Of a stretch of 43,712 nt of DNA, positions 1 to 43,712 are shown in pieces. The stretch is from an uncultured Methylococcaceae bacterium (GTDB taxonomy: Bacteria > Pseudomonadota > Gammaproteobacteria > Methylococcales > Methylomonadaceae). Every line of letters begins with the position of its first letter. Within the stretch, counting starts at the first letter, position 1. Below the pieces are notes generated by a model, which was not told the DNA's origin, did no database searches, and was given only the letters and a program-made list of their open reading frames with translations. Where the stretch lies: assembly GCA_903863905.1 (NCBI GenBank), contig CAIPDT010000158.1, positions 1-43,712 of the forward strand, in the 5' to 3' direction. The translations under genes and the position numbers were made by a program.

Positions 1-111
1 CAGGATGCCAAACAGAGCATCAACATCGTCTACCATATCCGGAACACCGAACCGATTGGGTTGACCGGTGATTTCCACCCTATCCTGAATACAATCGCTA
101 AAAAGACCTGA
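1..111 (+). CDS. C-terminal end of an unidentified gene cut by the left edge
   Basis: The first 36 codons read openly on the plus strand and end in TGA at 109-111. The peptide (including INIVYHIRNTEPIG and LTGDFHPILNTIAKKT) looks like normal protein rather than shadow sequence, but I do not recognise the family. It runs against, and overlaps by about 80 bases, the 3' end of the minus-strand gene that follows. Convergent overlap of that size suggests that one of the two was truncated or joined by recombination near 112-125. Confidence 0.35.
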   Translation, partial: QDAKQSINIVYHIRNTEPIGLTGDFHPILNTIAKKT

Positions 112-710
112 CGGTAAGTTTTCTGTTTTTTAATTTTTTTATTTTCTTCTTCAATTTGTAGTAAAACAGCTTGAAGGAATAACCCAACGGCGAAGCTTTC
201 AATTGTTCCACCAAAACGCATCAAATTATTTACATCATCTAGAGTAAGATTTTCATTTTTAATATGCTCTCGAGCTTCTTCTCTATCAATATTATAAATA
301 ACCTCCTGAATTACATAGGTAAACTGATCTGATATTTCATAAAGTAAATTAAATACAGCCTTTGAGTTCATGTTAGAACCAGCTGTACTAAAACTTACGC
401 CATTTCCAAATAAAATGAGACTCCCATCTGTTTGCATCTTACACTCAAGGAGTTCATACCAAGTTAAACTAGATTTTGTACTCTCATGCCAATCATTTTT
501 CCAAACTAAACCGCAATCTGTAATTGCCAAACCCTCATCACAAGAACCAAAAACAGTACAGTCAATGAGTCCAAAAACTTGCATGTGCGGGCTTATTGGA
601 AAAGCAGAAATAGCATTGTTCAGCTTATCTTTCGGAATATTATTCCCCACATAAAAATCACTTGAGGTGTGTTTTTTTAGTAAGTTTATTAACTTTTCAT
701 TCGCTGACAT
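30..710 (-). CDS. Conserved-looking hypothetical protein with a suspect C-terminus
   Basis: The frame encodes 226 residues from an ATG at 708-710. The N-terminal part contains FYVGNNIPKDKLNNAI and a segment around VFGSCDEGLAITDCGL. This resembles a domain I associate with short bacterial hypothetical proteins, possibly a PH-like fold, but I cannot name a function. Residues about 150-198 form a charged, probably helical segment ending in a lysine-rich stretch (EEENKKIKKQK). The last ~28 residues lie antisense to the fragment at 1-111 and look unrelated to the rest, so the natural C-terminus is probably lost. No signal peptide or membrane segment is evident. It sits in the defence island and is transcribed with the island's other genes. 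Confidence 0.5.
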   Translation of the reverse strand: MSANEKLINLLKKHTSSDFYVGNNIPKDKLNNAISAFPISPHMQVFGLIDCTVFGSCDEGLAITDCGLVWKNDWHESTKSSLTWYELLECKMQTDGSLILFGNGVSFSTAGSNMNSKAVFNLLYEISDQFTYVIQEVIYNIDREEAREHIKNENLTLDDVNNLMRFGGTIESFAVGLFLQAVLLQIEEENKKIKKQKTYRQVFLAIVFRIGWKSPVNPIGSVFRIW

Positions 711-810
711 AATTTTTAACTCATCTTCTTATTTTTTTATTAAACTCTGTGCTCAGTATAAATTACTGCTATGACAGGTTATGTCATTTTCCTAAACAAA
801 CTAAAAATAA

Positions 811-1101
811 TTATTGACGTATTTCATGACTACCCAAATACTCCCGTAATCCCTGCAATAAGCTATACCGCAACTCATTTGGACTAATCACCTGCACATT
901 TGGCAACCAATAGCGAATCAACGATAATATTTGACTATCATGCGCAATCCTTGAAAACACAATCAAACTTCCATCCTCTAAAGTCTTATCAATCTGCTGA
1001 TTTGGCAACAACGCCCGCCGCTGAAAATAATGCGCGACAGAACTATCCACTTTTAACACTACTTCTCGCTTGGTTTCAGCAAACCAGATACTATCTTCCT
1101 G
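811..1101 (-). pseudogene. WYL-domain transcriptional regulator, C-terminal remnant
   Basis: About 97 codons are readable, bounded upstream by an in-frame TAG at 1102-1104. The text fits the C-terminal (WCX) part of WYL-domain regulators: residues like VVLKVDSSVAHYFQRRALLP, then SLIVFSRIAHDSQILSLI and a final LLQGLREYLG. The N-terminal winged helix and most of the WYL domain are absent. The only internal start is a GTG at 1057-1059, which would give an 82-residue piece. WYL proteins often regulate restriction, BREX and CRISPR loci, so this stub is probably the leftover controller of a defence locus now largely deleted. Confidence 0.7.
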
Positions 1102-1120
1102 CTAAATGACCTAGTTAATA

Positions 1121-1747
1121 TCAGGATCTGGGATAAACTGCTAATACAGGAAATAAAGCTTTAACCTCAGCTAAACAAGAAAAGCGCTGAAGTCTATTTT
1201 TAACTTGATCAGAATTGCTGCCCACATTCAAAAAGAAATCCGCTAAATGATAGGTATCTCTTGTTTTCTGACCATGTTCAATACTCTCTTCTTCATCAGT
1301 TTTAATTAGTTCTTTGGCTTGATCAGATGAACAATGCTTATCATCAGTTAAGTATTTTTGACGACGTTCTTCGTCAGCATGTATACCGACCAAATAAAAT
1401 CCATCGGTATATACCTTCCTAAGAAATTCAACTTCACTCGGATGTTTCAACGAGTTTACGATGTAAGCTTTTTTACTACCCGCGGCACGTTTTCTTTTTA
1501 CAGCGATTTCTTTAGCGACACCGGCTGCGAGGATGGCGTTGTTTTTACTCTTTTCTCTTAGTGAGTCACCTTCCATCATACAGTACTTAATGCGGTCGTA
1601 CTCACTACTACCTGTATATTTTGGCAAGATTGAAGATACTCTAATTTCCTCGCTTGTATACCCAAAAGGTATTAAGCGATCTTTCAATGCATCAATCAAG
1701 TGTTTAGATTCGGTGCCAACTGCACTGATTATTCCAATAAATAACTC
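1121..1747 (-). pseudogene. Anti-phage dCTP/dCMP deaminase (DcdV/AvcD-like), kinase-like half only
   Basis: The frame matches my memory of the N-terminal P-loop kinase-like half of the anti-phage deoxycytidylate deaminases, which deplete dCTP during infection. Matching segments are FIGIISAVGTESKHLIDAL, SEYDRIKYCMMEGDSLREK, VEFLRKVYTDGFYLVGIHA and EHGQKTRDTYHLADFFLN. It ends shortly after QVKNRLQRF, about where the C-terminal zinc deaminase domain should begin. No HxE or PCxxC zinc motif follows, so the catalytic half is missing. The conserved start of the family lies upstream of the first ordinary start (TTG at 1697-1699); the frame is open to about 1756 with no good initiation codon. The last ~16 residues are probably junction sequence. 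It follows the gene at 1746-2099 with no gap and would be its operon partner. I infer a dead remnant. Confidence 0.7.
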
Positions 1748-2099
1748 ACCCCTTATTTACACCTGTAGCAAGATACTGACGCTCAAACGATTTTGTATTC
1801 GACGCATTAACTGTTTCTTTCACCAAATCAGATGAAATAATTGAAACAACTGGCTCCAGTTTTAAGTTCTCAAAACTTTCCTTGGGGCAAATTAACGATG
1901 GAACCACCGACTCTAGTTGAACCTTACCATCTCCTTTACCTTGAAAATTAATTTTTCCATCGGGAGACTCGAACCAATTCATAACGCCATCTTTTATTTT
2001 GAACACTTTTTTATTTAGCTGAGAATCATTCCAGACACCATTCAAGGAGCTTAACTTTGTTTGCAACTCTTCATAACTACCAGTAAACTTTAATCCCAC
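1746..2099 (-). CDS. Small unknown protein coupled to a toxin-antitoxin pair and the deaminase remnant
   Basis: The frame encodes 117 residues from a GTG at 2097-2099, with a good GGAG ribosome site seven bases upstream inside the end of the preceding toxin gene. Its N-terminal ~65 residues look like a compact beta-rich module: GSYEELQTKLSSLNGVW, KKVFKIKDGVMNWFESPDG and KINFQGKGDGKVQLE. The remainder is polar and less patterned. I have the impression of having seen this module in accessory genes of defence islands, but cannot assign a function. Its position, two bases after the DUF3368 gene and directly before the DcdV-like frame, puts it in a four-gene transcription unit. It looks intact although its downstream neighbour is broken. 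Confidence 0.6.
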   Translation of the reverse strand: MGLKFTGSYEELQTKLSSLNGVWNDSQLNKKVFKIKDGVMNWFESPDGKINFQGKGDGKVQLESVVPSLICPKESFENLKLEPVVSIISSDLVKETVNASNTKSFERQYLATGVNKG

Positions 2100-2101
2100 G
2101 C

Positions 2102-2596
2102 TTATTCTCCAGCTTCTCTCAAGGCAAACTCAACGACATTATTACCTAACCAAATTCCACGCTGCCGCATTCGCCGAATAGCGTCTCTCATAGAAATCGG
2201 ATAACCCAATTTTTTGGCTTTCAACAAAATACCGATTGACCCTGTTAAATTTAACCCTGATAAACGAGCAAAGCGGCGACCAACGTTTTCATCAATAGCC
2301 ACCAATTCAATATCCTCTTGTAACGCTAACTGAATTACAGCTGCCTCGCCAGAATCCAGCGAATTTTGTAGCAAGACAGGTATTTTAACCGGCGTATTCT
2401 GCTTATGCAGCCAACTCATTTGTTCAAATTCAGTGATAGCAAAATTATCAGCACCCCCGGCATGAATTTCTCGACAGACCTCAAAAGGCACCCATACCCG
2501 ACTGTATAAAAGTGGCAACATATCCAAAGAACCCGTTGCCGCAATTAAAGAAATTATGGGCGTTGTATTGATGACCAGTTCTTTTTCTTCAGGCAT
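2102..2596 (-). CDS. DUF3368 PIN-like toxin
   Basis: The product is a 164-residue protein of the DUF3368 family, relatives of VapC-type PIN-domain RNases. I chose the ATG at 2594-2596, giving MPEEKELVINTTPIISL at the N-terminus. A longer frame to 2641 would add 15 residues deep inside the antitoxin gene. Visible features are the first strand VINTTPIISL (Asn where canonical PIN domains have Asp, which I believe is common in this branch), LDSGEAAVIQLAL in the middle, and VAIDENVGRRFARLSGL followed by GSIGILLKAKKLG. The start overlaps the antitoxin stop by eight bases, the usual translational coupling of a toxin-antitoxin pair. Expected role: RNA cleavage when freed from its partner. Confidence 0.8.
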   Translation of the reverse strand: MPEEKELVINTTPIISLIAATGSLDMLPLLYSRVWVPFEVCREIHAGGADNFAITEFEQMSWLHKQNTPVKIPVLLQNSLDSGEAAVIQLALQEDIELVAIDENVGRRFARLSGLNLTGSIGILLKAKKLGYPISMRDAIRRMRQRGIWLGNNVVEFALREAGE

Positions 2597-2837
2597 TGGA
2601 AAAATCCGACTGAAGATCTTCATCAGATAAATCAATAACATTAACGCCGTAATGCTGTAAGCTCAATAAAAAAGCCACCCGTTCCATACCAACCAGTAAG
2701 GCTGCTGTTCCACTGGAAATCCGCTTAAGCTCATAAAGCTTTGCAGCCATTGCCATTTTAGCTTCATGCTCAAACTGTTCTGCTGATTCTTGTAACGCAT
2801 CAGGTAATTTATCTGGATAATTCACAATCAATTGCAT
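2589..2837 (-). CDS. UPF0175 family antitoxin
   Basis: This 82-residue protein resembles UPF0175 small helix-turn-helix proteins, which regularly precede DUF3368 genes. The N-terminus MQLIVNYPDKLPDALQ is a beta strand as in ribbon or SpoVT-like antitoxins. It is followed by FEHEAKMAMAAKLYELKRIS and SSGTAALLVGMERVAFLLSL, the typical UPF0175 helical core, and an acidic tail that would bind the toxin. The ribosome site CCGGAGAAAAAG lies immediately upstream. It is the first gene of the unit antitoxin, toxin, unknown protein, deaminase remnant. A near-identical copy of its ribosome site and first five codons occurs at 6915-6940. Confidence 0.8.
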   Translation of the reverse strand: MQLIVNYPDKLPDALQESAEQFEHEAKMAMAAKLYELKRISSGTAALLVGMERVAFLLSLQHYGVNVIDLSDEDLQSDFSNA

Positions 2838-2863
2838 CTTTTTCTCCGGTTAAGAATCGCTTA

Positions 2864-2941
2864 TTACTTCTTACTCAACGCCGCCATAATCGCTCTAAAA
2901 CTCTCCAGCCCTGCTTCCATATTTTCAAAATATGCGTTCTG
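2864..2941 (-). pseudogene. C-terminal tail of a lost gene
   Basis: Before a TAA at 2864-2866 the minus strand reads NAYFENMEAGLESFRAIM followed by AALSKK. It looks like the end of a real protein, perhaps a restriction-modification subunit, but it is too short to assign. The frame is cut where the palindromic repeat starts at 2941, so the rest of the gene was probably removed by a rearrangement at the repeat. Confidence 0.4.
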
Positions 2942-2997
2942 GGGGGTCAGACACTCATGTTCCATTAACAAAAATTAGGTCAAGGGGCCAGACCCCC
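2941..2997. repeat. Palindromic REP-like element
   Basis: A G-run with GGGGGTCAGAC on the left faces GCCAGACCCCC on the right (nine of eleven positions pair), enclosing an AT-rich middle with ATGTTCCATTAAC. The composition and layout resemble the short palindromes mobilised by REP-associated tyrosine (Y1) transposases. No such transposase gene is in the window. The element abuts a truncated reading frame on one side and the 3' end of the retron operon on the other. Confidence 0.55.
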
Positions 2998-3043
2998 AAA
3001 GATCCTAACGGGGCCACCTAAGATCACTAACAGAAACATAAAC

Positions 3044-3829
3044 TTACCCATCATAGTTAATTGACTTCAAATAGTTTTCTGAACTTTCACCGAGATAATA
3101 TCTTATCGTAGTAAAGAAAGCGGGCCAATGTTGTTGATCATCTTTTTGAAGTAACGCTTTAGCAAGATTTTCGAGTGCCCCTTCTTCACTAATATTTTTA
3201 GAAATTTGCGCTGCAAATTGCTCATTAACGGCGTCTAATACCACCTTTCTATCTCGCATTAATTTTACTGAGTTTAAATTGAGTTTTTTAGGATCTAAAC
3301 AGTTCTTTGCTTTGACTTCATCGACACCTGCCTTACGACAATTCTGCTCGTGCACTGATAAATGACCATCTCTGCGGTTTGCTTTAAATAATACGGGAAA
3401 AGCAGGAATATCAAGAGGATTTAAAATGTCGCCATCTAAAATTGAATCACCTTTTAAGACATCAGAATGTCTTTCGGAATGCTCTGCAATATATCTAGCA
3501 TTATTATCAATAACATATTTTTCAGAACCTCCGTGACAACAACCAAGCATATTGTGCCAATCTAATGCCCAGTTATTTTCAGATTGATTAGCGATTGATT
3601 TAGGATGGAAATGCTCAACACGAAAATCATTTATTGCTTCACCACCACCTTGTTTTGTATTAATTTCACAATAACAGCAAAGATTACCCTGGTCTTGTTG
3701 TAATTTGTTTTGTACCTCGATGTATCCTTCCTGGCACTCGTTTTTAAAATTGTCCCAGGAGGCATGAGGATTAGAAAAACAATACTCTTTAAGTGAATTA
3801 GGGGGCGTTCCTTTTAAGCACTTTTTCAT
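3044..3829 (-). CDS. ptuB: Retron effector HNH nuclease, PtuB-like
   Basis: This 261-residue protein belongs to the TIGR02646/PtuB type of HNH nuclease and is the last gene of the retron operon. The fold is visible as a zinc-binding pair at residues 51-54 (CCYC), the nuclease core VEHFHPKS at 71-78, Asn93 in DWHNMLGCC, and the second cysteine cluster at 97-98. In Ec78-type retrons and Septu systems this protein joins the ATPase PtuA; phage inhibition of the RT-DNA complex frees the pair to cleave nucleic acid (tRNA in Ec78). Its ATG overlaps the PtuA stop codon by four bases (ATGA), so the two are probably made in fixed ratio. All expected catalytic residues seem present. Very likely functional. 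Confidence 0.9.
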   Translation of the reverse strand: MKKCLKGTPPNSLKEYCFSNPHASWDNFKNECQEGYIEVQNKLQQDQGNLCCYCEINTKQGGGEAINDFRVEHFHPKSIANQSENNWALDWHNMLGCCHGGSEKYVIDNNARYIAEHSERHSDVLKGDSILDGDILNPLDIPAFPVLFKANRRDGHLSVHEQNCRKAGVDEVKAKNCLDPKKLNLNSVKLMRDRKVVLDAVNEQFAAQISKNISEEGALENLAKALLQKDDQQHWPAFFTTIRYYLGESSENYLKSINYDG

Positions 3830-5457
3830 AATTGTCGTTGAAACTTCTTCATCCGAATATCTATGTCGACTTTTATCAGTTCAGGTTCCTGACCACAACT
3901 CCATTGATCAAGTTCTCTACGTAAGTCTATTGCTTCAGGGGCATCCCATTCATCATTGTCTACCAATTCACGATAGCGATTGAGTTTTTTAACTCTGGCC
4001 AATTCTGGAGGCCTCGAATCAACACCAAAGATGTCTTTTAGCAAGCGTGATGATTCTGCACCATCGGTTCCAGGTTGAGCAGGAACAACTCTATTAGCAT
4101 CAAGTATTTTGATTTCAAAGGCCGGTACGGTTGAAAGTACCTGAGGACTATGCGTAGTCACAATGAATTGTATATTAGGGAATGTTCTTAATAAGTTTGG
4201 GATAATAGTCTGCTGCCATTTAGGATGTAAATGTAAGTCAATTTCATCTATTAAAACAATGCCATTCCCTTGCAATGGATCACTTAACGATGGATTTAGA
4301 AGCACAAGACGACGAGCTATATCAGCTACCAGTGCTAATAATGATTTTTCACCTTGTGATAACTGTAAAATATTTAAGGTAACGCCCTCTTTATCAATTA
4401 ACATGTCTAACGAAGGACTGCGTTGAATACGTAAATGACTAAACTCCGGCATAAAATCATAGATAGCCTTAGTAACACTCTGAAGGGTTTGACTTGCGTT
4501 TGTTAGAGCCTCATCTGCAACTTGATGTTGAAGCTGCGCTATTTCATCCTGTTTATTCTGTTTAAATGCTTTTAATATGGTTTGTGTTTCAGCATTTTGA
4601 TGACTTTGTTTTTCCATCTCTTTAACAAAATCACTATTCAACTCAGCTTGTAATTTTTCAATACGGATCAGAAGGTCCTGATTCTTTCTATTGTCGGCGT
4701 TACTAATATCTTCAAGATGTTTAAACCAACGAAAAAATAATTTAAAGTCAGCCGACCCTTTAAGTGATCTGTCATAACCAGAAAACTTATCACCGTCTTT
4801 TTGAGACGTCATTTCATCAAATCGAACAGTATCTTTCTCATTAATATCTGTTGCTCTATCAACCGAATAAAATGCGAGAATAGGAAAGTTGAACAGATTA
4901 TTTTTAGAATGGGCTAATCTGTATAATTCAGAAAGTTGTTTAATTTCTTGATACTGACCACTTTTTTTTGTGTAACTACCTTCTTTACTTTTTGATAATT
5001 CAAGATTATAGCTATGTCCAGATACTGAAAACAGACTGAGAATTGACGAGTAATCAAGGTCGCTATCATTATTTATATCCGATAACTCAATGAAGTCGCC
5101 ATTTCCGAATTGACTAATGAAAAATCTGATTAACCAGCTTAAACTTTTTTTGATGGCGTCTAATAAAGTCGTTTTGCCCGCTCCATTAACACCAACCAAT
5201 ACGGTAAAATTTGGTTGATTAGAAAAATCCAGCTCAATCTCTTTAAAGGGACGGAAATTAATTAATTTTAGAGATGATAGCTTTATAGTTGGGTTAGTAA
5301 ACGCAGCTAATACCTTTTCATAATATAAGTTTGCTTTTTCAACATCTTGTGTAACAAACTGTCCCTGAGCGTAATATTCAGCCAATTGAAACAAAGCATT
5401 GATATCCCCCTTATTTGCTTTATGTTCCAATGCTTTAACAGAGCTATTTTTTTTCAT
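3826..5457 (-). CDS. ptuA: Retron effector ATPase, PtuA-like with Sel1-type N-terminus
   Basis: This 543-residue SMC/ABC-type ATPase is the middle gene of the retron operon. Residues about 8-50 form a Sel1/TPR-like helical hairpin (INALFQLAEYYAQGQ), a mark of the Ec78 retron branch of PtuA. The ATPase follows: Walker A GVNGAGKTT at 89-97, a coiled insertion around 260-330, ABC signature LSQGE at 366-370, Walker B VLIDEID at 401-407 and an H-loop TTHS at 434-437. PtuA is expected to oligomerise, bind PtuB and be held inactive by the reverse transcriptase with its multicopy DNA. The start ATG overlaps the end of the RT gene by 14 bases. No lesion is seen. Confidence 0.92.
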   Translation of the reverse strand: MKKNSSVKALEHKANKGDINALFQLAEYYAQGQFVTQDVEKANLYYEKVLAAFTNPTIKLSSLKLINFRPFKEIELDFSNQPNFTVLVGVNGAGKTTLLDAIKKSLSWLIRFFISQFGNGDFIELSDINNDSDLDYSSILSLFSVSGHSYNLELSKSKEGSYTKKSGQYQEIKQLSELYRLAHSKNNLFNFPILAFYSVDRATDINEKDTVRFDEMTSQKDGDKFSGYDRSLKGSADFKLFFRWFKHLEDISNADNRKNQDLLIRIEKLQAELNSDFVKEMEKQSHQNAETQTILKAFKQNKQDEIAQLQHQVADEALTNASQTLQSVTKAIYDFMPEFSHLRIQRSPSLDMLIDKEGVTLNILQLSQGEKSLLALVADIARRLVLLNPSLSDPLQGNGIVLIDEIDLHLHPKWQQTIIPNLLRTFPNIQFIVTTHSPQVLSTVPAFEIKILDANRVVPAQPGTDGAESSRLLKDIFGVDSRPPELARVKKLNRYRELVDNDEWDAPEAIDLRRELDQWSCGQEPELIKVDIDIRMKKFQRQL

Positions 5458-6397
5458 GACCTATCCTTGCAGAGGTTATTATTTGGCTTATTGTCTCAAA
5501 AGAATATTTCTTAATCATACTTTCCTTAAAATGGGGCTCAATATGGCAAGCAAAGGCTAATAACCCCTGCAAATAACTTATATCCTCTTCAGGAAGTTGC
5601 TTAAGTGAAAACTGATGAATTAACGATGAAATATAACGTTTCCTCTGCCGCCCAATTGATAAACAATCGTCATTAGTAATAGTAATGCCAGTAACATGTC
5701 TATTATTAGCCTTAGATGAAAAAACTGTTTTACTTTCATTGATAATGATTCGACCTTTGAAATGCTCAACAAGAAACTGTTTCATCAAGGCAGGAAGGTC
5801 AAATAAACTATTTTTTTTATTACATGAAAAAGTTAAGTCATCTGCATAGCGCGTATAGGTAATTCCTTTGCTTAAGCAGACTTCATATACAGCCGTATCA
5901 AAAAAAAACATAATGCTGTTTGAAATAAATGGCGAACTAGGAGCACCAATACTCATGACCAATTTACCCCCTGTTTTTTTGCTGGGACAAAAAAACAATA
6001 GCTGAGTTAATAAATAATAGTCTTCAGAAGATACACTAATATTTAGATTTTGTAATACTGAAAAGAATAAGTCGGGGGTAATACTATAAAAGAAATTTTG
6101 AAAATCCATCTTTAACAAATAACTCGAGTTTTGATGCTGCATGGCATTTTCTTTCACGCTAAGGTTTTTTCTATAAGCAAATGCCGACTTATGAACAGGG
6201 AGTATTTGTTCTAACAAGCTTATTAAAGCTCGCTGATAATCTTTTAATCTTTTGGCGGGTTGAGCGATGACTCGTTTGCCTGATGTCCGTTTAGGAATCG
6301 AATAGACTTTATACATTTTTGGGGCTGATAACACAAAATCATCAATTTCTTGCTTAGAAACAAATAATTCTTTGCATAAAAAATCATAAAGTTGCAT
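5444..6397 (-). CDS. Retron reverse transcriptase, Ec78-like
   Basis: A 317-residue retron reverse transcriptase. Visible landmarks are the early basic block KRTSGKRVIAQPAKRLKDYQ, the retron region X motif ENAMQHQ (NAxxH type), DFQNFFYSIT (first catalytic Asp), SIGAPSSPFISNSIM, the catalytic YADD within TRYADDLTFS, and region Y as RHVTGITI (VTG). It should reverse-transcribe the msd part of the RNA encoded just upstream (6461-6633) into a branched DNA-RNA hybrid that gates the PtuAB effector. It follows the RNA by about 60 bases and is translationally coupled to ptuA. Length and motifs are normal for the family, and nothing suggests decay. Confidence 0.95.
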   Translation of the reverse strand: MQLYDFLCKELFVSKQEIDDFVLSAPKMYKVYSIPKRTSGKRVIAQPAKRLKDYQRALISLLEQILPVHKSAFAYRKNLSVKENAMQHQNSSYLLKMDFQNFFYSITPDLFFSVLQNLNISVSSEDYYLLTQLLFFCPSKKTGGKLVMSIGAPSSPFISNSIMFFFDTAVYEVCLSKGITYTRYADDLTFSCNKKNSLFDLPALMKQFLVEHFKGRIIINESKTVFSSKANNRHVTGITITNDDCLSIGRQRKRYISSLIHQFSLKQLPEEDISYLQGLLAFACHIEPHFKESMIKKYSFETISQIITSARIGHEKK

Positions 6398-6419
6398 GAG
6401 TTACCTTTAGATCATCATT

Positions 6420-6454
6420 AAAGCATTGGCGAGGTCAAAACTCGCAAATGCTTT
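6420..6454 (-). promoter_or_regulatory. Stem-loop between the retron RNA and the RT gene
   Basis: Two 14-base arms (6420-6433 and 6441-6454) pair with one mismatch around a seven-base loop. In the sense direction the arms read AAAGCATTTGCGAG and CTCGCCAATGCTTT. The stem sits just after the a2 repeat and 23 bases before the RT start codon. It lacks a following U-run, so it is more likely a processing or stability element separating msr-msd from the mRNA than a full terminator. Confidence 0.65.
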
Positions 6455-6460
6455 AGTTGA

Positions 6461-6633
6461 ATCTCTTTACCTTAATAAAGCGGAAGCGATTTTTCGCGCT
6501 TATTAACCGAAGACATGAGAGCAAGAAGCGCGGAAAATCGCTTCCGCGCCCCTAAAACGACTCAATAAATTAGAGTCTGGCTAAACGCCCGACTAAACTA
6601 ATACTTAATTAGTTTGTAAACTCTAAAGAGATG
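6461..6633 (-). ncRNA. Retron msr-msd RNA
   Basis: Read on the minus strand, the element starts with repeat a1 (ATCTCTTTA, 6632-6624) and ends with its perfect complement a2 (TAAAGAGAT, 6469-6461), as retrons require. After a1 come G residues at 6623 and 6621, candidates for the branching guanosine. The msr has a perfect 8-bp hairpin (arms 6615-6608 and 6602-6595, AAACTAAT with ATTAGTTT), a small GGC/GCC stem and a GACTC/GAGTC stem near 6578-6560. The msd is one long hairpin: 22-base arms at 6547-6526 and 6501-6480 pair with a single mismatch, closing a 24-base loop that contains CTTGCTCTCATGTC. The overall size (~173 nt) and order match known retrons. Boundaries are inferred from a1/a2 and the promoter. 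Confidence 0.88.
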
Positions 6634-6639
6634 AGTCAC

Positions 6640-6668
6640 ATTCTATAGGACTCCTTAATTATCAGCAA
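6640..6668 (-). promoter_or_regulatory. Candidate promoter of the retron operon
   Basis: A -35 box TTGCTG (6668-6663), a 17-base spacer and a -10 box TAGAAT (6645-6640) fit a sigma-70 promoter. The start would fall at about 6633-6634, one or two bases before the a1 repeat. This agrees with an RNA that begins at a1 and runs on through RT, ptuA and ptuB. Confidence 0.6.
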
Positions 6669-7062
6669 CATGATAAATGTATTTAATTTTCTCTGACGAG
6701 TCATCCTTGCCATTCGTGCGTTTTAACGCGAAAATGCTGGGCAATGAAAAGATATTACCCAGATGCTGCAGGGGTAATTCCTTGCAGTTTCCCTGATAAT
6801 AACTTGGTATTAAAGAGCAGACCTTAGCGGTAATGGACAGCTTAATTGCCGCAACAGCACAACCAGTTTTACGCCACGGAAGCCCTGGTGGATTGGGTAA
6901 TTGTCGCCGAACACAATCAATTGCATCTTTTTTCTCCGGTGTTCGGCGACAATTATCCTGATCGGCTTCAATATCAATAAGCTTATCCAATTCATTCTCG
7001 ATTTCCTGGAATAAGACTCCTGCTTCAAGCGCCTTATCCATCAATGCAAATAATGCTGGCAA
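6655..7062 (-). CDS. Doubtful open frame made of rearranged pieces
   Basis: The frame runs 135 codons from a TTG at 7060-7062, with a TAG only five codons upstream. The first ~45 residues (LPALFALMDKALEAGVLFQE, IENELDKLIDIEADQDN) look like real helical protein. The centre is the inverted repeat at 6898-6955, and after it the text is cysteine- and proline-rich with no family I recognise. Within it, out of frame, lies a copy of the UPF0175 antitoxin start. I read this as fused debris rather than a functional gene. Confidence 0.3.
   Translation of the reverse strand: MPALFALMDKALEAGVLFQEIENELDKLIDIEADQDNCRRTPEKKDAIDCVRRQLPNPPGLPWRKTGCAVAAIKLSITAKVCSLIPSYYQGNCKELPLQHLGNIFSLPSIFALKRTNGKDDSSEKIKYIYHVADN
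6898..6955. repeat. Perfect 17-bp inverted repeat around a copied antitoxin start
   Basis: Arms at 6898-6914 and 6939-6955 (TAATTGTCGCCGAACAC and its exact complement) enclose 24 bases. On the minus strand these hold CTCCGG's complement, a poly-A ribosome site and ATGCAATTGATT, that is the ribosome site and first codons of the UPF0175 gene at 2810-2850 with one extra base in the A-run. The stem would be very stable in RNA or single-stranded DNA. It could mark template switching or an insertion into a palindrome. Confidence 0.75.
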
Positions 7063-7077
7063 GCAGGGATAGCGACT

Positions 7078-7330
7078 CTAAATATCAAACGCATCTTGAT
7101 AAGATTGCGTTTCAGCATTTATTGCATATATATTCTGCGACTTATCCTTGAGCTTAAATTTACTATTTTTATTATTTTTTCTATTTCCCACTTCAGTTTT
7201 CCCCACCAATTTGTCAAATATTGTTCTTATAGTTTCAAATTCTGACACTCATAATTTTTATCAAAAACCACGTAATCAGGCTCGAGCATCAAAACTCTAT
7301 CAGAAATGAAGTTTTTCAGACCTACTGTAG
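7078..7330 (-). pseudogene. Frameshifted remnant of an unknown gene
   Basis: Two consecutive minus-strand frames look like one protein broken by a shift. The first reads TVGLKNFISDRVLMLEPDYV then VFDKNY and soon stops. The second begins at about 7248 with VSEFETIRTIFDKLVGKTEV, continues through a Lys/Asn-rich stretch and ends in QNIYAINAETQSYQDAFDI before a TAG at about 7078-7080. A one-base change near 7250 would join them. I do not recognise the family. It lies just downstream of the DUF262 gene. Confidence 0.4.
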
Positions 7331-7332
7331 TC

Positions 7333-9234
7333 TTAATGCATCGTATATTCCGCTTCAGATGTATCCTCATCCTCCTCAACATCTTCCAATTCTTCCCGAA
7401 CTTCGCCAATAAAGAGTTTTTTTCCAGTCGCATGTTCGATGAGCACCAAAAGTTGCTTTTGTCGGTCAACCATAAAAGCGTCAAAATCGTTACTATATAA
7501 AAGTGACGGGCTAATCAGATGGGATTTAAGGTAAGAATCAAGATTATCGCGTGGAATTGGCGGCGTTACAGCATCACCTTTCTGCAATTTAGCAAGATAA
7601 TCTGATGGGGCAACACCGCCGATAATCCGATTTGTCCGGTACGAAAGTGGCGTCTTGTTGATAATGGAATCAAAAACATCAGGTTTTATACCCTGCTTTT
7701 TACACCAATCTTGCGGAAATATGTGGTGAATATCTACATTTTCCCCAAAGAAATTTGTAAGGCCGAATTCCCGACCAGATCGAAAGTCACGTGCACCCTC
7801 TTTCATCAAAAGAGCATTAATACCCTTGTAAGCTGCCGAGAGACGCATGCGCATGGTTTTCAGCCTATCAGCCCGAAACATAGTTTCACTTACCGTTGAT
7901 GGTTCTGGTCCACCTATTAGCCAAGCGGGAACTTCCATGAAGTCACGTGCAATACGTGTATCAACTGCTGAACCATAAAGTTCACCAAATACGCCATTCC
8001 AATACCATCGCACCAGCTTTGCACGATTGGCTTCATGCCCCGAAGCGTCCCCAATATCGGCTAGGATCGCTGCCAATGGAATGATTTGAGACTGATACGG
8101 AAGATCAAAAATACGATAGATATGAAGTGAAAACAGAAACTCAGCCGCTTTGACAAAGCCATGTTCAACTTGTTTTTCATATTTCTTATATGCATTAAGA
8201 GGCAGATTTAATAATGCCTGACGATTGCCAGTGACCGCAGGTAATTCCTTGCCCTGCTTTCCCGCTGTCTCTGCTGCACGTCGCCGATCGCGTGTATAGA
8301 AAAGCGAAATTGCCTGAAGAAAATCGGTATTTGATACGTTATTTAGGATTCCGTTATCGGCCCCGGCAAGGCTGTGAGTTTCTGCAAAACGGTGATGTCT
8401 CCCTTTGTAAGATTCGTCTCCATACCAATCTTTTCTCAATTCATGACCTGAAGTAGCATACATTGCTGTAACAAGCTCAAAAGCATCGAGTGGTTTTCCT
8501 CCAGTGTTAACTTTTTCAAAGACAACACATACAGCTTCCTTCGAGGTCGATTGATCAAGTGCAATTACCGGCACATGATAATCTTTAAAGTTTTCTAGTA
8601 TATGTCTCTTGAAATCCCGAAACTCTGTACGTACGCTCTTATTTTGGTCTCCACTCCAATACTCGTCGAACCCATCTTGCCAGTTATCCCAATCAAAGAC
8701 CTGTGAAACCGGATACATGAGAGTGGCATATTCCAATTCTACTGATGAAATATTCAATACCTCTTCCCTGCCAAAATCGGATCGAACTATCCGGTCCTCA
8801 GGAATGCTGACAATTGCCTCTTCGCGATCTACTGATAGATCAAGTGCTTTTCGAATGTCGATATAGAACCAGCGTTTTACTTTTTTCTTCTTTGGGGTAA
8901 CTGTTTCAACAACCTGTCCCCGCAAGCTAACCTGATAAAGCGAAGTCATTCTTTGTTGACCATCAAGTAGTAATGAACGTGGAATTGTCTGTTTCGCAGT
9001 AACAGGAGCACCTTCGACAGGTCTAGGCTTAAAATCTACTGAACCACCCCTATCAAGTGTCATGAGTGCGCCTACAGGGAACGCCCTAGAAATTGAAGCG
9101 ATCAAACTCTTTATTCTATCTTCATCCCAAACCCAACTGCGCTGGAAGTCTGGCAACTGCAAAATACCACTATGGCATTCGTCGAGAAGTTCTTTTAAAC
9201 GAATAGGGTTTGTCTTAAAAGTTGATCCAGCCAT
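7333..9234 (-). CDS. GmrSD-family DUF262/HNH restriction nuclease
   Basis: A 633-residue single-chain protein of the GmrSD type, expected to be a type IV-like nuclease that attacks modified phage DNA. The N-terminal DUF262 (ParB-like) domain shows QLPDFQRSWVWDEDRIKSLI at about 26-45 and the signature DGQQRMTSLY at 91-100, proposed to bind and hydrolyse nucleotide. FEKVNTGGKPLDAFELV at about 239-255 belongs to the same domain. The C-terminal half ends in an HNH-type (DUF1524-like) nuclease with DIHHIFPQDWC at 501-511 and the follow-up Asn in INKTPLSYRTNRI. The tail (about 612-630) is very acidic. It stands alone, reading on the minus strand with remnants on both sides; length and motifs are complete. 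The 110-base AT-rich gap upstream presumably holds its promoter. Confidence 0.9.
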   Translation of the reverse strand: MAGSTFKTNPIRLKELLDECHSGILQLPDFQRSWVWDEDRIKSLIASISRAFPVGALMTLDRGGSVDFKPRPVEGAPVTAKQTIPRSLLLDGQQRMTSLYQVSLRGQVVETVTPKKKKVKRWFYIDIRKALDLSVDREEAIVSIPEDRIVRSDFGREEVLNISSVELEYATLMYPVSQVFDWDNWQDGFDEYWSGDQNKSVRTEFRDFKRHILENFKDYHVPVIALDQSTSKEAVCVVFEKVNTGGKPLDAFELVTAMYATSGHELRKDWYGDESYKGRHHRFAETHSLAGADNGILNNVSNTDFLQAISLFYTRDRRRAAETAGKQGKELPAVTGNRQALLNLPLNAYKKYEKQVEHGFVKAAEFLFSLHIYRIFDLPYQSQIIPLAAILADIGDASGHEANRAKLVRWYWNGVFGELYGSAVDTRIARDFMEVPAWLIGGPEPSTVSETMFRADRLKTMRMRLSAAYKGINALLMKEGARDFRSGREFGLTNFFGENVDIHHIFPQDWCKKQGIKPDVFDSIINKTPLSYRTNRIIGGVAPSDYLAKLQKGDAVTPPIPRDNLDSYLKSHLISPSLLYSNDFDAFMVDRQKQLLVLIEHATGKKLFIGEVREELEDVEEDEDTSEAEYTMH

Positions 9235-9334
9235 TTTTAGGGAGACTCCATAGTTTTTGATAATTACAACTTATTTGATTATTTGTTGATTCTTTTTTAT
9301 CTTAAATTTATTTTGTTAGGTCTTCCAAGTACTA

Positions 9335-9590
9335 TTACTGCTCACCTAACGCCTTATAAACAGCATCCATACGATCTGCAAAGAAACTAATCTGAATTTT
9401 GAAAACAATTCAGCCAATACTGTAGGTATATCAGACGCAGATGACATAAGTAACAATACCCTCTTTACGCCTCTCTCTAATGTCAGTTGTAAACAACCTG
9501 CTAAATCTTCAACGAGATTAATCAAGCCACCCAAAGTCATACCATCCATAATCACTATTTTTACCTGAAGTGGTTTATTCAATAAGATAC
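9335..9590 (-). pseudogene. brxL: BREX BrxL, C-terminal remnant with frameshift
   Basis: The minus strand encodes the end of BrxL, the Lon-like AAA+ protein of type I BREX phage defence. MTLGGLINLVEDLAGCLQL, ERGVKRVLLLMSSASDIP and TVLAELFSKF match the terminal protease-like region, though with changed residues (a VLLPM-type motif reads VLLLM). After FSK the frame shifts: the expected ending ISFFADRMDAVYKALGEQ is present in the next frame and stops at 9335-9337. Everything N-terminal is missing. The upstream edge at about 9580-9590 is fused directly to an HsdR fragment. Confidence 0.8.
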
Positions 9591-9758
9591 AAATAACACA
9601 TAATCTGCCGGCCCCACGTCGGTCAAATATTCTTTAACGGCGATACCCACGCCAGCATTGAGATTAACTTGTTTTAAACTCTGAATAACCCAGCCACAAG
9701 CGATCAACTGCCTGTCAATGTTATCTCTAGCTATTTGCTCTGGATTTTGATTGACCAT
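9579..9758 (-). pseudogene. hsdR: Type I restriction enzyme HsdR, N-terminal remnant
   Basis: An ATG at 9756-9758 opens 59 codons closely like the start of EcoEI-type HsdR subunits: MVNQNPEQIARDNIDRQLI, ACGWVIQ, NLNAGVGIAVKEYLTDVGPA and DYVLFV. The frame runs into the BrxL remnant and stops at 9579-9581, just before the catalytic Asp and ExK of the restriction nuclease should appear. It can have no nuclease or translocase activity. The related but separate HsdR at the right end of the window is cut at the other end. Confidence 0.85.
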
Positions 9759-10111
9759 GAGTTAAGGAGGATTAGCGGCTAATGAATAAAGACTAAGATT
9801 GTGCTTATTCTACAATCTACTGGATTAATGAGCTATTAAAATAACAGGATGGGCTTAACTATGGGTGTACTGTGTGAAAATGTAGATGAATTCTGCCGCA
9901 TTAACCTGACAATCACTTTACTCAACAGTGACAGCCAGATTAAGCATTGAGGTGTACGCGGGGGGCGGGGGGGTAAGCCCTCCACATGACAACTTGCTTG
10001 AGTGGATGTTCTTGTTTTCTGGTCTAATCTTTACTTCAGTCCCTGTGCAACCGACTAATATAGGGTTATTAACGCAGCAAACATCAATTTAACTTTCATT
10101 CTACCCCCCCC
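9759..10111. other. Gene-free stretch with G- and C-runs
   Basis: No convincing gene is visible. A plus-strand frame of 33 codons at 9849-9950 (starting MGLTMGVLCENVDEFCRI) could be the stub of a transposase but cannot be assigned. A G-rich run at 9960-9975 and a C-run at 10104-10111 face each other about 140 bases apart and may be the worn ends of a small insertion. This is the boundary between the defence remnants and the next gene. Confidence 0.4.
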
Positions 10112-10726
10112 TTAACTCACTCTAAACGAAACAAAAGGGCAAAAATCAGTCGTCCCCGAGGCCGATACGGTGGCGACTCTGAAATCATACATAACCCCAG
10201 GCACTAAACCCTCTAAAGTAAAATGCGCGCACGTGGTCATGGGGCCAGCTATCCAATCATTTTCTAAGCCGTCTAAAGCATGAATCCTATACTGCCAATA
10301 ATAAATGGCGGCATTTAAAACGGCTTTAGCAATCACATTCACTTGACCCGCATGTATGCCATTAAACACGTCTATAATGGATTTAAGTTTATAGACCGGT
10401 TGTTTGCTCGCATTAAAACCACTGCTTAAGATTTGCGTTTGATTGCCATTGGCGGTGTGTTCAACATAAGATGCTAAAATTCGATATGCGGCATCACATA
10501 ACGCTTCTTTATCCCGCATTACAGATATAGCGATACGACTTCCATCAGCCGCTGCTATAATCGCAGCTTCCAAACCATTTAATAATTCCCTCACCTCTAT
10601 TAAAGAAATATACGGTGCCAAAAAATAAGGGTTACCCGTTAACTTATCCAAAACATTAGTATAAAAAGCTAGCTTTTCATAAATGTTAAATTTAACGTAT
10701 TCATTCATGACTTTTATTTTCTTCAT
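10112..10726 (-). CDS. Fibronectin type III-like domain protein
   Basis: The frame encodes 204 residues from an ATG at 10724-10726. Residues about 15-115 are helical (KLAFYTNVLDKLTGNPYFLA, VRELLNGLEAAIIAAADGS). Residues about 118-204 look like one fibronectin type III module: YYWQYRIHALDGLENDW and a strand pair around TLEGLVPGVMYDFRVATVSA. It lacks a signal peptide, so it is probably cytoplasmic or phage/plasmid-derived. I know similar helical-plus-FN3 proteins as scattered accessory genes but no tested role. No coupled neighbour is present. Confidence 0.65.
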   Translation of the reverse strand: MKKIKVMNEYVKFNIYEKLAFYTNVLDKLTGNPYFLAPYISLIEVRELLNGLEAAIIAAADGSRIAISVMRDKEALCDAAYRILASYVEHTANGNQTQILSSGFNASKQPVYKLKSIIDVFNGIHAGQVNVIAKAVLNAAIYYWQYRIHALDGLENDWIAGPMTTCAHFTLEGLVPGVMYDFRVATVSASGTTDFCPFVSFRVS

Positions 10727-10945
10727 TTGAAAACCTCCCTTAAAACAATTAAAAAACGAATCCTATCTTATGAAAGTAGACTATATTTTTCAAAAGACAA
10801 GGAAACCACCCAAATGAGTTAAAATAAATTTTTATTAGCTCCTTTTACAAATATAGTGCGCCTAATTTAACTTTATTAAGCCGTATTAACAGCATAACCA
10901 TTGATATCCACTGGGTTTTATTTGTTTTCCTCGGTGATCTTTATG

Positions 10946-11215
10946 TTTGCCACCCGCTTACTTATATTATCAATTAGCTTCCCTGTATAACCCGCTGGCT
11001 TCTATGTGTTTTCGTCTGGAAACTTTTGTTTGCCATCGGCTTACTTATGTTATCAATTAGTTTCCCTGTATAACCCGCTGGCTTCTATGTGTTTTCAACT
11101 GGAAACTTTTGTTTGCCATCGGCTTACTTATGTTATCAATTAGCTTCCCTGTATAACCCGCTGGCTTACTTATGTTATCGATTGGCTTCTATGTATAACC
11201 CGCTGGCCTCCCTTT
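10946..11215. repeat. 83-bp tandem repeats, about three copies
   Basis: Units start with TTTGCCA at 10946, 11029 and 11112, an exact period of 83. Each unit holds CTTACTTATGTTATCAATTA, a CCCTGTATAACCCGCTGG block and TTCTATGTGTTTTC. Each looks like a diverged dimer of ~41-42 bases, as CTTxCTTATG and CTTCTATGTG, then CCCGCTGG and CCATCGG, recur at half the period. The third copy decays into shorter pieces (11160-11215). As 83 is not a multiple of three and stops recur, it is not coding. The flanks 10727-10945 and 11216-11426 hold nothing I can name. Confidence 0.85.
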
Positions 11216-11426
11216 GTTTTTGCCTGAAGCAGCGCATTAATAGGCAAAACTGGCGTATTAATCTCAACATCACAGCTTTAACCGCACTTTACCGCCTTAA
11301 ACCCTGCTTCTCAGCGTTTTTCACTTTAACTATGGGCTAGATTAATGCTATCCTGTCAACTTAAATCAGCTTCGCCCTAAAGCCTGTCTAGGCACCCCAA
11401 AAATCATTCAAACACCACTCCCCACT

Positions 11427-11798
11427 ATGAAAATAACAGTACGAGAACTTAAAAAAGTATTAGAAAATGCCTTACTTAATGATGGCCCAATGGAACAGCT
11501 TTTATTTGAATATGAATTTGAAGATATGATGGGCGAGTTATTAGAAACATTAATAACCGATAAAGATGACTATCTGTTTGCTCTAACCACCCATAAAAAT
11601 GATGTCACTGGTCATGAAGATACCGCCATTCTATTACTTGAGCCCAATGGTGAGGTGCATGTGAATGAAGTTGCCAGAGATAAACTCAAAGAGATATGGG
11701 AAGGCAGTTACGTAAAGAACATGAAACAATTAATCCCTGATTTTGCCAAACAATTACATGCCGGTGATATCCCTATTAATGGTATCAAAGCCGTCTAA
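11427..11798 (+). CDS. Small acidic hypothetical protein
   Basis: A 123-residue soluble acidic protein starting MKITVRELKKVLENALLNDG, with no signal or membrane segment. The middle (DDYLFALTTHKNDV, then EDTAILLLEPNGEVHVNE) suggests an alternating alpha/beta fold, and the end is helical (NMKQLIPDFAKQLHAGDIP). I do not recognise a family. No clear ribosome site precedes the ATG, which starts right after CCCCACT. It lies 49 bases before the arsenite transporter gene in the same direction and might be cotranscribed with it, but nothing ties the functions together. Confidence 0.65.
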   Translation: MKITVRELKKVLENALLNDGPMEQLLFEYEFEDMMGELLETLITDKDDYLFALTTHKNDVTGHEDTAILLLEPNGEVHVNEVARDKLKEIWEGSYVKNMKQLIPDFAKQLHAGDIPINGIKAV

Positions 11799-11847
11799 GC
11801 GCTTTACTTCACCTATCAACGTTACCACTGCCTCGCTGAGATAAAAT

Positions 11848-12903
11848 ATGACCGCGCCTGCTTGCCCTAATCCTCGCTTATCGTTTTTAGATCGTTTTTT
11901 AACCCTGTGGATTTTTATCGCTATGGCCATTGGGGTTGGTTTTGGCTTCTTATTTCCTACGGAAGTCAGTCAATTTAATCAGGCTGTCTCGGTTGGCACC
12001 ACGAATATTCCCATTGCAATCGGTTTAATTTTAATGATGTATCCACCCTTAGCCAAAGTGCATTATGAAGAATTGGGTGATGTATTTCTTAATTGGCGGA
12101 TCTTGGGCGTGTCGTTAATCCAAAACTGGCTTATCGGCCCGTTGTTAATGTTTGTGCTGGCTATCGTGTTTTTAAGAGATTATCCCGAATACATGGCCGG
12201 GCTTATTATGATTGGTTTGGCGCGTTGTATTGCCATGGTGATTGTTTGGAATGAACTGGCCAAAGGCGATAACCAATACTGTGCCGCCTTGGTGGCGTTT
12301 AATAGTGTGTTTCAGGTGTTATTTTTTGGCGTCTACGCCTGGTTTTTTATGACTATCTTGCCGCCGTTGTTTGGTTTGCAAGGCAGTTTAGTTGCCATTA
12401 CCATTGGTCAAATTGCCCAAAGCGTCTTTATCTATCTAGGCATTCCTTTTATAGCGGGTTTTACTACTCGTTTTATCTTAGTGAGACTCAAGGGCAAAGA
12501 TTGGTATCAACATCAGTTTGTGCCTAAAATTAGCCCACTAACCTTGATTGCACTGTTATTTACGATCTTGGTGATGTTTTCTTTAAAAGGTGAATTGATT
12601 ATCCAATTACCGATGGATGTAATTCGAATTGCTATTCCGCTGTTAATTTACTTCATCATCATGTTTTTGGTGAGCTTCTTGATGGGTAAAGCCGTGGGGG
12701 CAGATTACAGCAAGACCACCACACTGGCTTTTACCGCCGCCAGCAATAATTTCGAATTAGCGATTGCTGTGGCAGTGGCAGTATTTGGAATTAATAGCGG
12801 TGCGGCTTTTACGGCGGTCATTGGGCCGTTGATAGAAGTCCCTGTGATGATTGCTTTAGTCAATGTGGCGTTTTATTTTCGTACACACTTGTTTAAGCAC
12901 TGA
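11848..12903 (+). CDS. acr3: Acr3 family arsenite efflux transporter
   Basis: A 351-residue inner-membrane protein with about ten hydrophobic segments, of the Acr3 branch of the BART superfamily. It exports arsenite using the proton-motive force. Diagnostic stretches are [40 protein letters not shown] (holding the Cys essential in Acr3), [19 protein letters not shown] and [13 protein letters not shown] with the conserved Glu residues. Most acr3 genes sit with arsR and arsC; neither is here, so regulation is unclear. The downstream neighbour yggS is convergent, with its stop two bases away. Complete and probably functional. Confidence 0.93.
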
Positions 12904-12905
12904 GC

Positions 12906-13583
12906 TTAACTATAATCTCGTGCCCCAAACAAGGCGGTACCTATTCTAACGATGGTTGAGCCTTCGGCAATGGCGGCGGTTAAATCACCGCTCATCCCAT
13001 AAGAATAGGTATCCAAACTAGGATCATGTAGCGCTTTAACCGCATCAGATAAGATTTTAAAAGGGTGACGTTGTTTTTCAAAGTCGTCTTCTGATTCAGG
13101 TACCGCCATCACCCCTCGTAATACTAAATGGGGTAACTCTCGCACCTGTGCACATAACTCAGGCAATTCGGCTAAACGAATACCCGATTTACTGGCTTCG
13201 CCGCTAATGTTTACTTGTAAACAGATATTTAAAGGCGGTAACTGGGCGGGTCGCTGAGCACTCAGCCGTTGTGCAATTTTTAAACTGTCCACACTGTGTA
13301 CCCACGAAAAATGCTGGGCAATCAGTTTGGTTTTATTCGATTGAATGGGCCCAATAAAGTGCCATGTAATGTCATAAGCGCCTAAGGCGCTTTGTTTTTG
13401 TATCGCTTCCTGACAATAATTTTCCCCAAAATGCCGTTGTCCGGCATAATACACCCGTGCAATCTCTTCTACGGTTTTTGTTTTACTCACCGCTAATAAT
13501 TGAACTGAGCTAGGCGCTCGGTGATAAGTCTGTTCTGCTTGTCTAATCTGGGTAAGTAAAGCTTTTAGTTTTGTCTCGATCAT
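12906..13583 (-). CDS. yggS: PLP homeostasis protein, YggS family
   Basis: A 225-residue fold-III alanine-racemase-like protein that binds pyridoxal phosphate and buffers its supply. The PLP lysine is in LLAVSKTKTVEEI (Lys34). Other signatures are HFGENYCQEA, WHFIGPIQSNKTK, HSVDSLKIAQRL, NISGEASKSG and the phosphate-binding YGMSGDLTAAIAEGSTIVRI. It is divergent from pilT, the arrangement seen in Pseudomonas and many other gammaproteobacteria. Both promoters must lie in the ~110 bases between them. Confidence 0.95.
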   Translation of the reverse strand: MIETKLKALLTQIRQAEQTYHRAPSSVQLLAVSKTKTVEEIARVYYAGQRHFGENYCQEAIQKQSALGAYDITWHFIGPIQSNKTKLIAQHFSWVHSVDSLKIAQRLSAQRPAQLPPLNICLQVNISGEASKSGIRLAELPELCAQVRELPHLVLRGVMAVPESEDDFEKQRHPFKILSDAVKALHDPSLDTYSYGMSGDLTAAIAEGSTIVRIGTALFGARDYS

Positions 13584-13696
13584 GATTTTAAAAATAATTA
13601 AAAAACGCTAAGACGGCATCACTCAAAAAAACGAGTCTAGCCGCTCGGTGAAATATATTAACCTTGTTTATAATCGTTACTTTACCAGAGAATACA

Positions 13697-14746
13697 ATGG
13701 ATATTACAGAATTACTCAGCTTCGCGGTTAAAAACAAGGCTTCTGATTTACATTTATCCGCGGGGCTACCTCCCATGATGCGGGTTGATGGTGATATTCA
13801 TCGCTTTAACATGGGTAGCTTAGATCATCAAACGGTGCTTGCACTCATTAATAGCGTAATGAATGATAAGCAACGCCTTGCTTATGCACAACACCTAGAA
13901 ACAGACTTTGCTTTTTCTCTATCAGCCCTAGCCCGCTTTAGAGTTAACGCCTTTACTCAAGAACGCGGTGCTGCTGCTGTTTTTAGAGTTATTCCCTCAC
14001 AGGTCTTTAGCTTAGAAGACTTAGGCGCCCCAGCATTTCTGACTGAACTCACCCAAAAACTAAATGGCCTTATTTTAATCACGGGCCCAACTAGTTCCGG
14101 TAAATCGACCACCTTAGCGGCGATGATAAATCATCTTAATAATATCCATCAGAGTCATATTATTACTATTGAAGATCCGATAGAGTTTATCCATGAAAGT
14201 AAAAACTGCTTAATTAATCAAAGAGAAGTACACCGTGATACCCATACCTTTAATGATGCCTTGCGCTCCGCCCTTAGAGAAGATCCTAATATTATTATGA
14301 TCGGTGAAATGCGCGATTTAGAAACCATTCGCTTGGCCTTAACGGCTGCAGAAACAGGGCATTTAGTGCTAGGCACGTTACACACTACGTCTGCTGCAAG
14401 AACCATTGATCGTATTATTGATGTATTTCCAGCGGGTGAAAAAAATATGATTCGAACCATGTTATCAGAATCATTACAGGCGGTTATCTCTCAAACGTTG
14501 CTTAAAAAAATAGGCGGGCACCGAATAGCAGCTTTTGAAGTAATGGTGGGCACACCGGCCATTAGAAATTTAATTAGAGAAGCCAAAGTAGCACAGATGT
14601 ATTCGGCCATTCAAACCGGTCGTAAAGAAGGAATGCAAACCTTAGATCAAAATTTAAAAGATTTGATGGATAACGGTTTGATATCTAGATCAGAAGCCTT
14701 AACTAAGGTGGTTAATAAGGACGGTTTTAACCCGGCGGCTCATTAA
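13697..14746 (+). CDS. pilT: Type IV pilus retraction ATPase PilT
   Basis: The protein has 349 residues if translation starts at the ATG at 13697 (MDITELLSFAVKNKASDLHL), the family's usual start; a longer frame from 13664 adds 11 residues. Motifs: Walker A GPTSSGKSTT at 130-139 (PilT usually has GPTGSGKST, so the second Ser is unusual but tolerable), Asp box IEDPIEF at 158-164, Walker B GEMRDLETI near 203-211 and His box GHLVLGTLHTTSA near 221. The end has the AIRNLIREAK retraction signature. It powers pilus depolymerisation at the inner-membrane platform. PilU, often next to pilT, is absent; the following gene trpC is convergent. Confidence 0.93.
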   Translation: MDITELLSFAVKNKASDLHLSAGLPPMMRVDGDIHRFNMGSLDHQTVLALINSVMNDKQRLAYAQHLETDFAFSLSALARFRVNAFTQERGAAAVFRVIPSQVFSLEDLGAPAFLTELTQKLNGLILITGPTSSGKSTTLAAMINHLNNIHQSHIITIEDPIEFIHESKNCLINQREVHRDTHTFNDALRSALREDPNIIMIGEMRDLETIRLALTAAETGHLVLGTLHTTSAARTIDRIIDVFPAGEKNMIRTMLSESLQAVISQTLLKKIGGHRIAAFEVMVGTPAIRNLIREAKVAQMYSAIQTGRKEGMQTLDQNLKDLMDNGLISRSEALTKVVNKDGFNPAAH

Positions 14747-14890
14747 CCCCCCTTTTTATTTAATAATGTTATTTAAAACGGAAACAGGATGTGACTTCTG
14801 ATGACAAAGTCTCCAGCACGGCGGGTGTTTTACGTCCAGATATCTTACTTCGTCAGTGCTTGAGTTTTAAAATGCCAAGGTCAGCCGTGT

Positions 14891-15691
14891 TTATAACTTA
14901 AACAACTCACGCATTTTTTGACCCGGACTTTCGGCACGCATAAACGCTTCACCAACTAAGAACGCATACACGTCGTTATCCAGCATTAATTGCACATCCG
15001 CTTGGGTATGGATTCCGCTTTCTGTAATGACCATACGGTCACTTGGAATCTCTGTTTTTAAATCCAACGTCGTTTGCAACGAAGTTTCAAAGGTGCGTAA
15101 GTTACGGTTATTGATACCGACCAATTTGGTATCCAATGTTAAGGCGCGTTGTAACTCATCCGCATCATGTACTTCAACTAACACATCCATGCCTAGTTTA
15201 GTCGCCACATCTGACAATTCATGCATTAAACTGTCTTCTAAGGCGGCGACAATCAATAAAATACAATCGGCACCTAATGCACGCGCTTCGTAAATTTGAT
15301 AAGCGTCGATCATAAAATCTTTTCTTAACACCGGCAACGGGCAACGCTCTCTCACCATTTGCAAGTAAGCTTCTGAGCCCTGAAAAAATTCTTTATCGGT
15401 TAATACGGATAAACAGCTCGCGCCATTCATGGCGTAATCTTGAGCGATAGTCACGGGCTGAAAATTTTCTCTAATCACGCCCTGACTGGGAGAAGCTTTT
15501 TTAATTTCTGCAATAATAGCCGGTTTTTTAGCCTGCACTTTTGATTGCAACAGGTTGTAAAAACCACGCGGACGTTCGACGCCCGAGGCAATTTCTTCTA
15601 GGTTAGAGATAGACATACCCGTTTTACGTCTAGCGACTTCTTCAGCTTTTTTAGCCAAAATGGTTTTTAAAATATCAGGCGTTTGAGTCAT
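14891..15691 (-). CDS. trpC: Indole-3-glycerol phosphate synthase
   Basis: A monofunctional 266-residue TIM barrel that closes the indole ring in tryptophan synthesis. It contains [11 protein letters not shown] (catalytic Lys, 61-71), [31 protein letters not shown] and MVITESGI with the C-terminal phosphate site. It is not fused to trpF as in enterics. It is the last gene of trpEGDC, 15 bases after trpD. Confidence 0.97.
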
Positions 15692-15706
15692 TCTTCTGTG
15701 TATTAA

Positions 15707-16726
15707 TTAAAATTTTTGTGAATAAGCGATTAGAGCGTCCAGCTTTGCTTTGGCCTCACCGCTAGCGATAACGTGACGGGCTTTTTCTATACCTGCTGCT
15801 AAAGTATCCGTCAGATTGGCCGCATAAATAGCGGCCCCAGCATTTAATAAGACAATGTCTTTGGCTGCACTGTCTTGATTATCTAATACCGATTTTACCA
15901 TGACCAAACTCGTCTCAGCATTATCGACAGCTAACTCCGCTAGTGTCGCTCGGTTAAAGCCAAATTGTTCGGGCGTAATCGTGTAAGTACGCACTTGTCC
16001 GTCTTTAAGTTCTGCCACAGAGGTGGCGGAAGCAATACTAATTTCATCTAAGCCATCGTCCGCATTGACTACTAAAACATGCTGACTGCCCATTTTTTTA
16101 AGAACGTGCGCTAAAGGTTCGACCCACTCTTTGGCAAAGACCCCAATTAATTGATTAGGAGCGCCGGCTGGATTGGATAAAGGCCCTAATAAATTAAATA
16201 AGGTTCTGACCCCCATTTCTTTTCGGACATGAATCGTATGTTTCATTGCGCCATGATGTTTGGGGGCAAATAAAAACCCGACCCCTAGGTCATTCACACA
16301 CTGTTCAACTTGCTCGGTGCTTAAGTTTAAATTAACCCCAGCCACTTCTAATAAATCGGCACTGCCACAACGACTTGAAACCGAACGATTACCATGTTTT
16401 GCAACCTGTCCACCGGCTGCCGCAACCACAAACGCACACGTAGTCGAAATATTAAAAGTACTGGCGCCATCCCCCCCGGTGCCACAAGTATCAATAATAT
16501 GCGCCCCGTTAACGGTGACTTTATTAGCCAGTTCTCGCATCACTTCTACGGCGGCGGCGATTTCATCAATGGTTTCGCCTTTACAGCGTAACGCAATTAA
16601 GAACCCACTAATCTGCGCATCCGTTGCCGAACCTGACATAATAAAATGCATCACATCACGCATTTCTGCAAAAGTCAGCGCTTGCTTATCCAGCAATTGT
16701 TGTAAAACCTGTTGTATATTCATCAT
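15707..16726 (-). CDS. trpD: Anthranilate phosphoribosyltransferase
   Basis: A 339-residue enzyme that transfers phosphoribose from PRPP to anthranilate. The PRPP loop [15 protein letters not shown] is at about 81-95, followed by [18 protein letters not shown] and the substrate segment KHHGAMKHT. The Asp-Glu magnesium pair is in [10 protein letters not shown]. The start is ATG-ATG, so either Met may be used. It is separated from trpG by 144 bases that carry a palindromic repeat. Confidence 0.97.
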
Positions 16727-16787
16727 TGAGTGTTAGCTAATATCAAGCAGACTGATCCTAAGGAATATTCACTAAATAAGTTGGCAT

Positions 16788-16839
16788 CTGTAGGTGCAAA
16801 TTTATTCGCATTGGGCGGACAAATCTCCCCCCCCTACAG
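16788..16839. repeat. REP-like palindrome between trpG and trpD
   Basis: An imperfect palindrome with CTGTAGG at one end and CCTACAG at the other; TGCAAATTTATTCGC faces GGCGGACAAATCTCC. Such TGTAGG-bounded palindromes with AAATTTATTCGC are common as dispersed intergenic repeats in some gammaproteobacteria. It may stabilise or attenuate the mRNA between the two trp genes. Confidence 0.55.
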
Positions 16840-16870
16840 GCTTTTACCTCGCTTATTTCATGCTCATTCT

Positions 16871-17461
16871 TTAGCGCTCTAAGAAGTTTCTTAATAAATC
16901 GTGGCCATGTTCGGTTAGAATCGATTCTGGGTGAAATTGCACCCCTTCAATATCCAAGGTTTTGTGACGAACACCCATAATTTCATCCAACTGTCCGTTT
17001 TCATCTTGCGTCCAAGCGGTCACTTCTAAACAATCCGGTAAGGAGTCTTGTTCAATCACTAATGAATGGTAACGGGTTGCGGTAAACGGATTATTCAGGC
17101 CTTTAAACACACCTTTATCATGATGATAAATTAAAGAGGTTTTGCCATGCATAATACTTTTGGCATGAATCACTTGGCCACCAAACGCATAACCAATACT
17201 TTGATGTCCTAAACACACCCCTAAGATGGGATATTTTCCTGCAAACTTTAAAATGGCTTCCACAGACACACCCGCTTCTTTGGGGGTACACGGGCCGGGT
17301 GAAATAACTATTTTATCGGGTGCTAAGGCCTCAATATCGGCAATAGTCACTTGATCATTACGTACTACGGTGACTTCTGCCCCTAACTCGCCAAAATACT
17401 GCACCAAGTTATAGGTAAAAGAATCGTAGTTATCTACCATGACTACATTGATTGCGCTCAT
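16871..17461 (-). CDS. trpG: Anthranilate synthase component II (glutamine amidotransferase)
   Basis: A 196-residue class I glutamine amidotransferase that feeds ammonia to TrpE; it could also serve PabB as in other bacteria. It shows [20 protein letters not shown] at the N-terminus, the oxyanion strand [12 protein letters not shown], the nucleophile Cys83 in [15 protein letters not shown], and the His-Glu pair in [13 protein letters not shown]. The start overlaps the trpE stop by four bases, so the two subunits are coupled. Confidence 0.96.
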
Positions 17462-18945
17462 GCTTGCTCTCCTTCTAAACCGGCTTCTGCCATACTGACT
17501 GCGCGGAAAATAGCACGACCTTTATTCATGGTTTCATCCCATTCATTGGTGGGAATGGAATCATAAACAATACCGGCCCCCGCTTGAATGTGTAGTTGAT
17601 TATCTTTAATCACGGCCGTTCTAATAGCAATGGCGGTATCTAAATTACCTGACCATGCAATATAACCCACCGCCCCTGAATAGATACCACGTTTTACGGG
17701 TTCTAATTCATCAATAATTTCCATTGCGCGAATTTTAGGCGCACCACTGACAGTTCCAGCTGGAAAAGTCGCGGCTAGCACATCAAACGCATTTTTACCG
17801 GGTTGCAGTGTTCCGGTAACATTAGACACAATGTGCATCACGTGTGAATAACGCTCTACAATCATTTTATCGGTTAATTGTACCGAACCACACACTGCCA
17901 CACGACCGGTATCATTTCGACCTAAATCAATCAGCATTAAATGTTCAGCGATTTCTTTAGGGTCGGCTAAAAGTTCATGCTCCAGCGCAATATCTTGCTC
18001 GGGGGTCACGCCTCGACGACGGGTACCGGCAATCGGTCTTACCGTCACGGTATTATCTTCTAATCTAACCAAGATTTCGGGTGACGATCCCACAATATGA
18101 AAATCACCCAGATTCAGGTAAAACATATAGGGCGAGGGATTTAAGCAGCGCAAAGAGCGATATAAATTAAGCGGTGACGCACTATAAGGAATGGTTAATC
18201 GTTGCGATAACACCACCTGCATAATGTCGCCATCGGTAATATAGTCTTTGGCTTTTAACACGGCCGCTTCAAAACCTTGTTGAGTGAAGCCTGAGACAAA
18301 GTCATCTTCTACAACTTTACACGGTTTCGCATGTTTTTCTGGCTTTGCCTGCAGCTCTCGTAATTGAGTGGCTAAATCAGACACTCTGGCAACAGCTCGA
18401 TTATAAGCGTCGTCTTCTCGGGGATCTGCGTGTGTTAATAACAACACTTTGCCAGATAAATTATCGAAGACTAAGATTTCTTCAGAAACCATTAATAGAA
18501 TGTCAGGACATCCTAAAGGATCTGGCTTGTCTGAACCGCGTAAACGAGGTTCAATATAATGAATGGTTTCATAACCAAAATAACCGACTAATCCGCCATT
18601 AAAACGAGGTAAATCGGCAATATCCGGTACATGGTAGCCGGCTTTAAATTCTTCAATCCATACCAGTGGATTGTCATGGGTCACTGTTGAGATTAATTCG
18701 CCATTTTCTTCTAAGCGAATCTCATGTCCATAGATTTTTACAACAGTTTTACAAGGTAGGCCAATGATGGAATAACGTCCCCATTGCTCGCCACCGTGAA
18801 CAGATTCAAATAAATAAGAATACGCGCCATTAGCTAGTTTTAAATACGCACTTAAAGGCGTATCCAAATCAGCCAACACTTCGCGACTCACCGGAATACG
18901 GTTATAGCCCTGTTGGGCATAGAGATTAAATTGTTCTGAGGTCAT
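17458..18945 (-). CDS. trpE: Anthranilate synthase component I
   Basis: A 495-residue chorismate-utilising enzyme making anthranilate with TrpG. The N-terminal regulatory half includes [20 protein letters not shown], where the LxxxxxxSYLFES element is the tryptophan feedback site. The catalytic half has [82 protein letters not shown] and [20 protein letters not shown]. It is preceded on the same strand by rpe 125 bases upstream. I see no leader peptide rich in Trp codons in that gap, so attenuation of the enteric type is unlikely. Confidence 0.97.
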
Positions 18946-18979
18946 GGTGGTCTTGTTATTTAACTTAATTACACAATGA

Positions 18980-19019
18980 ATAGGTAAGCTGGGTTAAACC
19001 AGAGTCTAACCCAACCTAT
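18980..19019. repeat. Palindrome between rpe and trpE
   Basis: Outer arms ATAGGT/ACCTAT and inner arms GGGTTA/TAACCC pair around a ten-base loop, with a small internal bulge. It lacks a U-run in either direction. It resembles the TAACCCAACCTA-type dispersed palindromes rather than a terminator. Confidence 0.5.
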
Positions 19020-19070
19020 CAAAGCGGCAAATATTGTGTGCTTATTTTATTATAAGTTCACTGTATAAAA

Positions 19071-19742
19071 TTAAACGGCTAATGCCAATTCTGCACGCAT
19101 TTCATCAATCACTTTCTTATAATCCGGTTGATTGAAGATTGCTGAACCTGCTACAAAGGTATCAGCACCTGCGGCTTTAATAGCTCGGATGTTATCAGTT
19201 TTTACGCCACCGTCAATTTCTAAACGAATGTTTAAACCACTGTCATCAATTCTGCTTCTTACTTGACGTAATTTGTCTAAAGCTGAAGGAATGAATGATT
19301 GACCACCAAAACCAGGGTTAACTGACATTAATAAAATAATATCTAATTTATCCATTACATAATCTAAATAATGTAATGGTGTGCCTGGGTTAAATACTAA
19401 ACCTGCTTGACAGCCATTATCTTTAATCAATTGCAATGTGCGATCAATGTGCGTTGACGCTTCTGGATGGAACGTAATAATACTTGCGCCGGCTTTTGCA
19501 AAATCCGGGATTAAACGATCGACTGGCTCAACCATTAAATGGACATCAATAGGAGCAGTCACACCGTGCTTTCTTAAGGCTTCACAAACTAAGGGCCCAA
19601 TTGTTAAGTTAGGCACGAAATGATTATCCATCACATCGAAATGCACCACATCTGCACCTGCCGCTAAAACGTTATCAACTTCTTCACCTAATTTAGCGAA
19701 ATTGGCTGAAAGAATGGAAGGAGCAATCCAATTTTCGTTCAT
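19071..19742 (-). CDS. rpe: Ribulose-phosphate 3-epimerase
   Basis: A 223-residue TIM barrel of the pentose phosphate and Calvin pathways. Metal and catalytic residues are visible: [34 protein letters not shown] (His, Asp), [32 protein letters not shown], and LEIDGGVK with the second catalytic Asp. It is the first gene of the rpe-trpEGDC run and divergent from the FAH-family gene, with about 100 bases between them for both promoters. Confidence 0.97.
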
Positions 19743-19841
19743 ATTCTGTACCTCTGTGTAAAATTGTTTATTATATCTTTTTTTTATCTGTTGATCTTGT
19801 GATAAAACAACAGCCTTAACATCATACAGGAAACCTAAGCA

Positions 19842-20714
19842 ATGAAACTAGTGACCTTTACCCATAACCATGAAACTCGTGTGGGGGCTGTAATTGACGA
19901 TGTCGTTGTTGACAGTAATGGTAACGCTGACATACCCTCAACTATGTTGGCCTTTTTAACGCAAGGTGACATTGCTTTAACTGCGATGCAAAACCTTATT
20001 AATAGTGGTGATGCGCGTATTCCTCTAAAAGAAGTGACCTTAAACGCCCCGGTACCTAATCCGCAAAAGTACTTAGCGCTCAGTCTTAATTATGCGGATC
20101 ATATTGCAGAAACCGGTCGAGATCAGCCTAAATATCCCAGTTTTTTTACCAAACAAAGTAGCTGTATCATTGGTTACGGCGAAGCGATTCATCAACCTAA
20201 AGTGTCCGATAAATTAGATTATGAAGGTGAATTGGCCTTTGTGATCGGCAAGCGTTGCCGTCATGTGCCCGTCGAAAAGGCGCATGAAGTAATTGCGGGC
20301 TATACGATTGCGAATGATGTCTCCATTCGAGATTGGCAAATGCACTCTGCCACCATGATGATCGGAAAATCTTTTGACACTGCCGGCCCGCTTGGACCTT
20401 GGATAGTAACGAGTGATGACATTAAAGATCCCCATCATCTAAGCATTAAAACGTGGGTGGATTCGGAATTGCGTCAAGATGGCAATACCCAACAGATGAT
20501 TACAAACTGCTATGAGATGGTCGCCTATTTATCACAAGCTATGACCTTAGAACCGGGGGATATTATTACTACCGGCACACCCAGTGGAGTCGGCGTTAAA
20601 ATGCAACCCCGTGGTTATCTTAAACCCGGTCAAACCGTTCGGATTGAAATTGAAGGCATTGGTGAACTGAGTAATCCTGTGATCAAAGAGCCTGAAAGCA
20701 CAGTGATGTATTAA
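19842..20714 (+). CDS. Fumarylacetoacetate hydrolase family protein
   Basis: A 290-residue member of the FAH/2-keto-4-pentenoate hydratase superfamily. It shows [17 protein letters not shown], the metal-binding [37 protein letters not shown] and [16 protein letters not shown]. Such enzymes hydrolyse or decarboxylate acylpyruvates or oxaloacetate; the substrate cannot be deduced here. It is monocistronic and followed by a hairpin at 20753. The RBS is AGGAAACC, about 12 bases before the ATG. Confidence 0.9.
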
Positions 20715-20752
20715 CGGTTGGCGAGACGTAAACGCTATCGTTACAAAGTTTC

Positions 20753-20791
20753 TATAGGATGCTACTGAAAGAAAGTACAGCGCATCCTATA
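20753..20791. terminator. Hairpin after the FAH-family gene
   Basis: Arms TATAGGATGC (20753-20762) and GCATCCTATA (20782-20791) pair perfectly. On the plus strand an A-rich stretch follows and a T-run comes only later, so this is a weak or bidirectional terminator between the converging FAH and sensor kinase genes. Confidence 0.5.
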
Positions 20792-20873
20792 AAAATAGGC
20801 GGGTATTTTTGTATCTTAACTTAACGAGTTCTCTGTTATTAAGAAATACAACATTGTTAACAAAAATGAACTC

Positions 20874-22484
20874 TTAGCTACTTTTTCTAAGATTGAAAAA
20901 ACTCAGTTTACTTTGCCATGTTTGGTCTACCGGTCTAACTGGCAAAGGAAATAATACCGATACTTTAAGGCCGCCAAACTGAGATACACCCAAAATTAAA
21001 TCGGCATTATGAATTGCCGCAATGCGTTGTACGATTGAAAAGCCCAAGCCCGTTCCCTTGGCTGTATTGGCCGTTTCGACACAGCGATGAAACCGTTCTA
21101 AAGATTTTTCATATTGATCGGGCGCAATACCGGGGCCTGAATCTTCAACGCATAACAGCAAGTATTTCTCTTGACCCGTTACAGTAATTAATACATTCCC
21201 TTTTTGAGGCGTGTACTTAATGGCGTTATCAATAATATTACGAATTAAAATAGTCACTAATGGTGCATTAACAAAGGCGGGGACGGCATTATCTTCAACA
21301 AATTCTATAATAATTTGTTTTTTATGTGCTTCGGGTTCTAATTCAGTAATCACATGGATCACTTCCCGACTCACCATGGTATTTTGCTTGGTTAAAAACT
21401 CGGCATTGGATTCAATCCGTGAGAAGGTTAACAATTGCTGAACCATGTAGGTCATGCGATTAACCGCTTGCTTGATCCGTGATAAAGCTTGCTTACGAAC
21501 CTCTTCATCGGTTGTTCTTAACGCAACATGCGCTTGCGTTAATAAACCGGCTAGAGGGGTTCTTAATTCATGCGACGCATCTGCGGTAAAACGACGCTCA
21601 TGTTCAAACGCGCGTTCAAGTTGCACAAATAGGTTATTAATTTCATTAACGACAGGCACAATTTCATTAGGTAAGCTTTTAACCGATAACGGTTTCAGAT
21701 AACTCGCCTCCCGTTTGGCTAACGCTTTCTCTAAACGATTTAAGGGCTTTAATGACAAGCCGACAATAAACCAAATCACCAACCCTAAAAAGGGTAAGCC
21801 TACTAAAAATTGCGTGACTAGTTGAGACGAAATTTCATCGGTTAATTCAGCCCGTATTTCTTCTTTTTGTCCCACGTGAATAACATATTCACCCGTCGCA
21901 TTGGCAATACTATAAACATGCCATTCGTGTCCATCAATCTTAGTATCACTAAAACCATGATCAGAGGATGAAAAAGCAAACTTGGGGGCACTATCCGAGC
22001 GTAGAATTAAGCCCTCTTTCTTAGACCATAATTGAAACGCCACTTTACGTTCGTATTTATGACCTAACGCATTGGCTTTTAATAAATCATCAAAAATAGG
22101 CCACAATTGTTCATCTATATTCGATTGACTAAAGCCGTGTACAGAAAAAGAGGGGATATCAATCGATCGAAGTGGCAAGCCAGTATCATCCGACTCTATT
22201 TGAGTCACCGCTTTATTTTTTAATTTACGCTTTAAGCCATAATTACGTACGATTTCATCGGCTTTTTCCCGCTCTTGACTCCAATGCGCGGATAAGGAAC
22301 CTTCTCGAAATAAACTCTCTACAAAGGCATTTAACACCTTGGCCGATTGAGCTAATTCTGCATCAAATAGATTGGCAACCTCATCTCGGGTCACTTTGTA
22401 ATTTAAATAAGCCGCTACCCCCCAAATCACCATGGAGGCCGATAATAAACTGACTAACAATAACTGCCTAAGAGAATAGTTCAT
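20874..22484 (-). CDS. Sensor histidine kinase, QseC/PmrB-like
   Basis: A 536-residue inner-membrane kinase. One membrane helix is at about 7-28 and another at about 223-245; between them is a ~195-residue periplasmic sensor region. A short linker with LKPLNRLEKALAKRE follows, then the phosphoacceptor His305 in FTADASHELRTPLAGLL. The ATP-binding domain has DNIIDNAIKYTPQKGN (N box), CVEDSGPGIAP (G1) and GTGLGFSIVQRI (G2). It overlaps the response regulator gene by four bases and phosphorylates that protein. The signal is not evident. Confidence 0.93.
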   Translation of the reverse strand: MNYSLRQLLLVSLLSASMVIWGVAAYLNYKVTRDEVANLFDAELAQSAKVLNAFVESLFREGSLSAHWSQEREKADEIVRNYGLKRKLKNKAVTQIESDDTGLPLRSIDIPSFSVHGFSQSNIDEQLWPIFDDLLKANALGHKYERKVAFQLWSKKEGLILRSDSAPKFAFSSSDHGFSDTKIDGHEWHVYSIANATGEYVIHVGQKEEIRAELTDEISSQLVTQFLVGLPFLGLVIWFIVGLSLKPLNRLEKALAKREASYLKPLSVKSLPNEIVPVVNEINNLFVQLERAFEHERRFTADASHELRTPLAGLLTQAHVALRTTDEEVRKQALSRIKQAVNRMTYMVQQLLTFSRIESNAEFLTKQNTMVSREVIHVITELEPEAHKKQIIIEFVEDNAVPAFVNAPLVTILIRNIIDNAIKYTPQKGNVLITVTGQEKYLLLCVEDSGPGIAPDQYEKSLERFHRCVETANTAKGTGLGFSIVQRIAAIHNADLILGVSQFGGLKVSVLFPLPVRPVDQTWQSKLSFFNLRKSS

Positions 22485-23146
22485 GATTCCTCGGCATCAA
22501 TGATATAACCCACACCACGGACAGTCCGAATTAAACCCGAATCTAATTTTTTTCTTAAGTAATGAATATGCACTTCTACGGTATTACTTTCTACATCCGA
22601 ATCCCAAGAATATAAACTTTCTTCCAATCTTGATCGAGAAACCACTTTACCGATATTACTCATTAAAAAACTTAAAATCTCAAATTCTTTTTGTGATAAA
22701 TCTACTTTTTCATTATTAAAGGTCACTTGATGAGAAGCCGGATCTAGCACAATACCTTTATATTCAATGGTGGGCGCACTACGACCTTCACTGCGTCTAG
22801 CCAACGCTCTTAAACGCGCGCAAACTTCATCTAATTCAAACGGTTTTATAACAAAATCATCGGCGCCGCTGTCTAAACCGGAGACCCGATCAGAGATAGT
22901 ATCTTTTGCGGTTAACACCATGACGGGCGTTTCATCTTTACGACCTCGTAACGCCCGCAAAATAGCCATACCATCCATATCTGGTAAATTTAAATCGAGT
23001 ACGATTAATTCATAACTATTGAGTTTCAATGCTTCGTCAGCTAACTTGCCGTTGGTTAACCAATCGACAGCGTAACCTTCCATTCTTAAACCGGCTACCA
23101 AGCCATCGCCTAAGATCTCATCATCTTCCACTAATAAGAGCCGCAT
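22481..23146 (-). CDS. OmpR-family response regulator, QseB/PmrA-like
   Basis: The product has 221 residues. The receiver has the acidic pocket VEDDE at 7-10, phosphoacceptor Asp51 in LIVLDLNLPDMDGM, and Lys in FVIKPFELDE. The winged-helix domain has LSQKEFEILSFLMSN, GKVVSRSRLEESLYSWD and VEVHIHYLRKKLD ending in IRTVRGVGYIID. It is the first gene of the pair and is separated from glmS by 145 bases that probably hold its promoter. Confidence 0.95.
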   Translation of the reverse strand: MRLLLVEDDEILGDGLVAGLRMEGYAVDWLTNGKLADEALKLNSYELIVLDLNLPDMDGMAILRALRGRKDETPVMVLTAKDTISDRVSGLDSGADDFVIKPFELDEVCARLRALARRSEGRSAPTIEYKGIVLDPASHQVTFNNEKVDLSQKEFEILSFLMSNIGKVVSRSRLEESLYSWDSDVESNTVEVHIHYLRKKLDSGLIRTVRGVGYIIDAEES

Positions 23147-23290
23147 TTAACCTCCCCATTCATTTTGTATCCATCGTATTCAATCACGGATGTGACGTAA
23201 GTCTATTTTAATAGTCATGTATTATACTATCTACAACCCTTGATTCTTTTATCTGCCTACGTCGCATCAATTTTTAAATTTATTGACCTC

Positions 23291-25120
23291 TTACTCAACC
23301 GTCACTGATTTGGCCAAATTTCTAGGCTGATCAACATCCGTACCTTTTAAGATAGCCACATAATAAGACAATAACTGCAAAGGAATAGTATAGATAATGG
23401 GAGACACTTCATTTTCAACCTGAGGCACTTTTATTATCTGCACGTTCTCGTCTTCAGTTGTTTCTAAAGTTTCATCCATAAATACAATCAGTTGTCCACC
23501 TCGGGCACTTACTTCTTGAATATTTGATTTTAACTTATCCAATAATTTGTTATTGGGCGCTACAGTCACCACGGGCATATCAGCATCAATTAAAGCCAGA
23601 GGGCCATGCTTCAATTCACCTGCGGGATACGCTTCCGCATGAATATAAGAAATTTCTTTCAGTTTTAAGGCGCCTTCCATCGCAATCGGATAATGAGTGC
23701 CTCTACCTAAAAATAAGGCATGTTGTTTATCAGCAAACCGTTCCGCCAAGATTTCAATTTCTTTATCCAGTTTTAATACGGTTTCTATTTTTCCGGGTAA
23801 ACTAAATAATTCAGAGGTAATTTTAGCTTCATCGGCAGCCGATAATTCAAATCGACGACCAATAGCAATCACCAATAACATTAATGCCGTTAGTTGCGTG
23901 GTAAAGGCTTTAGTCGATGCGACACCAATTTCTGGACCAGCGCGGGTCATTAAGACCAAGTCTGATTCTCTAACCAACGAACTTTCTGGCCCGTTACAAA
24001 CCGCTAAAGAGTATTTAGCACCTAGTTTCTTTGCCTCTTGTAAAGCCGCGAGTGTATCGGCAGTTTCACCCGATTGAGAGATCGTAACAATTAACGTATC
24101 CGGTGCTAACACAGGACTTCTATACCGAAACTCACTGGCAACTTCAATATGACAAGGTACTCGTGCCAATTGTTCAAACCAATAACGAGCCACTAGACCC
24201 GCGTGATAACTTGTACCACAGGCTAATATTTGTACTGATTTGATAGAGTCGAAGACTTCATTGGCATTATGACCAAAGGCACTTTCTTGCAAACGATTAT
24301 TTATAAATCGACCTTCCAGGGTTTGAGCAATGGCAAAGGGTTGCTCATAAATTTCTTTCAACATGTAATGGCGATATTCACCCTTATTGACTGAATCAGC
24401 CGTCAATAAACTTTCTTTAATTGGGCGAGTAACGATTTGATCATTTTCATCATAAATAACGAGTTCATCGATGGTAATAGTCGCGATATCACCATCTTCT
24501 AAAAAGATAAAGCGCTGAGTCACGGGTAATAAAGCGGCCACATCAGAAGCAATAAAAAACTCACCAATGCCCACCCCAATCACTAAAGGGCTGCCTTTAC
24601 GACAAGCAATTAAAGTTTTAGGATTTTCACTACTGATAATGCCTAATGAATAAGCACCCTCTAAGGTTTGCACCGTTTGCTTAACAGCAAGCAAGAAATC
24701 ATCCGTCGTTTCCAGCATCTTCGCGATCTGATGCACAATGACTTCAGTATCCGTTTCTGATGTAAACACAAAATCATTAGCTTTTAACTCACTGCGTAAT
24801 TGCTCGTGGTTTTCAATAATGCCATTATGAACCACAGCGATGGTGTCTTTACTAATGTGCGGATGTGCATTTTGAGTACTGGGTTTTCCATGGGTCGCCC
24901 ATCGGGTATGTGCTATGCCGACGGTTCCTTGGATAGGCTCAAGCTTAATTAAATCTTCTAAGCCTTTAACCTTTCCCAATTCTCTTTTTCGATAAATTGT
25001 TTGATTCTCGATAACCGCTAAGCCTGCGGAATCATAACCTCGATATTCTAAACGCTTAAGCCCCTCAATTAAGATAGGAATTATATTTCGTTGTGCTACA
25101 CCACCGACAATACCACACAT
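23291..25120 (-). CDS. glmS: Glucosamine-6-phosphate synthase
   Basis: A 609-residue enzyme making glucosamine-6-phosphate from fructose-6-phosphate and glutamine, the first step to UDP-GlcNAc. After Met removal, Cys2 of MCGIVGG is the glutaminase nucleophile, followed by GLKRLEYRGYDSAGLA, HTRWATHGKPS and HNGIIENHEQLR. The two isomerase (SIS) domains show ACGTSYHAG, TISQSGETADTLAAL and GRGTHYPIAMEGALKLKEI. The end PRNLAKSVTVE is canonical. It lies one base after glmU in the same direction. I see no glmS ribozyme. Confidence 0.98.
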   Translation of the reverse strand: MCGIVGGVAQRNIIPILIEGLKRLEYRGYDSAGLAVIENQTIYRKRELGKVKGLEDLIKLEPIQGTVGIAHTRWATHGKPSTQNAHPHISKDTIAVVHNGIIENHEQLRSELKANDFVFTSETDTEVIVHQIAKMLETTDDFLLAVKQTVQTLEGAYSLGIISSENPKTLIACRKGSPLVIGVGIGEFFIASDVAALLPVTQRFIFLEDGDIATITIDELVIYDENDQIVTRPIKESLLTADSVNKGEYRHYMLKEIYEQPFAIAQTLEGRFINNRLQESAFGHNANEVFDSIKSVQILACGTSYHAGLVARYWFEQLARVPCHIEVASEFRYRSPVLAPDTLIVTISQSGETADTLAALQEAKKLGAKYSLAVCNGPESSLVRESDLVLMTRAGPEIGVASTKAFTTQLTALMLLVIAIGRRFELSAADEAKITSELFSLPGKIETVLKLDKEIEILAERFADKQHALFLGRGTHYPIAMEGALKLKEISYIHAEAYPAGELKHGPLALIDADMPVVTVAPNNKLLDKLKSNIQEVSARGGQLIVFMDETLETTEDENVQIIKVPQVENEVSPIIYTIPLQLLSYYVAILKGTDVDQPRNLAKSVTVE

Positions 25121-25121
25121 A

Positions 25122-26492
25122 TTATTTTTCCTGTTTTATAGGTCGTTGCCAACCTGCTATTGAAATTTGTTTGACTCGACTTAAGGTTAACTGATTTTCT
25201 GGCGTATCTTTAGTAATAGTTGAACCTGCACCGATGGTGGCATTTTTACCAATAGTAACCGGCGCCACTAACTGAGTATCCGAACCTATAAAAGCGCCAT
25301 CTTCAATGACGGTTCTAAATTTATTTACGCCATCATAATTACAGGTGATTGTACCCGCACCTATATTAACGCCACTGCCAACGGTTGTATCACCAATATA
25401 ACTTAAATGATTAATCTTACTGCCTGTCGCAACCGTTGATTTTTTGATTTCAACAAAATTACCAATATGAACATGATCGGCTAATTCAGTTTCTGGACGT
25501 AAACGAGCAAAGGGTCCCACTCGACTCCCAACCCCTACCACTGCATTTTCGAGTACACAATTGGCTAATATTTCAACATCATCACCAATGATTGAATCTT
25601 TAATCTGTGTATTCGCGCCAATCTTAACATTATTCCCGATCTTATTCTTACCTTCAATGATCACATTCACATCAATGATGATATCAATACCCAAGTCTTC
25701 TATCGACCCTCTAAGATCAAAGCGAGCAGGATCTAATAACGTTACGCCTTGCTCCATCAGATTTTGCGCTTGTTCTAACTGATATACGCGCTCTAAATGG
25801 CTGAGTTGTACTCGGTTATTGACCCCTAATACTTCATCTACTGTTTCTGGCTGGCTAGTAATAACTTCGATATTATCAGCAACAGCCATTTCGATGACAT
25901 CGGTTAAATAATATTCACCTTGGGCATTATTATTACCTAATTGTGCTAACCATGTTTTTAATCGTCCCCCTTGAACGGCCATAATACCGGTATTGCCTTC
26001 AATAATTAATTTCTCTTCAGGAGACGCATCTTTTTCTTCGACAATTTTAGTGACTTTACCCGCATTATCGCGAACAATTCTGCCATAACCGGTTGGATTA
26101 TCTAAATTGACTGTCAGTAGCGCCAAGGTGTTATTGCTTACGTTTGCTATTAATTGCTGAACAGTTTCTAATTTTAATAATGGCACATCACCGTATAAAA
26201 TAAGCACCGTATCGTCATCACTGATTTGCTCTTTACATTGCTGAACCGCATGACCGGTACCTAACTGTTGCTTTTGCTCTACCCAAGTTGCATCTAGGTT
26301 TTTTAACGTATTTCTAACTAACTCAGCACCATGCCCATATACAATGGTGATGGTATTATTTTCTATTTCATGACTCATGTCATAGACATGTTGTAATAAG
26401 GGGCGATTAGCCACTCTATGTAGAATCTTAGGTAACTCTGAACGCATGCGAGTGCCTTTACCCGCCGCTAATATAATCGTTGTAATATTCAT
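25122..26492 (-). CDS. glmU: Bifunctional GlmU (UDP-GlcNAc pyrophosphorylase / GlcN-1-P acetyltransferase)
   Basis: The N-terminal uridylyltransferase has ILAAGKGTRMRSELPKILH, GTGHAVQQC and LYGDVPLL. The C-terminal left-handed beta-helix has hexapeptide repeats (about 255-440) with ENAVVGVGSRVGPFARLRPE, EIKKSTVATGSKINHLSYIG, GAGTITCNYDGVNK and FIGSDTQLVAPVTIG. I start at the ATG at 26490-26492 (MNITTIILAAG), served by an AGGA site; the longer frame from 26510 overlaps the atp terminator. The resulting 456 residues are normal. It sits between atpC and glmS, separated from atpC by a terminator. Confidence 0.97.
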   Translation of the reverse strand: MNITTIILAAGKGTRMRSELPKILHRVANRPLLQHVYDMSHEIENNTITIVYGHGAELVRNTLKNLDATWVEQKQQLGTGHAVQQCKEQISDDDTVLILYGDVPLLKLETVQQLIANVSNNTLALLTVNLDNPTGYGRIVRDNAGKVTKIVEEKDASPEEKLIIEGNTGIMAVQGGRLKTWLAQLGNNNAQGEYYLTDVIEMAVADNIEVITSQPETVDEVLGVNNRVQLSHLERVYQLEQAQNLMEQGVTLLDPARFDLRGSIEDLGIDIIIDVNVIIEGKNKIGNNVKIGANTQIKDSIIGDDVEILANCVLENAVVGVGSRVGPFARLRPETELADHVHIGNFVEIKKSTVATGSKINHLSYIGDTTVGSGVNIGAGTITCNYDGVNKFRTVIEDGAFIGSDTQLVAPVTIGKNATIGAGSTITKDTPENQLTLSRVKQISIAGWQRPIKQEK

Positions 26493-26509
26493 TTGAAATC
26501 CTGATAACA

Positions 26510-26549
26510 AAAAAGCCCGATAACGAATATAGCGCTATCGGGCTTTTTT
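26510..26549 (-). terminator. Intrinsic terminator of the ATP synthase operon
   Basis: AAGCCCGATA and TATCGGGCTT form a 10-bp stem with a 13-base loop, flanked by T-runs on either strand. In the minus direction it follows atpC and ends just before glmU, so it separates the atp operon from glmUS at least partly. Confidence 0.85.
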
Positions 26550-26599
26550 AAATTAAAATATGCTGTTAACGTACCAACAATAATCGAAATATTTTACGA

Positions 26600-27022
26600 T
26601 TATCCACCACGTTTTCTTAGCCTGTCTAGCGTTCTTAACTGCATAACAGCTTGTTGCAATTGCGATTGAGCCATTGCATAATCAAGTTTCCCTGATTTAT
26701 CTGCAAGTGCTTCTTCCGCTTTTGCCTTCGCTTCTAAGGCCGCTACTTCATCAATATCTTTAGCTCTGACAGCAGTATCCGCCAAAATTGTGACTAAGTG
26801 TGGTTGCACTTCTAAAAGTCCACCTGAGATATAAAAGGGGTAGCTTTCAGTTTCACTTACTTTTACCCGAACTTCGCCAGGATTAAGCTTTGTTATTAAT
26901 GGGGCATGACGAGGTGAAATACCCAATTCTCCAAGTTCAGCAGGAGCAAAAATCATTTCGGCAAGTCCCGAAAATATCTCCTTTTCTGCACTTACAATGT
27001 CTACATGTACGGTCATGGTCAT
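26600..27022 (-). CDS. atpC: ATP synthase epsilon subunit
   Basis: A 140-residue F1 epsilon subunit linking the gamma shaft to the c-ring and damping ATP hydrolysis. The beta-sandwich has [40 protein letters not shown] and [18 protein letters not shown]. The C-terminal helical hairpin holds the alanine-rich [12 protein letters not shown]. It is the last gene of atpIBEFHAGDC; the 52 bases to atpD contain a strong UUCG hairpin. Confidence 0.97.
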
Positions 27023-27041
27023 TTTTTCACCTGTTTCAACC

Positions 27042-27067
27042 TTCTCTCCACCCGAAGGTGGAGAGAA
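27042..27067 (-). promoter_or_regulatory. UUCG-capped hairpin between atpD and atpC
   Basis: Two 11-base arms (27042-27052 and 27057-27067) pair perfectly; on the transcript they read TTCTCTCCACC, TTCG and GGTGGAGAGAA. C(UUCG)G is an extra-stable tetraloop. There is no U-run, so it is probably an mRNA stability or processing element setting the atpC level, or a worn repeat. Confidence 0.75.
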
Positions 27068-27074
27068 TTATTTA

Positions 27075-28516
<1,442 letters not shown>

Positions 28517-29380
28517 TTAAACAGCGGCGGCACCGGCAACAATTTCCGAAATTTCTTGAGTAATAGCAGCTTGTCTGGCTTTGTTGTAAATTAATTGCAA
28601 CTCACCGATAAGATTTCCTGCGTTATCTGAAGCACTTTTCATAGCAACCATTCTGGCAGCCTGTTCACAGGCATTATTCTCTACCAATCCTTGGTAAACC
28701 TTTGATTCTATGAAACGGGTTAATAAATGATCCAATACTTCTTTTGCATCAGGCTCATAAATATAATCCCAATGGCCACTCAAATTTTCATCTAGTTCAC
28801 AGGCGACTACAGGCAGTAATTGCTCTATAGTGGGCTTTTGAGTCATTGTATTGACGAACTCATTACTCACTACAAACAACTGATCAATTTTACCTGACTC
28901 GTAAGCATCCAACATTATTTTAATAATGCCGACAATGTCGTGTAGGTGCGGAGCGTCACCTAATTTGGAAACTTGACCGACTAAATTCACATTTACATTA
29001 CTGAAAAAACCAAATGCTTTTGTGCCAATGGTGCAAATATCAACTTCTACATTTGCACTTTTCCATTGACCTAATTCAGAAAGTGTTTTTCTAAATAAAT
29101 TTGAATTTAAACCACCGCACAAACCTCTATCTGAACTAATCAAGATAACGCCTACACGTTTAACATCACGAGCAACCAAATACGGATGTTTATATTCTGG
29201 ATTAGCCTGAGCCAAGTGCTTAATTATTTGGCCTATTTTTTTAGAATAGGGCCTTGTTGCCTGCATTCTGTCTTTTGTTTTACGCATTTTACTCGCAGCA
29301 ACCATCTCCATTGCCCGAGTGATCTTTTGAGTGTTTTTAATACTCGCGATCTTTGTGCGTACTTCTTTACCAACAGCCAT
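28517..29380 (-). CDS. atpG: ATP synthase gamma subunit
   Basis: The 287-residue central shaft of F1. It begins [20 protein letters not shown] and continues [14 protein letters not shown], both canonical, with [20 protein letters not shown] in the middle. It ends with [20 protein letters not shown] and [20 protein letters not shown]. It follows atpA by 12 bases. Confidence 0.98.
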
Positions 29381-29392
29381 TTGAAGACCCTT

Positions 29393-30934
29393 TTACCAAC
29401 TATGAGTTTTAATGAAAGTTTCTATAGCAGTGCGTAAATTGCTGCTAATTTCATTATTAAAATCGCCAGTTGCATTAATATTGTTCATTAATTCAGAGTG
29501 CTCTGATTTCATGTACGACTGTAATGCCGCTTCAAAATCAAGAACTTTGTTAACTTCAATACTATCAAGGAAACCCTCGTTGGCTGCAAATAACGACACG
29601 GCCATTTGAGCAACTGACATCGGTGAATATTGATTTTGTTTCATCAACTCAGTAACGCGTTGACCACGTTCAATTTGCTTACGTGTGCTTTCATCTAAAT
29701 CTGAGGCAAACTGAGCAAACGCTGCTAACTCACGATATTGAGCTAAGTCAAGACGCGTACCACCACCGAGTTTCTTAATGATCTTAGTTTGTGCCGCACC
29801 ACCGACTCGAGATACTGATAGACCCGCGTTTACCGCTGGACGAATACCTGAGTTGAATAAGTTACTTTCTAAGAAAATCTGACCATCCGTAATAGAAATT
29901 ACGTTAGTTGGTACGAAAGCTGATACGTCACCACCTTGAGTTTCAATAATGGGTAATGCAGTTAATGAACCTGTTTTACCTTTAACTCTACCGCCGGTTA
30001 ACTTTTCAACTTCAGCTGCATTAATTCTTGAAGCTCTTTCTAATAAACGTGAATGTAAATAAAACACGTCACCAGGATAAGCTTCACGACCTGGAGGTCT
30101 GCGTAATAATAATGATACTTGACGATAAGCCCAAGCTTGTTTAGTCAAATCATCATAAATAATTAACGCATCTTCACCGCGATCTCTAAAGAACTCGCCC
30201 ATTGAACAACCGGTGTAAGGCGCGATAAATTGTAAAGCCGCAGATTCAGAGGCAGATGCCGCAACAATAATGGTGTGCGCCATTGCTCCGTGCTCTTCAA
30301 GTTTACGTACTACGTTAGCAATTGAAGAACGTTTTTGACCAATCGCCACATAGATACATTTAATACCTGTGCCTTTTTGGTTAATAATCGCGTCAATCGC
30401 AATCGCAGTTTTACCTGTTTGTCTGTCGCCGATGATTAACTCACGTTGACCACGACCGACTGGAATCATTGCATCAATTGATTTCAAACCTAATTGTACA
30501 GGTTGATCAACTGACTGACGTGCAATTACGCCAGGTGCAATTTTTTCAATAGGCGCGGTTTCAGTCGTATCAATTGCGCCTTTTCCATCAATTGGATTTC
30601 CCAGTGCGTCAACAACGCGACCTAGTAATGCTTCACCAACGGGTACTTCTAAAATTTTTCCAGTACATTTAACAGTATCACCTTCAGTAATGTGTTGATA
30701 GTTACCTAAAACCACCACACCGACTGAATCTCTTTCAAGGTTAAGTGCCATGCCAAAGGTATTGCCTGGAAACTCCAGCATCTCACCTTGCATTGCTTCT
30801 GAAAGACCATGTACTCTTACAATACCGTCAGTTACACTGACTACGGTACCTTCTGTATGCGCTTCGGCACTTAAGTCGAAGTTTTCGATCTTCTTTTTAA
30901 TCAGATCACTTATTTCAGATGGGTTTAATTGCAT
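29393..30934 (-). CDS. atpA: ATP synthase alpha subunit
   Basis: The non-catalytic F1 subunit, 513 residues. It shows the start [19 protein letters not shown], the P-loop [69 protein letters not shown] and the arginine finger region [20 protein letters not shown]. The length and the end (FIKTHSW) are normal. It is 16 bases after atpH. Confidence 0.98.
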
Positions 30935-30950
30935 GTTCTATTTCTCACTC

Positions 30951-31484
30951 TCACTGTAGCGCTTTTTGCATGTGTTGAAGCCGACCTTTAATAGATCCAT
31001 CAATGACTCTGTCGCCTGCTCTTACCAGAACGCCACCAATTAATGACTTATCAATGGCTACGTTCATATGAATTTTCTTTCCTAAGGCTTTTTCCAATGT
31101 TGCCGTAAAGCTTTGTTTTGCTTCTTTGGATAATGTATAAGCAGTGAATACTTCAACCTCAACATAACCCTCATCTTCAGCTTTGTAAGCCTCAAATAAT
31201 TTTGCAATATGAGGCAATAAAACCAATCGATTGTTATGAACCAACAACTTTAGAAAATTACCATTTTCTTCAGTGATGTGCTCTTGGCAAATATCCAGCA
31301 TCAACGTTGATAATTTTTCTTTATTAACTTTTGGATTATCAACTACAACAGCAATATTTTCATTCTTAAGTACAGCTGACATAAAAGCCAGACTCTCAGA
31401 CCACTTTACAGTGGCCTTAGTTTCTTTAGCTCTTTTAAATACTGCCGCTGCATAGGGCCTTGCTAATGTTGCCAGTTCGCTCAT
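30951..31484 (-). CDS. atpH: ATP synthase delta subunit
   Basis: A 177-residue peripheral-stalk protein tying the b dimer to the top of F1. N-terminal TLARPYAAAVFKRAKE and C-terminal IDKSLIGGVLVRAGDRVIDG followed by SIKGRLQHMQKAL are diagnostic. It starts five bases after the atpF stop codon. Confidence 0.97.
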   Translation of the reverse strand: MSELATLARPYAAAVFKRAKETKATVKWSESLAFMSAVLKNENIAVVVDNPKVNKEKLSTLMLDICQEHITEENGNFLKLLVHNNRLVLLPHIAKLFEAYKAEDEGYVEVEVFTAYTLSKEAKQSFTATLEKALGKKIHMNVAIDKSLIGGVLVRAGDRVIDGSIKGRLQHMQKALQ

Positions 31485-31489
31485 TATGC

Positions 31490-31963
31490 TTAACCCAGTT
31501 GATTAGAAACTTTACTAATAATATCTTGGTGCTTCGCTTTATCAATTTCTGCACCCAGAATTTGTTCTGCGGCACTCAAAGCTAAATCAGCCACTTGTTG
31601 ACGCAAACCTTCTTTAGCTTGCTGTATTTCTTGTTCAATCTGTGCTTTTGCTGCCAAAATCAAACGTTCACCTTCTTTCTTAGCGGTGTCTTTTGATTCT
31701 TCAACAATTTCATTGGCACGTTTTTGAGCTAAGCCAACAATCTCGGTAGATTGTTCTTTAGCTTGTTTCAATACGCCTTTTGCTTTCTTTTCGGCCAATA
31801 GAATTTCTTCTTGACCTCTTTCAGCCGCAGCTAAACCGTCGGCAATTTTCTTTCTACGTTCTTCTAAAGAGTCAAATAAAGGCGGCCAAATGTACTTCAT
31901 GGTAAACCATACCAGAAGTGCAAAGGTAATCATTTGCCCAATCAGAGTAGCATTGATACTCAC
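31490..31963 (-). CDS. atpF: ATP synthase b subunit
   Basis: A 157-residue membrane-anchored stalk subunit. The single N-terminal helix ([20 protein letters not shown]) continues TMKYIWPPL, then a long charged coiled coil (about 35-140, with [17 protein letters not shown] and repeated Ala/Glu/Lys heptads) reaches up to the delta subunit. Normal length, one homodimeric b gene. Confidence 0.97.
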
Positions 31964-32004
31964 GATGCGTTCCTCTTGTTGCTATTAAACAGAATGGTAA
32001 TGTA

Positions 32005-32307
<303 letters not shown>

Positions 32308-32339
32308 TTAGTTAAATAATAAAAAAGAATAAACAATAA

Positions 32340-33516
<1,177 letters not shown>

Positions 33517-33620
33517 ACATAATAGCTTATGGATTATATATTTCAGACTGAATTAAATCAAGGTCGAAAAAAATCAAAGCTTAATTATTACGCTTTTAAT
33601 GCGTCACTTAACCTTGGCAA

Positions 33621-33626
33621 ATTATA
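33621..33626 (-). promoter_or_regulatory. Candidate -10 box of the atp operon
   Basis: The minus strand has a perfect TATAAT at 33626-33621, about 105 bases before the atpI start, within the only sizeable gap (178 bases) between purC and the atp operon. No good -35 box is seen at 17 bases, so this is tentative. Confidence 0.4.
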
Positions 33627-33694
33627 CCTTACATTTAAAATGGTATATAACATTAATTCTTAATTAGCCTATAAAAATATAGCCTCATTAATAC

Positions 33695-34591
33695 TTAACT
33701 GTCTCCCAACAACCTAACTTCAGCTTCATGATATTTTTTTGCACAAAAATCAGCAACCTCGGTCGGCAAGGCAGGCCCTGGCGCTGTTTTATTCCAATCC
33801 AAGGTTTCTAAGTAATCACGAATATATTGCTTATCAAAACTAGGCGGACTCATGCCTACTTCATACTGATCAGCGGGCCAGAATCTTGACGAATCCGGCG
33901 TTAACGCCTCATCGATTAAATGCAGCACACCCGCCTCATCGACGCCAAATTCAAACTTAGTATCTGCGATGATAATACCCCGCTCGACTGCATAACGAGC
34001 CGCTTCTTTATAAATCTTAAGACTGGCATCACGAACTTGTTCTGCCAAATCGCGCCCCATTAAAGTGACCGTCTCTTCAAACGAAACATTCTCATCATGT
34101 TGATCCACAGCCGCTTTTGTAGATGGCGTATAAATCGCTTCTGGCAATTGCTGTGCTTGTTGTAAGCCGGCAGGTAATTTGATACCGCACACTTCACCAG
34201 ACTTTAAATAATCTTTCCAACCCGAACCAATTAAGTAACCTCGCACAATCGCTTCAACCGGTAACGGTGTTAATTTTTTAACCACAACCGCACGACCTTC
34301 CACTTGCGTGCGCTCTGCTTCATCCGGCAATACAGTTTCTAACGCGATACCTGATAAATGATTAGGCATGATATAACTTAATTTATTAAACCAAAAATTT
34401 GAGATACGCGTTAACACCCGACCTTTTCCTGGAATGGGATCTGGTAATATCACATCGAAAGCAGACAATCTATCCGTCGCAACAATTAACATGTATTTAT
34501 CATCGATATCATAAATATCACGGACCTTTCCACGCGCACGTAGGGTTAAAGACGGCAATGTAGATTGGTATAAAGCTGCTGGGGTGGTCAT
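33695..34591 (-). CDS. purC: SAICAR synthase
   Basis: A 298-residue purine synthesis enzyme joining aspartate to CAIR with ATP. It is the long type (~300 residues, as in yeast and several gammaproteobacteria) rather than the ~237-residue enteric type. Motifs are [69 protein letters not shown] and [14 protein letters not shown] with [12 protein letters not shown]. It is divergent from relA and upstream of the atp operon. Confidence 0.97.
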
Positions 34592-34773
34592 AAAGCCTCG
34601 CTAAGGTTTAAAATTCTAAATATTAAATGCAGTCACCCAAGAATACGTAGCTTACTTTACGCATAAACGCTCGATGGGGTTGCAATGTTTGAATAGTACA
34701 CTGATTTTAGCATTATTATTTAAAGAACTGGATTGATAACAACTTTCAAGCCTCGAATTTTATCAATGTAGCC

Positions 34774-34779
34774 TATAAT
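34774..34779 (+). promoter_or_regulatory. Candidate -10 box of relA
   Basis: TATAAT is found 35 bases before the relA ATG. The -35 side is not convincing. The start codon itself has no clear Shine-Dalgarno sequence, so the transcript leader would be short. Confidence 0.4.
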
Positions 34780-34813
34780 TGCTTAGATTCCGCTTTCTTC
34801 TAAACCCATTTTC

Positions 34814-36925
34814 ATGCAAAAGAACACTGCTCACGCTCGACCTCTTGTTAGTCACTTTACTGCTCATGAGCTTAAAGAACTGGATCTTGCGCTTGAAATT
34901 ATCGGGCGCATTCCTGATGATCCAAACTACTACCGCCCCAAAGGCGTTGATGTTGCAGATATCTTACGCGAGTATCACGTCGATTTTAAAACCCATCTGG
35001 CCGCCCTGTTAAGCGACCCTCGCCTTGCGCAATTAAATCCGAAACCCGATCTTAAAAAACTGTTTGGTGAAACGGTCGAAGCGCTTGTTAATGATGTCAA
35101 CTGGTTGAATAACTTAACAGTCTATTCACAAGACATGACCAAGAAACCTAATGAGGTTGAAACCCTCCGACGCATGTTGTTGTCGATGACTCAAGATGTT
35201 CGCGCCGTCTTAATTAAATTAGCCTATCGCATTCATCGCTTACGCAATTTAGCCAAAGAAACCTACGAACTCCGCCACTTTATCTCCCAAGAAACCCTGG
35301 ATATCTATGCGCCTATCGCCAATCGATTAGGGATTCATCAGTTTAAATGGGAACTTGAAGATATGGCCTTTCGGTATTTAGAACCGCAAGCCTATCGTCA
35401 TATTGCCAAATCCTTAGCCAATAACCGTGTGCAACGCGAGAACTGTATTAATGGCTTTGTCGCGCTATTACAAGAACACCTCAGCACCGAAAACATCAAT
35501 GGCACGTGTTATGGCCGCCCCAAACACATTTATAGTATTTGGAAAAAGATGCGCCATAAAAAACTCGAAATTTCTGAGCTGTATGACTTATTAGCGGTTC
35601 GCGTGATTGTGGATAACTTAACTCAGTGTTATACCGTGCTCGGTATTGTGCACAGTCTCTGGCAATACATCCCCAAAGAGTTTGATGACTATATTGCCAA
35701 TCCCAAAGAAAATGGCTATCAATCCTTACATACCGTAATCTTAGATGCAGAAGGTAATCGTATCGAAGTACAGATCCGTACTCAGCAGATGCATGATTAC
35801 GCCGAACTGGGGGTAGCCGCACATTGGGCTTATAAAGAAGGCGGCAAACAATCCACCGCCATTGAAAAAAGTGTCGCGACCTTACGCAAGTTACTGGAAG
35901 AAAAATCCGGTGATGAAGAAGTTTTAAGTGAAGATTTTCGCAGCGAATTATTTAATGACCGGGTTTATGTCTTAACACCAGCCGGTAAATTAGTAGATTT
36001 AGTCAAAGGTTCAACGCCCTTAGACTTTGCCTATGCGGTTCATACCGAAGTAGGCCATCGCTGTCGCGGTGCAAAAGTGAATGGTCGCATTATCCCGCTC
36101 ACTTACACCTTAAAATCCGGTGAACAAATAGAAATATTAACCGCTAAGGAAAGTGCGCCTAACCATAATTGGATTGATCCCAACCTCGGTTACTTAAAAA
36201 CTTCGCGTGCGATTACCAAAGTAAAGAACTGGTTCCGTAATCAACAACAAATTGAAAACATTGCCCGAGGAAAACTACTGTTAGATAAAGAAACTAAACG
36301 CCTTGGGATTAAAACCCTTAATTTAGTCGACATGCTAAGTTATTTTAAACAACCCAATACCGATGCGCTGCTTGAAGCCATTGGTCGTAGTGACATTAAT
36401 AATCGTCAAATTGTCGGCTATTTTAAAATACCCGAACTGGAAAGCCTACCCACCAACACGCGCCCCAAACAATCATCGAATAAATCCATGATTTCAGTGG
36501 CCGGCATTGATAATGTGCAAACCTCTTTTGCGCATTGCTGCTCACCGGTACTCGGCGATGACATTATCGGCTTTATTTCTCAACATCATGGCATCACTAT
36601 TCACCGAGTTGACTGTAAAAATGTGACGCAACTGCCGATTGAGAAACAAGCCCAACTCATTTCAGTTGCCTGGGGCGATCAAAAGACCAGTCATGCGGTT
36701 CCTATTATTATTGAAGCGTTCAATGCCCAAAATTTATTAAATAACGTCACCCAGATTTTGGCGCAATCTAAAATTCATATCTTTAACGCGACGCTTGATA
36801 CACACTCTGACTTTTCGGCCTCTTTAAATCTCACCATTCAAATTGAGGACACCCATCAATTAAGTCAAATTCTGACTAAAATTAGTTGTGCACCCAATAT
36901 AATAGAGGTAAAACGTAAAACCTAA
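34814..36925 (+). CDS. relA: (p)ppGpp synthetase RelA
   Basis: A 703-residue long RSH protein that makes (p)ppGpp on starved ribosomes. The N-terminal hydrolase region lacks the HD metal residues, and the synthetase has EFDD at 289-292 (in IPKEFDDYIANPKENGYQSL), the acidic motif of RelA rather than the RxKD motif of SpoT. The rest is VEVQIRTQQMHDYAELGVAA, a TGS domain (about 395-460, VYVLTPAGKLVDLVKGSTPL), a Cys pair in AHCCSPVLGDDIIGF and a C-terminal ACT domain. A separate SpoT must exist elsewhere. polA follows closely in the same direction. Confidence 0.95.
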   Translation: MQKNTAHARPLVSHFTAHELKELDLALEIIGRIPDDPNYYRPKGVDVADILREYHVDFKTHLAALLSDPRLAQLNPKPDLKKLFGETVEALVNDVNWLNNLTVYSQDMTKKPNEVETLRRMLLSMTQDVRAVLIKLAYRIHRLRNLAKETYELRHFISQETLDIYAPIANRLGIHQFKWELEDMAFRYLEPQAYRHIAKSLANNRVQRENCINGFVALLQEHLSTENINGTCYGRPKHIYSIWKKMRHKKLEISELYDLLAVRVIVDNLTQCYTVLGIVHSLWQYIPKEFDDYIANPKENGYQSLHTVILDAEGNRIEVQIRTQQMHDYAELGVAAHWAYKEGGKQSTAIEKSVATLRKLLEEKSGDEEVLSEDFRSELFNDRVYVLTPAGKLVDLVKGSTPLDFAYAVHTEVGHRCRGAKVNGRIIPLTYTLKSGEQIEILTAKESAPNHNWIDPNLGYLKTSRAITKVKNWFRNQQQIENIARGKLLLDKETKRLGIKTLNLVDMLSYFKQPNTDALLEAIGRSDINNRQIVGYFKIPELESLPTNTRPKQSSNKSMISVAGIDNVQTSFAHCCSPVLGDDIIGFISQHHGITIHRVDCKNVTQLPIEKQAQLISVAWGDQKTSHAVPIIIEAFNAQNLLNNVTQILAQSKIHIFNATLDTHSDFSASLNLTIQIEDTHQLSQILTKISCAPNIIEVKRKT

Positions 36926-36990
36926 TATTAATGCCGCCACCACTTGATTTACATAACCCCTTAACGCGCCCCTACTCAACACTCACACTT

Positions 36991-39723
36991 ATGTCACAAA
37001 ACCTCTCAAAAAGATTGATACTCATTGATGGCTCATCTTTTTTATTTAGAGCTTATCACGCGGTTCCGCCCTTAAGTAATCCCAAAGGTGAGCCCACAAA
37101 TGCTATTTATGGCGTATCCAATATGTTGCGTAAATTAATAGCGGACTATCACTCTGACTACATAACAGTTGTCTTTGATGCACCGGGCAAAACCTTCCGA
37201 AATGATCTCTACGCTGACTACAAAGCGCATCGCCCCCCGATGCCAGATGATCTGCGCGTGCAAATAGCGCCCTTGCATCAATTAATTAAAGCGATGGGCT
37301 TACCCTTAATTATGGAAAGTGGCGTAGAGGCCGACGATGTTCTAGGGGCTTTAGCACAACACGCCGCGCAACAAGGCTTTGAAGTTATTATCTCCACCGG
37401 TGATAAAGACATGGCTCAATTAGTCACCGAGCAAATCATTTTAGAAAACACCATGTCCAATACCCGCATGGACATTCAAGGCGTTATTGATAAATTTGGC
37501 GTTAAACCGACACAGATTATTGATTACCTCGCCCTAATGGGGGATACCAGCGACAACATTCCAGGCGTTCCTAAAGTGGGCCCTAAAACTGCCGCCAAAT
37601 GGTTAGAACAATATGAGACCTTAGAAAACATCATGGCTAATGCGGATAAATTCACCGGTAAAATTGGTGAAAACCTACGCGCCAGTTTAGAACAACTGCC
37701 CTTAGCCAAACAATTAACCACGATCCAATGCGATCTTAACTTACCTTATGAAATGGCAGATTTAAAACGTCAACCGATTCATACCGAAAACCTTAAAGCA
37801 CTACTCACCGAACTCGGCTTTATGTCTTGGGTCAAAATGCTGGATAACAGCCCCGCACCGATCGTCACAGCAGCACCTGAAATAGCAATAGCATCCGACA
37901 AACCAATCCCCGTTGACTCTAACTACGAAACGATTCTTACCCTCGCCGATTTTGAACGTTGGCTGACCCAACTGGAGCACGCCGAGTTATTTGCTTTTGA
38001 TACCGAAACCACCAGTTTAGATTACAGCAAAGCCAACATCGTCGGCGTTTCCTTTGCCATTACCGCAGGTTCCGCCGCTTATGTACCTTTAGGTCATCAC
38101 TATCCCGATGCCCCCGAACAGCTCGATCGACACACCATTTTAGAGAAGTTGCGTCCCCTGCTTGAAAACCCGCATAAAACTAAACTCGGTCAGAATCTAA
38201 AATACGATGCCCATGTATTGGCTAATCATGGCATTACCTTAAGAGGCATTGCGCATGACACCATGTTGGAATCTTATATCTTAAACAGTACGCTGACTAA
38301 GCATAATATGGATGATCTAGCTAAAGAATATTTAGGCGTCAAAACCATTAGCTATGAAGAGGTGGCCGGCAAAGGCGTTAAACAAATTCCTTTTCAAGAA
38401 GTTGCTATCGAAATCGCTACCCCTTATGCCGCCGAAGATGCCGACATTACCTTACAACTCCATCAGATACTGAGTCAAAAACTAGCCGAACAACCGGCAT
38501 TATATAGCTTATATACTGACATCGAAATTCCCCTACTCGCGGTGCTGACCCGCATTGAAAGCAACGGCGTACTCATTGATACCGCTCAACTCTCACAACA
38601 AAGTTTAGAATTAGCCGGACATATTAATTCACTGGAACAACAGGCTCACGATTTAGCCGGACACGCTTTTAATTTAGGCTCCCCTAAACAAATACAAGCA
38701 ATTCTTTACGATCAACAAAAACTACCTATTTTAAAGAAAACACCCAAAGGTCAACCGTCAACCGATGAATCCGTGTTACAAGAATTGGCTCTTGAGTATC
38801 CACTCCCTAAATTGATTTTGGATCATCGCAGTTTAAGTAAATTAAAATCTACGTATACCGATAAACTCCCGCAACAAGTGGATGATAAAACAGGCCGCAT
38901 TCATACCTCTTACCATCAAGCGGTGACCGCAACAGGACGTCTTTCCTCATCTGACCCCAACTTACAAAACATACCGATTCGTAATGAAGCCGGACGCCGT
39001 ATTCGTCAAGCCTTTATCGCGCCCCCCGGTTATAAAATTGTAGCCGCCGATTACTCACAAATTGAGTTACGCATTATGGCGCATTTATCGGCTGACGCCG
39101 GCTTACTTAAAGCCTTTAGTGAAGGTGAAGATATACACAGAGCCACCGCCGCCGAAGTCTTTGCTGTACAGCCTGACCAAGTCACGACCGACTTACGCCG
39201 CTCAGCAAAAGCTATTAACTTTGGTTTAATTTACGGCATGTCTGCTTTTGGTTTAGCTCATCAATTAGGCATCAACCGTGGCCAAGCTCAAACTTATATT
39301 GATTTGTACTTTACCCGTTATCCAGGCGTAAAAGAGTATATGGATAACATTAAAGAACAAGCTCGTGAGCAAGGTTTTGTAGAAACGCTCTTAGGGCGAC
39401 GACTGTACTTGCCAGAAATAAAATCTCGTAATGCCGCCCGCCGCCAATATGCTGAAAGGACGGCCATTAATGCGCCTATGCAAGGCACCGCCGCCGATAT
39501 TATTAAATTAGCGATGATAAATACCGATCAATGGTTACATGAAAACAATCCTGATGCTAAAATGATCATGCAGGTTCATGATGAATTAGTTTTTGAAGTT
39601 GCAGAGCCTCAACTAGAGGCATGTACTGCTCAAATACGACAGTTGATGTGTTCAGCCATTACGCTAAAAGTCCCCTTGATCGTTGACGTGGGTATTGGCA
39701 ATAACTGGGATGAAGCGCATTAA
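36991..39723 (+). CDS. polA: DNA polymerase I
   Basis: The product has about 910 residues if started at the ATG at 36991 (MSQNLSKRLILIDGSSFLF); the frame is open from an ATG at 36931, but the extra 20 residues do not look conserved. All three domains are complete. The 5' nuclease has VFDAPGKTFRNDLYADYKAH, GVEADDVLG and DTSDNIPGVPKVGPKTAAKW. The 3'-5' proofreading domain has FDTETTSLD, GQNLKYDAHVL and YAAEDADITL. The polymerase has DPNLQNIPIR, VAADYSQIELRIMAHLS (motif A), RRSAKAINFGLIYGMSAFGL (motif B) and MQVHDELVFEV (motif C). It replaces RNA primers and repairs DNA. Confidence 0.97.
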   Translation: MSQNLSKRLILIDGSSFLFRAYHAVPPLSNPKGEPTNAIYGVSNMLRKLIADYHSDYITVVFDAPGKTFRNDLYADYKAHRPPMPDDLRVQIAPLHQLIKAMGLPLIMESGVEADDVLGALAQHAAQQGFEVIISTGDKDMAQLVTEQIILENTMSNTRMDIQGVIDKFGVKPTQIIDYLALMGDTSDNIPGVPKVGPKTAAKWLEQYETLENIMANADKFTGKIGENLRASLEQLPLAKQLTTIQCDLNLPYEMADLKRQPIHTENLKALLTELGFMSWVKMLDNSPAPIVTAAPEIAIASDKPIPVDSNYETILTLADFERWLTQLEHAELFAFDTETTSLDYSKANIVGVSFAITAGSAAYVPLGHHYPDAPEQLDRHTILEKLRPLLENPHKTKLGQNLKYDAHVLANHGITLRGIAHDTMLESYILNSTLTKHNMDDLAKEYLGVKTISYEEVAGKGVKQIPFQEVAIEIATPYAAEDADITLQLHQILSQKLAEQPALYSLYTDIEIPLLAVLTRIESNGVLIDTAQLSQQSLELAGHINSLEQQAHDLAGHAFNLGSPKQIQAILYDQQKLPILKKTPKGQPSTDESVLQELALEYPLPKLILDHRSLSKLKSTYTDKLPQQVDDKTGRIHTSYHQAVTATGRLSSSDPNLQNIPIRNEAGRRIRQAFIAPPGYKIVAADYSQIELRIMAHLSADAGLLKAFSEGEDIHRATAAEVFAVQPDQVTTDLRRSAKAINFGLIYGMSAFGLAHQLGINRGQAQTYIDLYFTRYPGVKEYMDNIKEQAREQGFVETLLGRRLYLPEIKSRNAARRQYAERTAINAPMQGTAADIIKLAMINTDQWLHENNPDAKMIMQVHDELVFEVAEPQLEACTAQIRQLMCSAITLKVPLIVDVGIGNNWDEAH

Positions 39724-39794
39724 AAAAAAATGTACGCGTCTTTGAAACTTTTTTAAAAACCTAAGGTCTTACCGAGACAATGCCACTGGCATTG

Positions 39795-39828
39795 AATCAG
39801 CCGCCCCCTCCTTGTTTATCGGCTGATT
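39795..39828. terminator. Hairpin downstream of polA
   Basis: AATCAGCCG (39795-39803) pairs perfectly with CGGCTGATT (39820-39828), then TCTCTT follows. It is the first of two tandem hairpins between the convergent polA and engB genes. Confidence 0.65.
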
Positions 39829-39835
39829 TCTCTTG

Positions 39836-39869
39836 ATACCCCATGACGTTGTCTTCGGGGTATTTTTTT
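39836..39869 (+). terminator. Intrinsic terminator of polA
   Basis: ATACCCC (39836-39842) and GGGGTAT (39857-39863) form a stem followed at once by seven T residues, a standard rho-independent terminator reading with polA. Confidence 0.8.
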
Positions 39870-39885
39870 GCCTACTACTTTACTC

Positions 39886-40527
39886 TTAGGCCTCTTCTTC
39901 GCCGACCACATCCTCTTCTTTTGACCATTCTTCTTGATTAAAAAAATCATCTAAGGCTTGATGAATTTCATCAACACCGGTTTTCTTCAACGAAGAAAAT
40001 AACTGGATCGACAGCGGAAAGTTAATATCACCCAACTCTTTGCGCACTTGCATTAAGGTATTTTTAGCCGCGCCATAGGTTAACTTATCCGCTTTGGTTA
40101 ATAAAATATGTAACGCTAACCCAGTATGCTGACACCACTCCACCATCTGCCAATCAAATTCAGTTAAGGGATGTCGCACATCCATCACCAAAATAATGGC
40201 GCACAAGGATTTACGCTGTGTTAAATATTTTTCCATTAACTCATGCCATTTCTTTTTAACCGCAATCGGCACCTTTGCATACCCATAACCGGGCAAATCC
40301 ACAAAGCGGTGTTGCGCATTAATTTCAAAGAAATTAAGCATTTGGGTTCTACCCGGGGTCTTACTAATACGTGCTAAACCATTTTGTCGAGTCAGGGTAT
40401 TAATGGCACTCGACTTGCCTGCATTTGAACGTCCAGCAAAGGCTATTTCCTTACCTTGGTCTGTTGGTGTGTCTCTTAAATCAGGTGAACTGTTAATAAA
40501 TTTTGCTTGATGATAAACTGGATTCAT
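39886..40527 (-). CDS. engB: Ribosome biogenesis GTPase EngB (YihA/YsxC)
   Basis: A 213-residue single-domain GTPase needed for late 50S assembly. It has G1 FAGRSNAGKSSAINTL, the G2 region ISKTPGRTQML, G3 FVDLPGYGYAKV, G4 LLTKADKL and G5 SSLKKTG. The C-terminal ~20 residues are very acidic. It is divergent from the cytochrome c4 gene, a pairing also seen in Pseudomonas. Confidence 0.96.
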   Translation of the reverse strand: MNPVYHQAKFINSSPDLRDTPTDQGKEIAFAGRSNAGKSSAINTLTRQNGLARISKTPGRTQMLNFFEINAQHRFVDLPGYGYAKVPIAVKKKWHELMEKYLTQRKSLCAIILVMDVRHPLTEFDWQMVEWCQHTGLALHILLTKADKLTYGAAKNTLMQVRKELGDINFPLSIQLFSSLKKTGVDEIHQALDDFFNQEEWSKEEDVVGEEEA

Positions 40528-40641
40528 CGTTGCCTCGCTTAAGCTTACTATTTAGGGTAAAATCTGGCCACACTCGGCAGCCTGCATACATACATTAAAG
40601 GCTAGCATAAAATAACTACACTAATTCCAAAGGGGAACCCA

Positions 40642-41322
40642 ATGAAAAAACAACTGCTGGCATTTTCACTAGCCTTGGCGTTTACCAGTACTTCGAGTAT
40701 TTTACATGCTCAAGACTCTATTAGCGCAGGAAAAGAAAAAGCCGCCTCATGTATTAGTTGCCACGGCGACCAAGGTAACAGTATCGTATCCACTTTCCCC
40801 AAACTGGCCGAACAACATCCTTCCTATATAATTAAGCAATTACAAGCATTTAAAACAGGTGCACGTAAAAACCCCATGATGTCCGCCATCGCCGCCGGCT
40901 TAAGTACGGATGACATGGAGGATATTGCCGCCTACTATGCGGCACAAGATATTTCGGCCAATGTCTTACCATCGCAAGTCGATGTTGCCAATGAAGACGA
41001 AGATGAAGAGGGTATAACAGATACTAAAAAACTAACGATTGAAGAAGTATTGGCCCAGGGCAGTGATTTGTACAGAAACGGCGATTTAAAGCGTGAAGTA
41101 TCTGCCTGTATCGCGTGTCACGGTCCTTTAGGTGAAGGTAACAAACCGGCTGGCTTTCCAATGATAAAATCACAACATGCGGATTATTTGATTCAAACCT
41201 TAACTGATTTTAAAAATGATGTTCGTAGCAATAACCCAGAAAACATGATGCACATGATTGCTAGAAAAATGACGATTGAAGAAATTAAAGACGTTTCGTA
41301 TCGTCTTTCAATGATGAAATAA
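40642..41322 (+). CDS. Diheme cytochrome c4
   Basis: A 226-residue periplasmic protein with a signal peptide (MKKQLLAFSLALAFTSTSS, cleavage near HAQ). There are two heme c sites, CISCH and CIACH, in two homologous halves, each followed by a Met ligand region (NPMMSAIAAGL and NMMHMIARKM). The linker is unusually acidic (DVANEDEDEEG). It probably carries electrons from the bc1 complex to terminal oxidases. The strong ribosome site AAAGGGG lies about eight bases before the ATG. Confidence 0.94.
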   Translation: MKKQLLAFSLALAFTSTSSILHAQDSISAGKEKAASCISCHGDQGNSIVSTFPKLAEQHPSYIIKQLQAFKTGARKNPMMSAIAAGLSTDDMEDIAAYYAAQDISANVLPSQVDVANEDEDEEGITDTKKLTIEEVLAQGSDLYRNGDLKREVSACIACHGPLGEGNKPAGFPMIKSQHADYLIQTLTDFKNDVRSNNPENMMHMIARKMTIEEIKDVSYRLSMMK

Positions 41323-41345
41323 CACCATCCGCGTGACTCTATTTT

Positions 41346-41377
41346 GCTATCAACTTAACACGCTCTAAGTTGATAGC
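41346..41377. terminator. 12-bp hairpin after cytochrome c4
   Basis: GCTATCAACTTA (41346-41357) pairs perfectly with TAAGTTGATAGC (41366-41377) around an eight-base loop. It has no good U-run, so read-through into dsbA is likely; it may stabilise the c4 mRNA end. Confidence 0.6.
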
Positions 41378-41415
41378 CCTTGGCTTTATAAACCCCCTTT
41401 ATTGAGATTTAATCC

Positions 41416-42036
41416 ATGCTTAAAAATATTACTAAATTTATTTTAGCCTTATTGTTAACTTTTGCTTCTGTCGCCTCTCAAGCCAATGAAGCGGGTTATG
41501 AAACCCTGACCCCACCACAACCGACCGAAAATCCAGATAAAATTGAGATTATTGAATTCTTTTGGTACGGCTGTCCGCATTGCTACGCCTTTGAACCTTT
41601 ATTAGAACAATGGGTAAAAACTCTACCAAAGAATGTTGAATTTATCCGTCAACCGGCTGTCTTTAGTGAAGCCTGGGGCAAACATGCCAAAGCCTATTAC
41701 ACCGCGGAAGCTTTAGGTATTGTTGATAAAGTGCATAATGATTTCTTTGATGCTATTCAAAACAAAAAAGAACCTTTAGATACCGAGGCGTCTTTAGCTA
41801 AGTTTTTTGCTGATCACGGCGTTAAAGAGGCTGATTTCCATGACGCTTATAATAACTTTGGTGTCGATGCTAAATTACGTCAAGCGCCTATTATGGCTTC
41901 AAAATATGGTATCACTGGCGTACCAGCGATCATCATTAATGGTAAATATAAAACCAATGGCACCGTTGCTGGCTCTCATGAAAAAATGATTGAAGTGATG
42001 AACAAGTTGATTAAAGAAGAAAGCACTAAAAAATAA
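41416..42036 (+). CDS. dsbA: Periplasmic disulfide oxidoreductase DsbA
   Basis: A 206-residue thioredoxin-fold protein that puts disulfides into exported proteins. The signal peptide is MLKNITKFILALLLTFASVA, with likely cleavage after SQA. The active site is CPHC in EFFWYGCPHCYAFEP, and the cis-Pro loop is GVPAIIINGKYKTNG. DsbA after cytochrome c4 and engB is a conserved gammaproteobacterial order; c-type cytochromes depend on thiol-disulfide enzymes, so linkage makes sense. DsbB is not in the window. Confidence 0.96.
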   Translation: MLKNITKFILALLLTFASVASQANEAGYETLTPPQPTENPDKIEIIEFFWYGCPHCYAFEPLLEQWVKTLPKNVEFIRQPAVFSEAWGKHAKAYYTAEALGIVDKVHNDFFDAIQNKKEPLDTEASLAKFFADHGVKEADFHDAYNNFGVDAKLRQAPIMASKYGITGVPAIIINGKYKTNGTVAGSHEKMIEVMNKLIKEESTKK

Positions 42037-42061
42037 GTTAAGGTAAAAAAACGAGGCTGTC

Positions 42062-42117
42062 CGGAATTTTGTGTACCCTGGTTTTAGCTTTATAGTCAAT
42101 ATAAACATAAAATTCCG
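42062..42117. repeat. Miniature inverted repeat, 56 bp
   Basis: Arms CGGAATTTTGTGT (42062-42074) and ACATAAAATTCCG (42105-42117) pair with one mismatch. GGCTGTCCGGAATTTTGTGTA resembles the end of an insertion sequence of the mutator/IS256 sort, so this may be two ends left after internal deletion. A second, shorter TTTTGTGT/ACACAAAA pair occurs at about 42381-42438. Confidence 0.5.
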
Positions 42118-42160
42118 CTAAAAAACTGCGTTTTTCCTGAAAAAAAGACCTCTATTGGAT

Positions 42161-42201
42161 AAAAAAGAGCTTCATTTGGTAAGAATCAAGCTCTTTTTTT
42201 T
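42161..42201. terminator. Bidirectional terminator between dsbA and hsdR
   Basis: Twelve-base arms at 42161-42172 and 42188-42199 (AAAAAAGAGCTT and its complement) form a stem ending in T-runs on each strand. It serves dsbA on the plus strand and the HsdR gene on the minus strand. Confidence 0.75.
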
Positions 42202-42252
42202 AGGTTAATAGCTTCTTTTGGTAAGAATCAAGCTCCGTTTTAAAAGTTAAGA
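42167..42252 (+). repeat. Two 42-bp direct repeats
   Basis: GCTTCATTTGGTAAGAATCA at 42169 recurs as GCTTCTTTTGGTAAGAATCA at 42211, each followed by AGCTC, a T-rich run and a GTTAA block. A third, poorer copy begins at about 42253. The first copy contains the terminator. The remainder of the gap up to 42476 is AT-rich with nothing else recognisable. Confidence 0.7.
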
Positions 42253-42476
42253 GCTCGTTTTTGATCGTTGAAAAGAGAGTTTTTGTCGAAACGTGACCAT
42301 AACAGGAAGGAATTATATTTTTTCGTTTGAAAATTAGGCCTTAGGTCATTTATTTGATTGTATTTTATGAGGGTGTATCTTATTTTGTGTAAATGGCAAT
42401 CTGCAGGAAACTACCCCCTTAAAAAAGGAACACAAAAATGACGGCCTGAGAGAAATTAAGCATAAAGGGAGATTTT

Positions 42477-43712
42477 TTAAGCCACCTGCCTAACCAAAGC
42501 ATTTTGATTCACCTCATCGATTAACTTAATCACCTTAACCGCTGCAACCTCATCAAACACCCCCAGCAAACCTTGATCATGAATATGGGTAAAGGGCGGT
42601 TCGAATAACATCTTTTTATCAATCGTACCGTTACGGGTCAAATAACTGATAATGCTATTCATAAAGGTCATCTGATCCGCACGTAAATAACCGGTCTGAA
42701 TAAAATCAGCAAAGGCTTCCTGAGCCGCGCTAATCTCTAAACCCACAATACTACGAATAAACTCCCCTAAGGGCTTATCACCATAGTGATCAATATAATC
42801 CTGACGAGTACCGATGGTTTCACCATCAAACAGAATATCTTCTAAGGTGTTAATTTCAGTCTCAGTAATCGGTTTATTGGTGTTGAGTTTATGGATCACC
42901 AAATGATCAGGATGAGTCCGAATATAAGACTCCACCCTATCTTTATAACTTTGCAGCCGACTGTAAGACGGGGTTAAATCATGGTCGCTGATATTGCCTA
43001 AATCCAACACATCTTCAAACGAAGTAATGACATTAACCTGTTGATCCTTATCCAGATATTTGATTAAATCACGTAACGCGACCCGCACCCTATCCAAACG
43101 ATTAATAGTAATGGCTTGCCAGAACAATTCCGTTTGTAATTCATTCAACAAGGTCACCTGTAAGGCAACCGCCGGAATATTCTGTTTCTTCAGCAATGCC
43201 TTCGCGGTACAGCTGATTTTATTGACATAACTATCGGTACGATAGGCCGCCGTTAACAAGGCCAATTGATAGGTTAAAATTAACACATCAAAACGTCTGG
43301 CCAGTTCATCATCGTTTTTATCCGGCAAGATCAAACTGGAGACTTGCGTATTCAAATCCACTAAATCTGTTTTAGACAGATTGGCCCACCGCGCTTTATC
43401 ACTGTATTCAATCACCGCCCGCAATTTAGCTTTAACCACAAAACGCTGGGTATCCAATCCCAACACCAACTGCTGTAAATCGGTTAAATACGTTTCTGCC
43501 AAGATACGCTGTTCATCAGTACTGTCTGCTTTTGCACGGATCAAGTAAGCGACTTCTAACTTTGCTTCAAACACTTGCCGGGTTAAGCTTGTCACCCCAT
43601 TGCCTTCAATGCCCTCAGGGTTCTCACCAAAGAACTCAAAGTTCTGACAATAATCAAAGATGGCAAATTCTTTCTTATGCAAACCCGGCCCAAACAAATC
43701 AAGACATAAACG
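42477..43712 (-). CDS. hsdR: Type I restriction enzyme R subunit, C-terminal part (continues past the right edge)
   Basis: About 411 codons are in the window, and the frame stays open through the last base (upstream residues RLCLDLFGPGLHKKEF), so the TTG at 43695-43697 is not the start. It matches the C-terminal helical region of EcoEI-type HsdR, the ATP-driven translocase-nuclease of type I restriction: FDYCQNFEFFGENPEG near the left, then NTLEDILFDGETIGTRQDYI, FIRSIVGLEISAAQEAFADF, QMTFMNSIISYLTRNGTIDK and the ending FTHIHDQGLLGVFDE. The helicase and nuclease domains lie outside the window, as must hsdM and hsdS. No damage is visible. Confidence 0.85.
   Translation of the reverse strand, partial: RLCLDLFGPGLHKKEFAIFDYCQNFEFFGENPEGIEGNGVTSLTRQVFEAKLEVAYLIRAKADSTDEQRILAETYLTDLQQLVLGLDTQRFVVKAKLRAVIEYSDKARWANLSKTDLVDLNTQVSSLILPDKNDDELARRFDVLILTYQLALLTAAYRTDSYVNKISCTAKALLKKQNIPAVALQVTLLNELQTELFWQAITINRLDRVRVALRDLIKYLDKDQQVNVITSFEDVLDLGNISDHDLTPSYSRLQSYKDRVESYIRTHPDHLVIHKLNTNKPITETEINTLEDILFDGETIGTRQDYIDHYGDKPLGEFIRSIVGLEISAAQEAFADFIQTGYLRADQMTFMNSIISYLTRNGTIDKKMLFEPPFTHIHDQGLLGVFDEVAAVKVIKLIDEVNQNALVRQVA

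Follow-up and report, generated by a model that had tools for sequence, protein, structure and literature searches.

Does the retron operon found on a contig of an uncultured Methylococcaceae bacterium (CAIPDT010000158.1, assembly GCA_903863905.1) descend as a whole from Ec78-like retrons, or do its sensor and its nuclease differ in origin? The window, i.e. the whole stretch of 43,712 nucleotides analysed, contains the following features:

6668-3044, minus strand: whole operon, comprising a promoter-like block, msr-msd RNA, type I-A reverse transcriptase (RT), PtuA ATPase and PtuB HNH nuclease
6640-6668, minus strand: promoter-like block, TTGCTG (6668-6663), 17 bases, TAGAAT (6645-6640), recognised by eye
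6624-6632, minus strand: a1 arm, pairing with a2 (6461-6469)
6557-6631, minus strand: msr, Rfam RF00170 (cmscan, 52.1 bits)
6480-6547, minus strand: msd hairpin, template of the msDNA, with 25-nt arms at 6523-6547 and 6480-6504
6461-6469, minus strand: a2 arm, pairing with a1 (6624-6632)
5444-6397, minus strand: retron reverse transcriptase, type I-A, 317 aa (family models, motifs, RT tree)
3826-5457, minus strand: PtuA ATPase, 543 aa, mosaic (family models, PDB matches, structure model)
4240-5457, minus strand: retron-type head of PtuA, i.e. helical N-terminal end and ATPase core up to Walker B (identities, head tree)
4132-4264, minus strand: mosaic junction, with Walker B codons 400-405 at 4260-4243
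3826-4239, minus strand: Septu-type tail of PtuA (identities over residues 425-543)
3044-3829, minus strand: PtuB HNH nuclease, 261 aa, Septu-type (60-65% identity to four Septu systems; clade support 100/99)

Judged from its sequence, the operon is a complete type I-A retron including its RNA, a class already known. The original prediction of RT, PtuA and PtuB genes following each other without lesion is borne out, as all three ORFs on the minus strand are open (6397-5444, 317 aa; 5457-3826, 543 aa; 3829-3044, 261 aa) and overlap by 14 bases (RT/PtuA) and 4 bases (PtuA/PtuB). The RT scores highest with the PADLOC model RT_I-A (450 bits; runner-up RT_II-A, 385) and passes NCBIfam retron_St85_RT (325.5, cut-off 235), while the group II intron RT model yields 48.1, far below its cut-off of 300. 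Among the predicted motifs YADD, NAxxH and VTG, the first two are invariant across ten RTs compared; in VTG this holds for T and G, V being replaced by I in three of the ten. In a tree of 26 RTs, all from retrons, the RT of the operon groups with the RTs that are followed by PtuAB (19 rows including L007, whose downstream region is cut; support 86/89). Together with the RT_I-A and retron_St85_RT models this tree gives no indication of an RT from outside the retron clade. Seven further RT relatives (L011, L012, L013, L015, L016, L030 and L031) show no PtuA in the stretch examined and were used for the RT tree only. PtuA passes NCBIfam NF041760 (532.9, cut-off 500); PtuB passes TIGR02646 (87.9, cut-off 52.15), yet remains below NF041761, the equivalog model of Ec78 PtuB (117.9, cut-off 150). 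Walker A and Walker B in PtuA and HNH-type residues in PtuB can be read from the translations. The assumption of a "Sel1-headed" PtuA is not confirmed, as Pfam Sel1 gives no match on PtuA at E 0.001 and residues 9-65 produce a weak match to the NCBIfam MotX model (E 1e-4, far below its cut-off). A Sel1-like helical fold of the head is possible, as the structure model predicts helices at residues 3-15, 19-31 and 39-52.

The RNA limits originally proposed (6461-6633) agree with the ends of the a1 and a2 arms found here (6632 and 6461), and a covariance-model search of this segment does return msr: cmscan aligns positions 6631-6557 to the Rfam model with 52.1 bits (E 1.5e-6) at a gathering score of 52. 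Being only 0.1 bit above the cut-off this match is marginal on its own, but comparison with relatives makes the RNA firm. The msr search covered 23 loci, 13 of which matched; 12 were aligned, L011 being omitted (RNA more than 1 kb from the RT). Over 13 aligned RNAs, 99.6% of the cells of the a1/a2, msr and msd stems are paired, a value which drops to 33-48% if stem partners are shifted. Six pairs have changed on both sides compared to a mean of 3.0 after shuffling (at least six in 1 of 500 shuffles), while further pair types are no more numerous than in shuffles (159/500). For a1/a2, 99.1% of cells are paired and two pairs have changed on both sides, although letters for the outermost pair are present in only three of the 13 RNAs. 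The msd inverted repeat is 92% complementary; its seven proximal pairs hold in all 13 RNAs, three of them having changed on both sides, and the fold of the RNA is 5 sd better than that of shuffled sequence. The invariant G28 of the alignment corresponds to window position 6623, which we infer to be a candidate priming G.

For the predicted promoter the outcome is mixed. The TTGCTG/TAGAAT block lies in conserved DNA, the alignments to the sister retrons L003, L007 and L033 beginning at window position 6674. In contrast, a consensus promoter scan, which did not list the spacing of this block, found 18 sites versus 15.7 expected, no excess over chance, and was dropped as a means of identifying a promoter. 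Since the scan omitted its spacing and sites were no commoner than chance, we regard the block as a weak consensus for which conservation alone speaks.

The sequence around the operon contains short dispersed repeats and, by eye, an apparent gene fragment. Such neighbours would suit an operon which, albeit intact, is silent and a recent arrival in a defence island undergoing decay. We consider this improbable, as its motifs are intact, the RNA stems are preserved by paired changes across relatives and amino acid changes lie far below silent ones in both halves (back half versus the Septu system L032: dS 1.3-1.6, dN/dS about 0.17; front half versus L003: dS saturated).

The nearest kin of the operon change within PtuA. 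Its head (residues 58-395) is 50-52% identical to that of the sister retrons L002, L003 and L006 and 20-25% to that of the stand-alone Septu systems L032, L064, L065 and L067, whereas its tail (residues 425-543) is 61-68% identical to the latter and 28-29% to the former. PtuB follows the tail, with 60-65% identity to these Septu systems and 18-21% to the PtuB of the sister retrons. In blastn, similarity to L003 stops at window position 4212, while similarity to L032 starts at 4264. Four triplets, which like the small clades tested were picked after the pattern had been seen, place the breakpoint at PtuA residues 406/407, 428/429, 406/407 and 441/442. Left of the break, 103:21 sites favour the retron parent and, right of it, 13:162 sites favour the Septu parent, a pattern reached in 0 of 20000 shuffles (permutation spanning PtuA from residue 58 plus PtuB). 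At the level of sequence, these comparisons demonstrate an exchange at the Walker B region.

One could object that the assembler joined a co-resident sister-type retron and a Septu system at the codons of the conserved Walker B motif: no part of PtuA is more conserved than the one containing the junction, the host genome is a draft of 179 contigs, and the actual parents may be closer to the operon than L003 and L032. Such a chimera is scarcely credible, however, as the reading frames are continuous, neither a reciprocal Septu head nor a sister-type tail occurs elsewhere in the assembly (short, distant matches lie on contigs 19 and 85) and comparable front/back conflicts are present in other retrons and Septu systems. 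Within 4101-4420, moreover, no identical run of at least 14 bases is shared with L003, and the runs of 15 and 14 bases shared with L032 are both located in the tail.

Trees of 44 systems (18 retrons and 26 Septu, the labels following the presence of an RT) extend this observation. In the head tree a single retron/Septu change suffices (200/200 bootstraps), the retron heads forming one group (99/97), and the test rejects (p 1.5e-50) a constraint that unites the PtuA head of the operon with its Septu kin. The trees of PtuA tail and PtuB, in contrast, require five changes each, and a single retron group is rejected by the AU test (p 8e-7 and 1e-5, respectively). PtuB shares one clade with L032, L064, L065 and L067 (support 100/99), tail and PtuB covary (r 0.93), and the result is unchanged without seven long or near-duplicate rows. 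Similar front/back conflicts appear in the set L002/L003/L006, in L004, in Ec83 and in the Septu systems L071/L073/L074, with breaks inside PtuA between about residue 380 and 475. The search with the PtuB of the operon gave 18 places, one being the operon itself, and 12 of these entered the trees; L066 (partial PtuA), L075 (partial PtuB, no PtuA), L077 (no match) and two G297 fragments were left out. A search with the sister PtuB gave 32 places, three being the sister retrons; 16 were taken with their flanks, 14 of these entering the trees (L114 and L120, both partial, were omitted), and 13 weaker ones were set aside. The retrons L005 and L007, cut by contig ends, are absent from the PtuA trees.

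As judged by these trees and identities, RNA, RT and the part of PtuA extending to Walker B are of common ancestry with retrons of the same genus, while PtuB, together with the last ~100-135 residues of PtuA, shares its descent with stand-alone Septu from the same family of bacteria. An ordinary Ec78-type retron cleaving tRNA-Tyr, whose mosaic appearance reflects mere uneven evolutionary rates along PtuA, would account for gene order, the PtuA equivalog NF041760 and the RT, which matches Ec78 chains in the PDB with up to 292.7 bits and Ec83 with 273.8. We nevertheless judge it very improbable, as the nearest kin of the head are not those of the tail and the tree tests reject both alternatives. 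Uneven rates are rejected by the trees and the triplet permutation, since tail and PtuB are 60-68% identical to Septu systems whose heads reach 20-25%; this case against an ordinary history leaves tRNA-Tyr possible as target.

The exchange likely proceeded from Septu to the retron. That a retron instead gave tail and PtuB to the Methylococcaceae Septu lineage appears unlikely. The four close Septu systems do group beside the back end of the operon, which is therefore not nested among them, but with a support of 91/42 only; L068 and L069, which branch next outside this group, are likewise Septu, so that one extra change would be needed, and the sister retrons bear other back ends, as do a Ketobacter retron and Ec83, all of them Septu-related. 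As to a more remote source of the back end, a scan of viral contigs with PtuB, sensitive to close relatives only, produced no relative, and a search of plasmids gave three Acinetobacter records at 35%; both candidates were dropped. Among 369 genomes of the class, including that of the operon itself, the latter alone gave a match at E 1e-10.

Our preferred reading of the locus is that it probably constitutes a working retron sensor, very probably of a Methylococcaceae bacterium, joined to a nuclease cassette that was exchanged with Septu; abortive infection would be its mode of action and DNA perhaps its target. The RT would copy msd, whose RNA anatomy is evident, into msDNA; by analogy to Eco7 and Eco4, the RT-msDNA complex would bind PtuA via its retron-type head and keep PtuAB inactive. 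Damage to or loss of the msDNA caused by a phage would free PtuAB from the complex, and PtuB would then cut nucleic acid, growth stopping before the phage matures. The killing end would accordingly be PtuA tail plus PtuB, of recent common ancestry with stand-alone Septu. Mechanism and target are modelled on Azam 2024 (PMC11555353) and PMC12887533. According to the former, activated PtuAB removes tRNA-Tyr in Eco7 but not in Eco4, with which tRNA loss was absent. Of the two targets we slightly favour DNA, which has been reported for Eco4, over tRNA-Tyr. This weak assignment is based on similarity, and two reports count against it: according to PMC13096335, a Septu from another E. coli strain cleaves tRNA-Tyr and, according to a meeting report (PMC12908700), protein synthesis is halted by an HNH nuclease from a type I-A retron.

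That retron I-A and Septu have ptuAB in common is noted in PMC8565338. The apparently new element is a break of this shared part within PtuA, the heads staying with retrons while tail and PtuB move as a unit. The literature searched contained no earlier report of a head/tail exchange; it did not extend to the key structure papers of 2025 or the retron survey of 2020, so prior notice is possible. The break provides a testable map of a sensor-reading and a nuclease-carrying part of PtuA and suggests that exchange of the toxin end may be a way of re-arming retrons. We see about even chances that related I-A retrons represent a fixed sensor chassis (RNA, RT, PtuA head) repeatedly re-armed by a Septu cassette of PtuA tail and PtuB, with the last ~65 PtuA residues coupling PtuB and the choice of target (DNA or tRNA) moving with the cassette. 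A target carried by the cassette would account for the different targets reported for Eco4 and Eco7, two members of one subtype; the break in PtuA is a possible reason for that difference. As a hint at which PtuA residues gain order on binding PtuB, 390-392 residues of Ec83 PtuA are ordered in the PDB in the dimer alone and 481-483 with PtuB, although ordered lengths also vary within Eco7 complexes (336-447 in entry 9vhe).

Compared with known systems, the designation "Ec78-type" is appropriate for RT and gene order. It fails for the effectors, being ruled out by PDB matches nearest to Ec83 and by the missed NF041761 cut-off, and it overlooked the mosaic. With Retron-Eco7 (Ec78) the operon has gene order and the PtuA model NF041760 in common, while its PtuB stays below the Ec78 equivalog cut-off. 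By sequence, PtuA matches Ec83 with 373 bits, the I-A entry 9n69 with 252 and Ec78/Eco7 entries with at most 231; PtuB matches Ec83 with 63 bits and 9n69 with 23, no PDB chain named Ec78 or Eco7 appearing at E 0.001. Retron-Eco4 (Ec83; PDB 9e8z, 9e90, 9e91), likewise type I-A and with a PtuB also of about 260 aa, thus provides the best PDB match for both effectors and, for PtuA, also by fold (Foldseek TM 0.79). Yet head and tail of its PtuA are only about 38% identical to those of the operon, its RT is a weaker match than several other I-A chains, and its PtuB belongs to a different Septu-mixed clade, the PtuB of the operon being closer to that of Methylococcaceae Septu. The back ends of L027 and L055-L063 match that of L029, a plasmid retron annotated as Ec78-type, and form a retron-only group with it. 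From stand-alone Septu type I, defined by ptuAB without RT and RNA, the operon differs by possessing both; none of the 26 Septu loci used in the trees yielded an RT, and an msr search of 20 of these loci gave no match. The four Methylococcaceae Septu systems, alike in tail and PtuB, have a PtuA of 466-495 aa which begins at the ATPase core, compared to 543 aa in the operon, and the nearest solved PtuA to that of L032 is 8ee4. The sister retrons L002, L003 and L006, from Methylococcaceae and Methylomicrobium MAGs, share 63-66% RT identity with the operon, and in L003 RNA and upstream block are conserved as well; their PtuB, in contrast, comprises 208-213 aa and is nested in another Septu group.

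The window contains, on the minus strand, a retron operon made up of the following features:

6668 to 3044, minus strand: retron operon, in the order promoter-like block, msr-msd RNA, RT, PtuA, PtuB
Minus strand, within the operon: RT, 317 aa
Minus strand, within the operon: PtuA, 543 aa
Minus strand, within the operon: PtuB, 261 aa

The original prediction of an intact Ec78-type operon recognised the class of the system rightly, as an RT, an msr-msd RNA, PtuA and PtuB are present in one operon whose genes follow each other with overlaps of 14 and 4 bases. In the family scan the best family of the RT is PADLOC RT_I-A (450 bits; RT_II-A, 385), PtuA passes the Ec78-system PtuA equivalog (532.9 bits vs a cut-off of 500), and PtuB matches TIGR02646 and falls under the Ec78 PtuB cut-off (117.9 vs 150). 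The window is one entire contig of a draft genome of 2.79 Mb. RTs like its own are rare: among 301 genomes of the order, 9 have a match at E 1e-60, and among 369 of the class, 2 do, with the window's own genome included in both counts.

The predicted retron RNA is borne out by an Rfam msr match at 6631-6557, which lies barely over the gathering score, and independently by its relatives. Such a match occurs in 13 of the 23 loci searched; twelve matching loci and the window were aligned, loci lacking a passing match (e.g. L058, L060 and L062) being left out. The a1/a2 pairing, one stem of the msr and the base of the hairpin in the msd are kept in all 13 RNAs, and in each of them the stretch between folds to one main hairpin. 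In the conserved stems 99.6% of cells are paired, compared to 33-48% once the pairing partners are slid by 1-3 columns. Six pairs are changed on both sides (3.0 in shuffles) and the covariation score amounts to 0.230 (0.103 in shuffles), but further pair types are no more numerous in these 13 RNAs than in shuffles (159/500). The G at 6623, probably the priming G, is invariant, and an msDNA of ~70-90 nt would be expected. A filamentous Vibrio phage (PQ189325; L028, 3676-7082) also carries a type I-A retron that includes PtuAB and an msr RNA.

While the class of the system is ordinary, its history is unusual: a retron sensor is joined to a nuclease end also found in Septu. It is this swap and its bearing on the parts of PtuA, rather than one more retron, that is of interest. 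Compared with three sister retrons (L002 and L003 from the same genus, L006 from another genus of the family), identity amounts to 63-66% for the RT, 50-52% for the PtuA head (residues 58-395), 28-29% for the PtuA tail (425-543) and 18-21% for PtuB; L003 matches the window in RNA and upstream block, too. Compared with four stand-alone Septu of Methylococcaceae (L032, L064, L065, L067), it is 20-25% for the head, 61-68% for the tail and 60-65% for PtuB. At the DNA level, similarity to L003 extends from 6674 to 4212 and that to L032 from 4264 to 3054, so that kinship switches on the Walker B codons. In the Septu loci, PtuA is shorter than that of the window and starts at the ATPase core. RT was found in none of 26 and msr in none of 20 Septu loci searched, in some of which the sequence preceding ptuA is just a few hundred bases long. 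Breaks fall at residues 378-475 in 12 triplets, none of 20000 shuffles being as extreme in each, although these permutations ignore rate differences among sites and the triplets were chosen after the pattern was seen. Across all pairs, tail identity correlates with PtuB identity at r 0.93, head identity at a lower 0.745.

A back-end swap among stand-alone Septu is seen in L071, L073 and L074, with a break near PtuA residue 474: their heads resemble L032 (74-77%), while in PtuB they are closer to the Ketobacter retron L004 (44-49%) than to L032 (33-34%).

In trees of 18 retrons and 26 Septu, a single branch of the PtuA-head tree parts retrons from Septu (99/97, 200/200 bootstraps). The tail tree needs five changes, two of them forced by starred branches, and the PtuB tree five, at least four of them forced. 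The PtuB of the window groups with the four Septu (100/99); the matching group of the tail tree, drawn open, includes L068 and L069 (84/88). The back ends of the sister retrons are nested in a second Septu group (L108-L123), those of L004 and Ec83 group with a third (L070-L074; PtuB 96/86, tail 90/96), and those of L027, L029 and L055-L063 make up a group that contains retrons only. The picture does not change once seven rows that are long-branched or near-duplicates (Ec83 included) are removed. Retrons as a single group are rejected in the tail tree (AU p 8e-7) and in the PtuB tree (AU p 1e-5).

The back end is the younger link, since in the front silent changes to L003 are saturated, with a dS of 3.8 in the PtuA head and no computable value in the RT, and those to L032 are measurable in the back (dS 1.3 and 1.6). 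With dN/dS of ~0.17 for the back end between window and L032, both halves of the operon appear to be under constraint. In the PtuB tree, the lineages branching next outside the clade of the window are Septu, which makes a transfer from Septu to retron the likelier direction, though support for a grouping of the four Septu apart from the window is just 91/42.

The predicted model of the window PtuA (mean pLDDT 79) contains a low-confidence linker at residues 463-484 and, beyond it, three helices; this fits a separate tail unit, predicted to be linked to PtuB. In some entries or chains with PtuB or HNH, more PtuA residues are ordered: 481-483 vs 390-392 in Ec83 (PDB 9e91, 9e90) and, in two chains, 512-525 vs 425-448 in retron IA (9n69, 9n6c). 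These chain lengths, which vary within Eco7 complexes as well, hint at a tail becoming ordered on PtuB binding.

Upstream of the retron, a GmrSD_N (DUF262) protein of 633 aa (7333-9234; Pfam E 2e-28) is possibly a second defence gene. Together with a toxin-antitoxin-like UPF0175 and DUF3368 pair downstream (2102-2837; Pfam, PADLOC PDC-S70) it may form a small defence island. By eye, 6912-6939 is a 28-base near-copy, with one additional A, of the UPF0175 gene start region (2823-2849), flanked by inverted-repeat arms GTCGCCGAACAC (6950-6939) and GTGTTCGGCGAC (6914-6903). Short dispersed repeats at 6708-6751 and 6764-6820 occur several times in same-genus genomes, and 2800-2928 shares 99% identity with a stretch of contig 67 of another such genome (G667), far closer than any retron relative found.

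With respect to the target, Azam 2024 (PMC11555353) demonstrated that PtuAB of Eco7 (Ec78) is toxic, that its restraint requires msr-msd plus RT and that tRNA-Tyr drops, and that PtuAB of Eco4 (Ec83) is toxic with tRNA loss absent. According to the summary of PMC12887533, Eco4 and another I-A retron keep a Septu effector in check; when a phage infects the cell, the complex dissociates and single-stranded DNA or tRNA is degraded. The case for DNA is moderate, since a Septu from another E. coli strain cleaves tRNA-Tyr (PMC13096335), and a type I-A retron HNH nuclease halts protein synthesis, according to a meeting report (PMC12908700). We nevertheless lean towards DNA as the target of the window's nuclease end, because among solved chains the effectors of the window are closest to Ec83, and its Septu kin have a PtuA closest to E. 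coli PtuA 8ee4.
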